Shown here in pieces: positions 1-31,891 of a stretch of DNA of 31,891 nucleotides. The stretch lies in the IMG/VR virus record IMGVR_UViG_3300025305_000078, positions 1 through 31,891 of that record; one strand, given 5' to 3'. Position 1 is the stretch's first letter; the number at the start of each line of letters is the position of its first letter. The notes beneath the pieces are model-generated. The model saw only the letters and a list, made by a program, of their open reading frames with translations, was not told the DNA's origin and searched no databases. The DNA comes from a virus. A program made the position numbers and the translations under genes.

Positions 1-2170
1 GGCTACGACCTCCCCGATGTGCGGTTTGCAAAGCATCGAGACGACGCTGGCCCTCTGCAACCTCCGCTAATAACCCGGCTCTTATACCTTCATCAGCATC
101 GGGGCTCAACTGTCTCAACCTATAGTTTGCTCGGTTTATCTTGTCATGGATAGCTTGCATATTCGCAGCAGCGTATATGGCCGAAAACTGCCGGTCTTGT
201 GAAGCCGCTCGCTCTTCAAATCCTTTGGGTCTATCCTGTGTATTATCTTCCCCAAGCGTGTCGATGCTACGTTTTAGTGCATCAACCTGCGCCCTAGATT
301 CCTCAGCACTAAGTCCTAGGAACTTCAAAAACGCGGTAAGCCCTCCGCCTTCCTCTGCCAACTTGGTCATGGCCGCCCGGAGGGCTTCCACGTTATCTGT
401 TGCGTTCAAAAACCCCAAGGCAACGTTGTCCAGTGTTAAATCCAATTTCCCCGCGACGGAAATTTGGTCCAGATACCCTTGGATAGTGCCTTGTATACTC
501 TCCGTCTGCCGGAGCATTGCAGCCCGTAAGCTGCGTACCGCAGCCTCCCGGCTCTTAACAATGGCTGCATCGGCATCTTCGGCGGCCTTAACTCTTTCCG
601 CATTAGCCCGGTTCTGATCGTCCAATTGTTGCTGGTTAAACCGCGCTTGTACATCAGTCATCTTCTTTGAAAAGCCGGTGAACGATCCCAGTTCTTGGGC
701 CAGCATATCGTCGATGGCACTGGCACCAACCCTGGCAATAGCGATCTTGTCGTCGATGCGCTTTTGTTCAAGGGCGGCCAGTTCTTGGTTGAGTTTTTCC
801 GATGCCTTACGGGTGGATTCCGCCCGTTGGGTGTCCAACATAGCAAATGTATCTTGGGTTGATATACTAGCAGCACTGTCGCCAAATGCCTTTACCTTTT
901 CTGCCGCCTTGAAAGCCTCATTCCCCACGGCCGCAAATTTAGGGGAAGTGAAATCAAGCGACTTTCCCAATGCGTCGGCGTCTTTCTGGACCTTCCTAGA
1001 CTCTCTAGCCATCCCCTCCAGTTTGATTGCCACGGTCTCTAACTGAGAGGCTAGCGTATCATTGCCAACCAACCGGGCGTAGCTGGCATAAGCCCTGGAC
1101 GCCTTTGCCGTCCATTCCAGAACCACGTCCTGGTTCTTTAGCATAAGAACAGTCAATGCGGCTATGGCAACCGCTAGAATGCCGATGGGACCGAACGCCA
1201 CGCTTATAGCTGGACCCAGGGCAGTAAAGCCCGCCGCTACTATGGGCAACGCCGCAATGAGACCGGGAAGGACGATCAGCAGGGGCCCCAGGACTAGCAT
1301 AAATGCACCGATGGCAGCCCCAGCGATTACCAGGGCTTTGGTAAGCTGTGGGTGTTCCTTGGTCCACGCTGCCACGGTTTTCGCCATGTTCCCAAACCGT
1401 ACCGCAGCATCCGCCACCATTGGCAGCAGAACCGTTCCAAGTTCTGCGGCTACGTCACCGAGGACAGCCTTGCTTATCCGTAACTGGTTAGCCAAGCTGT
1501 CAGATGTATTAGCGAAATCCCCAGCGGTAACGGCCGTTTGAGCCATAATTAAGTCGATCCGCAGCAATCGCTTCTCTTGCTCGGTCATTTCACCCACGGC
1601 CTTGTTAATCCCCTGGGCCAACCGGAAGGTCTCCAGGCTGGCGTCTGTCACGTCGCCCGCGTAGCGCCTAATCGCCTCGGTCTCCCCCCGTAGGGCCTGG
1701 TTGATCGCCGACATAGCATCCTTAACATCGGTGTTGAATACCGAAGCCATATCGGCCGCCCGGACGGTCAACGCATTGGTTCGTTCCGCTACCTTGTCCA
1801 TACTTATCCCAGTATCTTTCAGCAGGGCCCCGGTAATGGTTGCCATCTGGTTAAAGGCTTGTGCGGACAAACCCACCGACGTGGCTGCGTTTTTTCCGAA
1901 CTCCAGAATCCCTTTAGACCCTTCACCGAATACTACCTGGACAGCGTTGATGGATTCTTCCAAATTGGAGGCAGCCTTAACCGAGACACCGGCAAGCCCC
2001 ACCATGGCCGCGCCCATGGCCGTGATCGCTAACCCAGTAGCCCGGAACGCCGCTTGGTGTTTCTGGACCCCAGCAGCGAATTTACCCATGGTTCTGTCGG
2101 CCTGCTGAATGCCCCTGCTGGCCTCATCCTTGAGTTTCAATAACACTGAAACTGTGTGAGCTTCCGCCAT
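1..2170 (-). CDS. Tail tape-measure protein, C-terminus cut by window edge
   Basis: Translating the minus strand from the ATG at 2170 gives an open frame to base 1 (over 720 codons) with no stop. The N-terminus (MAEAHTVSVLLKLKDEASRG) and the following Ala/Thr-rich, heptad-like helices fit the PhageMin tail tape-measure family. This protein sets tail length and takes part in DNA ejection. A long hydrophobic glycine/alanine-rich block at roughly residues 275-345 would give several membrane-spanning helices, typical of tape measures. Long charged coiled-coil-like stretches follow. The ATG overlaps the stop of the upstream frameshifted chaperone frame (TAATG). That position, directly after a G/GT chaperone pair, is the standard siphovirus arrangement. 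Its extent beyond the window is unknown. Confidence 0.92.
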   Translation of the reverse strand, partial: MAEAHTVSVLLKLKDEASRGIQQADRTMGKFAAGVQKHQAAFRATGLAITAMGAAMVGLAGVSVKAASNLEESINAVQVVFGEGSKGILEFGKNAATSVGLSAQAFNQMATITGALLKDTGISMDKVAERTNALTVRAADMASVFNTDVKDAMSAINQALRGETEAIRRYAGDVTDASLETFRLAQGINKAVGEMTEQEKRLLRIDLIMAQTAVTAGDFANTSDSLANQLRISKAVLGDVAAELGTVLLPMVADAAVRFGNMAKTVAAWTKEHPQLTKALVIAGAAIGAFMLVLGPLLIVLPGLIAALPIVAAGFTALGPAISVAFGPIGILAVAIAALTVLMLKNQDVVLEWTAKASRAYASYARLVGNDTLASQLETVAIKLEGMARESRKVQKDADALGKSLDFTSPKFAAVGNEAFKAAEKVKAFGDSAASISTQDTFAMLDTQRAESTRKASEKLNQELAALEQKRIDDKIAIARVGASAIDDMLAQELGSFTGFSKKMTDVQARFNQQQLDDQNRANAERVKAAEDADAAIVKSREAAVRSLRAAMLRQTESIQGTIQGYLDQISVAGKLDLTLDNVALGFLNATDNVEALRAAMTKLAEEGGGLTAFLKFLGLSAEESRAQVDALKRSIDTLGEDNTQDRPKGFEERAASQDRQFSAIYAAANMQAIHDKINRANYRLRQLSPDADEGIRAGLLAEVAEGQRRLDALQTAHRGGRS

Positions 2171-2930
2171 TATTCGTCGTTAGCCACCAGTGTAGTTTCC
2201 AACCATAGGTCGGCTTCCTCCGGGGTAAGGTCCATCATGCCGCCACCCTCCCGGTTGATCTTGGCTTTGATGTGTTGGAGGTTCCGGTATGTCATAATCC
2301 CCCAGGCTTGCTTAAAGTTCATGGCCTCGGCCTCTGCCGGGGTACACCCAAAGGCCGAACATATCTCGCTTATTAGCGCCTCTGGCGGCTGGGGCTCGTT
2401 GTCGTCGGGGCCTTGGAAGAGGAATCTACCGAAGGCCCTGAGCCGTTTTTTCTCGTCTCGTCAGACTGAGGGCTGGCTGCAAGGCCAGTAAGGTAGACCA
2501 GTTCCTCCCCAGTTAACCCCGCTAGAATATCGGGGCGCCCTCTAGGCTGGTCCATAGGTTCGCCCATCATGTCGGTCCAATTCCATTGGATTATCCGCTT
2601 GGATAGAACTTTGCAGAGTTGGCCGAAATGCTCCCCTACATTGGCCGCGCCATCGGCGTTTGGGTCCTGGTCGGCAAATGTAATCAATTGCCCAATAACG
2701 ATGATTTCCGCAACAGTGGTTAATGCCAGGACCGTCACCGACTCGCCTTCATGGGGGTAGAACGCCTGGCCCTCATGGACGACAACGCCATTTTCAATGA
2801 CCTGCCCGATGTGGACCACACAATCGTCGGATGGGATTTCTTCCCAGGGGATTTTCGGGGCTTTCAGTTGGGCCTCTGGGGCCTCTAGGGCGGTTTGCTG
2901 TTGGGGCTCTTGGCCCGCTGGCTGTGTCAT
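2170..2930 (-). CDS. Tail assembly chaperone GT, -1 frameshift product
   Basis: The zero-frame chaperone (2373-2930) contains a heptamer A AAA AAC at 2451-2445, in the exact X XXY YYZ phase. A slip of one base back at this point opens a frame of 91 codons that runs to a TAA at 2172-2170. The product would be about 253 residues: 162 from the common part plus the extension. The extension looks coding and helical and ends in VANDE. Its TAA overlaps the tape-measure ATG. In lambda-like phages the G and GT proteins made this way coat the tape measure during tail tube assembly and are absent from the virion. The join is 2930..2445 then 2445..2170. The frameshift is inferred from heptamer, frame and position; its efficiency is unknown. 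Confidence 0.85.
2373..2930 (-). CDS. Tail assembly chaperone G, unshifted product
   Basis: A 185-residue acidic protein between the tail-tube genes and the tape measure, the slot of lambda gpG-type chaperones. The start chosen is the ATG at 2930 (MTQPAGQEPQ), which has AAAGGA about ten bases upstream. A longer reading from 2987 lacks a comparable ribosome site. The tail after residue 162 is low in complexity (Ser/Thr/Pro/Arg), as expected when the functional C-terminus lies in the shifted frame. A central hydrophobic segment (TTVAEIIVIGQLITFA) suggests a folded helical core. It probably binds the tape measure and recruits tail tube subunits, by analogy with the family and its position. Confidence 0.85.
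   Translation of the reverse strand: MTQPAGQEPQQQTALEAPEAQLKAPKIPWEEIPSDDCVVHIGQVIENGVVVHEGQAFYPHEGESVTVLALTTVAEIIVIGQLITFADQDPNADGAANVGEHFGQLCKVLSKRIIQWNWTDMMGEPMDQPRGRPDILAGLTGEELVYLTGLAASPQSDETRKNGSGPSVDSSSKAPTTTSPSRQRR
2445..2451 (-). promoter_or_regulatory. Slippery heptamer AAAAAAC for -1 frameshifting
   Basis: On the minus strand the codons read AGA AAA AAC, so A AAA AAC sits in the X XXY YYZ phase. This is one of the most efficient known -1 slippery sites in bacteria. The -1 frame downstream stays open for 91 codons and joins exactly to the tape-measure start. Confidence 0.85.
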
Positions 2931-3246
2931 AATTCCCTGTCCTTTTATTAAATTCCGGCCAAAATCACAGTTTTTATTGTTTGTCAAATAGCTCAGATGG
3001 CATTCTAAGCCGTTTTAACCGGGGTCTCTCTTGTTAGTTGAACAATGTATAACGGACCCTCTTTTTTATACCCGGACGTATGTTCTATAGATTTTGGAGG
3101 GGCTAAACCCTAGAGGACGCCGCCTATCAGAACGTCCTCTAGGGCCGCCCCAGCAATCGGGTTGGAACGGCGGGCATTTCAACCGCTTCTTTCATCCATC
3201 GCACTATGACGCGACCAACCCCATTTCCTTTAAGCCCTAGTAGGTG
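2931..3246. other. 316-base non-coding gap between tail tube and chaperone genes
   Basis: This gap contains no convincing gene; the best small minus-strand frame is only about 18 codons. It holds a perfect 12-bp inverted repeat (3108-3144) and an AT-rich stretch (TATAAAAAA near 3062-3070 on the minus strand) with no recognisable -35 box at proper spacing. It is the longest gap between tail genes, so it probably separates transcription levels of the abundant tube protein and the scarce chaperone. Confidence 0.5.
3108..3144 (-). terminator. Hairpin, probable weak terminator after tail tube gene
   Basis: The arms CCCTAGAGGACG (3108-3119) and CGTCCTCTAGGG (3133-3144) are perfect 12-bp complements around a 13-nt loop. 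On the minus strand the stem is followed by TTTAGCCCC, so the U tract is short. It lies about 100 bases downstream of the tail-tube stop. It could be a leaky terminator, a processing site or an mRNA-stabilising 3' structure. Confidence 0.55.
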
Positions 3247-3654
3247 CTATGCCCGTCTGGGAGCGGCCCCATCTATGGCCGCCGAACCGCCGTTGTGGCG
3301 GAAAGTCGCCGAGTACCGGATTACGTCGTTGATGTTAGCGACGATCTGATACCGGGTGCAGATCGCAAAGCCGTCGTACCCGGTTGTACCGTCCGGTTCA
3401 AAGTCCCATTCTTCGGCCTCAAGGCCCAGTTCATTGAAGATCGTAGCGTCACCCTGGGAAGATGCCGGGTCCCATGATCCTTGGACCTCGATGGTCGCTG
3501 TGGGCTTACCGGCTATAGGCACTTGATAAGTATCGGCGAAGGCCGTGGCGTCCGCCTCTGGTACATCGAACGTTAAAGTAACAGTGTTCAATTCATCTTC
3601 AAGGGCGACACTGTCGAAACTGAAATCTGCGTCCTTGCCATGTGTGCGTGCCAC
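3247..3654 (-). CDS. Tail tube protein paralogue 3, most distal copy
   Basis: A 135-residue protein starting at GTG 3654, behind GGAGG spaced six bases. It begins MARTHGKD and carries the block ADATAFADT near residues 34-42, followed by PIAGK and a beta-rich body ending in INDVIRYSATFRHNGGS. The alternating beta strands and this kind of C-terminal strand are typical of phage tail tube proteins, which polymerise as rings around the tape measure. Two further copies with the same N-terminus lie immediately upstream. It is unclear which copy forms the main tube. The hairpin downstream and compact size fit the major tube subunit, but the call of tail tube rests on fold-like pattern and location rather than a named family. 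Confidence 0.7.
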   Translation of the reverse strand: MARTHGKDADFSFDSVALEDELNTVTLTFDVPEADATAFADTYQVPIAGKPTATIEVQGSWDPASSQGDATIFNELGLEAEEWDFEPDGTTGYDGFAICTRYQIVANINDVIRYSATFRHNGGSAAIDGAAPRRA

Positions 3655-3717
3655 TTGATACCTCCGTCGTTTACTAGAATGGTGTTTCCCGGCCCTGTGA
3701 GCCGTTTTAAGGGGCCT

Positions 3718-4143
3718 CTATGCCACTGCCCTTACCGTTTCCCCCGAATTCTGGAGGATGGCCGTATACCGGGCCACATCGCCAACGTTGTAGACAATGC
3801 GAAGGGACTGGAACAACGACCCGGTCAACCCGGACGCCGTGGTTGTAAAGTGGGGATCGTTAGCGCCCACACTCCCTCCAGTTGGAGCGAACGTTGCGGA
3901 CTTTGCCCCATCTAGCCGGGCGTCGAATAGAGTGTCCACCCCCTGGGATACCGCCGGGTCTACGGTTCCCTGGAGTTCAAACACTCCCGATTTTTTCCCC
4001 GCAAGGGGGACCGCGTAAGTATCGGCAAACGCCGTGGCGTCCGCCTCGTTCACGTCCATGGTGAGGGTGACCGTATTTAGTTCATCCTCAATTGCCACGC
4101 TGTTGTAGGTAAAATTAACGTCCTTGCCATGGGTTCTTGCCAA
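3718..4143 (-). CDS. Tail tube protein paralogue 2
   Basis: A 141-residue protein starting at TTG 4143, with GGGGGTGACAGG just upstream. It is closely similar to its downstream neighbour: MARTHGKD start, VAIEDELNTVTLTMDV, ADATAFADT, a PLAGK loop and a QGTVDPAVSQG segment matching QGSWDPASSQG. The C-terminal end NVGDVARYTAILQNSGE parallels NDVIRYSATFRHNGGS. The two are clearly tandem duplicates that have since diverged in the middle. Likely a structural tail tube subunit or a minor tube variant. Confidence 0.7.
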   Translation of the reverse strand: MARTHGKDVNFTYNSVAIEDELNTVTLTMDVNEADATAFADTYAVPLAGKKSGVFELQGTVDPAVSQGVDTLFDARLDGAKSATFAPTGGSVGANDPHFTTTASGLTGSLFQSLRIVYNVGDVARYTAILQNSGETVRAVA

Positions 4144-4156
4144 CCTGTCACCCCCT

Positions 4157-4897
4157 TTAAGTTAGATATATGCCGAAACCGACCACGATGGAGAATGTCC
4201 GGGACCCAGCCCCGGCATAGGTGATTACAACCCGCCAGAATGTATCTGTGGTCGTAGTCGTATCCGTGATGACTTCTGACAGAGCCACACTCGCCTGATC
4301 CAACTGAGTGAAGGTAATTTCGTCCGTTGGAGATGGAAAGCCCGTGGTATCGTGCTGAATCTTTACATCAAGGGTGTTGTTGCCTGCCCCACCTGGGGCG
4401 GCCAACAACCGGAGAATGCCGCGCCCGGTCTGGCCGGACGACAGTGCCCCAGCTTCCCGTTCTGTACCATTTTCCGTCGCCGCTTGCGCGGTCGCAGCAT
4501 GTAGAATCACCGACCGATGAACCACCGACTCGCCTAGCCAGTTCACGTCCAGGACACAAGCGGCCCCGATGTTCGCCGCCCTGGACTGGCTTTGTACGAT
4601 GGTCTGCCCCTCGTAACCTAGACTGCCACCAATGTTGTCGTGATACACCCCAACGGCGCGGGCAGTTGCCGTTAGGTCTATGAACATCTCGGCGTCATAG
4701 CCACCGGTCCCGTCGAAGAACCCGTTTATGTTAAAGGCAAAACTACCTTTGCCTTGAAGATAGGTCATGTCTGTATCGGCAAAGGCCGTTGCGTCGGCTA
4801 TGGCTGTTTCGACTAGAAGCTCCGCCGTGTTGGACAACCCGGAAAAATCGAACTCATCAGCGTAATGGGCAACGCTTTTGGCGTGAATACGTGCCAT
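4157..4897 (-). CDS. Tail tube protein paralogue 1, extended
   Basis: A 246-residue protein with ATG at 4897, GGAG seven bases upstream. Its first 65 residues match the two shorter copies (MARIHAKS, IADATAFADT, LQGKG), so it belongs to the same family. It is longer by about 100 residues. The C-terminal segment (from about residue 150) contains GNNTLDVKIQHDTTG and a strand-rich end TFSIVVGFGIYLT, and looks like an extra beta domain of the kind displayed on tail tubes. It may be the decorated or tail-terminator-proximal form of the tube subunit. Its order upstream of the shorter copies suggests duplication from an original long gene or later domain gain. Confidence 0.65.
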   Translation of the reverse strand: MARIHAKSVAHYADEFDFSGLSNTAELLVETAIADATAFADTDMTYLQGKGSFAFNINGFFDGTGGYDAEMFIDLTATARAVGVYHDNIGGSLGYEGQTIVQSQSRAANIGAACVLDVNWLGESVVHRSVILHAATAQAATENGTEREAGALSSGQTGRGILRLLAAPGGAGNNTLDVKIQHDTTGFPSPTDEITFTQLDQASVALSEVITDTTTTTDTFWRVVITYAGAGSRTFSIVVGFGIYLT

Positions 4898-4899
4898 AG

Positions 4900-5187
4900 T
4901 TAACTCCGGTTCCTAAACTTACCTAGACCCGTAGTTTCATTCTTCCGTTTGAACTCCATAGCTTTTAGGGCGTCCTCTCTGAGCCGTTCCTGGACTGGGG
5001 ACCCGGTATATATTTGAACCGCCCGGACCCGAAGCAGTTGTGCCAGATCGGTTATTTCGTCCCCGTCCATCTGGAATCGTTCCCCCTTGGCAACTGGCGT
5101 CTTGGGAGGAACTGCCCCAGGAGCGTTCTGTATCTCCAAACGAACCAGGGCGATATACCAGACTTCCCTATCCTCGATAATCTGCAC
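4900..5187 (-). CDS. Small conserved head-tail region protein B
   Basis: A 95-residue protein of unknown function. I chose GTG 5187, preceded by GGGGATGG and overlapping the upstream stop by 20 bases; a longer ATG start at 5241 would overlap by 74. The reading IALVRLEIQN...GERFQMDGDEI parallels IALKRFRLTQ...GDQFTLDGDEP in the gene just upstream, so the two are paralogues sharing a small beta-barrel-like pattern with an FxxDGDE turn. The rest is helical and charged. Small proteins of this kind are common between head completion and tail tube genes. No specific function can be given. Confidence 0.65.
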   Translation of the reverse strand: MQIIEDREVWYIALVRLEIQNAPGAVPPKTPVAKGERFQMDGDEITDLAQLLRVRAVQIYTGSPVQERLREDALKAMEFKRKNETTGLGKFRNRS

Positions 5188-5434
5188 GTTTCGCCATCCC
5201 CATTCGTATGAGCCCTTCCTCGGAAATGCCCGGCTCATCACCGTCCAGGGTAAATTGATCCCCTTCGCATATCAGGATCACCGGGTCAGGGCTGCTAGGC
5301 CCCTGAGTCAACCGGAACCGCTTTAGGGCAATTAGCATTCGGGGTGGCGGGACATATACCTGGCCCCCCTCAAGCCTGGTCTCCCCCTGTCGGGCCGCCT
5401 GTTCCAGTCTATTTGCCGCGTCGTTTGCGTTCAT
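5168..5434 (-). CDS. Small conserved head-tail region protein A
   Basis: An 88-residue protein with ATG at 5434, GGAAG seven bases upstream. It overlaps the 59-residue gene before it by 26 bases. After a helical N-terminus (about 28 residues) comes a compact beta pattern: MLIALKRFRL, then CEGDQFTLDGDE and a closing helix SEEGLIRMGMAK. This matches the general look of small phage SH3-like proteins in the connector region that start with a strand, have a GD/GDE turn and end in a helix ordering a hydrophobic core. It is a diverged paralogue of the next gene. Function unknown. Confidence 0.65.
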   Translation of the reverse strand: MNANDAANRLEQAARQGETRLEGGQVYVPPPRMLIALKRFRLTQGPSSPDPVILICEGDQFTLDGDEPGISEEGLIRMGMAKRADYRG

Positions 5435-5588
5435 TCTCTACTTCCTGCCAGATGTTAAAGTCGTCGGCCATGATTATGTTGGTAAACTGCTTGGCCCCGA
5501 TGGGACAATTGGGGGTCTGGCAATATCCCCAGCTTGTTCTCCCCTCGGCTGTGTCGATGATCCAGTAGTGAACATGCTCAGGACTCAT
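5409..5588 (-). CDS. Small 59-residue protein
   Basis: ATG 5588 to TAG 5409 encodes MSPEHVHYWI...ERKRRGK. The start overlaps the upstream tail-completion stop by 11 bases, and the 3' end overlaps the next gene's start. Two cysteines in YCQTPNCPIG suggest a small metal or disulphide site: the translated text resembles a short zinc-knuckle protein with an amphipathic C-terminal helix. Codon use and tight overlap on both sides support it. No function recognised. Confidence 0.7.
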   Translation of the reverse strand: MSPEHVHYWIIDTAEGRTSWGYCQTPNCPIGAKQFTNIIMADDFNIWQEVENERKRRGK

Positions 5589-5991
5589 CGGCGACTATGC
5601 GCCATAGGCCACCGGTCGATTGCCACATGTCCGACCCTCTCATTTCCGTTAAGTACAGGTCCGACTCCCGGCGCATCCATAACAAGCTGTAGCTGGACAT
5701 ACTAAGGGCGGCATTCTGAAGGACTGCATCAACCAGTGTGTCAATCTCGGTCGCTTCCTTGGGCCAGGGGGAGTCAGAGATCGCTAGAACCTGGTAAAGA
5801 GCGTCGACCCCCCGGATGGTATAGGTCGGGTAATCGTCTAGTTTGGCGATGGCCTGGAACTTGACCCAGGGCGGGTCGATGTTGTCGGGAACGTAACTGT
5901 TCCATATCCCGCCCGTCGCCTTGTTTAAGACCGACTGGACATTCAAGACAGTCATTAAGGCCGCCTCTACCTCATCCCGGAAGTTAGCCAA
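5578..5991 (-). CDS. Tail completion / terminator protein (DUF3168-like)
   Basis: A protein of about 137 residues starting at TTG 5991, overlapping the preceding gene's TAA by eight bases; a longer frame to 6099 would overlap it by over 100 bases. The pattern is EVEAALMTVLNV at the N-terminus, then a conserved strand PPWVKFQAIAK, YQVLAISDSPWPKEATEIDTL with helix, and RRESDLYLTE near the end. This fits the DUF3168 tail-completion fold (lambda gpU-like), which caps the tail tube and joins it to the head. Its place after the HK97 gp10-like gene and before tail tube genes is as expected. Confidence 0.75.
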   Translation of the reverse strand: MANFRDEVEAALMTVLNVQSVLNKATGGIWNSYVPDNIDPPWVKFQAIAKLDDYPTYTIRGVDALYQVLAISDSPWPKEATEIDTLVDAVLQNAALSMSSYSLLWMRRESDLYLTEMRGSDMWQSTGGLWRIVADES

Positions 5992-6313
5992 AGAGTTGCC
6001 CCACAGCCCTGGCGAATCCTGGGCCCACCTGTTCAATTGCCGGGGTAAGAAACGGCCTGGCGGCCATGCGGACGGTCCCAAACTCCAGGGAGGGAGCATA
6101 CTCGGTACTGGGCCCTATCCGTCGCTCCAGGCCGTTACCAGACACCGTTATGGAGTTCTTGGTCGCGCCGGTGTCCACCGGGACAAGGGCCTTGGCCCTG
6201 CCCTCAACATCGTGGGCAGCTTTGTCCAGAACGTTCTCCAACTTCGGAACCAAGCCCAGGACCAGCCGCCCCAGGGTGTCGTTGGTCACCTTGGCTGTCA
6301 TTACGTAGGGCAT
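5984..6313 (-). CDS. HK97 gp10-like neck/tail completion protein
   Basis: A 109-residue protein starting at ATG 6313 (TAATG overlap with the preceding stop), AAGGGGG upstream. The middle reads AKALVPVDTGATKNSITV, followed by YAPSLEFGTVRMAARPFLTPAI. The VDTG...L and YAPxxEFGTxxMxARPFLxPA signature is diagnostic of the HK97 gp10 family, minor proteins at the head-tail junction. All expected motif parts are present at the usual length. It is likely transcribed with the connector genes before it and the DUF3168-like gene after it. Confidence 0.88.
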   Translation of the reverse strand: MPYVMTAKVTNDTLGRLVLGLVPKLENVLDKAAHDVEGRAKALVPVDTGATKNSITVSGNGLERRIGPSTEYAPSLEFGTVRMAARPFLTPAIEQVGPGFARAVGQLFG

Positions 6314-6537
6314 TAACCAGACGCCCCCTTGATCGGCAGTTGTGTGAAAACAATCTTGGGGCAAGCGTCGTATGGGGCAAGTTCATTCATGTCTACGCCC
6401 GCCGGATGATTCTCATCAAGATGGAACACCAACCGGTAATCCACGTCCTTATCCCAAGCGTCATACACCATTGCCAACAATTCGTTGATCCCTTGTTCGC
6501 CCGAAATGATGATCGTATTGGGTGGGTAGTCAGCCAT
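6313..6537 (-). CDS. Small 74-residue protein in connector cluster
   Basis: The start chosen is ATG 6537 (MADYPPNTIIIS), directly behind GGGGG; an upstream ATG at 6552 lies inside that ribosome site. The protein reads NELLAMVYDAWDKDVDYRLVFHLDENHPAG, a mixed alpha/beta pattern, and ends in IKGASG. Its TAA overlaps the next ATG. No family recognised. Its first position after a terminator makes it the first gene of a new transcript or a read-through unit. Confidence 0.65.
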   Translation of the reverse strand: MADYPPNTIIISGEQGINELLAMVYDAWDKDVDYRLVFHLDENHPAGVDMNELAPYDACPKIVFTQLPIKGASG

Positions 6538-6540
6538 CTT

Positions 6541-6588
6541 ACCCCCAAACAAAAAGCCCGGAGAACGCCATACAGCGCGTCTCCGGGC
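6541..6588 (-). terminator. Rho-independent terminator
   Basis: On the minus strand GCCCGGAGA (6588-6580) pairs with TCTCCGGGC (6564-6556), a perfect 9-bp GC-rich stem with a 15-nt loop, followed immediately by TTTTTGTTT. This ends transcripts of the connector and zinc-ribbon genes upstream. The next gene starts inside its 3' flank, so partial read-through is likely. Confidence 0.85.
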
Positions 6589-6669
6589 CTCTTTGGGCCT
6601 CTAGTTACCTTCGGTTGTAGGACCGCCCCAACGGGCCTCTCAGGGCCACCAGGGGACTATTATGGGAAG

Positions 6670-6706
6670 GGGCCGGGCCGGTTCTCTGGAGGGGGAGTCC
6701 CGGCCC
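6670..6706. repeat. GC-rich inverted repeat in non-coding gap
   Basis: GGGCCGGG (6670-6677) and CCCGGCCC (6699-6706) form an 8-bp stem with a 21-nt loop, inside the 150-base gap between the zinc-ribbon gene and the terminator at 6541-6588. No U tract follows on either strand, so it is unlikely to be a terminator by itself. It could protect the 3' end of the transcript. Confidence 0.45.
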
Positions 6707-6744
6707 TCCGCCAAACGATACCTGACCAGCATACCACCCGGCCT

Positions 6745-6948
6745 CTAGTGGCTGTCAATCATCACCCCGCCCCGACCGTCCGGGACGTAGTTAGGCTTGG
6801 GGGGTGCAAATACCGTTAAGGCTTTGCATTTGGATTGACGGCATTGGAGTTCTAGCCATCCTTTGAGACCGGTTAGGTCACCCCGCCCTACTTTGCTGCC
6901 ACAGGTCCCGCATAACAGCCAGGGGCCTATAGCCGGTGTATTAGGCAT
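6745..6948 (-). CDS. Small zinc-ribbon protein, Com-like
   Basis: A 67-residue protein with ATG 6948, overlapping the upstream stop by 22 bases. Cysteines are arranged LCGTCGSK ... LELQCRQSKCKAL, two pairs separated by about 20 residues with hydrophobic strands between. That is the layout of Com-type zinc fingers (phage Mu Com activates mom translation), although the second pair here is CX4C rather than CX2C. The C-terminus is basic and proline-rich. A nucleic-acid-binding or structural role is possible; regulation of a neighbour is speculative. Confidence 0.65.
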   Translation of the reverse strand: MPNTPAIGPWLLCGTCGSKVGRGDLTGLKGWLELQCRQSKCKALTVFAPPKPNYVPDGRGGVMIDSH

Positions 6949-7280
6949 CTGCGGGCCGTCCCATAGGACTTGTCGGTGTTGACGAATACAACCTCGTATA
7001 GCTGGCCGTTGTGGTCGACCCTGGCCGTCTCATCTACGTCCTGATCGTGGGCCACGGTCAACACGTATTCAGCGATCACGTCCTCCCGGCCCATGAACGG
7101 GGCTTCCTTGCCGGTACGCTCCGCTATCCGGGCCCTGATCCCCGCGTGGCTGATTGTGAAGGACCGATCCATCCCGCCCCTGCCATCGCTAATAGCGTTC
7201 GGCGTCAACAGATCGACCGTTATATCCAGACTGGCCTCGACCGTCTCTCGGATTAGGGATAGCTGCCGTCCGTCAAGCAT
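6927..7280 (-). CDS. Head closure / head-tail joining protein (SPP1 gp16-like)
   Basis: A 117-residue protein with ATG at 7280. The pattern has strands ITVDLLTPNAISDGRGG and RARIAERTGKE, then EYVLTVAHDQDVDETARVDHNG followed by YEVVFVN and a basic end. The block VDETARV-x-x-x-G-x-x-YEVxxVN is typical of head-tail adaptor/joining proteins (SPP1 gp16 / HK97 gp7-like head closure). Position between the gp6-like connector and the gp10-like protein is the usual one. It seals the portal channel after packaging. Confidence 0.8.
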   Translation of the reverse strand: MLDGRQLSLIRETVEASLDITVDLLTPNAISDGRGGMDRSFTISHAGIRARIAERTGKEAPFMGREDVIAEYVLTVAHDQDVDETARVDHNGQLYEVVFVNTDKSYGTARRCLIHRL

Positions 7281-7281
7281 T

Positions 7282-7434
7282 CTAGTTTCTCCCTAAGCGC
7301 AGGAATGTCGGGGGCTCTGGAGGGGGGCTGGCCACCGCACAGCCTGGACAGCCAAGGCGGCAGACCCAGGCAACTCGCCCATCTGTCAGGACCCTCAACT
7401 CGGATAGCTGGTGGGCTACTGGAGGAACGGCCAC
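7282..7434 (-). CDS. Small 50-residue cysteine-motif protein
   Basis: GTG 7434, with AGGA six bases upstream, opens a frame ending at TAG 7282, just before the head-closure ATG. The product contains VCRLGCPGC (C-x3-C-x2-C) followed by a proline-rich end. It overlaps the 3' end of the connector gene by 19 bases and exactly fills the gap to the next gene, which argues that it is real. The cysteines suggest a small metal site. A longer upstream reading of the same frame is a shadow of the connector gene. Confidence 0.6.
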   Translation of the reverse strand: MAVPPVAHQLSELRVLTDGRVAWVCRLGCPGCAVASPPPEPPTFLRLGRN

Positions 7435-7820
7435 GTTTCGTCCTGCTGTGTGGCTGTCACAGCGTCGGCGTCGGTGTTCTGAGAGAACCCGTCCACCGGC
7501 GTGGGCATGACCACCACAGACGGGAGCGACTTCCGCCGCCACCTGGACGCTTGTTTCATCCAGTGTTCATACCGGGCTGATCGGCGAAAATTGGACCCGT
7601 CGGCGCTAAAGTCGAAGTCCTCGGCGGCCCGGTTAGCCATAGTCTCACAAGCCAACGCTATGGCCTTGTTGATGGTGACCTCGGTAACTAGGAAGTCGTC
7701 CCACTCAGCGTCACTAAACAGCGCCACGTCGGTACCTACTCTGGTGTCCCCCATGTATCGGCGGCACCGGTTCCGGTCGGTGGTCGAAGTATCGTCGTAT
7801 GTAGACGCTCCAATAGCCAT
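7416..7820 (-). CDS. Head-tail connector (gp6/gp15-like adaptor)
   Basis: A 134-residue, largely helical protein with ATG 7820. It has RCRRYMGDT near the start, FSDAEWDDFL, then a long helix KAIALACETMANRAAEDF and a basic helix YEHWMKQASRWRRKS. The RxxMGDT...FSDxEW...A..C pattern fits the HK97 gp6 / SPP1 gp15 adaptor family, which forms a ring below the portal. The next three genes downstream give a standard order: adaptor, closure, gp10-like, tail completion. Confidence 0.75.
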   Translation of the reverse strand: MAIGASTYDDTSTTDRNRCRRYMGDTRVGTDVALFSDAEWDDFLVTEVTINKAIALACETMANRAAEDFDFSADGSNFRRSARYEHWMKQASRWRRKSLPSVVVMPTPVDGFSQNTDADAVTATQQDETWPFLQ

Positions 7821-8200
7821 TACGGTACCTCAATGACGACGTAGGCGATTACCTCATCGGTAACTGCATCGCCCTGGGCTATGCTTACCTCAACGGCCCC
7901 AGGGACAAAGAACTTGTCATAGGCCCCGGTCACCGCTGCCCCAGCATTATCTTCTACCTGGCGCCGGGGGTATTGCCATCCGTCTGTATTGTTGTTGGTT
8001 AGGACCACGATGGTCTGTTCCCCCACGTCGCTGTTAGCCAACGCCTTGATGGTCGTGTCGGTGGTGGAGGGGGCACTGGTAAAGTCAACGTACACCCCTA
8101 TGAAATAACAGGGCGGGACCGTCTCAACAGCGGACCCAGTGGCGGAGCCGGCAGACCCCGCCCCAGTTACCTTAATTTTCCTAGTCTCTAATCTTCCCAT
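7820..8200 (-). CDS. Structural protein of unknown role (126 residues)
   Basis: A beta-rich protein starting at ATG 8200 (MGRLETRKIKVTG), its stop overlapping the start of the connector gene. It has a Gly/Ser/Ala linker, then CYFIGVYVDFTSAPSTTDTT and strand repeats with VVLTNNNTDG, ending in VIAYVVIEVP. Proteins of this look occur in the head region of many phages, often as small virion proteins. The position between capsid and connector genes supports a structural role. No domain is recognised with certainty. Confidence 0.6.
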   Translation of the reverse strand: MGRLETRKIKVTGAGSAGSATGSAVETVPPCYFIGVYVDFTSAPSTTDTTIKALANSDVGEQTIVVLTNNNTDGWQYPRRQVEDNAGAAVTGAYDKFFVPGAVEVSIAQGDAVTDEVIAYVVIEVP

Positions 8201-8217
8201 CTTGCCCTCTGCTAAAC

Positions 8218-8242
8218 GGCCCCCAGGGGTTAGCTGGGGGCC
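8218..8242 (-). terminator. Strong hairpin, possible weak terminator
   Basis: GGCCCCCAG (8218-8226) and CTGGGGGCC (8234-8242) are perfect complements around a 7-nt loop. On the minus strand the stem is followed by GTTTAGC, a short U run. It lies 33 bases past the stop of the 214-residue gene and before the next start. It may partly terminate or stabilise the abundant capsid transcripts. Confidence 0.55.
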
Positions 8243-8274
8243 TGATTGCTACTACCTGTTGGTCGCAGGGTGGG

Positions 8275-8919
8275 TTAGACCGGGACTTCTTCCCACTCGA
8301 TGCAAGAGTTATAGAGCGCAACGGAAGCTAGGCGCCCAGCGACCCAGACCATAGTACCGGGATATACGTCGACCGACCCATGGAACAGATGGTCAATACG
8401 GCTGATACCGTTGGCGGTGGCGTCAGCTTCAACACCGGACCCACCCAGCCCCCGGACGGCCTCTTCCGCTACCCCGGCGACGATGGTCACAGTCCCGGCG
8501 TTAGAGGACCTTACCTGGGTAGCGGCTCCGCCGCCACGACCAGCCAGGGCGTTGATTTCGCTTAGACGACCGCTGATGGGCTTTGTCTCCGCAAAAGCGG
8601 TGATTTCATGGGCGGTGGCTACGTTAGAGCCCATTTGGGTCCGGGCCATAAGGTTGAACGAGTTTACGGCTGCCGTACCGCTTACCCGGTTGGTGGTGAA
8701 CCGAACTAGCCGGACGATTACGCCGGAGTCCGCAGGGTTCCAGATCGGCAGCCCGCCGACGATGGCGGTGGCTGTATAGATCGGGATAGCCAACCCCAAC
8801 GGCGTAACCATCTGGGAAAAGTAGTTACCGTTCGCTGCCTTGGCATCACCTGCGGTAGTGCGTAGCGCCCGCCCTTCTAGTACGTCGGCGTCCAGTCCTT
8901 CAATGATGATTCTAGCCAT
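8275..8919 (-). CDS. Virion structural protein of unknown role (214 residues)
   Basis: Starts at ATG 8919, with AGGAG 12 bases upstream. The protein is rich in Gly, Ala, Val and Thr, with strand patterns such as GVIVRLVRFTTNRVSGTAAV and VYPGTMVWVAGRLASVALYN. Helices are few. This composition and place, among capsid genes and before a strong hairpin, suggest an abundant surface or decoration protein. I do not recognise the family. It has no cysteine-rich or membrane segment. Confidence 0.6.
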   Translation of the reverse strand: MARIIIEGLDADVLEGRALRTTAGDAKAANGNYFSQMVTPLGLAIPIYTATAIVGGLPIWNPADSGVIVRLVRFTTNRVSGTAAVNSFNLMARTQMGSNVATAHEITAFAETKPISGRLSEINALAGRGGGAATQVRSSNAGTVTIVAGVAEEAVRGLGGSGVEADATANGISRIDHLFHGSVDVYPGTMVWVAGRLASVALYNSCIEWEEVPV

Positions 8920-8948
8920 GTCTGTTCACGCTCCTGTTACCCGCCGAA

Positions 8949-9335
8949 CTATTCATCATCGGTCGGGTTGAATCGCTCCCCATCGGGGAACAGATCGTCG
9001 CTGTTTGCCACGGCCACGATGGCCCGGCGAATTTCATTCTGGTCCCTGAGTAAGTCCGTTAATAGCTGGCAGACTTCCTCCAGTCGTTCGTTGGTATCCT
9101 CGACGCCTTCCATTTCCAGCCAGACCTTTTCATCAGCGTCGTAGATAAACCTGTCCCCACGATCTGGCGTAGGCCCCACGATAGTACAGATCGACCCTGT
9201 TTGGATGGAAGGGTAGACCACAGCCCCCACGAGGCCCGGTCCAGTATTCGCCTTGGGTAGCGGTACCTGGTCCGGGAATCGCTCCCCGGACGTTTTGTAG
9301 TACCGACGGGATTCCCGCGTCTTTTCAAAGGCCAT
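8949..9335 (-). CDS. Hypothetical protein in capsid cluster (128 residues)
   Basis: ATG 9335 follows GGGGG by seven bases. The N-terminal half is basic and strand-like (RYYKTSGERFPDQVPLP, GAVVYPSIQTGSICTIVG); the C-terminal half has an acidic, coiled-coil-like helix (NERLEEVCQLLTDLLRDQNE) and an acidic tail PTDDE. A small beta domain plus helix could form a trimeric or oligomeric attachment. No family is recognised. Confidence 0.6.
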   Translation of the reverse strand: MAFEKTRESRRYYKTSGERFPDQVPLPKANTGPGLVGAVVYPSIQTGSICTIVGPTPDRGDRFIYDADEKVWLEMEGVEDTNERLEEVCQLLTDLLRDQNEIRRAIVAVANSDDLFPDGERFNPTDDE

Positions 9336-9347
9336 CGGTTATCCCCC

Positions 9348-10445
9348 TTAGTCGTCGACCGACGGGGTCTTGACTTGGGTTTCGGCTTCGTTTCCAACTT
9401 CAATGTAATTGACGTTATCGTGCGCCATCCCTGTCTGTACGGTAGCGGCGTCGATAGTCGCCAAGTCCGAGAAGATGGTTACATTCCGAATTATGCCGGT
9501 GTTGGCGCCGTCGCCCTGTATGCCTGGTTCCGCATCGGACGTTATTACGCCTTCCTCGATTAGGGACCGGGTAGAGACACCGGTGAATAAGATACCCGCT
9601 ACGGCAGCCGCTCCGGTAATCTCAATCCAGAAGTGACCGATATAAACCCGGTCGCTTATCCCGTTGACGTGGACGGCCTGTTCCGCACCAGCAGCGGAGG
9701 CATGATGATAATATTCTAAGCCGATTATCTTCGTCCCGGTGCAGGTCGCTTTTAATTCGATGCCGGTTACGAATTCGTCGGTTCCGTCGCCCGCTTCCCC
9801 AGGTAGAAACTCTAAGTCCTCTAGCCGAGTGTGGGTAACGGTCGCCTCTATGTCAATGCCAATCAAGACGGCAGTAACCGAGGGGCGAAAAGTCCAGTTA
9901 CGGACCATCACTCCGTTGGCACCGATATCCAGGCTGGCGTTGGCGTGGTCATAATCTATCCGGGGCCGATCTGGTCCGTTCCCCATGCCTATGATGCTAA
10001 TACCGGCTACGTCTGCGTCAATCTGTGCGTCGCCGATAGAATCCACATGGCCAGGGTATCCCAGGATAATGTCGCCGTTGTTCGCCGTACATCGACCTAT
10101 GGCCGCGTCGAGTGTCGCCATGGGAAACCGCGGGTCGGTCCCATCGTTGCCGTCGTTAGCGTTAGTGTGACCGGAATCAAGATGGATAACGTCCCCGCCT
10201 GTCACTGGTAAGTTTCCACCGCCGACGGGAACCCCCCTGCTACGGATGCCCTGGGGGTAATTGGTTTGTCCACCGGCCACGGGTAGCAGCGCCCAGTGCC
10301 CCAAACGTCTCCAGGTCTGGGCCTTGGCCCTCTGGACCTGGTATTCTTGGCGAATCATGGCCCCCACCCCAACCAACACAGTAAGGACGGCGACCAAGAC
10401 AGCCAGTGCCAGGTTAACCCGGTGGGCCTGTCTTAGTTTACGCAT
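9348..10445 (-). CDS. Membrane-anchored parallel beta-helix protein
   Basis: A 365-residue protein, ATG 10445 behind GGGAGG. Residues about 11-31 form a hydrophobic helix (LALAVLVAVLTVLVGVGAM) after a basic start, so it is a signal anchor or membrane segment. From about residue 85 the chain reads HLDSGHTNANDGNDGTDPRF, then repeats of short strands ending in G or N (GISIIGMGNG, GANGVMVRNWTF, TRLEDLEF, TKIIGLEY, DRVYIGHF, GIIRNVTIF) typical of a right-handed parallel beta-helix of the pectate-lyase type. The DG-rich start resembles that of phage tailspike-like beta-helix proteins. A membrane anchor is unusual for a protein coded next to the major capsid gene. Confidence 0.65.
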   Translation of the reverse strand: MRKLRQAHRVNLALAVLVAVLTVLVGVGAMIRQEYQVQRAKAQTWRRLGHWALLPVAGGQTNYPQGIRSRGVPVGGGNLPVTGGDVIHLDSGHTNANDGNDGTDPRFPMATLDAAIGRCTANNGDIILGYPGHVDSIGDAQIDADVAGISIIGMGNGPDRPRIDYDHANASLDIGANGVMVRNWTFRPSVTAVLIGIDIEATVTHTRLEDLEFLPGEAGDGTDEFVTGIELKATCTGTKIIGLEYYHHASAAGAEQAVHVNGISDRVYIGHFWIEITGAAAVAGILFTGVSTRSLIEEGVITSDAEPGIQGDGANTGIIRNVTIFSDLATIDAATVQTGMAHDNVNYIEVGNEAETQVKTPSVDD

Positions 10446-10502
10446 TTGATTTCCTCCCTTGGGTCTCAGGCCGGAACTACCCGGCCCCTAGCCCTGTGTT
10501 AC

Positions 10503-11429
10503 TTAGGATGGGTTCTGGCCGTGAATCCAGCGCCAATCGGTCCAGCCGATGCCATACCGCATGTATCCCACGAACTTGGACAGCATGGAGTCGAAGTTCT
10601 TTTCCTGGTTGAACTCCGGGCGGACCCGCCACTGGAATTTGAGCATCTGTTTCATCTTCCGGCTGTCGATCAGGAACCAGGCGTTGGCGTCGGTAAGCCT
10701 GTTCCAGACCACAGGGCGGATGCGACCAGCGAACATATTAACGTCGAACTGGGCCGACCCCGGTTCGTACAGGGCCCGCTCATTCACGATCTGGGTAGCT
10801 GTGCGCTCCAGTTCGGAGGGTACCAGCAACATATCGGGGTTTACCCCCACCAGTTCGCCCTTGTCATCGGTGTAGTTCCGCATAAGCTGGCGGGTAGTAT
10901 CCAAGTTGGGGAGACTCAACGCCAGGGTTCCTTCGTTGGATTGAGTGTTCCCAGTGTTAACCGGACTCTGTGGGTGGGCTGTGGACAACAGTCCCACAGC
11001 ATCAGCACCGTCCGTGGACGCGCCCATCCGGTTGGTCCCTGCATCGGTAAAGCCATTGATAAAGACGTTGGCCGCGTCGGTCTCAATGGTGTTTGCGAAG
11101 GCCAGGCCGAGGTTACGAGCCCTGGTCTCTATGGCGTTGTATTGATCGTCATCCACCAGTTCCCGCTCGACTTGCATACCCTTGGCAAACTGGTAGTTAC
11201 GAATGTCCACCCGGTAACCGGCGTCAAAGTCCTCGTAAGGGACTGTGCCATTCCAGGGCGGCACCAGGCCGATGGCCCCCATGCCCTGGTAATGCTCGGT
11301 AAACTTGGTGGAAACGGATTGACCGAACAACATCTCCATAAGTGGGTCCGGTCGCCCCAGTTCCTCAAAGAACCAGACCCGGAGGCCCGGCTCTAATAGG
11401 TCTGCAAAGCTCCCTGCTGAAAGTACCAT
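10503..11429 (-). CDS. Major capsid protein, HK97 fold
   Basis: A 308-residue protein with ATG 11429 behind GGGAG. The N-terminal part contains SVSTKFTEHYQ and the E-loop-like region VPYEDFDAGYRVDI; the centre has the long helix ARNLGLAFANTIETDAANVF, followed by LLSTAHP and NPDMLLVPSELE, then WFLIDSRKM in the A-domain. It ends with SKFVGYMRYGIGWTDWRWI, and RYGxGWxDWRW endings are characteristic of one HK97-fold coat protein group (Mu gpT-like). Placed after scaffold and decoration genes, it is the shell subunit. The length fits a coat without a long delta domain, consistent with the separate scaffold gene upstream. Confidence 0.9.
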   Translation of the reverse strand: MVLSAGSFADLLEPGLRVWFFEELGRPDPLMEMLFGQSVSTKFTEHYQGMGAIGLVPPWNGTVPYEDFDAGYRVDIRNYQFAKGMQVERELVDDDQYNAIETRARNLGLAFANTIETDAANVFINGFTDAGTNRMGASTDGADAVGLLSTAHPQSPVNTGNTQSNEGTLALSLPNLDTTRQLMRNYTDDKGELVGVNPDMLLVPSELERTATQIVNERALYEPGSAQFDVNMFAGRIRPVVWNRLTDANAWFLIDSRKMKQMLKFQWRVRPEFNQEKNFDSMLSKFVGYMRYGIGWTDWRWIHGQNPS

Positions 11430-11470
11430 TTTTCAATTCTCCCTATGAACGAATGACCCTTGTTAACTAC

Positions 11471-11929
11471 CTAAAAGTAGACGTGTTCGGCTTGAATGAT
11501 CATAAACCGGGTCGGATCGGCGTTCTGTTCCTTCCGGCCAATGACCCGAACGTCGCTGTTTGAGTCGGCTGCCAATGCCATTGCTCCGGTAGCCCCGGAG
11601 ATATCCAGAGTAACCCCCAGGTTCCGGGCATTGGTGTCGTCTACGTCCTCATACACGGCGTCAGGGCTCACAAGGACTTTTACCCTGGTTACCGCCGTGG
11701 TTCCGGCGACTACGCCAGGCTGTCCAACGGTAGCGTCCGCTGGGTTTTCCGGCCCTTGCATGAGGCCGATCATATCGGCGTCATTGGTAGCCGCCAGGTC
11801 CGCCCGTCCGTTGGTCTGTGCGGATAGTAGGTCTCCCTTGGTAAGTGTTTCGGTGTCCTGCATAACCAGAACATCGATCTGGGGGCGGCCCCCGTAGAGG
11901 TTGTAAGCCCAGTTAAAGCCTTGTGCCAT
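11471..11929 (-). CDS. Probable capsid decoration protein
   Basis: A 152-residue protein with ATG 11929 behind GGGAGG. It is beta-rich, with TKGDLLSAQTNGRADLA, VGQPGVVAGTTAVTRVKVLV and SDVRVIGRKEQ, and lacks helices apart from short ones. The G-D-L-L turn and the repeated short strands fit small beta-barrel cement proteins, which lie between scaffold and major capsid genes in many siphoviruses. The exact family is not recognised. It may trimerise on the capsid surface. Confidence 0.65.
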   Translation of the reverse strand: MAQGFNWAYNLYGGRPQIDVLVMQDTETLTKGDLLSAQTNGRADLAATNDADMIGLMQGPENPADATVGQPGVVAGTTAVTRVKVLVSPDAVYEDVDDTNARNLGVTLDISGATGAMALAADSNSDVRVIGRKEQNADPTRFMIIQAEHVYF

Positions 11930-11941
11930 CTTGGCCTCCCG

Positions 11942-12571
11942 TTACTGTGTCCTGTTCCCTGCCAACGACTCGGCATACTTGTCCTCTGGGATACCCATCC
12001 TCTGGGCGGTTGCCCGCTGGGCTTCGGTCAGAGGTACCGGGGTGTTGGCCGGGTCTCCAGGTCCACGATTCATGTTGGGGGCGGGGTTCGATGCGGGGGT
12101 CCCTTTGAGGTAGGGCTTGGCAGCTACCAGGTTCGTTAGGGCCTCATCGGTGCCTGTTACGCCTTCCTCCGGTGTATACCGGACCTTCCCCCGATCTATC
12201 AGCGCCAGGGCGGCCTCCGGGTCAATGATCCCGGCCATTACCGCCTTGGTCTTAACGTCCGCCGATATCATTACATCGGCGATGGTTCCCTCTAGCCGCG
12301 CCTTGCTCTGTTGCTCGGTGGCTAGTTCCTTTTGCAGCCGTTCGGTCTCGGTCATATTGGCCCTTTCCAGTTCGTCGGCCTTGGCCGCCTTGGCCTTCAA
12401 CTCCTCCAGCTCGGAGTCTGGCATGGCCTTGGCCGCTTCCTCTCGACGGGCCGCCGCCGCCATAGCGTTGGCCTGTTCCTGGGTCACCATTCCCGCCGGG
12501 GGCGTAGTGGCCGGTGGATTACTGGCGGGGTCCTTATTTGGTTCCGGGTCCTTGACCTCTGGCTGTGTCAT
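11942..12571 (-). CDS. Capsid scaffolding protein
   Basis: A 209-residue protein with ATG 12571 (GAGG upstream). A disordered Pro/Asn-rich N-terminus is followed by a long charged helix from about residue 30 to 105 (EEAAKAMPDSELEELKAKA, ETERLQKELATEQQSKARLE) that would form a coiled coil. Then come a short folded segment with VMAGIIDPEAALALID and a C-terminal TEAQRATAQRMGIPEDKYA. This is the layout of phage minor structural GP20 / DUF4355-type scaffolds. It probably guides coat assembly and leaves the prohead through proteolysis or exit. Placed immediately upstream of decoration and coat genes. Confidence 0.85.
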   Translation of the reverse strand: MTQPEVKDPEPNKDPASNPPATTPPAGMVTQEQANAMAAAARREEAAKAMPDSELEELKAKAAKADELERANMTETERLQKELATEQQSKARLEGTIADVMISADVKTKAVMAGIIDPEAALALIDRGKVRYTPEEGVTGTDEALTNLVAAKPYLKGTPASNPAPNMNRGPGDPANTPVPLTEAQRATAQRMGIPEDKYAESLAGNRTQ

Positions 12572-12639
12572 TTCTTCGCCTCATTTTTGACCGCCAGGTG
12601 GGGCGGTAATCTCCCGGTTACTGCCGGGGTCAGAACGAT

Positions 12640-12725
12640 GGGCAAAAAATAAGGCCCCTTGTGGGGACCCTAGACTCCGGCGGGGATTGCTCCCGGCCTG
12701 CATCGGGGTCAGCCACAAGGGGCCT
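12640..12725 (-). terminator. Long structured terminator
   Basis: AGGCCCCTTGTGG (12652-12664) and CCACAAGGGGCCT (12713-12725) form a perfect 13-bp stem. Inside the 48-nt loop GACCC (12666-12670) can pair with GGGTC (12706-12710), and a small GC-rich hairpin follows. On the minus strand the structure is followed by TATTTTTTG, a good U tract. It ends the transcript of the metallopeptidase and YezD-like genes, or serves as a read-through point ahead of scaffold and coat genes. A structured ncRNA is an alternative. Confidence 0.75.
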
Positions 12726-12752
12726 GTTGCTCAGGTTGCCCTTCGCTAAGGG

Positions 12753-12926
12753 TTATTCTAGGGCCGGGTCCTTACACTTGTCAATCCTTCCAATCTCCGT
12801 AAGACTCCAGGACACGATTTGTCCGGCCTTGATGTTCAAGGTGATGTTGCCATGCTTCTGGTCCCGGATGAAGCCCAGAATCGCTTCGTAGAGGGGCGGG
12901 GGCACATCTACAGCGGTGTCCGCCAT
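12753..12926 (-). CDS. Small DUF2292/YezD-like protein
   Basis: A 57-residue protein, ATG 12926 behind GAGGG and two bases past the preceding stop. The reading LYEAILGFIRDQKHGNITLNI...GQIVSWSLTEIGRI follows the DUF2292 (YezD) pattern: a helix, a strand with GxxTLxI, a G-x-I/V turn and a strand ending in a basic residue. These proteins are small and of unknown function; phages often carry them. The longer upstream frame is a shadow of the metallopeptidase gene. It is the last gene before the long terminator. Confidence 0.7.
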   Translation of the reverse strand: MADTAVDVPPPLYEAILGFIRDQKHGNITLNIKAGQIVSWSLTEIGRIDKCKDPALE

Positions 12927-12928
12927 CC

Positions 12929-13555
12929 CTACCCTCTGGCCCATTCCAGAATGCGTTGGTGGGGCGTCTCCCCCAGGTCCGCCATTACGGTGACCAGTTC
13001 GCGGGATAGCTGCCGATAATTGTAGACCCGTTGGCCGGTGATAATGGACGCCTCGGCCTTTCGGGCAGCGGTACGGTTGACCCTGCCATCCTGGGTTTTG
13101 ATATCCAGGCTGTACTTGTGCATCCCCGGCAGACCAGTCTCTACAATGCCCGGCCCGGCCCAAGGGCTCTCGTCGACCCCGTAGAAGAACATCGCCACGC
13201 CTTCCTTGATTTCCTTGGAGGTCTCATTGACACGAGCCGCCTCGGCAGCCGTCGCGGTACCGTCCAGGATATCGTCCACCCAAGCCGTCCGCAGAACCTT
13301 GTTGTTGACCAGGATGCCGTAGAGGTTTTTAGCGATATTGGAAACGGCGAACTCCGGGACTGTCATATCAGCGATATGGACCAGTTCATGTAACAGAACC
13401 TCGGCCTGGCGCGTCTTGGGCAGAGTCCCGTCGATGATAATCAGGTTGTCCGCTTCGTCGGTTTCCCCAAGAATGCTGCGGTTTTTCCGGTCCCCGCCGA
13501 TGGGGTCCTTGGTCTTGACGATGCGCCACTTCTGTCCGGCGTGTTCGATGCTCAT
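12929..13555 (-). CDS. Putative HEXXH zinc metallopeptidase
   Basis: A 208-residue protein with ATG 13555 overlapping the stop of the micro-gene before it. Residues 53-60 read VLLHELVH: H56, E57 and H60 are a classic HEXXH site, followed by IADMTVPE with E68 a possible third ligand (HEXXHX7E). The preceding NLIIIDGTLPKTRQAE matches the strand and helix found in front of such sites in phage and ImmA-like metallopeptidases. The second half (KEIKEGVAMFFYGVD onwards) is not recognised. It sits two genes before the scaffold, where a prohead protease often lies, and no serine-type prohead protease is visible in the window. A role in capsid maturation is inference; a peptidase acting on host proteins is the alternative. 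Confidence 0.7.
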   Translation of the reverse strand: MSIEHAGQKWRIVKTKDPIGGDRKNRSILGETDEADNLIIIDGTLPKTRQAEVLLHELVHIADMTVPEFAVSNIAKNLYGILVNNKVLRTAWVDDILDGTATAAEAARVNETSKEIKEGVAMFFYGVDESPWAGPGIVETGLPGMHKYSLDIKTQDGRVNRTAARKAEASIITGQRVYNYRQLSRELVTVMADLGETPHQRILEWARG

Positions 13556-13686
13556 TGTCCACTCCCGAATGACCGGATGTTAGCCCAATTACCTGTGTGC
13601 AGAGAACGATAAATGGCCCTAGCGTAAGGTGTATGCCAACGCCCCAAGACCACTGCCCGTTGCAGAAACCGCAGCCAGTCAATCAC
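13552..13686 (-). CDS. Micro-protein of 44 residues
   Basis: GTG 13686, preceded by AAGGGGAACAAG, encodes VIDWLRFLQRAVVLGRW... and ends with TGA at 13552 overlapping the next ATG (ATGA). It starts 14 bases after the previous stop. The text is an amphipathic, tryptophan- and arginine-rich helix. Good ribosome site, exact fit between two genes and a coupled stop-start argue for a real gene. It could be a membrane-surface or nucleic-acid-associated peptide. No family recognised. Confidence 0.65.
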   Translation of the reverse strand: MIDWLRFLQRAVVLGRWHTPYARAIYRSLHTGNWANIRSFGSGQ

Positions 13687-13699
13687 TACTTGTTCCCCT

Positions 13700-14065
13700 T
13701 TAGCCGTTTGTCTTTCGGTGGCCCAGGTTTGACACGACCACTAGGGGACTTGGGCTTTCCTCCGTGACTACCTGGGTGTCCCTTTTGCGCTGTGCCCGCT
13801 CGGCTAGAACTTCCTCCGTTGGCTTTACCCATAGCCTTGCTGCCTCCGTTACGAGTCCGTCCTTGCCCATGATCGGGGCGTGGTCGGCTGCGTCGAATGG
13901 GTCCAGGGGTTCGTCGTTCCGTTCGTTCTCTTTGTAGTGGTTCTGTTCCAGGCCACAGGATTGACACCGCCGTAGGACCAGACCCAGCACAGGATAGGCG
14001 ATCCCCTGTTCCTCGGTCAACGTCGCCAGTACCAGGCTGGAACTTTTACACCTGTAGCAGTTCAA
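13700..14065 (-). CDS. Zinc-ribbon protein (121 residues)
   Basis: TTG 14065, with AAGGG five bases upstream, starts MNCYRCKSSSLVL. A second pair, RRCQSCGLEQN, follows after about 30 residues, so the first 45 residues make a four-cysteine zinc ribbon. The remainder is charged and acidic, with a helix (KPTEEVLAERAQRKRD) and a basic end. It forms part of a run of small zinc-ribbon genes between minor head and scaffold genes. The stop lies 14 bases before the next GTG. Function unknown; RNA or DNA binding is plausible. Confidence 0.7.
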   Translation of the reverse strand: MNCYRCKSSSLVLATLTEEQGIAYPVLGLVLRRCQSCGLEQNHYKENERNDEPLDPFDAADHAPIMGKDGLVTEAARLWVKPTEEVLAERAQRKRDTQVVTEESPSPLVVVSNLGHRKTNG

Positions 14066-14066
14066 G

Positions 14067-14678
14067 CTAACCCTTGCCCCTGGCCGCGTGGGCCTGCTCG
14101 GCTATGTTCCCGCCGGTGGTCGTACAAGTCGTCCCTGGGGCCGCGTCACAGGTCGGACAATGGAACGACATGGCGTCGGTCTCGTTTTCTTCCTCTGGGC
14201 TCTGGAGGGGCGCTACTGGCTCTACCGGCCTTCCTGGGTGGGACGCCGCCCAGGCCGTCGCCGCCTGGCGGGTCTCTATTTCCTCGGCAATCTCGATTAG
14301 CAAGGTAATGTCGTTCTCGGCCTTGGCTTTCTCTGCCCGATCCGCCAGGTCGTCGAACGACCACCCGTCAAACCCCATACCAGGCTTATGGACCAATTCG
14401 GGTTCTTCCGGTTCCGGCGCCTCAATGACCAGGGGCCGCCCCAGGGCATTGGCTACCCTGGCCGCTCCCTCTACCGCGTCCGCCGTTAAGAACATAGCGT
14501 GACACTTGGGACAGACCGGGTGATGGTCTGATACCTGGCTAGCGTGGTCACAGAACGGGCACCACCGGGTTGGGGGCCTGGTGGCCCGGCTTACCCGAAT
14601 GATCGGGACGGGCCTGGTGGTGCCAACTGACTGGGCGTAGTATTCCACAGGTTCACCGTTTGTTGTTAGCGTAGTCAT
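14067..14678 (-). CDS. Two-zinc-finger protein (203 residues)
   Basis: ATG 14678 overlaps the previous stop (ATGA). Residues about 39-60 carry RWCPFCDHAS ... HPVCPKCHAMF, a four-cysteine zinc ribbon. After a Pro/Glu-rich linker and helix (FDDLADRAEKAKAENDI), the C-terminus holds FHCPTCDAAPGTTCTTTGG followed by two histidines (EQAHAARGKG). C-P-x-C-x-A-x-P-G-x-x-C with distal His is a recurring phage/actinobacterial zinc finger. The two fingers flank a helical middle. Its function is not known; such proteins are often found beside DNA-binding or packaging genes. Confidence 0.7.
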   Translation of the reverse strand: MTTLTTNGEPVEYYAQSVGTTRPVPIIRVSRATRPPTRWCPFCDHASQVSDHHPVCPKCHAMFLTADAVEGAARVANALGRPLVIEAPEPEEPELVHKPGMGFDGWSFDDLADRAEKAKAENDITLLIEIAEEIETRQAATAWAASHPGRPVEPVAPLQSPEEENETDAMSFHCPTCDAAPGTTCTTTGGNIAEQAHAARGKG

Positions 14679-14836
14679 GCTTCCTCCCTCGTACTTTCCT
14701 CGGCCTGCCGGGCTTCCTCCGCCTGTTCCTTGGCTACCCGCTCCCTGGCCTGAGCGTTGGTTTCTGCGAAGCTGGCCTCTATTAGGTCGGATTGTTCGGT
14801 TAATTCGGACCCTGGTATAGGTTCGGGGTCTGGCAT
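14675..14836 (-). CDS. Small acidic/charged 53-residue protein
   Basis: ATG 14836, behind GGGAGG at seven bases, encodes MPDPEPIPGSELTEQSDLIE and then a long charged helix (ARERVAKEQAEEARQAEEST). The TGA overlaps the next ATG. It begins four bases after the minor head protein gene. Composition suggests a coiled coil. No function recognised; it is too short for most gene callers. Confidence 0.7.
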   Translation of the reverse strand: MPDPEPIPGSELTEQSDLIEASFAETNAQARERVAKEQAEEARQAEESTREEA

Positions 14837-14840
14837 AATT

Positions 14841-16586
14841 TTACCTCCCGGTTAATGTCTCCCGAAATACCGTATTTACTTGCCTAATATCGATGTGTAA
14901 TACAACAGCCTCGGACTGTCTAGCGGTTGCCTCCCTGGTGATTTCCCGCCGTAATCCTAGAACCTCAAACCGCCCAGCTAAGATGCGTTCCCGTTCCCCT
15001 CCAGCACTAATATACGTGCTAATTGGCTCGATGTTCAACCCCCTGGCCCCGGACTCAACATTAAAGACAACGGACGCTTCCGTTTCTGACACTCCAGTCC
15101 CCGCAAATGACTTTCCTTTATCCAAACTCGTAGACCAGCTTGATATCTGGGTCTCAAAATTTTTCCCGATTGCATATTCCGCCTCAAAGTCTGCAACGGT
15201 TTTACCCTCCACCCGGATACCCCTATAAAGGGGCTTGTCTATCCTAGGGGCCACAGATACAGCTTCGGCTATTGTGGCCCCTGTTCGCTCTGGCCCGGTT
15301 AGATTGGATACGTCGCTACCGTCTACCCACCACCTGGCCCCGGTCCTCATTCGTTCATTCCCGCCAGTGGTCCAATGGTTTATGGCTCCTACTAGGTCGT
15401 CTCCATCGGGAGTGTCGGCCATAGTCTTAACATTGGTTGTAATTATATTATGAGCATCGCCACCATCCAGAGGGCTTGGTAACGTATCTATCTGGGCGGC
15501 TGGTTGGCTAAATCGGCTCTGTGGGGGCTTTACGGGCCTCGGCCTACCCAGGGGCCGGGTAACCGCCGACTTGCCCCAGATGGGGGAGTCCAGGACCATG
15601 ACAAAGTCGTCGAACCCGATGGTCCCGTTCTGCCATTGGCGATACCGTTCCTTCCCCAGCATGTCCCGCTGTACCGACGAGGGCTGCCGGTCGAACCACT
15701 GTTTAGCCGACTCCGGTGGGGTCAGGTCCTCCGGTACGTCCAGCCCCAGGTCGGCGTAGGTGACCGTTACCGGGACCATAGCGCATCGGCATCCTGGGTG
15801 GCTGTCGATGGGTTCGTTCGTCTCGTATTGTTTCCCGTCCAGGGACAGACAGGCCGGACAGGTCCTCCCGTCCTTGGAGGCCGACCGCTGCCAGCCCTTA
15901 ACGACGGCCTTGTTGCTTTCGTAAGTCGCCCTGGTGGACTCCCGGTAGGCCCGGAGAGTTTCCGTCCGGCTAATCAGCAAGGACCGGGTCAACCCCAAAC
16001 CAGTCTTGTCGGTGATAAGGGCTGCCGTCTTGCGGGGGGAGAACCCCCTGGCTATCCCCTGGGATATGCCCTCCGTGACACCCTGAGCCGTATCCTGGCC
16101 CAATGGGGCCAATAGCCGACCCAGAGGCGCACCATCACCGGAGATGCCCGCAAACGCCTCCACAGCGCCAGCAGGGAGGGTATTCCATTCCACCCCTACC
16201 GCCGCCAAGGTATCGGTGCTTATCCCCACCGGGAGGCGGGCATCGACGGTGGACCGGACCCCTGCCTCGGCTATCCCTACCGCGTCCCGTTGGGCCTGGG
16301 TGATTAGGTCCCCGGCGTCAACGGCAAACTTGGCAACGTCCCGCTCTACCTGGGCTATCAAGGCCCTGTACCGCTTGAGACGCTGCGTCTGGGCAAAGGT
16401 AAGGTCCTTTTCGGCGACCTCCGCCAGTAGAAGGGCAATCTCGCTCTGAATCCCTCGGTGGATGGGTATGTAGCGCCGGATCATTTCGGCAGCGGCTTGT
16501 TGCTCCCTGCCAAGAACAGCGGCCCGGAACTTGCGAACAGACGCTACGGCTTCCGGCTCAGGCATGTATCCATTCCCAGTAGCCAT
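14841..16586 (-). CDS. Minor head protein fused to ADP-ribosyltransferase domain
   Basis: A 581-residue protein. The N-terminal two-thirds match the Mu gpF/SPP1 gp7 minor head family: FSPRKTAALITDKTGLGLTR, SRTETLRAYRESTRATYESN at about 206-225, and a zinc-binding set CPAC (243-246) with HPGCRC (263-268). This protein sits inside the prohead near the portal and enters the cell with DNA in related phages. The C-terminal part carries the three ADP-ribosyltransferase motifs of the R-S-E class: YRGIR with R455, SWSTS at 483-487, and the ExE loop E531-R-E533. These are the catalytic residues of VIP2/ARTC-type enzymes, which transfer ADP-ribose from NAD to a protein. ATG 16586 overlaps the previous gene by 29 bases; ATG 16565 is an alternative start. 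Injection of the enzyme with DNA is inference. Confidence 0.88.
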   Translation of the reverse strand: MATGNGYMPEPEAVASVRKFRAAVLGREQQAAAEMIRRYIPIHRGIQSEIALLLAEVAEKDLTFAQTQRLKRYRALIAQVERDVAKFAVDAGDLITQAQRDAVGIAEAGVRSTVDARLPVGISTDTLAAVGVEWNTLPAGAVEAFAGISGDGAPLGRLLAPLGQDTAQGVTEGISQGIARGFSPRKTAALITDKTGLGLTRSLLISRTETLRAYRESTRATYESNKAVVKGWQRSASKDGRTCPACLSLDGKQYETNEPIDSHPGCRCAMVPVTVTYADLGLDVPEDLTPPESAKQWFDRQPSSVQRDMLGKERYRQWQNGTIGFDDFVMVLDSPIWGKSAVTRPLGRPRPVKPPQSRFSQPAAQIDTLPSPLDGGDAHNIITTNVKTMADTPDGDDLVGAINHWTTGGNERMRTGARWWVDGSDVSNLTGPERTGATIAEAVSVAPRIDKPLYRGIRVEGKTVADFEAEYAIGKNFETQISSWSTSLDKGKSFAGTGVSETEASVVFNVESGARGLNIEPISTYISAGGERERILAGRFEVLGLRREITREATARQSEAVVLHIDIRQVNTVFRETLTGR

Positions 16587-17058
16587 CTGCTCCGAAATGT
16601 TTAGCTGTCTTGCGCCCCAAATTGTCTGGCGTGTAAGTTTCCCCTAGCGGATGGTTTGCAGGGGGTTCCAAAATGTTGTCGGTACCCCCTCGATGATACG
16701 GTCTATCAAAGGAACACGACACATCATTGGGAGACTCTTCGGCTTCAATACGCGGACGTTCCCATCCATAAGGACCCACGGACCGCTTACGCCGCCGCTT
16801 GGGCCGATCTATAGCCGGAAATTGGGCTGGAGGCGGGCGGTGGAGGCGGGCGTGTGCTCTGGCAAGGATACGGCTTCGTTCTCTAGCCTTTTTCAGTTCC
16901 TGGTCTGATATCATGCCCGTTGGATTGACCACTAATTCATATCCAACAGACCCTTCAAAATACATGCGCCCCTGAGGCCAGGCAATGGCGTAAAGCCGAC
17001 CAAGATATGTGCCTGTAATAGGCAATGCCCAGGCTTCCCCCTCAGGATAATCAGGCAT
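16558..17058 (-). CDS. Hypothetical protein (166 residues)
   Basis: ATG 17058 overlaps the upstream stop (ATGCCTGA). The N-terminal half has strands TYLGRLYAIAWPQGRMYFEG and a helix (QELKKARERSRILARAHARL); the middle is strongly basic (RPKRRRKRSVGPYGWERPR). The C-terminus includes FDRPYHRGGTDNIL and ends with WEWIHA. A basic patch suggests nucleic acid binding or contact with packaged DNA. No family recognised. It is coupled to the minor head gene downstream. Confidence 0.6.
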   Translation of the reverse strand: MPDYPEGEAWALPITGTYLGRLYAIAWPQGRMYFEGSVGYELVVNPTGMISDQELKKARERSRILARAHARLHRPPPAQFPAIDRPKRRRKRSVGPYGWERPRIEAEESPNDVSCSFDRPYHRGGTDNILEPPANHPLGETYTPDNLGRKTAKHFGADGYWEWIHA

Positions 17059-17218
17059 AGAACTGGCCCACCATGAGCATAGCCAACCGGACTACCTCCT
17101 GGTAGCGGTCTTTGGGGCAGCCAAATTCGTCAAAGCTGCCCGGCTCATACCAATCCGCCGATGCGACAGCGTCAATGGCTTCCTGCCGCTGAATGGCCCA
17201 GCCCAGTGTCTTATCCAT
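17051..17218 (-). CDS. Small 55-residue protein
   Basis: ATG 17218, with GGGAG eight bases upstream, encodes MDKTLGWAIQRQEAIDAVAS... and stops at TGA 17053-17051, overlapping the next ATG by eight bases. Its start overlaps the end of the preceding zinc-ribbon frame (ATGGATAA). The content is helical, with one cysteine. The ribosome site and tight coupling on both sides support it. Function unknown. Confidence 0.7.
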   Translation of the reverse strand: MDKTLGWAIQRQEAIDAVASADWYEPGSFDEFGCPKDRYQEVVRLAMLMVGQFYA

Positions 17219-17407
17219 CTATCGCTCTCCCATCCTCACCAACCTGGTCTGGGAAACATGCTGGGCAGAACCAAACGTAGGGCCCCCGGACCAGTTGGAC
17301 CCGGTGTTCTATACACCAGCGCCCGGCCCTACCGGTCCCAGTCCCTTTGCTACGTCGCATTCCGCACAGTCCATTACCATCCAGAGTCCACGAGGGTTAC
17401 CGATCAC
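17211..17407 (-). pseudogene. Zinc-ribbon gene, either -1 frameshifted or broken
   Basis: Two overlapping frames look coding. The first (from GTG 17407 or ATG 17380 to TAG 17309) ends well before it completes a fold and contains DCAECDVAKG. The second frame, open to TAA 17211, continues TGTGRAGRWCIEHRVQLVRG and WFCPACFPDQ. Joined at the shared AAAGGGA they would make one zinc ribbon with Cys pairs CAEC, CIEH and CPAC. The heptamer A AAG GGA at 17348-17342 is in the X XXY YYZ phase for a -1 slip. Either this is programmed frameshifting, an indel in the phage, or an assembly error. The start codon is uncertain: no strong ribosome site precedes either candidate. Confidence 0.5.
17342..17348 (-). 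promoter_or_regulatory. Candidate slippery heptamer AAAGGGA
   Basis: Codons read GCA AAG GGA on the minus strand, so A AAG GGA occurs in the correct phase for -1 slippage. After slippage the next codons ACT GGG ACC continue the zinc-ribbon text in the second frame. A 7-bp stem (CTGGTGT with ACACCGG, allowing one G-T pair) lies about 25 bases downstream. A G-rich second triplet is less common in known efficient sites than A- or U-rich ones. Confidence 0.45.
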
Positions 17408-17434
17408 GCGCTTGCCCGTGTCGTCGCACCACGG

Positions 17435-17551
17435 TCAATTAGGCTTGAGATGGTTCCGAGCCCGCTCGACCAAGTCATCCCAGAACTGCCACCGGGTTAG
17501 CCAGTTGAACCCCAGGATGAGGTATGCCAGTGCCGTCTTTAGTTGTTTCAT
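17435..17551 (-). CDS. Micro membrane protein 2 (38 residues)
   Basis: ATG 17551 overlaps the stop of the previous micro-gene (TGATG). The text MKQLKTALAYLILGFNWLTR has a short hydrophobic helix, then WQFWDDLVERARNHLKPN, an amphipathic tail. It forms a coupled pair with the preceding 43-residue protein. Small hydrophobic pairs may be holin- or spanin-like, but lysis genes are not otherwise visible here. The frame continues past the TGA with PWCDDTGKRV, discussed separately. Confidence 0.6.
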   Translation of the reverse strand: MKQLKTALAYLILGFNWLTRWQFWDDLVERARNHLKPN

Positions 17552-17682
17552 CACAACCCCCAACCAGGGTGTTTCCAGAATGGGCCGCAGACCTGGGGAA
17601 GTAACACACCTACGCCAAGGCCGAACGCCCACACCAGGATAACGGTCCAGATCACAGCTAAGGTTCCCCACAGTTTAGCCAT
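17551..17682 (-). CDS. Micro membrane protein 1 (43 residues)
   Basis: ATG 17682 overlaps the portal stop (TAATG). The product MAKLWGTLAVIWTVILVWAF continues with GLGVGVLLPQVCGPFWKHPG and is dominated by one transmembrane helix of about 24 residues. Its TGA overlaps the next ATG (TGATG). It is too short for most gene callers. A single helix with a short tail could be a holin-like, superinfection-exclusion or capsid-associated membrane peptide; the sequence does not decide between these. Confidence 0.65.
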   Translation of the reverse strand: MAKLWGTLAVIWTVILVWAFGLGVGVLLPQVCGPFWKHPGWGL

Positions 17683-19136
17683 TATGGGGTCCCGCCCTCA
17701 ATGTTCCCGGCCGTGAACCCCCTAAGTATCTCAGCACCAACGTTTGCATCCCGAACCTTGGTGGCCGTCTGATCCTCCAGCATTCGGTCAATCTGTTCCT
17801 GGTCGTAGCCCATCTCCCGCCATAGCTGTTCCTGGGACACCCCCAGGGCGGCTTTCTTTTCCAACGACTCCAGGAACGCTACCTCGTTGCGGGTGTTGGG
17901 ATCATCCCAGCCTACTTCAAACCGCTCAGTGAGTTCTCCCACCGACTGGCCGAACGTTTCCTGGACTTTGAGGGCGAAGGCCATAACGTCCTCCCACCCA
18001 TTGCCGAACCGGACCTGTCGGTCCTTGGCCTTGGCTATCAACCCCGACTCCGCCGTTTTAAGGGCCTCCCCGGACGGCGCACCGCCCATTAGCTGGAATA
18101 GGTACTGGGGGGTCCGGGTAGTGCCAGCGATGTGCTGAACCAGGGCGTCCATAGTCTTGAGGGCCCCCTCCGGGCTGTCTGCCGGGATAGTGCCAACCTT
18201 GGAGGTCCCTCCCTCATCGTCGGACTTCATGCTCCAGAACGCGCCTGGAATCATATCAACCGCTGTTCTGTCCAGGTTCATGTCCACCACGTAGGCCCGA
18301 CCAAACCCGGCGTTGTCGTTAATCATCGCCAGGTCAATCAACGTCTTGTTGAGTAGATCCTGGATATGTATGGCGTTCCGTAGTTCGGACTGCCCGAAGT
18401 CTGACCCGGCTGGCTTGTTGCGGAAGTGGAAGATGTTGACGCCCATTGGCTGCCCGGCCTTGTCCAACCAGGGCTGGGGCCAGCCTTCCTCCCCTGGGTC
18501 CCGGTGTTTCTGCCAGACGGTATCCTTGGGCCCTACAGCGTACTTCTCTATCCGGTCTGGATAGTACAGGTTTAGACGGGTTAGCATGTCTTCCCCGATG
18601 GGACGCTCAACCCATTTTTTGCTTGCCATGTCGATGCGCCTGGTGGCCTCGTTGTAGTGGGGGATGATGGTCTCAGGAAGCTGGTGGGTTATGAATACCC
18701 GGCCTTCCTGGGGGTCCCAGTCCACCAGGACGTAAGAATCGCCCACCATGACCGACTCGGTGTGGACTATGCTATGGGTCTCATCCATGCGGTTGGCTTG
18801 CCAGGTATTCCAGGCCCACTCTGCCACGGGCTTAGAGTCCCCGTCCTCGTTGGTCCCGAAGGACGTAACCATAAGCCGCTCGGCCAAGGCGTCGACCACG
18901 ACCTCCATAAAGTTGTCCCGGAACTTCAAGTCCCCGCTGTTAAGACCGCTGTTGAGGAACTTTTTTAGCCGGTCGGTTAACTCGGTCGGGTGATCCCCGC
19001 CGTAATACCGGCGGAACAAAGCGTAGTCGGCCCGGCGCTCGGCCTCCATCTTCTGGAGCCAATCGTTAAGGGCCACCATGTTGGGGTCCCCAAAGGACAA
19101 CCCGTTGACGAATACCTCAACTGCTTGGAGTACCAT
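17682..19136 (-). CDS. Portal protein, SPP1 gp6-like
   Basis: A 484-residue protein with ATG 19136, GGGAGG nine bases upstream, overlapping the LuxR-type gene end by 20 bases. It begins with LNDWLQKMEAERRADYALFR and YYGGDHP; then comes FRDNFMEVVVDALAERLMVTSF, followed by strands VGDSYVLVDWDPQEGRVFI. The centre has NIFHFRNKPAGSDFGQSELR, then LLNKTLIDLAMINDNAG, and the channel-side region TPQYLFQLMGGAPSGEALK. These are typical marks of SPP1-type portal proteins, dodecameric rings at one capsid vertex through which DNA is packaged and ejected. Length is usual. Preceded by terminase and followed by head genes. Confidence 0.92.
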   Translation of the reverse strand: MVLQAVEVFVNGLSFGDPNMVALNDWLQKMEAERRADYALFRRYYGGDHPTELTDRLKKFLNSGLNSGDLKFRDNFMEVVVDALAERLMVTSFGTNEDGDSKPVAEWAWNTWQANRMDETHSIVHTESVMVGDSYVLVDWDPQEGRVFITHQLPETIIPHYNEATRRIDMASKKWVERPIGEDMLTRLNLYYPDRIEKYAVGPKDTVWQKHRDPGEEGWPQPWLDKAGQPMGVNIFHFRNKPAGSDFGQSELRNAIHIQDLLNKTLIDLAMINDNAGFGRAYVVDMNLDRTAVDMIPGAFWSMKSDDEGGTSKVGTIPADSPEGALKTMDALVQHIAGTTRTPQYLFQLMGGAPSGEALKTAESGLIAKAKDRQVRFGNGWEDVMAFALKVQETFGQSVGELTERFEVGWDDPNTRNEVAFLESLEKKAALGVSQEQLWREMGYDQEQIDRMLEDQTATKVRDANVGAEILRGFTAGNIEGGTP

Positions 19137-19365
19137 TGGGCGCTACCTCCCGGTGTTCCTCACTTAATCCCAGATGGATTAGAGTCGCCATCACCCTAGA
19201 GTGGGTGTCTGGCCTATTTGTTAACTCCAACTTGTGGAATATGAGATTGCAGTAGTTCTCTACTGCCCTGATGGATATTGTCAGCCGATCCGCTATAACC
19301 CGGTTGTTCGCGCCTGTAGCTACCTCGGCCAGTACCTCCGTTTCCCTAGGTGTTAACTGAATCAT
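19117..19365 (-). CDS. LuxR/GerE-type HTH protein (82 residues)
   Basis: ATG 19365 has GGGGAGG seven bases upstream and overlaps the previous stop (ATGA). The whole protein is a LuxR C-terminal DNA-binding domain: LTPRETEVLAEVATGANNR, VIADRLTISIRAVENYCNL, FHKLELTNR. The conserved Leu-Thr-x-Arg-Glu-x-Glu-Val-Leu opening and the helix with VEN are diagnostic. It lacks a sensor domain. Stand-alone GerE-like proteins can activate or repress promoters; in this phage it may control late genes or host genes. Its place between terminase and portal is uncommon. Confidence 0.8.
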   Translation of the reverse strand: MIQLTPRETEVLAEVATGANNRVIADRLTISIRAVENYCNLIFHKLELTNRPDTHSRVMATLIHLGLSEEHREVAPNGTPSS

Positions 19366-19586
19366 ACCGGTACCTCCCCGGTGATCCCAGGCCGCCAAGG
19401 GACGTGATAGATCACTGCCGTTAGTTCAAGCCGGAAGTCTCCGGTTAGTTGCTCCGGGTCGCTCTCAAGCGTTGGAACGTACCGGGCTAGATGCTGGGGG
19501 ACAAGCTCCCCGGTCTCTATCCGGTGGATGGTCTCATGGAGGATGCGAACGAGGTTATCCCTGGGGGACGGTGCCGGCTGGATCAT
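19362..19586 (-). CDS. Small 74-residue protein
   Basis: ATG 19586 overlaps the previous stop (ATGA), GAGAAAG lies upstream. The text is helical at the start (RDNLVRILHETIHRIETGEL) and strand-like later (DFRLELTAVIYHVPW). It ends GEVPV at TGA 19362, coupled to the LuxR-type gene. No domain recognised. The tight coupling suggests it is translated with the regulator. Confidence 0.6.
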   Translation of the reverse strand: MIQPAPSPRDNLVRILHETIHRIETGELVPQHLARYVPTLESDPEQLTGDFRLELTAVIYHVPWRPGITGEVPV

Positions 19587-19945
19587 GACGTAGCTTTCTC
19601 GGCTTTTTGGACGTCATAGCCATGGTAACGTTCGTAAACTGGCAGTAACACATCATTCCACAGCGGTTTGACTTCCTCCATCACAGATGCGTATGTGAGA
19701 TGTTCAAAGGAACACCGACGCACCATTTCCTCCGCACACCGAATTGCTAGGCTCTGGTCAATGAATGGCTCGCCGATTCGATACCCGGTCGGCTCATGGG
19801 TAATTGAATATTGGGCGTCCCCATGCTCCCGACTCCGCCCGATGTGTGCTATCGCCAATCCCTCCCCCACCCTGATTCCAGGGCGCGGCTCCAATACCCC
19901 ATCTGGCGGGGTTGCTATCACCAATGCGATCTGTTTAGTTTTCAC
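19583..19945 (-). CDS. Hypothetical protein after terminase (120 residues)
   Basis: GTG 19945 (VKTKQIALVIATPPDG), behind GAGG at eight bases, begins shortly after the terminase stop. The longer frame to 20083 is a shadow of terminase. The body has mixed strand and helix: AIAHIGRSREHGDAQYSI, YRIGEPFIDQSLAIRCAEEM and VMEEVKPLWNDVLLPVYERY. It ends KAEKATS with TGA overlapping the next ATG. Function unknown. Confidence 0.6.
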   Translation of the reverse strand: MKTKQIALVIATPPDGVLEPRPGIRVGEGLAIAHIGRSREHGDAQYSITHEPTGYRIGEPFIDQSLAIRCAEEMVRRCSFEHLTYASVMEEVKPLWNDVLLPVYERYHGYDVQKAEKATS

Positions 19946-19955
19946 GACAATAACC

Positions 19956-21470
19956 TCACTCTGGAATAATCCCGGTGTCGGTGTCAACGTACCGCTCCGC
20001 AGTATGCCCCATGGCGTTGTTGGAGGCCGTCTGGGCGTACCGGTCCATACGGGTGCTTTTCTTGGCTGCGCCCACGTAGGCAAAGGTCATTGCCAAGGCG
20101 TCAGCCTCATCTGGGCTAGGGGCCCCGCGTTCCTTCATTTTTACCTTGCTTTCCAACCGGATCGTACTGTCTCGCTGTAGTTCATAGGTCCGGGTCGTTA
20201 TCTGTGATATTAGGGCGTCGTCGTTCTCTATGTCAAGAATATCAAACGCTTGCCTCATGCGCCACCATGCCTCTGCGATCCGGTTGAAGTACCGGGTAGG
20301 CCGGTGGGCCCTGGCCCCGCCAACAAAGGGTATCAACTTGACCCGGTTATTAAGGCCCCGTCGGGCGAACGTTTCTCTGCACATATCGAACACCCCGGCC
20401 CCCACCCCCACGGTGTCGATTACGACCGTCTCTATGAGGGGGTCTCCCTCGACCAGTTCCAGGACTTTACCGGCCAGATGGGTGGTAGGCCGTCCGTTGA
20501 TCTTGTAGACCTTCCTGGCGACTGCGCCCTGGCGGCGGTAGATCACCGAGTCATCTTCCCCGAACCGGGCCACGTCGACCCCCAGAACCGCCTCCGCCCC
20601 AGCCAGTTGCACCGTCCTCTGAACCGCTGCCTCCGCCTGGGCTAGGTTGATGATGGCATCCTCGGTATTGTCCGGGAACTCCCCTAGAACCCTGGCCTTG
20701 TATACCGGGCTGTTCTCCCCAAACCTGTCCTTCCATCCCTGGATGGACGCGATGGTCGCCAGACCGGGCACTACGATGCGGCCCTCGGTAACGTTAGGGC
20801 TATCGAAGGCCGAGACGGTTATGGGGTTGTAGAGTTCCCGAAACTGGTTAAAGGACCGGTAGAACTCCCCGGCGGTCGCCAGGGGGTTGCCGGTAAGGAT
20901 CAGCCGTTCTGGGCCTAGGCTTAGTAGCGCCTCAATCTCTGTGTCCTCGACAGCCTGGGCCTCAGTTACTATGACCAGCATGTGGGGGCTATGGAAGCCT
21001 TGAATACCCGACCCCGTCCCCCCAGCGTCGGCGCTAAAGCCCTGGGCGTACCTGGTGTCACTTATCTCGTACCGGGCTGCCCTGGGGTACATATAGCCGG
21101 GGAGGCCCCCTACGGCGCCCCTGTAGCCTTCCCTGGTGTTCCTCCAGATAATGTCGGACACCTGCCGGGACGTGGGCCCGTAGACGATGGTTATGGCCTC
21201 ATCGTGGACATATTGCCACCAGAGGACCAGCCGCCCGGTCGTAAAGTCCTTGCCGGTAGAATTAGCCCCCTTGACCGTGGTCTGAGTGTGGTTTTTGAGA
21301 GACCAGGCAATCTCAGCCTGTTTGTCGGTCAATAGACTGCATTGTAACTTGTACCGGAGGAACCATTCCGGGTCGTCCCAGGCATGGCGCCGGTCGTCGT
21401 ACTCCCCGCCCTCCAGATGGGCCACCCGTACCAGGCTGTCCCAGTTGACCGGATTAACTAACTGAGTCAA
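19956..21470 (-). CDS. terL: Terminase large subunit
   Basis: A 504-residue packaging motor protein starting at TTG 21470, with GGAG seven bases upstream. The ATPase half has Walker A at 68-74 (GANSTGK), Walker B at about 164-170 (MLVIVTE) and motif III LTGN at 192-195. The nuclease half has GVDVARFGEDDS with D299, VVIDTVGVGAG with D352, and SPDEADALAM with D454 and D457, the three acidic positions of the RNase-H-like fold. It translocates DNA into the prohead and cuts the concatemer. The Walker A ends GKD rather than GKS/T, a known terminase variation. It sits directly before the portal cluster; the small subunit is about 2.5 kb upstream. Confidence 0.95.
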   Translation of the reverse strand: MTQLVNPVNWDSLVRVAHLEGGEYDDRRHAWDDPEWFLRYKLQCSLLTDKQAEIAWSLKNHTQTTVKGANSTGKDFTTGRLVLWWQYVHDEAITIVYGPTSRQVSDIIWRNTREGYRGAVGGLPGYMYPRAARYEISDTRYAQGFSADAGGTGSGIQGFHSPHMLVIVTEAQAVEDTEIEALLSLGPERLILTGNPLATAGEFYRSFNQFRELYNPITVSAFDSPNVTEGRIVVPGLATIASIQGWKDRFGENSPVYKARVLGEFPDNTEDAIINLAQAEAAVQRTVQLAGAEAVLGVDVARFGEDDSVIYRRQGAVARKVYKINGRPTTHLAGKVLELVEGDPLIETVVIDTVGVGAGVFDMCRETFARRGLNNRVKLIPFVGGARAHRPTRYFNRIAEAWWRMRQAFDILDIENDDALISQITTRTYELQRDSTIRLESKVKMKERGAPSPDEADALAMTFAYVGAAKKSTRMDRYAQTASNNAMGHTAERYVDTDTGIIPE

Positions 21471-21606
21471 GGACTATCTCCATCAGCATGCCGCCAGCCG
21501 CCACGACAGCCCGCTCCAAGGGGCCATTTTTATCGACTTTATCCCAAAACCTAGCTTTGTCATTGCCATAAGTATATTGGTTGTGCCTGAGTATGGCGTC
21601 AGTCAC
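21454..21606 (-). CDS. Small 50-residue protein upstream of terminase
   Basis: GTG 21606 has AAGGAG seven bases upstream, a near-ideal ribosome site. The product VTDAILRHNQYTYGNDKARF continues WDKVDKNGPLERAVVAAGG, and stops at TAA 21454 inside the terminase start region (overlap 17). The FWDKVDKNGP text resembles the opening of some phage HNH/AP2 proteins, but no catalytic part follows, so this may be coincidence. Ribosome site and coupling support a real gene. Confidence 0.65.
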   Translation of the reverse strand: MTDAILRHNQYTYGNDKARFWDKVDKNGPLERAVVAAGGMLMEIVLDSVS

Positions 21607-21650
21607 GGCGTAGCTCCTTGATGGCACAGTACCTTACTCGGTCTATAGAC

Positions 21651-22442
21651 TTAGACATCGGGGAATTCCAGTTGACAGCTTTGACATAATGGCCCTGGAG
21701 GTTTCTTGGATTTAACGCCTCCTGGTCCCCAGGTGCATCGTTTTACCCCCATTGTGCGTAGCTCATCCTCCAAGGTCCGTATACGTTTTCCCACGTCAGG
21801 GAACCAAATCTCTAGCCACTCCAGTTCTTTATTTTTGGGATCAGCGAAAGCCCCGCACAGACATTCCCCGCTCATATGAAGTAGTTCAACCACTTGGTTT
21901 CTTGGTAATTTATGCTCTCGGCGATACTCCAGCAAGTCCTCATTGGTGAAATGGTGAATTGGTGCCACCCATACCGTGTTACCTTCTCGGCGCACTGGCT
22001 CTACATAGGCCATCCGTCTCCGTGATTCTGAGGTCCGCACCCCAGTAATAAAGAGCACACGCCGGTTTTGCCCAGCCTGTGCTTCTCGCCGTACGTCTCG
22101 TAACGGACGCTCTTTTAACCAACTATACATATACCGATGGGCACCAGGACCAGGGAAGCCATGTTCTCGGACCAAATCTTCATAGGTGCGTGGGCCGTAT
22201 TTCTCAATGAGGGGAGTGCCCAACCATTCGGCAAATTCTCTGGTAAAAATCCTAGGTTCTTCCACGCCGATTCCGGTATTGATATGCACAAAAGCATCGA
22301 TAGGCGGACCATAAGTTTTAGCCAAATGTGCAACAGTAGTCGAATCATTACCCCCAGACACAAGGACATAAGTTTTGATTGGATTGTAGTCTCTAACAGC
22401 CGCAGCTAATACCTCTACACTACGCTCAATGAGTTGATCCAT
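21651..22442 (-). CDS. PAPS reductase family PP-loop protein
   Basis: A 263-residue protein, ATG 22442 behind AGGAGG at six bases. The PP-loop is SGGNDS at 29-34, the ATP pyrophosphatase motif of CysH/DndC-type enzymes. FVHINTGIGVEE and TGVRTSESRRR (133-143) also match the family. The C-terminal region holds cysteines C194, C196, C236, C253 and C256 (GECLCGAF, PLCQSCQ), able to bind zinc or an iron-sulphur cluster. Classic CysH reduces PAPS to sulphite using a C-terminal ECG motif; here that motif is not evident. Phage and DndC-like members may act on sulphur transfer to nucleic acid, so modification is a possible role. It overlaps the zinc-finger/HTH gene upstream by 17 bases. Confidence 0.82.
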   Translation of the reverse strand: MDQLIERSVEVLAAAVRDYNPIKTYVLVSGGNDSTTVAHLAKTYGPPIDAFVHINTGIGVEEPRIFTREFAEWLGTPLIEKYGPRTYEDLVREHGFPGPGAHRYMYSWLKERPLRDVRREAQAGQNRRVLFITGVRTSESRRRMAYVEPVRREGNTVWVAPIHHFTNEDLLEYRREHKLPRNQVVELLHMSGECLCGAFADPKNKELEWLEIWFPDVGKRIRTLEDELRTMGVKRCTWGPGGVKSKKPPGPLCQSCQLEFPDV

Positions 22443-22740
22443 CCGTCGCCTCCTGTGCAAACCTGTCATAATCAAACGGGGCACAACGGCCATGCTCCAT
22501 ATCTGACAACTCTTTAGGATGGATACCCAGGCGTTTCGCTTCTTCACGTAGGCTCATATCTCGTAGCTGCCGGTCTTTAGACATGGCGATGCCTCGGATT
22601 TTCCAGTCGGCAGTTTCCGGTGTAATCACACCTGTCCCGTCACAGGTGTTGCACGTAATTTGTATCTGGCGAAAACCCGGACAACCATATCCAACAGTTT
22701 TCCCTGAACCGCCACAATCAGAACACGTCTTATCTATCAT
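22426..22740 (-). CDS. DnaJ-type zinc finger plus HTH protein
   Basis: A 104-residue protein with ATG 22740 behind AAAGGAG. C6/C9 (CSDCGGSG) and C30/C33 (CNTCDGTG) form two CxxCxGxG repeats as in DnaJ zinc centres, with GYGCPG between. The second half, DRQLRDMSLREEAKRLGIHP and KELSDMEHGRC, resembles an Xre-type helix-turn-helix, SLREEAKRLGI being the first helices. It resembles zinc-HTH antitoxin or regulator architectures. It overlaps the PP-loop gene start, so the two are probably made together. DNA target unknown. Confidence 0.75.
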   Translation of the reverse strand: MIDKTCSDCGGSGKTVGYGCPGFRQIQITCNTCDGTGVITPETADWKIRGIAMSKDRQLRDMSLREEAKRLGIHPKELSDMEHGRCAPFDYDRFAQEATDGSTH

Positions 22741-22750
22741 TATTCTCCTT

Positions 22751-23263
22751 TCAGCACCCGCTCAATTCGGGGTTGCTGGTCTCATGGGTTACCTCCAGAT
22801 CGAAGATATCACGATGAAAGGCTGGTGCCTCTTTCGGCGCAACCACGGCGGCCAATCCCTGGTAAACAGCCCTCCGCAACTGCGCCCTATCCTGATTCAA
22901 CATTCCCCATGGCAAAACCTCGCCCTCTAGCGGGGTGATCCCCTGGGCGCTAAACCGAGTGGCAGTTATCTCGCCCAGGCAATTGAAGGTTATAACCTTG
23001 CTGCCCCCAAAAGGAACTGTTCGAAAGATAAACCGCCGACCGTCTCCCGGTGGGCATTGCATCCATTGTCCTTTTCTCCAAATCGGTATGTGCGGCCTTC
23101 GATACCAGTAGATCGTAACTTGATAACTACCCCCACGAGTGATATGCCGGGCTAACCTCTGTCCTCCGGTCCCTGCATACGTTTTCCCCTTCCAAATGTC
23201 TGACCATGGTTTTGCTATCTCCCCCAAGGTCATTCCCTGGGGCGCCTTCCAGCTTGTTAACAT
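22751..23263 (-). CDS. Hypothetical protein (170 residues)
   Basis: ATG 23263 (MLTSWKAPQGMTLGEIA) has GGAGG eight bases upstream. The product has strands with aromatic residues (SYQVTIYWYRRPHIPIW, RRFIFRTVPFGG, KVITFNCLGEITATRF) and ends with helical text and NPELSGC. It is the first gene after a terminator. No domain is recognised. Two isolated cysteines do not form a zinc pair. Confidence 0.6.
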   Translation of the reverse strand: MLTSWKAPQGMTLGEIAKPWSDIWKGKTYAGTGGQRLARHITRGGSYQVTIYWYRRPHIPIWRKGQWMQCPPGDGRRFIFRTVPFGGSKVITFNCLGEITATRFSAQGITPLEGEVLPWGMLNQDRAQLRRAVYQGLAAVVAPKEAPAFHRDIFDLEVTHETSNPELSGC

Positions 23264-23276
23264 TCCTTTTCCCTCC

Positions 23277-23304
23277 AAAAGAAATAGCCCTGGTCTCCCA
23301 GGGC
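23277..23304 (-). terminator. Rho-independent terminator
   Basis: On the minus strand GCCCTGG (23304-23298) pairs with CCAGGGC (23293-23287) over a GAGA tetraloop, followed by TATTTCTTTT. It lies 14 bases past the stop of the 90-residue gene (23318) and before the next start, so it ends or attenuates transcripts of the terminase-small-subunit cluster. Confidence 0.75.
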
Positions 23305-23317
23305 CGTATTATAACGT

Positions 23318-23590
23318 TTATTGCAAGTCCAGGGGGTCTTTGCCCCCGATATAGTTAGCTGCTCCCGCCTGGAGCATCCTAGCGATGGCGTCCGGGGCTA
23401 CCCGGTAAATCTCGACCCAGACCTCCCGCATTTGCCAGGACCGCTCCCGAACTACCCGCGCAACCGTACCGGACTTGATAACCAACGGCGTATCCCTGCC
23501 CTGGCCCCGGCGTTCTTTCATAAGGGCCTCGACCCAGTTCTCTATGGCTAGGGCTATCTCTGGGTCCAGGACTTCCGTATCAATCGACAT
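23318..23590 (-). CDS. Hypothetical protein (90 residues)
   Basis: ATG 23590 (MSIDTEVLDPEIAL) follows GGGGGG by three to six bases and overlaps the previous gene by 11. It contains AIENWVEALMKERRG, then TPLVIKSGTVARVVRERSW, and a helix with APDAIARMLQAGAANY, ending DPLDLQ. The text is mixed alpha/beta. No family recognised. It precedes a good terminator. Confidence 0.6.
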   Translation of the reverse strand: MSIDTEVLDPEIALAIENWVEALMKERRGQGRDTPLVIKSGTVARVVRERSWQMREVWVEIYRVAPDAIARMLQAGAANYIGGKDPLDLQ

Positions 23591-23840
23591 AATCCCCCCT
23601 TGCGAACATTTCCGGCCCCAGGGCCCTATTGTGTCCTGGCCTCCAGCAATATGGGCATATTCCAAGATCCAGGACAATGATTTTGCCGTTGTGGGCCCAG
23701 TCTACACCATAAGGCACCTGGTAAAGCCCCCAGCAGTTGTCGCAGGCCACCAGTGTATAGATCGGTCCTAGTTGCATTCCCCCAACCTGGTACCTGGCGA
23801 TGAAGGTCAGTATGGCGCGGTTCCCGGCTGGGTCACTCAT
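23580..23840 (-). CDS. Zinc-ribbon protein (86 residues)
   Basis: ATG 23840 overlaps the previous stop (ATGA). Two cysteine pairs, VACDNCWGLYQ and LGICPYCWRPGH, are separated by about 30 residues with a strand-rich stretch, the layout of a zinc ribbon. The protein ends with GPEMFARGDYVD. It belongs to a run of three small genes made by overlapping starts. Function unknown. Confidence 0.7.
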   Translation of the reverse strand: MSDPAGNRAILTFIARYQVGGMQLGPIYTLVACDNCWGLYQVPYGVDWAHNGKIIVLDLGICPYCWRPGHNRALGPEMFARGDYVD

Positions 23841-24028
23841 AAGAGTCTTGGCCTCCCCTCTAGTTGGGCTTCTACGTCAGCCCCTACTTCGGTTTCTAAG
23901 GCGCCACAAGGGCATTCCCAATGCATCGCTGGCGGTAAGGTGCCCCCGCCATCATCTGGTGCCTCAGTGGCCGTCTCAGTGCCAACCAGGGCCATATCCG
24001 AACAACACCGGGGGCATTTCTTAATCAA
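23837..24028 (-). CDS. Zinc-ribbon protein (63 residues)
   Basis: ATG 24028 overlaps the terminase small subunit stop by eight bases. KKCPRCCSDM at the N-terminus and WECPCGAL later give a compact four-cysteine site. An acidic linker (APDDGGG) lies between. The stop overlaps the next ATG. Typical small phage zinc ribbon; no specific role. Confidence 0.7.
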   Translation of the reverse strand: MIKKCPRCCSDMALVGTETATEAPDDGGGTLPPAMHWECPCGALETEVGADVEAQLEGRPRLL

Positions 24029-24518
24029 CGCTTGTTACTTCCCCTTCTACGATCCCCACCCCGGCCAGGGCCCGCATACGCTTGTCGACCTCTAGGATCA
24101 GCCCCCGCAGTTCCGGGTCCTTGCCGAGTTCGTTCACATCATACCCCACCTCGGCTACGAACAGAGGGGTTGCCGGGCTGCTACCGGGCGGGAGTTGAGT
24201 TGGAAACATTTGTAGGTACCGTCCAATGAGTTCCAGGGCCTTATTCACTGGCTGCCGATCCCGGTCTACCAGGCCGCCTATGACATTCTCTTTTAGCTTT
24301 TGTAGGACCCAGTCGGTGGACAGCCCGGCGTTTTGAGCCTGTTCAATGAGGTATTCAGCCAAGGCCGCTTTAACTTTAGCATTTTTAAGCAACCTACACC
24401 CTTGCATGGGGGCGCTCACTGGGGCGTACCCGGCAGCTAGGGCAGCCCTTGATGCGTTAAAGTCGATAGCGTACTCTTGGACAAACCTGGTTTGTCGGTC
24501 GTTGCAAGTTGTTTTCAT
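24021..24518 (-). CDS. terS: Terminase small subunit
   Basis: A 165-residue protein with ATG 24518 overlapping the previous stop (ATGA). The N-terminus matches the Terminase_2 family: NDRQTRFVQEYAIDFNASRA, AALAAGYAPV, and GCRLLKNAKVKAALAEYL. This DNA-binding helical domain recognises the packaging site. A central oligomerisation helix and KALELIGRYLQMFP follow, and the C-terminus ends GEVTSVD. It lies about 2.5 kb before terL, with six other genes between, which is not the usual adjacency. Confidence 0.88.
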   Translation of the reverse strand: MKTTCNDRQTRFVQEYAIDFNASRAALAAGYAPVSAPMQGCRLLKNAKVKAALAEYLIEQAQNAGLSTDWVLQKLKENVIGGLVDRDRQPVNKALELIGRYLQMFPTQLPPGSSPATPLFVAEVGYDVNELGKDPELRGLILEVDKRMRALAGVGIVEGEVTSVD

Positions 24519-24943
24519 TTTAGTCCCCTAAGCCGTTTTAAGGCCCCTCCAGACCGTTGGGTGGCGTTTCCCCACGCCGCACCCTCTATCAAGCCCCCTA
24601 TGGCCGCCTGAGTGCCACCAGGCCCCGTTCCGGCCCGAAGGATGATCCGCCAATTGGGGTTTATTACCCCCAGGCAGTTCTCCATATGCTCCAAGACCAT
24701 TGTCGGGCTATACTCGTTACAAGAAAACACGTCCATAAGGACCTGGCCGTCATGGACCAGTTTAATACAAATATGGGACTCCGCTACGATGGCCCAGCAT
24801 TCCCGGTACTTGGGCAGAGTGTACCAGGTCGGGCCGTTGATGATGGTCAGGCCCGCGTCCCTGACGATTGCCTTGATGCACAGTTCGACCATGCCTATAG
24901 ACCTCAGTTCCCGCTGCCGGTACCCGTCGATCAACATGTGCAT
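24515..24943 (-). CDS. S-adenosylmethionine decarboxylase-like protein
   Basis: ATG 24943 (MHMLIDGY) has AGGA six bases upstream; an ATG at 24958 would add five residues but has no ribosome site. The product matches SpeD-type AdoMet decarboxylase: HMLIDGY at the start, VAESHICIKL with the self-cleavage pair Glu-Ser (numbering from 24958: E60-S61), and MDVFSCNE with Cys80. In SpeD the Ser becomes the pyruvoyl cofactor and the Cys is the proton donor. The conserved His five residues after Ser is Lys66 here. The C-terminus adds a glycine-rich tail ending KRLRGLK. AdoMet decarboxylase feeds spermidine synthesis; the substitution raises the chance of altered substrate or loss of activity. Confidence 0.7.
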   Translation of the reverse strand: MHMLIDGYRQRELRSIGMVELCIKAIVRDAGLTIINGPTWYTLPKYRECWAIVAESHICIKLVHDGQVLMDVFSCNEYSPTMVLEHMENCLGVINPNWRIILRAGTGPGGTQAAIGGLIEGAAWGNATQRSGGALKRLRGLK

Positions 24944-24951
24944 CCCAGTTC

Positions 24952-25197
24952 CTACCATGGCGGATGGGCCGCAAATGGTTTCTTCCCTTCCCAGTAGTCA
25001 AGGAATTCGTTTGCCACGGCCTCAGAGGCGAAGTAGCTAACCCCCCAAGCCCAGCCCGGTCCACCGATTATCAGGGCTAGACGCTTCCTCTGCTGAACAT
25101 GACCGACCCAGATGCCGCCTGTATCCTGGGTGCCTTTCATTACGTAGATAAATCTGTTGAAATCCCGCGGGGGATCGCTGGTATTATCGGCTGTCAA
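24952..25197 (-). CDS. Hypothetical protein (81 residues)
   Basis: TTG 25197 follows GGAGG by nine bases and overlaps the end of the extended RusA frame. The text reads FNRFIYVMKGTQDTGGIWVG, QRKRLALIIGGPGWAWGVSY, and ends FAAHPPW with helix between. A beta-hairpin plus helix fold seems likely. No family recognised. It is coupled to the SpeD-like gene downstream. Confidence 0.6.
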   Translation of the reverse strand: MTADNTSDPPRDFNRFIYVMKGTQDTGGIWVGHVQQRKRLALIIGGPGWAWGVSYFASEAVANEFLDYWEGKKPFAAHPPW

Positions 25198-25633
25198 TTT
25201 GTTCCACCTCCAAGATCGTCATAGCTACCCCCTTCCGGTATTCTACCGGCGGGTAGGTTTCGTCTATCTGTTGCCAGGCATCGTCCTCTATGACCCCCAC
25301 CAGGGCCAGCCCATCCAAGTAGGGCTTGGCCGCTCAAATCAGGTTCCCTTTGTCCCTCCGGCGCTTGGTCGGGACGATAAACCGAGTGGTTACCCTGGCA
25401 CCCTGGCTAAATATCGGTGTGGGTCGTCGCATCACGGGGCCATCCTTGAGCATGAACAGGGCGACAGCCTGGTCTATGTCCGTCTCAGGGTAGCCCAGGG
25501 CCCCCCAGATCGCCCGCAGTGCCTTGGCCTTGGCAGCCTTGGTTGCTTTCCAAATGACAGCGGGGTGAATCCTGGAGTTATTGGGGTTCAATTCACGTGG
25601 GGGAAGTCCTGGTATCTCGATTCGTAGCGTCAT
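25184..25633 (-). pseudogene. rusA: RusA-like Holliday junction resolvase with in-frame TGA
   Basis: The first 99 residues (25633-25337) match RusA: RIEIPGLPPRELNPNNSR at the start and RRRDKGNLI at the end, with catalytic Asp94. Codon 100 is TGA (25336-25334). In the same frame AAKPYLDGLALVGVIEDDAW continues for 49 codons to TAA 25184, giving Asp107 and Asp117/118 in the expected spacing. RusA needs all three aspartates for metal-dependent cleavage, so the truncated form should be inactive. TGA is used as a normal stop elsewhere here, so a nonsense mutation, sequencing or consensus error, or low-level readthrough are the options. The gene normally resolves branched DNA before packaging. Confidence 0.8.
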
Positions 25634-25923
25634 ACCGTCGCCTTACAGGTCATGCACAGAGTCACCCGCTCATCCCCGACCAGAACATCTAACGCCACGC
25701 TTTCATGGGAACAGGGCTGGGCCTGTTGTTCCCGAAACTGGGTAATATCTACGTCCCTGTTAAAATCCAGAATCGTGGTCAGTTCAGTATCAGCGTCCCG
25801 CATGGCCTTGATCGCGTCGTTGGTCCCGAAGCCCCGGAACACCTTTTCCCCGCGCCCGTCAAACTCATCTCTGGTGATGATCTTGACCTCTACCTCGATG
25901 CGGAGTCCCTGGTATTTAACCAT
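25630..25923 (-). CDS. Zinc-ribbon protein (97 residues)
   Basis: ATG 25923 (MVKYQGLRIEVEV) follows GGGAG by seven bases and overlaps the Gp37/68 stop by eight. After a strand-helix region (FRGFGTNDAIKAMRDADTEL) the C-terminus has PCSHES and LCMTCKATV, a C-x2-H ... C-x2-C zinc site. The longer frame to 25983 is a shadow. The stop overlaps the RusA ATG. Small C-terminal zinc ribbons like this occur in phage recombination-gene clusters. Confidence 0.65.
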   Translation of the reverse strand: MVKYQGLRIEVEVKIITRDEFDGRGEKVFRGFGTNDAIKAMRDADTELTTILDFNRDVDITQFREQQAQPCSHESVALDVLVGDERVTLCMTCKATV

Positions 25924-27358
25924 TGGGCATCTCCCGCCACTCGCGGCCGTCCAGCAAGGCGCCAGCGGCTTTCTTACCGACACGGGCCATCGCTAGCCGC
26001 TCAGTAATATACCCAGTGCCGGAACTGGTCTCATACGGCCTAGGAACACCGTCTATCTCCAGAATGGGGCGTAGTGCCCTTCCATACTCACTGCGGCTAT
26101 AGTCAAAATCTTCGTCAATAATGGCTGGCCGCCACTGCCCCCACTGCTTGAAGAAGAAGGGGACACCCGCCGCCTGGCATTGGTCCCTGGCCGACCGGAA
26201 CCAGTCGGGATGCGCGGGCCTCGCGCCGGGGCCGGATTCTCCGCCTCCAATCGTCCAGTGAATTAACGGCGCTGTCCCTTGGCTATCTTGGAGACGGTTT
26301 GGAAAGCGATGCCAAAATCCGAAGCTATCGAGGTAAGCCGTTCCCCTGCGCCACGTCGGGCACGTATCTCCGCAACTTGGGCATCGGTCAACTTCGCCAT
26401 GTGATTGTTCTGGCCGTTCTGATGCAGCACCCGGTCGTTGCCTAGGGCGTAAATCGAATGTGTCTGCTGCTCTGAAGGTGTCGCCAACTCCAGGTTCTCG
26501 GGCCGATTGTCGTCCTTGATCCCATTCCTGTGGTTCACCGTTAACTGCGTTGGTATCTGACCGAAGAAATGACGGTACACCAAACGGTGGGCCAGAGCGT
26601 TCGTTCTCTGATAGTTGGTCATCGAGCGTATCTGAAGGTATCCCGATGGTAGGCGATGCTCGGCCCGCCTCGGGGTCACTGGATGAAGCGTTGTAGTGCC
26701 TCTCCATTTGTCGCCCCCCTTCGTGAACACCCTCCAAATACACCCTTGCTGGTCTATCGTCAGTTCGCCACTGATAACCGCATTGTAGACAATATCTTCG
26801 GAGTTCTTCGACTTCACCATGGCTTGGATTATACCCGTAATAGCGGCGAACATCCACCGGCCCCAACGCTGGCTCATAACTCACAAACCGAACCTTGGCC
26901 GGGACACGGGCCAGCACGTCCAGGCGGGCGGCATACTTCTGGGACTCCACCGAGGTTCCGGCCCAGACGTTGGAGGGCCAGGCCGCCTCTGGCGACTTAC
27001 CCATGTGGTCGGGCCAGATAAAGTTTGCGAAATGAGCCATAAGGCCAGGTCTTTTAGTAAGAACCTGGAACGTATGCTGGGGCGCATCCCGCATAACTGC
27101 AAAGATTTGTATTGTGAAACCCCAGCCAACGTCCCTATGAAACAGGTCGCCCATTGAACAGACGAAGATTCTCCGCGAGTCCTTCCACTTACATGGCTGG
27201 TAGAGCCGGTCGACGTGTCGCGTTACCTCGGTAAAAGGGTGGCGCTTGAACCGGTCGGTGATCCTCTCGGCGTAGCAGTGGTCACACCCTGGGCTGACCT
27301 TAGTGCAGCCCGTGACCGGGTTCCAAGTTTCATCTGTCCATTCTATTCCAGTTGGCAT
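25916..27358 (-). CDS. Phage Gp37/Gp68 family protein (DUF5131) with large insertion
   Basis: ATG 27358 to TAA 25916, 480 codons. The N-terminal 170 residues match the family: WNPVTGCTKVSPGCDHCYAE with C18, C25 and C28 (a radical-SAM-like cysteine cluster), RRIFVCSMGDLFH, VLTKRPGLM, WAGTSVES and RFVSYEPALGPVDV. The C-terminus resumes at HWTIGGGESGPGARPAHPDW and FFFKQWGQW. Between residues about 172 and 363 lies text with low complexity and no family match. That segment coincides with an HNH endonuclease gene in the +1 frame. The frame stays open through it. Function of DUF5131 is not established. Whether the long form folds is doubtful; the insert could leave a disordered loop or inactivate the protein. 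Confidence 0.8.
   Translation of the reverse strand: MPTGIEWTDETWNPVTGCTKVSPGCDHCYAERITDRFKRHPFTEVTRHVDRLYQPCKWKDSRRIFVCSMGDLFHRDVGWGFTIQIFAVMRDAPQHTFQVLTKRPGLMAHFANFIWPDHMGKSPEAAWPSNVWAGTSVESQKYAARLDVLARVPAKVRFVSYEPALGPVDVRRYYGYNPSHGEVEELRRYCLQCGYQWRTDDRPARVYLEGVHEGGRQMERHYNASSSDPEAGRASPTIGIPSDTLDDQLSENERSGPPFGVPSFLRSDTNAVNGEPQEWDQGRQSAREPGVGDTFRAADTFDLRPRQRPGAASERPEQSHGEVDRCPSCGDTCPTWRRGTAYLDSFGFWHRFPNRLQDSQGTAPLIHWTIGGGESGPGARPAHPDWFRSARDQCQAAGVPFFFKQWGQWRPAIIDEDFDYSRSEYGRALRPILEIDGVPRPYETSSGTGYITERLAMARVGKKAAGALLDGREWREMPNG
26263..26820 (-). CDS. HNH homing endonuclease nested in Gp37/68 gene
   Basis: ATG 26820 encodes about 185 residues in the +1 frame relative to the surrounding gene. 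The core reads AHRLVYRHFFGQIP, LTVNHRNGIKDDNRPENLEL and ATPSEQQTHS, a textbook HNH_3 site with His in AHRLVY, Asn-His in VNH, and DNRPENL. The N-terminus has DQQGCIWRVF. The C-terminal TDAQVAEIRARRGAGE and IASDFGIAFQTVSKIAKG is a helix-turn-helix as in homing endonucleases. Its TAA lies exactly where the Gp37/68 protein resumes (PLIHW). There is no strong ribosome site. It is a selfish gene, likely inserted; no group I intron features are evident. Confidence 0.85.
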   Translation of the reverse strand: MVKSKNSEDIVYNAVISGELTIDQQGCIWRVFTKGGDKWRGTTTLHPVTPRRAEHRLPSGYLQIRSMTNYQRTNALAHRLVYRHFFGQIPTQLTVNHRNGIKDDNRPENLELATPSEQQTHSIYALGNDRVLHQNGQNNHMAKLTDAQVAEIRARRGAGERLTSIASDFGIAFQTVSKIAKGQRR

Positions 27359-28179
27359 TATGCTCGATAATCCTCCGCTGTATTGATTACGAACCGGACC
27401 TCCGACAGGGCCGGGTTGGCCGAGTACATGCGGGACGCCAGCCGGTCCCCTAGTTTGTCAGCCATTTCCCGTTGTGTCTTGTTGGTCGTGATAACCAGGT
27501 GCCAGGGGTGGTTGTCCCATATCTTGGTCATTTGCTCCGCAACGTAGCCGTCGCCGCCGGCGCTGGATTTCTCCGCGCCCAGGTCGTCCAGCAATAGCAG
27601 TCGATGGGCGTAACAGTGGTTCAAAAGGGACCCTACGCTGTCCTCGGTGCCCCGGTTGTAAGTAGCCCGTAGCTTGTCCATAAGCGTGGGAACGCCCTCA
27701 TACAGGACCCGCTCCCCCCAGGACAGCCAGACCCGCCCGATGGCCTCTACGATGTGAGACTTACCGCAGCCGTAGGCCCCCTGGATCACCATACGCCTTG
27801 GTCCATTGCCGTTGATCTTATCCGCTATAAATTGTAGGCCAGCGTCGACCATGTCCCTGGTTCCTTCCCTGGCATGGAAGTTGTCAAAGGTCCTGGGCCC
27901 ATCAGGGGGGAAATTGGCCTGGGTTAATCGTTCCATCGCTGTAACCTGGCACCGGCAGACCCGCAACGGTTCGCCGGGGTGTTTTCCCAGCCAGGCTACG
28001 TTGAAAGGATGACCAGCAATCGCCTGAGCGCAGACTTGGCAAACGGCGTCTGAGGGTATTAGAGACCCGTCCCGATGGAAACGGGCGAAGATATCCCCCA
28101 ACGACTCCATGGCGTCCGGTGCCTTGGGGTACCGGTGGTACCCAACGTCCCCTGGCTGTAGTACCTTTGGTTCCGCCAT
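27358..28179 (-). CDS. DnaC-like AAA+ helicase loader
   Basis: ATG 28179 (MAEPKVLQPGD) has GGAGGGG about six bases upstream; the ATG at 28185 is too close to it. Walker A is GAYGCGKS at 134-141, Walker B LLLLDDLGAEK around 194-204, sensor I is TTN at 231-233 and an Arg finger-like DRLASRM follows (R250). These match DnaC/IstB-type loaders. An N-terminal Cys set (C47, C50, C75, C77) suggests a zinc-binding domain, as in helicase-loader partners. It probably places the host or phage helicase at the origin with the winged-helix protein. Its TAA/ATG overlaps neighbours on both sides. Confidence 0.85.
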   Translation of the reverse strand: MAEPKVLQPGDVGYHRYPKAPDAMESLGDIFARFHRDGSLIPSDAVCQVCAQAIAGHPFNVAWLGKHPGEPLRVCRCQVTAMERLTQANFPPDGPRTFDNFHAREGTRDMVDAGLQFIADKINGNGPRRMVIQGAYGCGKSHIVEAIGRVWLSWGERVLYEGVPTLMDKLRATYNRGTEDSVGSLLNHCYAHRLLLLDDLGAEKSSAGGDGYVAEQMTKIWDNHPWHLVITTNKTQREMADKLGDRLASRMYSANPALSEVRFVINTAEDYRA

Positions 28180-28181
28180 CC

Positions 28182-28901
28182 TCATCCCCTCCGGGCTGCC
28201 CTTTCAGCCGCATCCTGTCGGTGTTTCGCCACCGGGTCGACTTCCCTGGTTGGACTAGCCCCGTTCAACGGTGGGCGCTGTACCCACGTCCTAAAGGTCG
28301 CCCACACGTCCGTCCACTTTGGTCTACCCTTGGGTCCTTGACCGGGCCATTGGCTCCGAAGGGACGCCGCTGTTTGATTGGCGTGGGCTTCGGATATCCC
28401 TTTACCGTCAAGCCAAGTCTGGCACTCGGCATACTTTAACTCAAACCCCTCGATTGAATAAAGGTCGACGTACCAGTCCGGTAAGCCCGAACGGTCTAAT
28501 AATTGCTGTATCCCCTCAGAAGGACCTGGAGATTCTATTGATGATTCTTTTCCCTTAATGCAACCTGACATGGGTGTCACGTTGCTAGTGCCAGTGGTGT
28601 CACGTTGCAAGATTGTCATGTTACAGAATTGACAGTCATCGTTGATATGAATCTGATATGAGTTTGATCGGCGTCCCGCCTGAGTCGCCCGGCGCATTCG
28701 GCACAGCGCCCCTAGCTTCTCCAATTCAGCGATCTGCCGCCAGACCGTCCGTTCTGATACTTTACACTTGTCGGCTAGGCCCTCAACCCCCGGCCAGCAG
28801 AAACCAGTTTTGTCAGCGTGGTCCGCCACCGCCAATAATACCAGTTTGGCCCCTGCTGGCAAGTCTTGGGACCAGACCCAAGTTGAAGCTTCGTGGCTCA
28901 T
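28182..28901 (-). CDS. Winged-helix replication initiator-like protein
   Basis: A 239-residue protein with ATG 28901 overlapping the previous stop (ATGA). Residues about 1-80 form an HTH_36-type winged helix: DLPAGAKLVLLAVADHADK, GVEGLADKCKVSERTVWRQI, ELEKLGALCRM. The C-terminal part contains a helical block (WYVDLYSIEGFELKYAE, ISEAHANQTAASLRSQW) and a basic end. Such proteins open origins together with DnaC-like loaders (lambda O/DnaD-like). The origin is not located; it may lie within this gene, as in lambda, but I see no iteron array. Confidence 0.75.
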   Translation of the reverse strand: MSHEASTWVWSQDLPAGAKLVLLAVADHADKTGFCWPGVEGLADKCKVSERTVWRQIAELEKLGALCRMRRATQAGRRSNSYQIHINDDCQFCNMTILQRDTTGTSNVTPMSGCIKGKESSIESPGPSEGIQQLLDRSGLPDWYVDLYSIEGFELKYAECQTWLDGKGISEAHANQTAASLRSQWPGQGPKGRPKWTDVWATFRTWVQRPPLNGASPTREVDPVAKHRQDAAERAARRG

Positions 28902-31018
28902 ATCGAAAGGTCCATGACGGTCTGGGTCCGTTGGGCCAAAGCCCGGCCAAGGTTTCGTTGGGCAACAATGAAATACTCTGGCTTTAATTCTATTCCAATG
29001 AACTTCCGTTCCTGTTGCAGGGCAACGTAACCCTCAGAGCCGATGCCCGCGAAGGGACTCAATACCGTGTCCCCTGGGTTCGACCATAGACGAATGCATC
29101 GTTCAATAACTTCTAGTTGCAACGGAGCGATGTGCTTCTCGTCTTTTTCTGACCGGCCCTCGGCGGCATTGAGCGTGTTGCTTTCTCTCAGGCCATACCA
29201 GACCGGATGCGCCCATTGAATCCAATCCTCATTGGAAATGTCCGGCTGAATCGGATGCAATGAGAGCCCCGGCTTCCGAAAGACAAGAATATAATCTGCC
29301 AGCCCAGGCCGTAGCCACGACGCATCTTTCTTGAGTTGTTTGAACAACAGCCCTTTGCTGTGGGTTCGGATGGCCTGAGCTTGAGGATTCTTGTCTACAG
29401 TAACATCACCATGATAGTCGAACCCGGCCTCTTGCATCAGTGCGATGATTAGACCCCGGAAATCCTTTAGCCCTATGAATCCATCGTAGGCTAATTTGGT
29501 GGGCACCTGGGCAACGTGAACAGCCACCAGTCGGCCTAGTTTAGTTATTCGCAACAGTCCAGCGGCAATGGGTCGGTACATGGCTGCAAATCCATCTTCG
29601 TCGCGGCTGTTGCCCAAGTCCCTGGGATCAGCAGAATAGCTAAATAGGTCTAGGAATGGCGGGGAGAATACTGTGAAATCTACCGACGCTTCAGTCAGTT
29701 GTAGCAGTGTCTCGGCTGAATCACCGTGGATTAAACGGTAATCGTCGGTTTCGATGGGCTCTTGAAAGGCATAGCCTCTATCTGCAACAGTATGCCCCTC
29801 CAGTGCCATCTTGTCGTAATCAGCAACTCTGCCCGCCATCGCCTGAACGGTTGCTTGATGCTCTTGCTCTTTGTGCTGTACGTTCTCCAATACAATCCTC
29901 TCTATATCTGATGTTAGGATCACCACATTGACCGGCGACTCTTGGCCGAACCGCCAACATCGCCGGATAGCTTGATAATATTGCTCATAGCTGTCTGAGA
30001 TACCTAGGAACATCATGTTATGACAGTGCTGTAGATTCAATCCGTATCCACCGATGCGAACCTTGGTAATCAACGTCTGAACACTCTTATCAAAAAACCG
30101 ACCAATATCCCGTATCTTGCTTTCCAGGGAGTCTGCGCCCTCGACGTTGACGCTATCGACCAGTTGCTTTTGGAGCAGCCGCCCCTCGTCGTTTAACCCG
30201 CACCAGACAACCCATTGCTCATCGGATTTGCCGATGATCTCCGCCGCCCGGTTGACTCGTTCCTCTGTTGTCATTCTTCGGGCCACCAACCGCCCCTCGA
30301 CGCCAGCCATGCCGGTCACGAACAACCGCCCGGTGCAATTCGCGTAGGTTGTCTGGTCTACGTCCACGAAGATAGGCTCAACGTTCAGCGGCGGCAGATC
30401 ATACCCGTTGCTTGGGAATCCCAGTTGGTCCGGCGTGGTGAACATCATGCACCATGTAGAAAGCCATTCATAAAACGCCTCGACTGCGTGGCCTTTCAAT
30501 TCCCAATCACCATCACGGTTCACAAAGAAGGTCCCAAGCATCTCCCCACGGGCCATCAGGCTTAGGAATTCGGCATGGTTGCCCAGTTCTGTAACGTCAT
30601 TAGGTGCGGGAGTTGCTGTGCAACAAAGCCGGTATTGCATATCCTGGTATTTTTGAATCAGTTTGGTGCGGGTCTTACCGTCCCATGATTTCAAAATGGA
30701 CGATTCGTCTAGTACGATAGCGTCAATGGCCTCCGCGGGGAAATGGTCTACCATTTCGTAGTTGGTTACGTACAACCCCGGCCCATCCATATCCTCGGCG
30801 GTTCGTATATAGCTACAGGTCAGCCCAAATTTGCGGGCCTCATAGCGGGTCTGTTGGGCCACTGCCAGCGGCGCAACCACAAGCCCCCGGCCACCGATGC
30901 ACCGGAGCCATTCAAGTTGCATGATAGTCTTACCAAGACCACAGTCCGCGAAGATAGCGCATCGCTCCCGCCCTACAGCCCAATGGACGATTGCCTCTTG
31001 GAAGTCAAATAAATGCAT
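28898..31018 (-). CDS. SNF2-type helicase fused to DNA methyltransferase
   Basis: ATG 31018 (MHLFDFQEAI) has GAGG six bases upstream; an ATG at 31030 lacks a site. About 706 residues. Numbering from 31030: Walker A CGLGKT at 30-35, DES box at 108-110, TATP at 138-141, and motif VI QAIRRCWRFGQ at 353-363, i.e. an SNF2/RapA-like SF2 helicase. From residue 430 follows a methyltransferase of the beta class: SPPF catalytic motif at 456-459, then FAGIGSEG (AdoMet site) at 660-667 near the C-terminus. The SPPF motif suggests N4-cytosine or N6-adenine methylation. Such fusions occur in phages and could protect DNA while tracking along it. Preceded by a promoter and leader. Confidence 0.9.
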   Translation of the reverse strand: MHLFDFQEAIVHWAVGRERCAIFADCGLGKTIMQLEWLRCIGGRGLVVAPLAVAQQTRYEARKFGLTCSYIRTAEDMDGPGLYVTNYEMVDHFPAEAIDAIVLDESSILKSWDGKTRTKLIQKYQDMQYRLCCTATPAPNDVTELGNHAEFLSLMARGEMLGTFFVNRDGDWELKGHAVEAFYEWLSTWCMMFTTPDQLGFPSNGYDLPPLNVEPIFVDVDQTTYANCTGRLFVTGMAGVEGRLVARRMTTEERVNRAAEIIGKSDEQWVVWCGLNDEGRLLQKQLVDSVNVEGADSLESKIRDIGRFFDKSVQTLITKVRIGGYGLNLQHCHNMMFLGISDSYEQYYQAIRRCWRFGQESPVNVVILTSDIERIVLENVQHKEQEHQATVQAMAGRVADYDKMALEGHTVADRGYAFQEPIETDDYRLIHGDSAETLLQLTEASVDFTVFSPPFLDLFSYSADPRDLGNSRDEDGFAAMYRPIAAGLLRITKLGRLVAVHVAQVPTKLAYDGFIGLKDFRGLIIALMQEAGFDYHGDVTVDKNPQAQAIRTHSKGLLFKQLKKDASWLRPGLADYILVFRKPGLSLHPIQPDISNEDWIQWAHPVWYGLRESNTLNAAEGRSEKDEKHIAPLQLEVIERCIRLWSNPGDTVLSPFAGIGSEGYVALQQERKFIGIELKPEYFIVAQRNLGRALAQRTQTVMDLSI

Positions 31019-31053
31019 CCCTTCCCTCATAAATAAAAGCCGCCTGTGGACGA

Positions 31054-31085
31054 CTCACCGCTGCTAGACAGTGAGCCGCTAGCAG
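31054..31085 (-). promoter_or_regulatory. Structured leader with alternative hairpins
   Basis: CTGCTAG (31061-31067) pairs with CTAGCAG (31079-31085), extendable by CCG with a bulged A. CTCAC (31054-31058) can instead pair with GTGAG (31071-31075), and the two stems overlap, so they exclude each other. The element sits in the untranslated leader between the promoter and the helicase-methyltransferase start. Confidence 0.45.
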
Positions 31086-31099
31086 ACGGCTGTGATCTG

Positions 31100-31130
31100 A
31101 TTCTACCATTCGGCCCCTGGCCGGTGTCAA
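31100..31130 (-). promoter_or_regulatory. Sigma70-like promoter
   Basis: On the minus strand TTGACA (31130-31125) is a perfect -35 box. TAGAAT (31105-31100) follows after 19 bases and has TG one base in front, an extended -10. It begins right after the stop of the 208-residue gene and reads towards the helicase-methyltransferase gene. Spacing of 19 is longer than the 17 optimum; the extended -10 may compensate. Confidence 0.6.
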
Positions 31131-31132
31131 CG

Positions 31133-31759
31133 CTAGGCGGATGTGTGGGTTACTGTGACCTTTTGCATGGGCTGCCGAGTGAACTGAATCAGCTTGGAGT
31201 CCCCTTCAGCATCAGGCCAGGCAATCCGGTATTCCTGCAAACGATAGGCTCGTGCCCTGCCGTCCCCTTTGCCCAGGGTTTTCAGCATGTCCCACGCAAC
31301 CCGATGGGCCTTGTCATACTCCAGTTTGAATTCGTGGAACCGTTCCATGGTACCGAGGTGTAGCAGCAATTCCCGATGTTCCGCTACGTCCAGAATAATC
31401 TCATCCATCTGGGTCTGGGGTTCCGCCCCAGTGCTTGCCCGTCCATTGCCAGGGGGGATGATCGGGTTGTTGGCGATATCGTCCTCTACGCCGTCCTCTA
31501 CGCCGTCCTCTACGCCGTCCTCTACGCCGTCCTCTGGCGGGTCAACCCTGGAGGGCGATGCGTCAAGGTCGGCCTGGGCGCTTACGAGGTCGCCCTCCGA
31601 TTCGCTCGTTGTTATCCCTTCGGCCAACCTTTCGTTCTGGGCTACCGATTCGGCTTCCTCAATTTGACGGGCTACCTCCGGAAGGTAATACTTACCATCG
31701 ACGGCAATCACGTACCCCTCCCTGGGTCTGGCATACCCCCTTGTACTTACACTGGTCAT
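31133..31759 (-). CDS. Hypothetical protein with DGVE repeats (208 residues)
   Basis: ATG 31759 behind GGGAGG. The N-terminal 40 residues (YVIAVDGKYYLPEVARQIEE) look folded; residues about 75-95 hold the repeat DGVE in four and a part copies, strongly acidic. Then comes a disordered Pro/Gly region and a folded C-terminus with AEHRELLLHLGTMERFHEFK, AWDMLKTLG and a beta end KVTVTHTSA. The acidic repeat may mimic DNA or act as a spacer. No family recognised. Its stop lies just before the promoter. Confidence 0.6.
   Translation of the reverse strand: MTSVSTRGYARPREGYVIAVDGKYYLPEVARQIEEAESVAQNERLAEGITTSESEGDLVSAQADLDASPSRVDPPEDGVEDGVEDGVEDGVEDDIANNPIIPPGNGRASTGAEPQTQMDEIILDVAEHRELLLHLGTMERFHEFKLEYDKAHRVAWDMLKTLGKGDGRARAYRLQEYRIAWPDAEGDSKLIQFTRQPMQKVTVTHTSA
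31481..31535. repeat. 12-bp tandem repeat (4.6 copies)
   Basis: The unit gtcctctacgcc is repeated four times exactly, plus gtcctct. It codes DGVE on the minus strand and keeps frame (12 bases). Identical copies point to recent slippage or expansion. Confidence 0.9.
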
Positions 31760-31891
31760 AGGTCCTCCCGTTCCTCACAATTTGGCGGTTCATCCGCCCG
31801 CCGGGACCGACGATTCTAAGTGACTTCCACCGGCAAGGGAGGCTACTCCCCGCTACAGGTTGCTAACCTTTTGGTTCATCATCGTTAATAC
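31760..31891. other. 132-base stretch at window edge
   Basis: No convincing complete gene. A frame ending at TAG 31863 (INDDEPKG before the stop) may be the end of an upstream gene cut by the window edge. A 33-codon frame from ATG 31793 overlaps the 208-residue gene and is doubtful. A weak inverted repeat GGGAG/CTCCC lies near 31837-31850. Confidence 0.35.

Follow-up and report, generated by a model that had tools for sequence, protein, structure and literature searches.

Genes for PAPS-reductase-like proteins have been described in phages and archaeal viruses (PMC11437467, PMC8092301, PMC10848311, PMC12418951), and they were compared with DndC in one of these reports (PMC8092301) and assigned to a 'viral CysH branch' in another (PMC10848311). 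Viral genes annotated as 'cysH' or PAPS reductase are often counted as auxiliary genes of sulphate assimilation. Among the other described systems, complex formation has been reported for SspA-SspD (PMC7188994), and an argument built on the lack of a catalytic cysteine is made for CasCysH in section 7 of PMC8175902. One family of such viral genes, PHROG 424 ('phosphoadenosine phosphosulfate reductase'), is already named and annotated and is uncharacterised; we found no tested function for it, and no paper stating the cysteine pattern of the viral clade was found in the literature search. A member of this family, encoded on the minus strand of a viral record 31,891 bases long (referred to as the window), was analysed here and compared with CysH, DndC and SspD.

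A PP-loop protein of the PAPS-reductase fold

The PP-loop gene is located at 21651..22442 (minus) and encodes a putative protein of 263 amino acid residues, which falls in the virus- and plasmid-borne clade of PHROG 424. The longest open frame covers 21651-22547 (298 aa); the ATG at 22442, and not the start at 22547, is the likely start of the gene, because a candidate Shine-Dalgarno sequence, AGGAGG (22449..22454, minus), lies six bases upstream of it. The protein scored 44.8 bits with the Pfam family PAPS_reduct (PF01507; cut-off 22.5) and matched PHROG 424 with E=1.3e-34 over residues 23-265 of the 298-aa frame. With PADLOC, only weak matches to BrxP, SspD and QueC were obtained (16.8-19.7 bits).

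The AlphaFold2 model of the protein, based on an alignment of 81 sequences, had a mean pLDDT of 91 and a pTM of 0.89. When the model was compared with known structures (Foldseek, VIA-align), the top matches were PAPS/APS reductases with Z 15-17, the best being the E. coli PAPS reductase 1sur (Z 17.1, 183 residues, 2.7 Å). ATP sulphurylase was also matched (Z 15.8), followed at lower scores by FAD synthase, TilS and TtuA/NcsA (Z 13-15), and NAD and GMP synthases are likewise close in fold. A PAPS-reductase fold is thereby predicted, and the PP-loop motif fits ATP binding. Across the 81 relatives, 16 alignment columns are invariant, far beyond chance.

The cysteine map of the family

The main result is the cysteine map: as read from the aligned sequences, the family is without the catalytic cysteine of CysH and has its own set of four cysteines, arranged as a CxC pair and a terminal CxxC. 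Three rows (L102, L112 and L090) were left out of the family alignment for truncation or frame. The PP-loop motif SGGNDS occupies residues 29-34 (22341..22358, minus), with S29, G30, G31 and S34 present in 81/81 rows and D33 in 80/81; H102, K110, E139, R143, C194, C196 and E206 are also unchanged across the 81 rows. Five cysteines, C194, C196, C236, C253 and C256, were mapped in the C-terminal part of the window protein, in agreement with the earlier note on this DNA, which had described a PAPS-reductase-like protein with SGGNDS and a C-terminal cysteine cluster. C194 and C196 form a C-L-C pair (residues 194-196; 21855..21863, minus) within SGECLCG, and both are found in all 81 rows; the surrounding pattern SG[ED]C[LF]C is kept in 80/81. 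The terminal CxxC (residues 253-256; 21675..21686, minus) has each of its cysteines in 79/81 rows, and the middle pair followed by a further CxxC was observed in 77/81, the window protein included. Cysteines of this kind carry [4Fe-4S] clusters in APS reductase and TtuA.

The segment from H102 to K110 (22113..22139, minus) aligns with the cysteine segment of CysH, DndC and SspD (CC..RK or WCT..LK). In the family this segment reads H..MY..LK, with H102 and K110 in 81/81 rows and a cysteine at position 105 in none of them. The cysteine before the conserved lysine is absent in 81/81, whereas CC..RK was found in 7/7 CysH references and C[TS]..[LM]K in 9/9 DndC and 8/8 SspD references. Similarly, the ECG[LI]H tail occurred in 0/81 family rows as against 7/7 CysH references, which had been picked by that motif. 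The terminal CxxC was seen in 8/8 SspD, 0/9 DndC and 0/7 CysH references.

Relation of the family to CysH, DndC, SspD and CasCysH

Presence of the ECG[LI]H motif in high-scoring PF01507 matches served to select the CysH references, and the SspD (8) and DndC (9) references were chosen from genomes by their profile matches alone; three CysD sequences (L124, L125, L144), one DndC (L169) and L175, which has an internal stop, were left out. The family shares the fold (Z 15-17) and the G.RR.ES and P..WT motifs with CysH, but it is without the ECG[LI]H tail and the CC..RK segment, and its PP-loop reads SGGNDS. The NCBIfam cut-offs for CysH were not reached by the window protein (PRK02090, 30.5 bits of 154; TIGR00434, 19.1 of 165.1), and the scores with the other NCBIfam models likewise fell well short of their thresholds. 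Judged by these sequence marks, the family is not assimilatory CysH, and the view of the earlier note that the protein does not serve assimilation is borne out by the missing tail, by profile scores far under the cut-offs and by trees that place the family outside CysH.

With DndC, the fold, the PP-loop and the aligned motifs GFPxP / GYPxP and K..R..ES are in common, but WCT..LK, GCW.CT and the long C-terminal part are missing from the family. All nine DndC references had the WCT..[LM]K cysteine and the GCW.CT pair, while C[TSY]..[LM]K was found in 0/81 family rows, and the DndC profile TIGR03183 gave no match to the window protein at E up to 1. The family, which forms a clade of its own, is by these marks not DndC, and the label 'DndC-type' used in the earlier note is not supported.

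SspD and the family have in common the PP-loop, a cysteine motif in the same place (SGC-x-x-C in SspD, SGECLC in the family), the E..L..P..LE..W segment and the C-terminal CxxC. They differ in that the RWCT..LK cysteine, present in 8/8 SspD references, occurs in 0/81 family rows, in that the middle pair is CxC in the family and CxxC in SspD, and in that no ssp neighbours were seen. The PADLOC SspD profile matched the window protein weakly (19.7 bits, E 1.4e-4), as against 299-461 bits for the eight SspD references. The profile alignment ended at residue 244 for SspD, through the C-terminal region, at 207 for CysH and at 177 for DndC; when the C-terminal module alone was aligned with SspD, the match was not significant (hhalign E 0.038). 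As for the CasCysH protein of type IV-B CRISPR-Cas, the description in the cited section of PMC8175902 agrees with the family in the SGGxDS PP-motif and in the lack of a catalytic cysteine. Around family loci, 13 regions in phages and 4 in plasmids were viewed, and none of them had csf1-csf3 genes annotated.

In the tree of 57 rows, from which long branches had been removed, the family was recovered as a clade with support 100/98 and was joined to DndC+SspD with support 97/85, whereas in the larger tree (79 rows) it was joined to CysH/CysD. None of the placements was rejected by AU tests (family+CysH, p 0.27; family+SspD, 0.40; family+DndC, 0.30). Since the join is unstable between data sets, no nearest relative is claimed for the family. 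Phylogenetic placement against CysH and DndC had been proposed in the earlier note: the clear grouping with CysH that would have spoken against its inference of sulphur modification was not seen, and neither was a clear grouping with DndC.

Gene neighbourhood of the PP-loop gene

The PP-loop gene shares 17 bases with the end of a gene for a small protein of 104 aa (22426..22740, minus), and the two sit between the terminase small subunit (TerS; 24021..24518, minus; Pfam Terminase_2, 3.8e-19) and the terminase large subunit (TerL; 19956..21470, minus; PHROG 2, 3.2e-30), so that the overlap in the packaging region reported in the earlier note was found again. In the order of transcription, a helicase-methylase fusion, a replication initiator, a DnaC-like loader, a DUF5131 protein, RusA-like and AdoMet-decarboxylase-like proteins and TerS are followed by small genes, the 104-aa protein, the PP-loop protein, a small gene, TerL and the portal. 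Both further genes named in the earlier note, a methyltransferase fusion and a Gp37/68 protein, are real according to Pfam. The fusion joins an SNF2/DEAD helicase to an N6/N4 methylase (28898-31030) and lies ~6.5 kb from the PP-loop gene; the Gp37/68 protein (DUF5131, 480 aa; 25916-27358, minus) has a cysteine cluster, CTKVSPGCDHC, near its start. The product of 24515-24958 (minus, 147 aa) matched PHROG 3125, S-adenosylmethionine decarboxylase, with 2.6e-5 and contains an AESH...DVFSC stretch, which we take to be typical of that enzyme. A small LuxR-like HTH frame, recognised from its translation, was noted between TerL and the portal (19117-19398, minus).

In the 104-aa protein, two motifs of the CxxCxGxG type are accompanied by an HTH-like stretch, as the earlier description of a DnaJ-zinc plus HTH gene implied, but both Pfam matches are under the curated cut-offs (DnaJ_CXXCXGXG, 26.3 of 32.7; HTH_3, 18.4 of 23). 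Its proposed role as a partner of the PP-loop protein was rejected: it stands beside the family in 4/118 loci, all of them copies of the same virus, and it had no match in 50,697 phage records. It is regarded as a neighbour, not a conserved partner. In LittleTokyo the PP-loop gene is immediately preceded by an HTH gene, but the zinc/HTH-like protein of the window has no match in that locus.

Among the relatives, the genes that recur beside the PP-loop gene encode C5 methylases, primase, DnaB-like helicase, SSB, PD-(D/E)XK nuclease, integrase and WhiB. In 7/13 phage and virus regions viewed, the annotation includes a DNA methylase or methyltransferase, and a methyltransferase was present in the flanks of 25/96 locus groups, within 2 kb in 19 of the 25. 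A methylase as specific partner was nevertheless rejected, given that DnaG-like (7/8) and DnaB-like (9/10) genes cluster as close to the PP-loop gene; the link is therefore only to a DNA-metabolism module. DUF5131 was found near the family in three loci besides copies of this virus: in Nonomuraea (L095) its gene immediately precedes the PP-loop gene, and in L094 and L121 it lies close by. As in the window, the PP-loop gene stands next to terminase genes in HRTV-29, directly before terS-terL, and in ReqiPine5, where it adjoins terL.

No cysteine desulfurase (Aminotran_5) was found in the record, which may be a fragment, and no Dnd or Ssp partner, sspA/B/C included, was found with PADLOC among the 27 window proteins scanned from this possibly incomplete record. 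No other cysteine-pathway gene was recognised among the window proteins scanned, and the record contains no tRNA genes.

Distribution and hosts

Phages and archaeal viruses contributed 30 records with relatives at 26-47% identity; others occurred in 9 plasmid records, in 161 IMG/VR stretches (80 kept) and, in the genomes of bacteria and archaea, at 33 loci. In total, 118 loci with a PP-loop match were reduced to 89 groups at 85% identity. The carriers are mycobacterial, Rhodococcus, Streptomyces, Arthrobacter and Rhizobium phages, haloarchaeal, Acidianus and Sulfolobales viruses, plasmids and chromosomal contigs. The nearest relative is encoded on another IMG/VR contig (L015, 64% identical), and a truncated PP-loop piece, also at 64%, was found in a Chloroflexota MAG (L102). 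In the phage nearest by its terminase (L199; TerL, 69%), the RusA-TerL-portal order is kept, and a PP-loop gene is present neither at that site nor in the rest of the record (30,981 bases). Because this nearest terminase relative is without it, the gene is accessory and not part of packaging. A frame after the RusA gene of the same phage (L199:999-1820) carries a GCNLKCPWC motif, presumably radical-SAM-like.

Two long open frames contain the PP-loop domain. One, of 867 aa (L081), has no second Pfam domain; in the other, of 739 aa (L101:5857-8076), it is combined with DUF3631, either as a fusion or as two genes without a stop between them. The Girr protein (L008:5830-6744) has a second SGG-type stretch, FSGGIGSW, ahead of the true PP-loop, perhaps a partial duplication.

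CysH with the ECG[LI]H tail was encoded by the host in 7/10 genomes carrying the family, so a second assimilatory copy would not be needed there. In a haloarchaeon (G007), a MAG (G010) and a Chloroflexota MAG (G005), no strong CysH or CysD match was obtained with PF01507.

Possible function and alternative explanations

Our preferred reading, held tentatively and at somewhat less than an even chance, is that the protein, an accessory gene product from a clade carried by viruses and plasmids, acts on its own as a PP-loop ATP-pyrophosphatase and modifies nucleic acid, perhaps viral DNA and perhaps with sulphur. From the fold and the motif, ATP would be split to AMP and pyrophosphate with adenylylation of an oxygen of the target, and this activated oxygen would sit on nucleic acid. 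The four cysteines could provide the ligands of a sulphur-delivering metal or Fe-S site, or could shape the acceptor site; sulphur borne by a cysteine or a cluster would then attack the activated target, its source being, we suppose, the cysteine desulfurase of the host. The target would most likely be nucleic acid, and the virus's own DNA would be likelier than tRNA, a preference drawn from context alone, since in very different viruses the gene is surrounded by genes for replication, methylation and packaging. The benefit might be that viral DNA is hidden from host nucleases; the earlier note had suggested sulphur modification of DNA or tRNA, perhaps for antirestriction. The fuller proposal of a one-protein viral enzyme, common to phages and archaeal viruses, that marks viral DNA with sulphur or another adenylate-activated group by means of its own cysteine set and without a Dnd/Ssp complex, is rather unlikely to be correct in all its parts.

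Thiolation or another modification of tRNA in the manner of TtuA/NcsA, aiding late translation, is unlikely: the fold matches include [4Fe-4S]-containing structures of TtuA and NcsA (Z about 13) and weak profile matches to TtuA were obtained, but PAPS reductases score above them (Z 15-17), no tRNA gene lies in the record, and the RNA methyltransferases near two relatives make no pattern. The absence of the sulphonucleotide catalytic cysteine, together with the nearness in fold to FAD, NAD and GMP synthases, would also suit an ATP-alpha-hydrolase whose adenylylation target is a small molecule, a nucleotide or a protein. No sulphur would then be involved, a defence signal of the host might be spoiled in this way, and the cysteines would bind zinc for folding only. 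A like proposal has been made for CasCysH of type IV-B CRISPR (PMC8175902). The invariant CxC and the terminal CxxC common to SspD point instead to redox or sulphur chemistry, and the neighbourhood is one of replication and packaging, which leaves this explanation fairly improbable.

The usual annotation, under which the gene would be an auxiliary metabolic gene for an assimilatory PAPS/APS reductase, draws on the PF01507 score, the fold, the annotation of relatives, the joining of the family to CysH/CysD in the larger tree and the labels given in PMC12418951. Against it, ECG[LI]H and CC..RK are each found in 0/81 rows, the CysH cut-offs are missed, the hosts mostly have CysH already and the scanned window proteins offer no companion from the cysteine pathway, and we consider it very unlikely. 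We give just as little credence to genuine phosphorothioation, in which the viral protein would borrow the SspD/DndC subunit of an Ssp/Dnd system of the host or take its place. The terminal CxxC and the collinear alignment in common with SspD, the tree that joins the family to DndC+SspD and the DndC link made for M. abscessus prophages (PMC8092301) speak for it, but the WCT..LK cysteine is absent in 81/81 rows, and Dnd is patchy, with DndC above the cut-off in 1/198 and 10/299 genomes, so that a viral subunit would rarely meet a host complex.

Significance for viral PAPS-reductase-like genes

The PP-loop gene of the window is real, well conserved, widespread and of a known but unsolved kind. 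Several members of the family are carried by cultured phages, such as gp68 of Girr and gp02 of ReqiPine5, and one, gp58, by the cultured archaeal virus HFTV1. Since the catalytic cysteine on which the PAPS-reductase label rests is absent in 81/81 members, counts of such genes as auxiliary genes of sulphate assimilation may be wrong for this clade.
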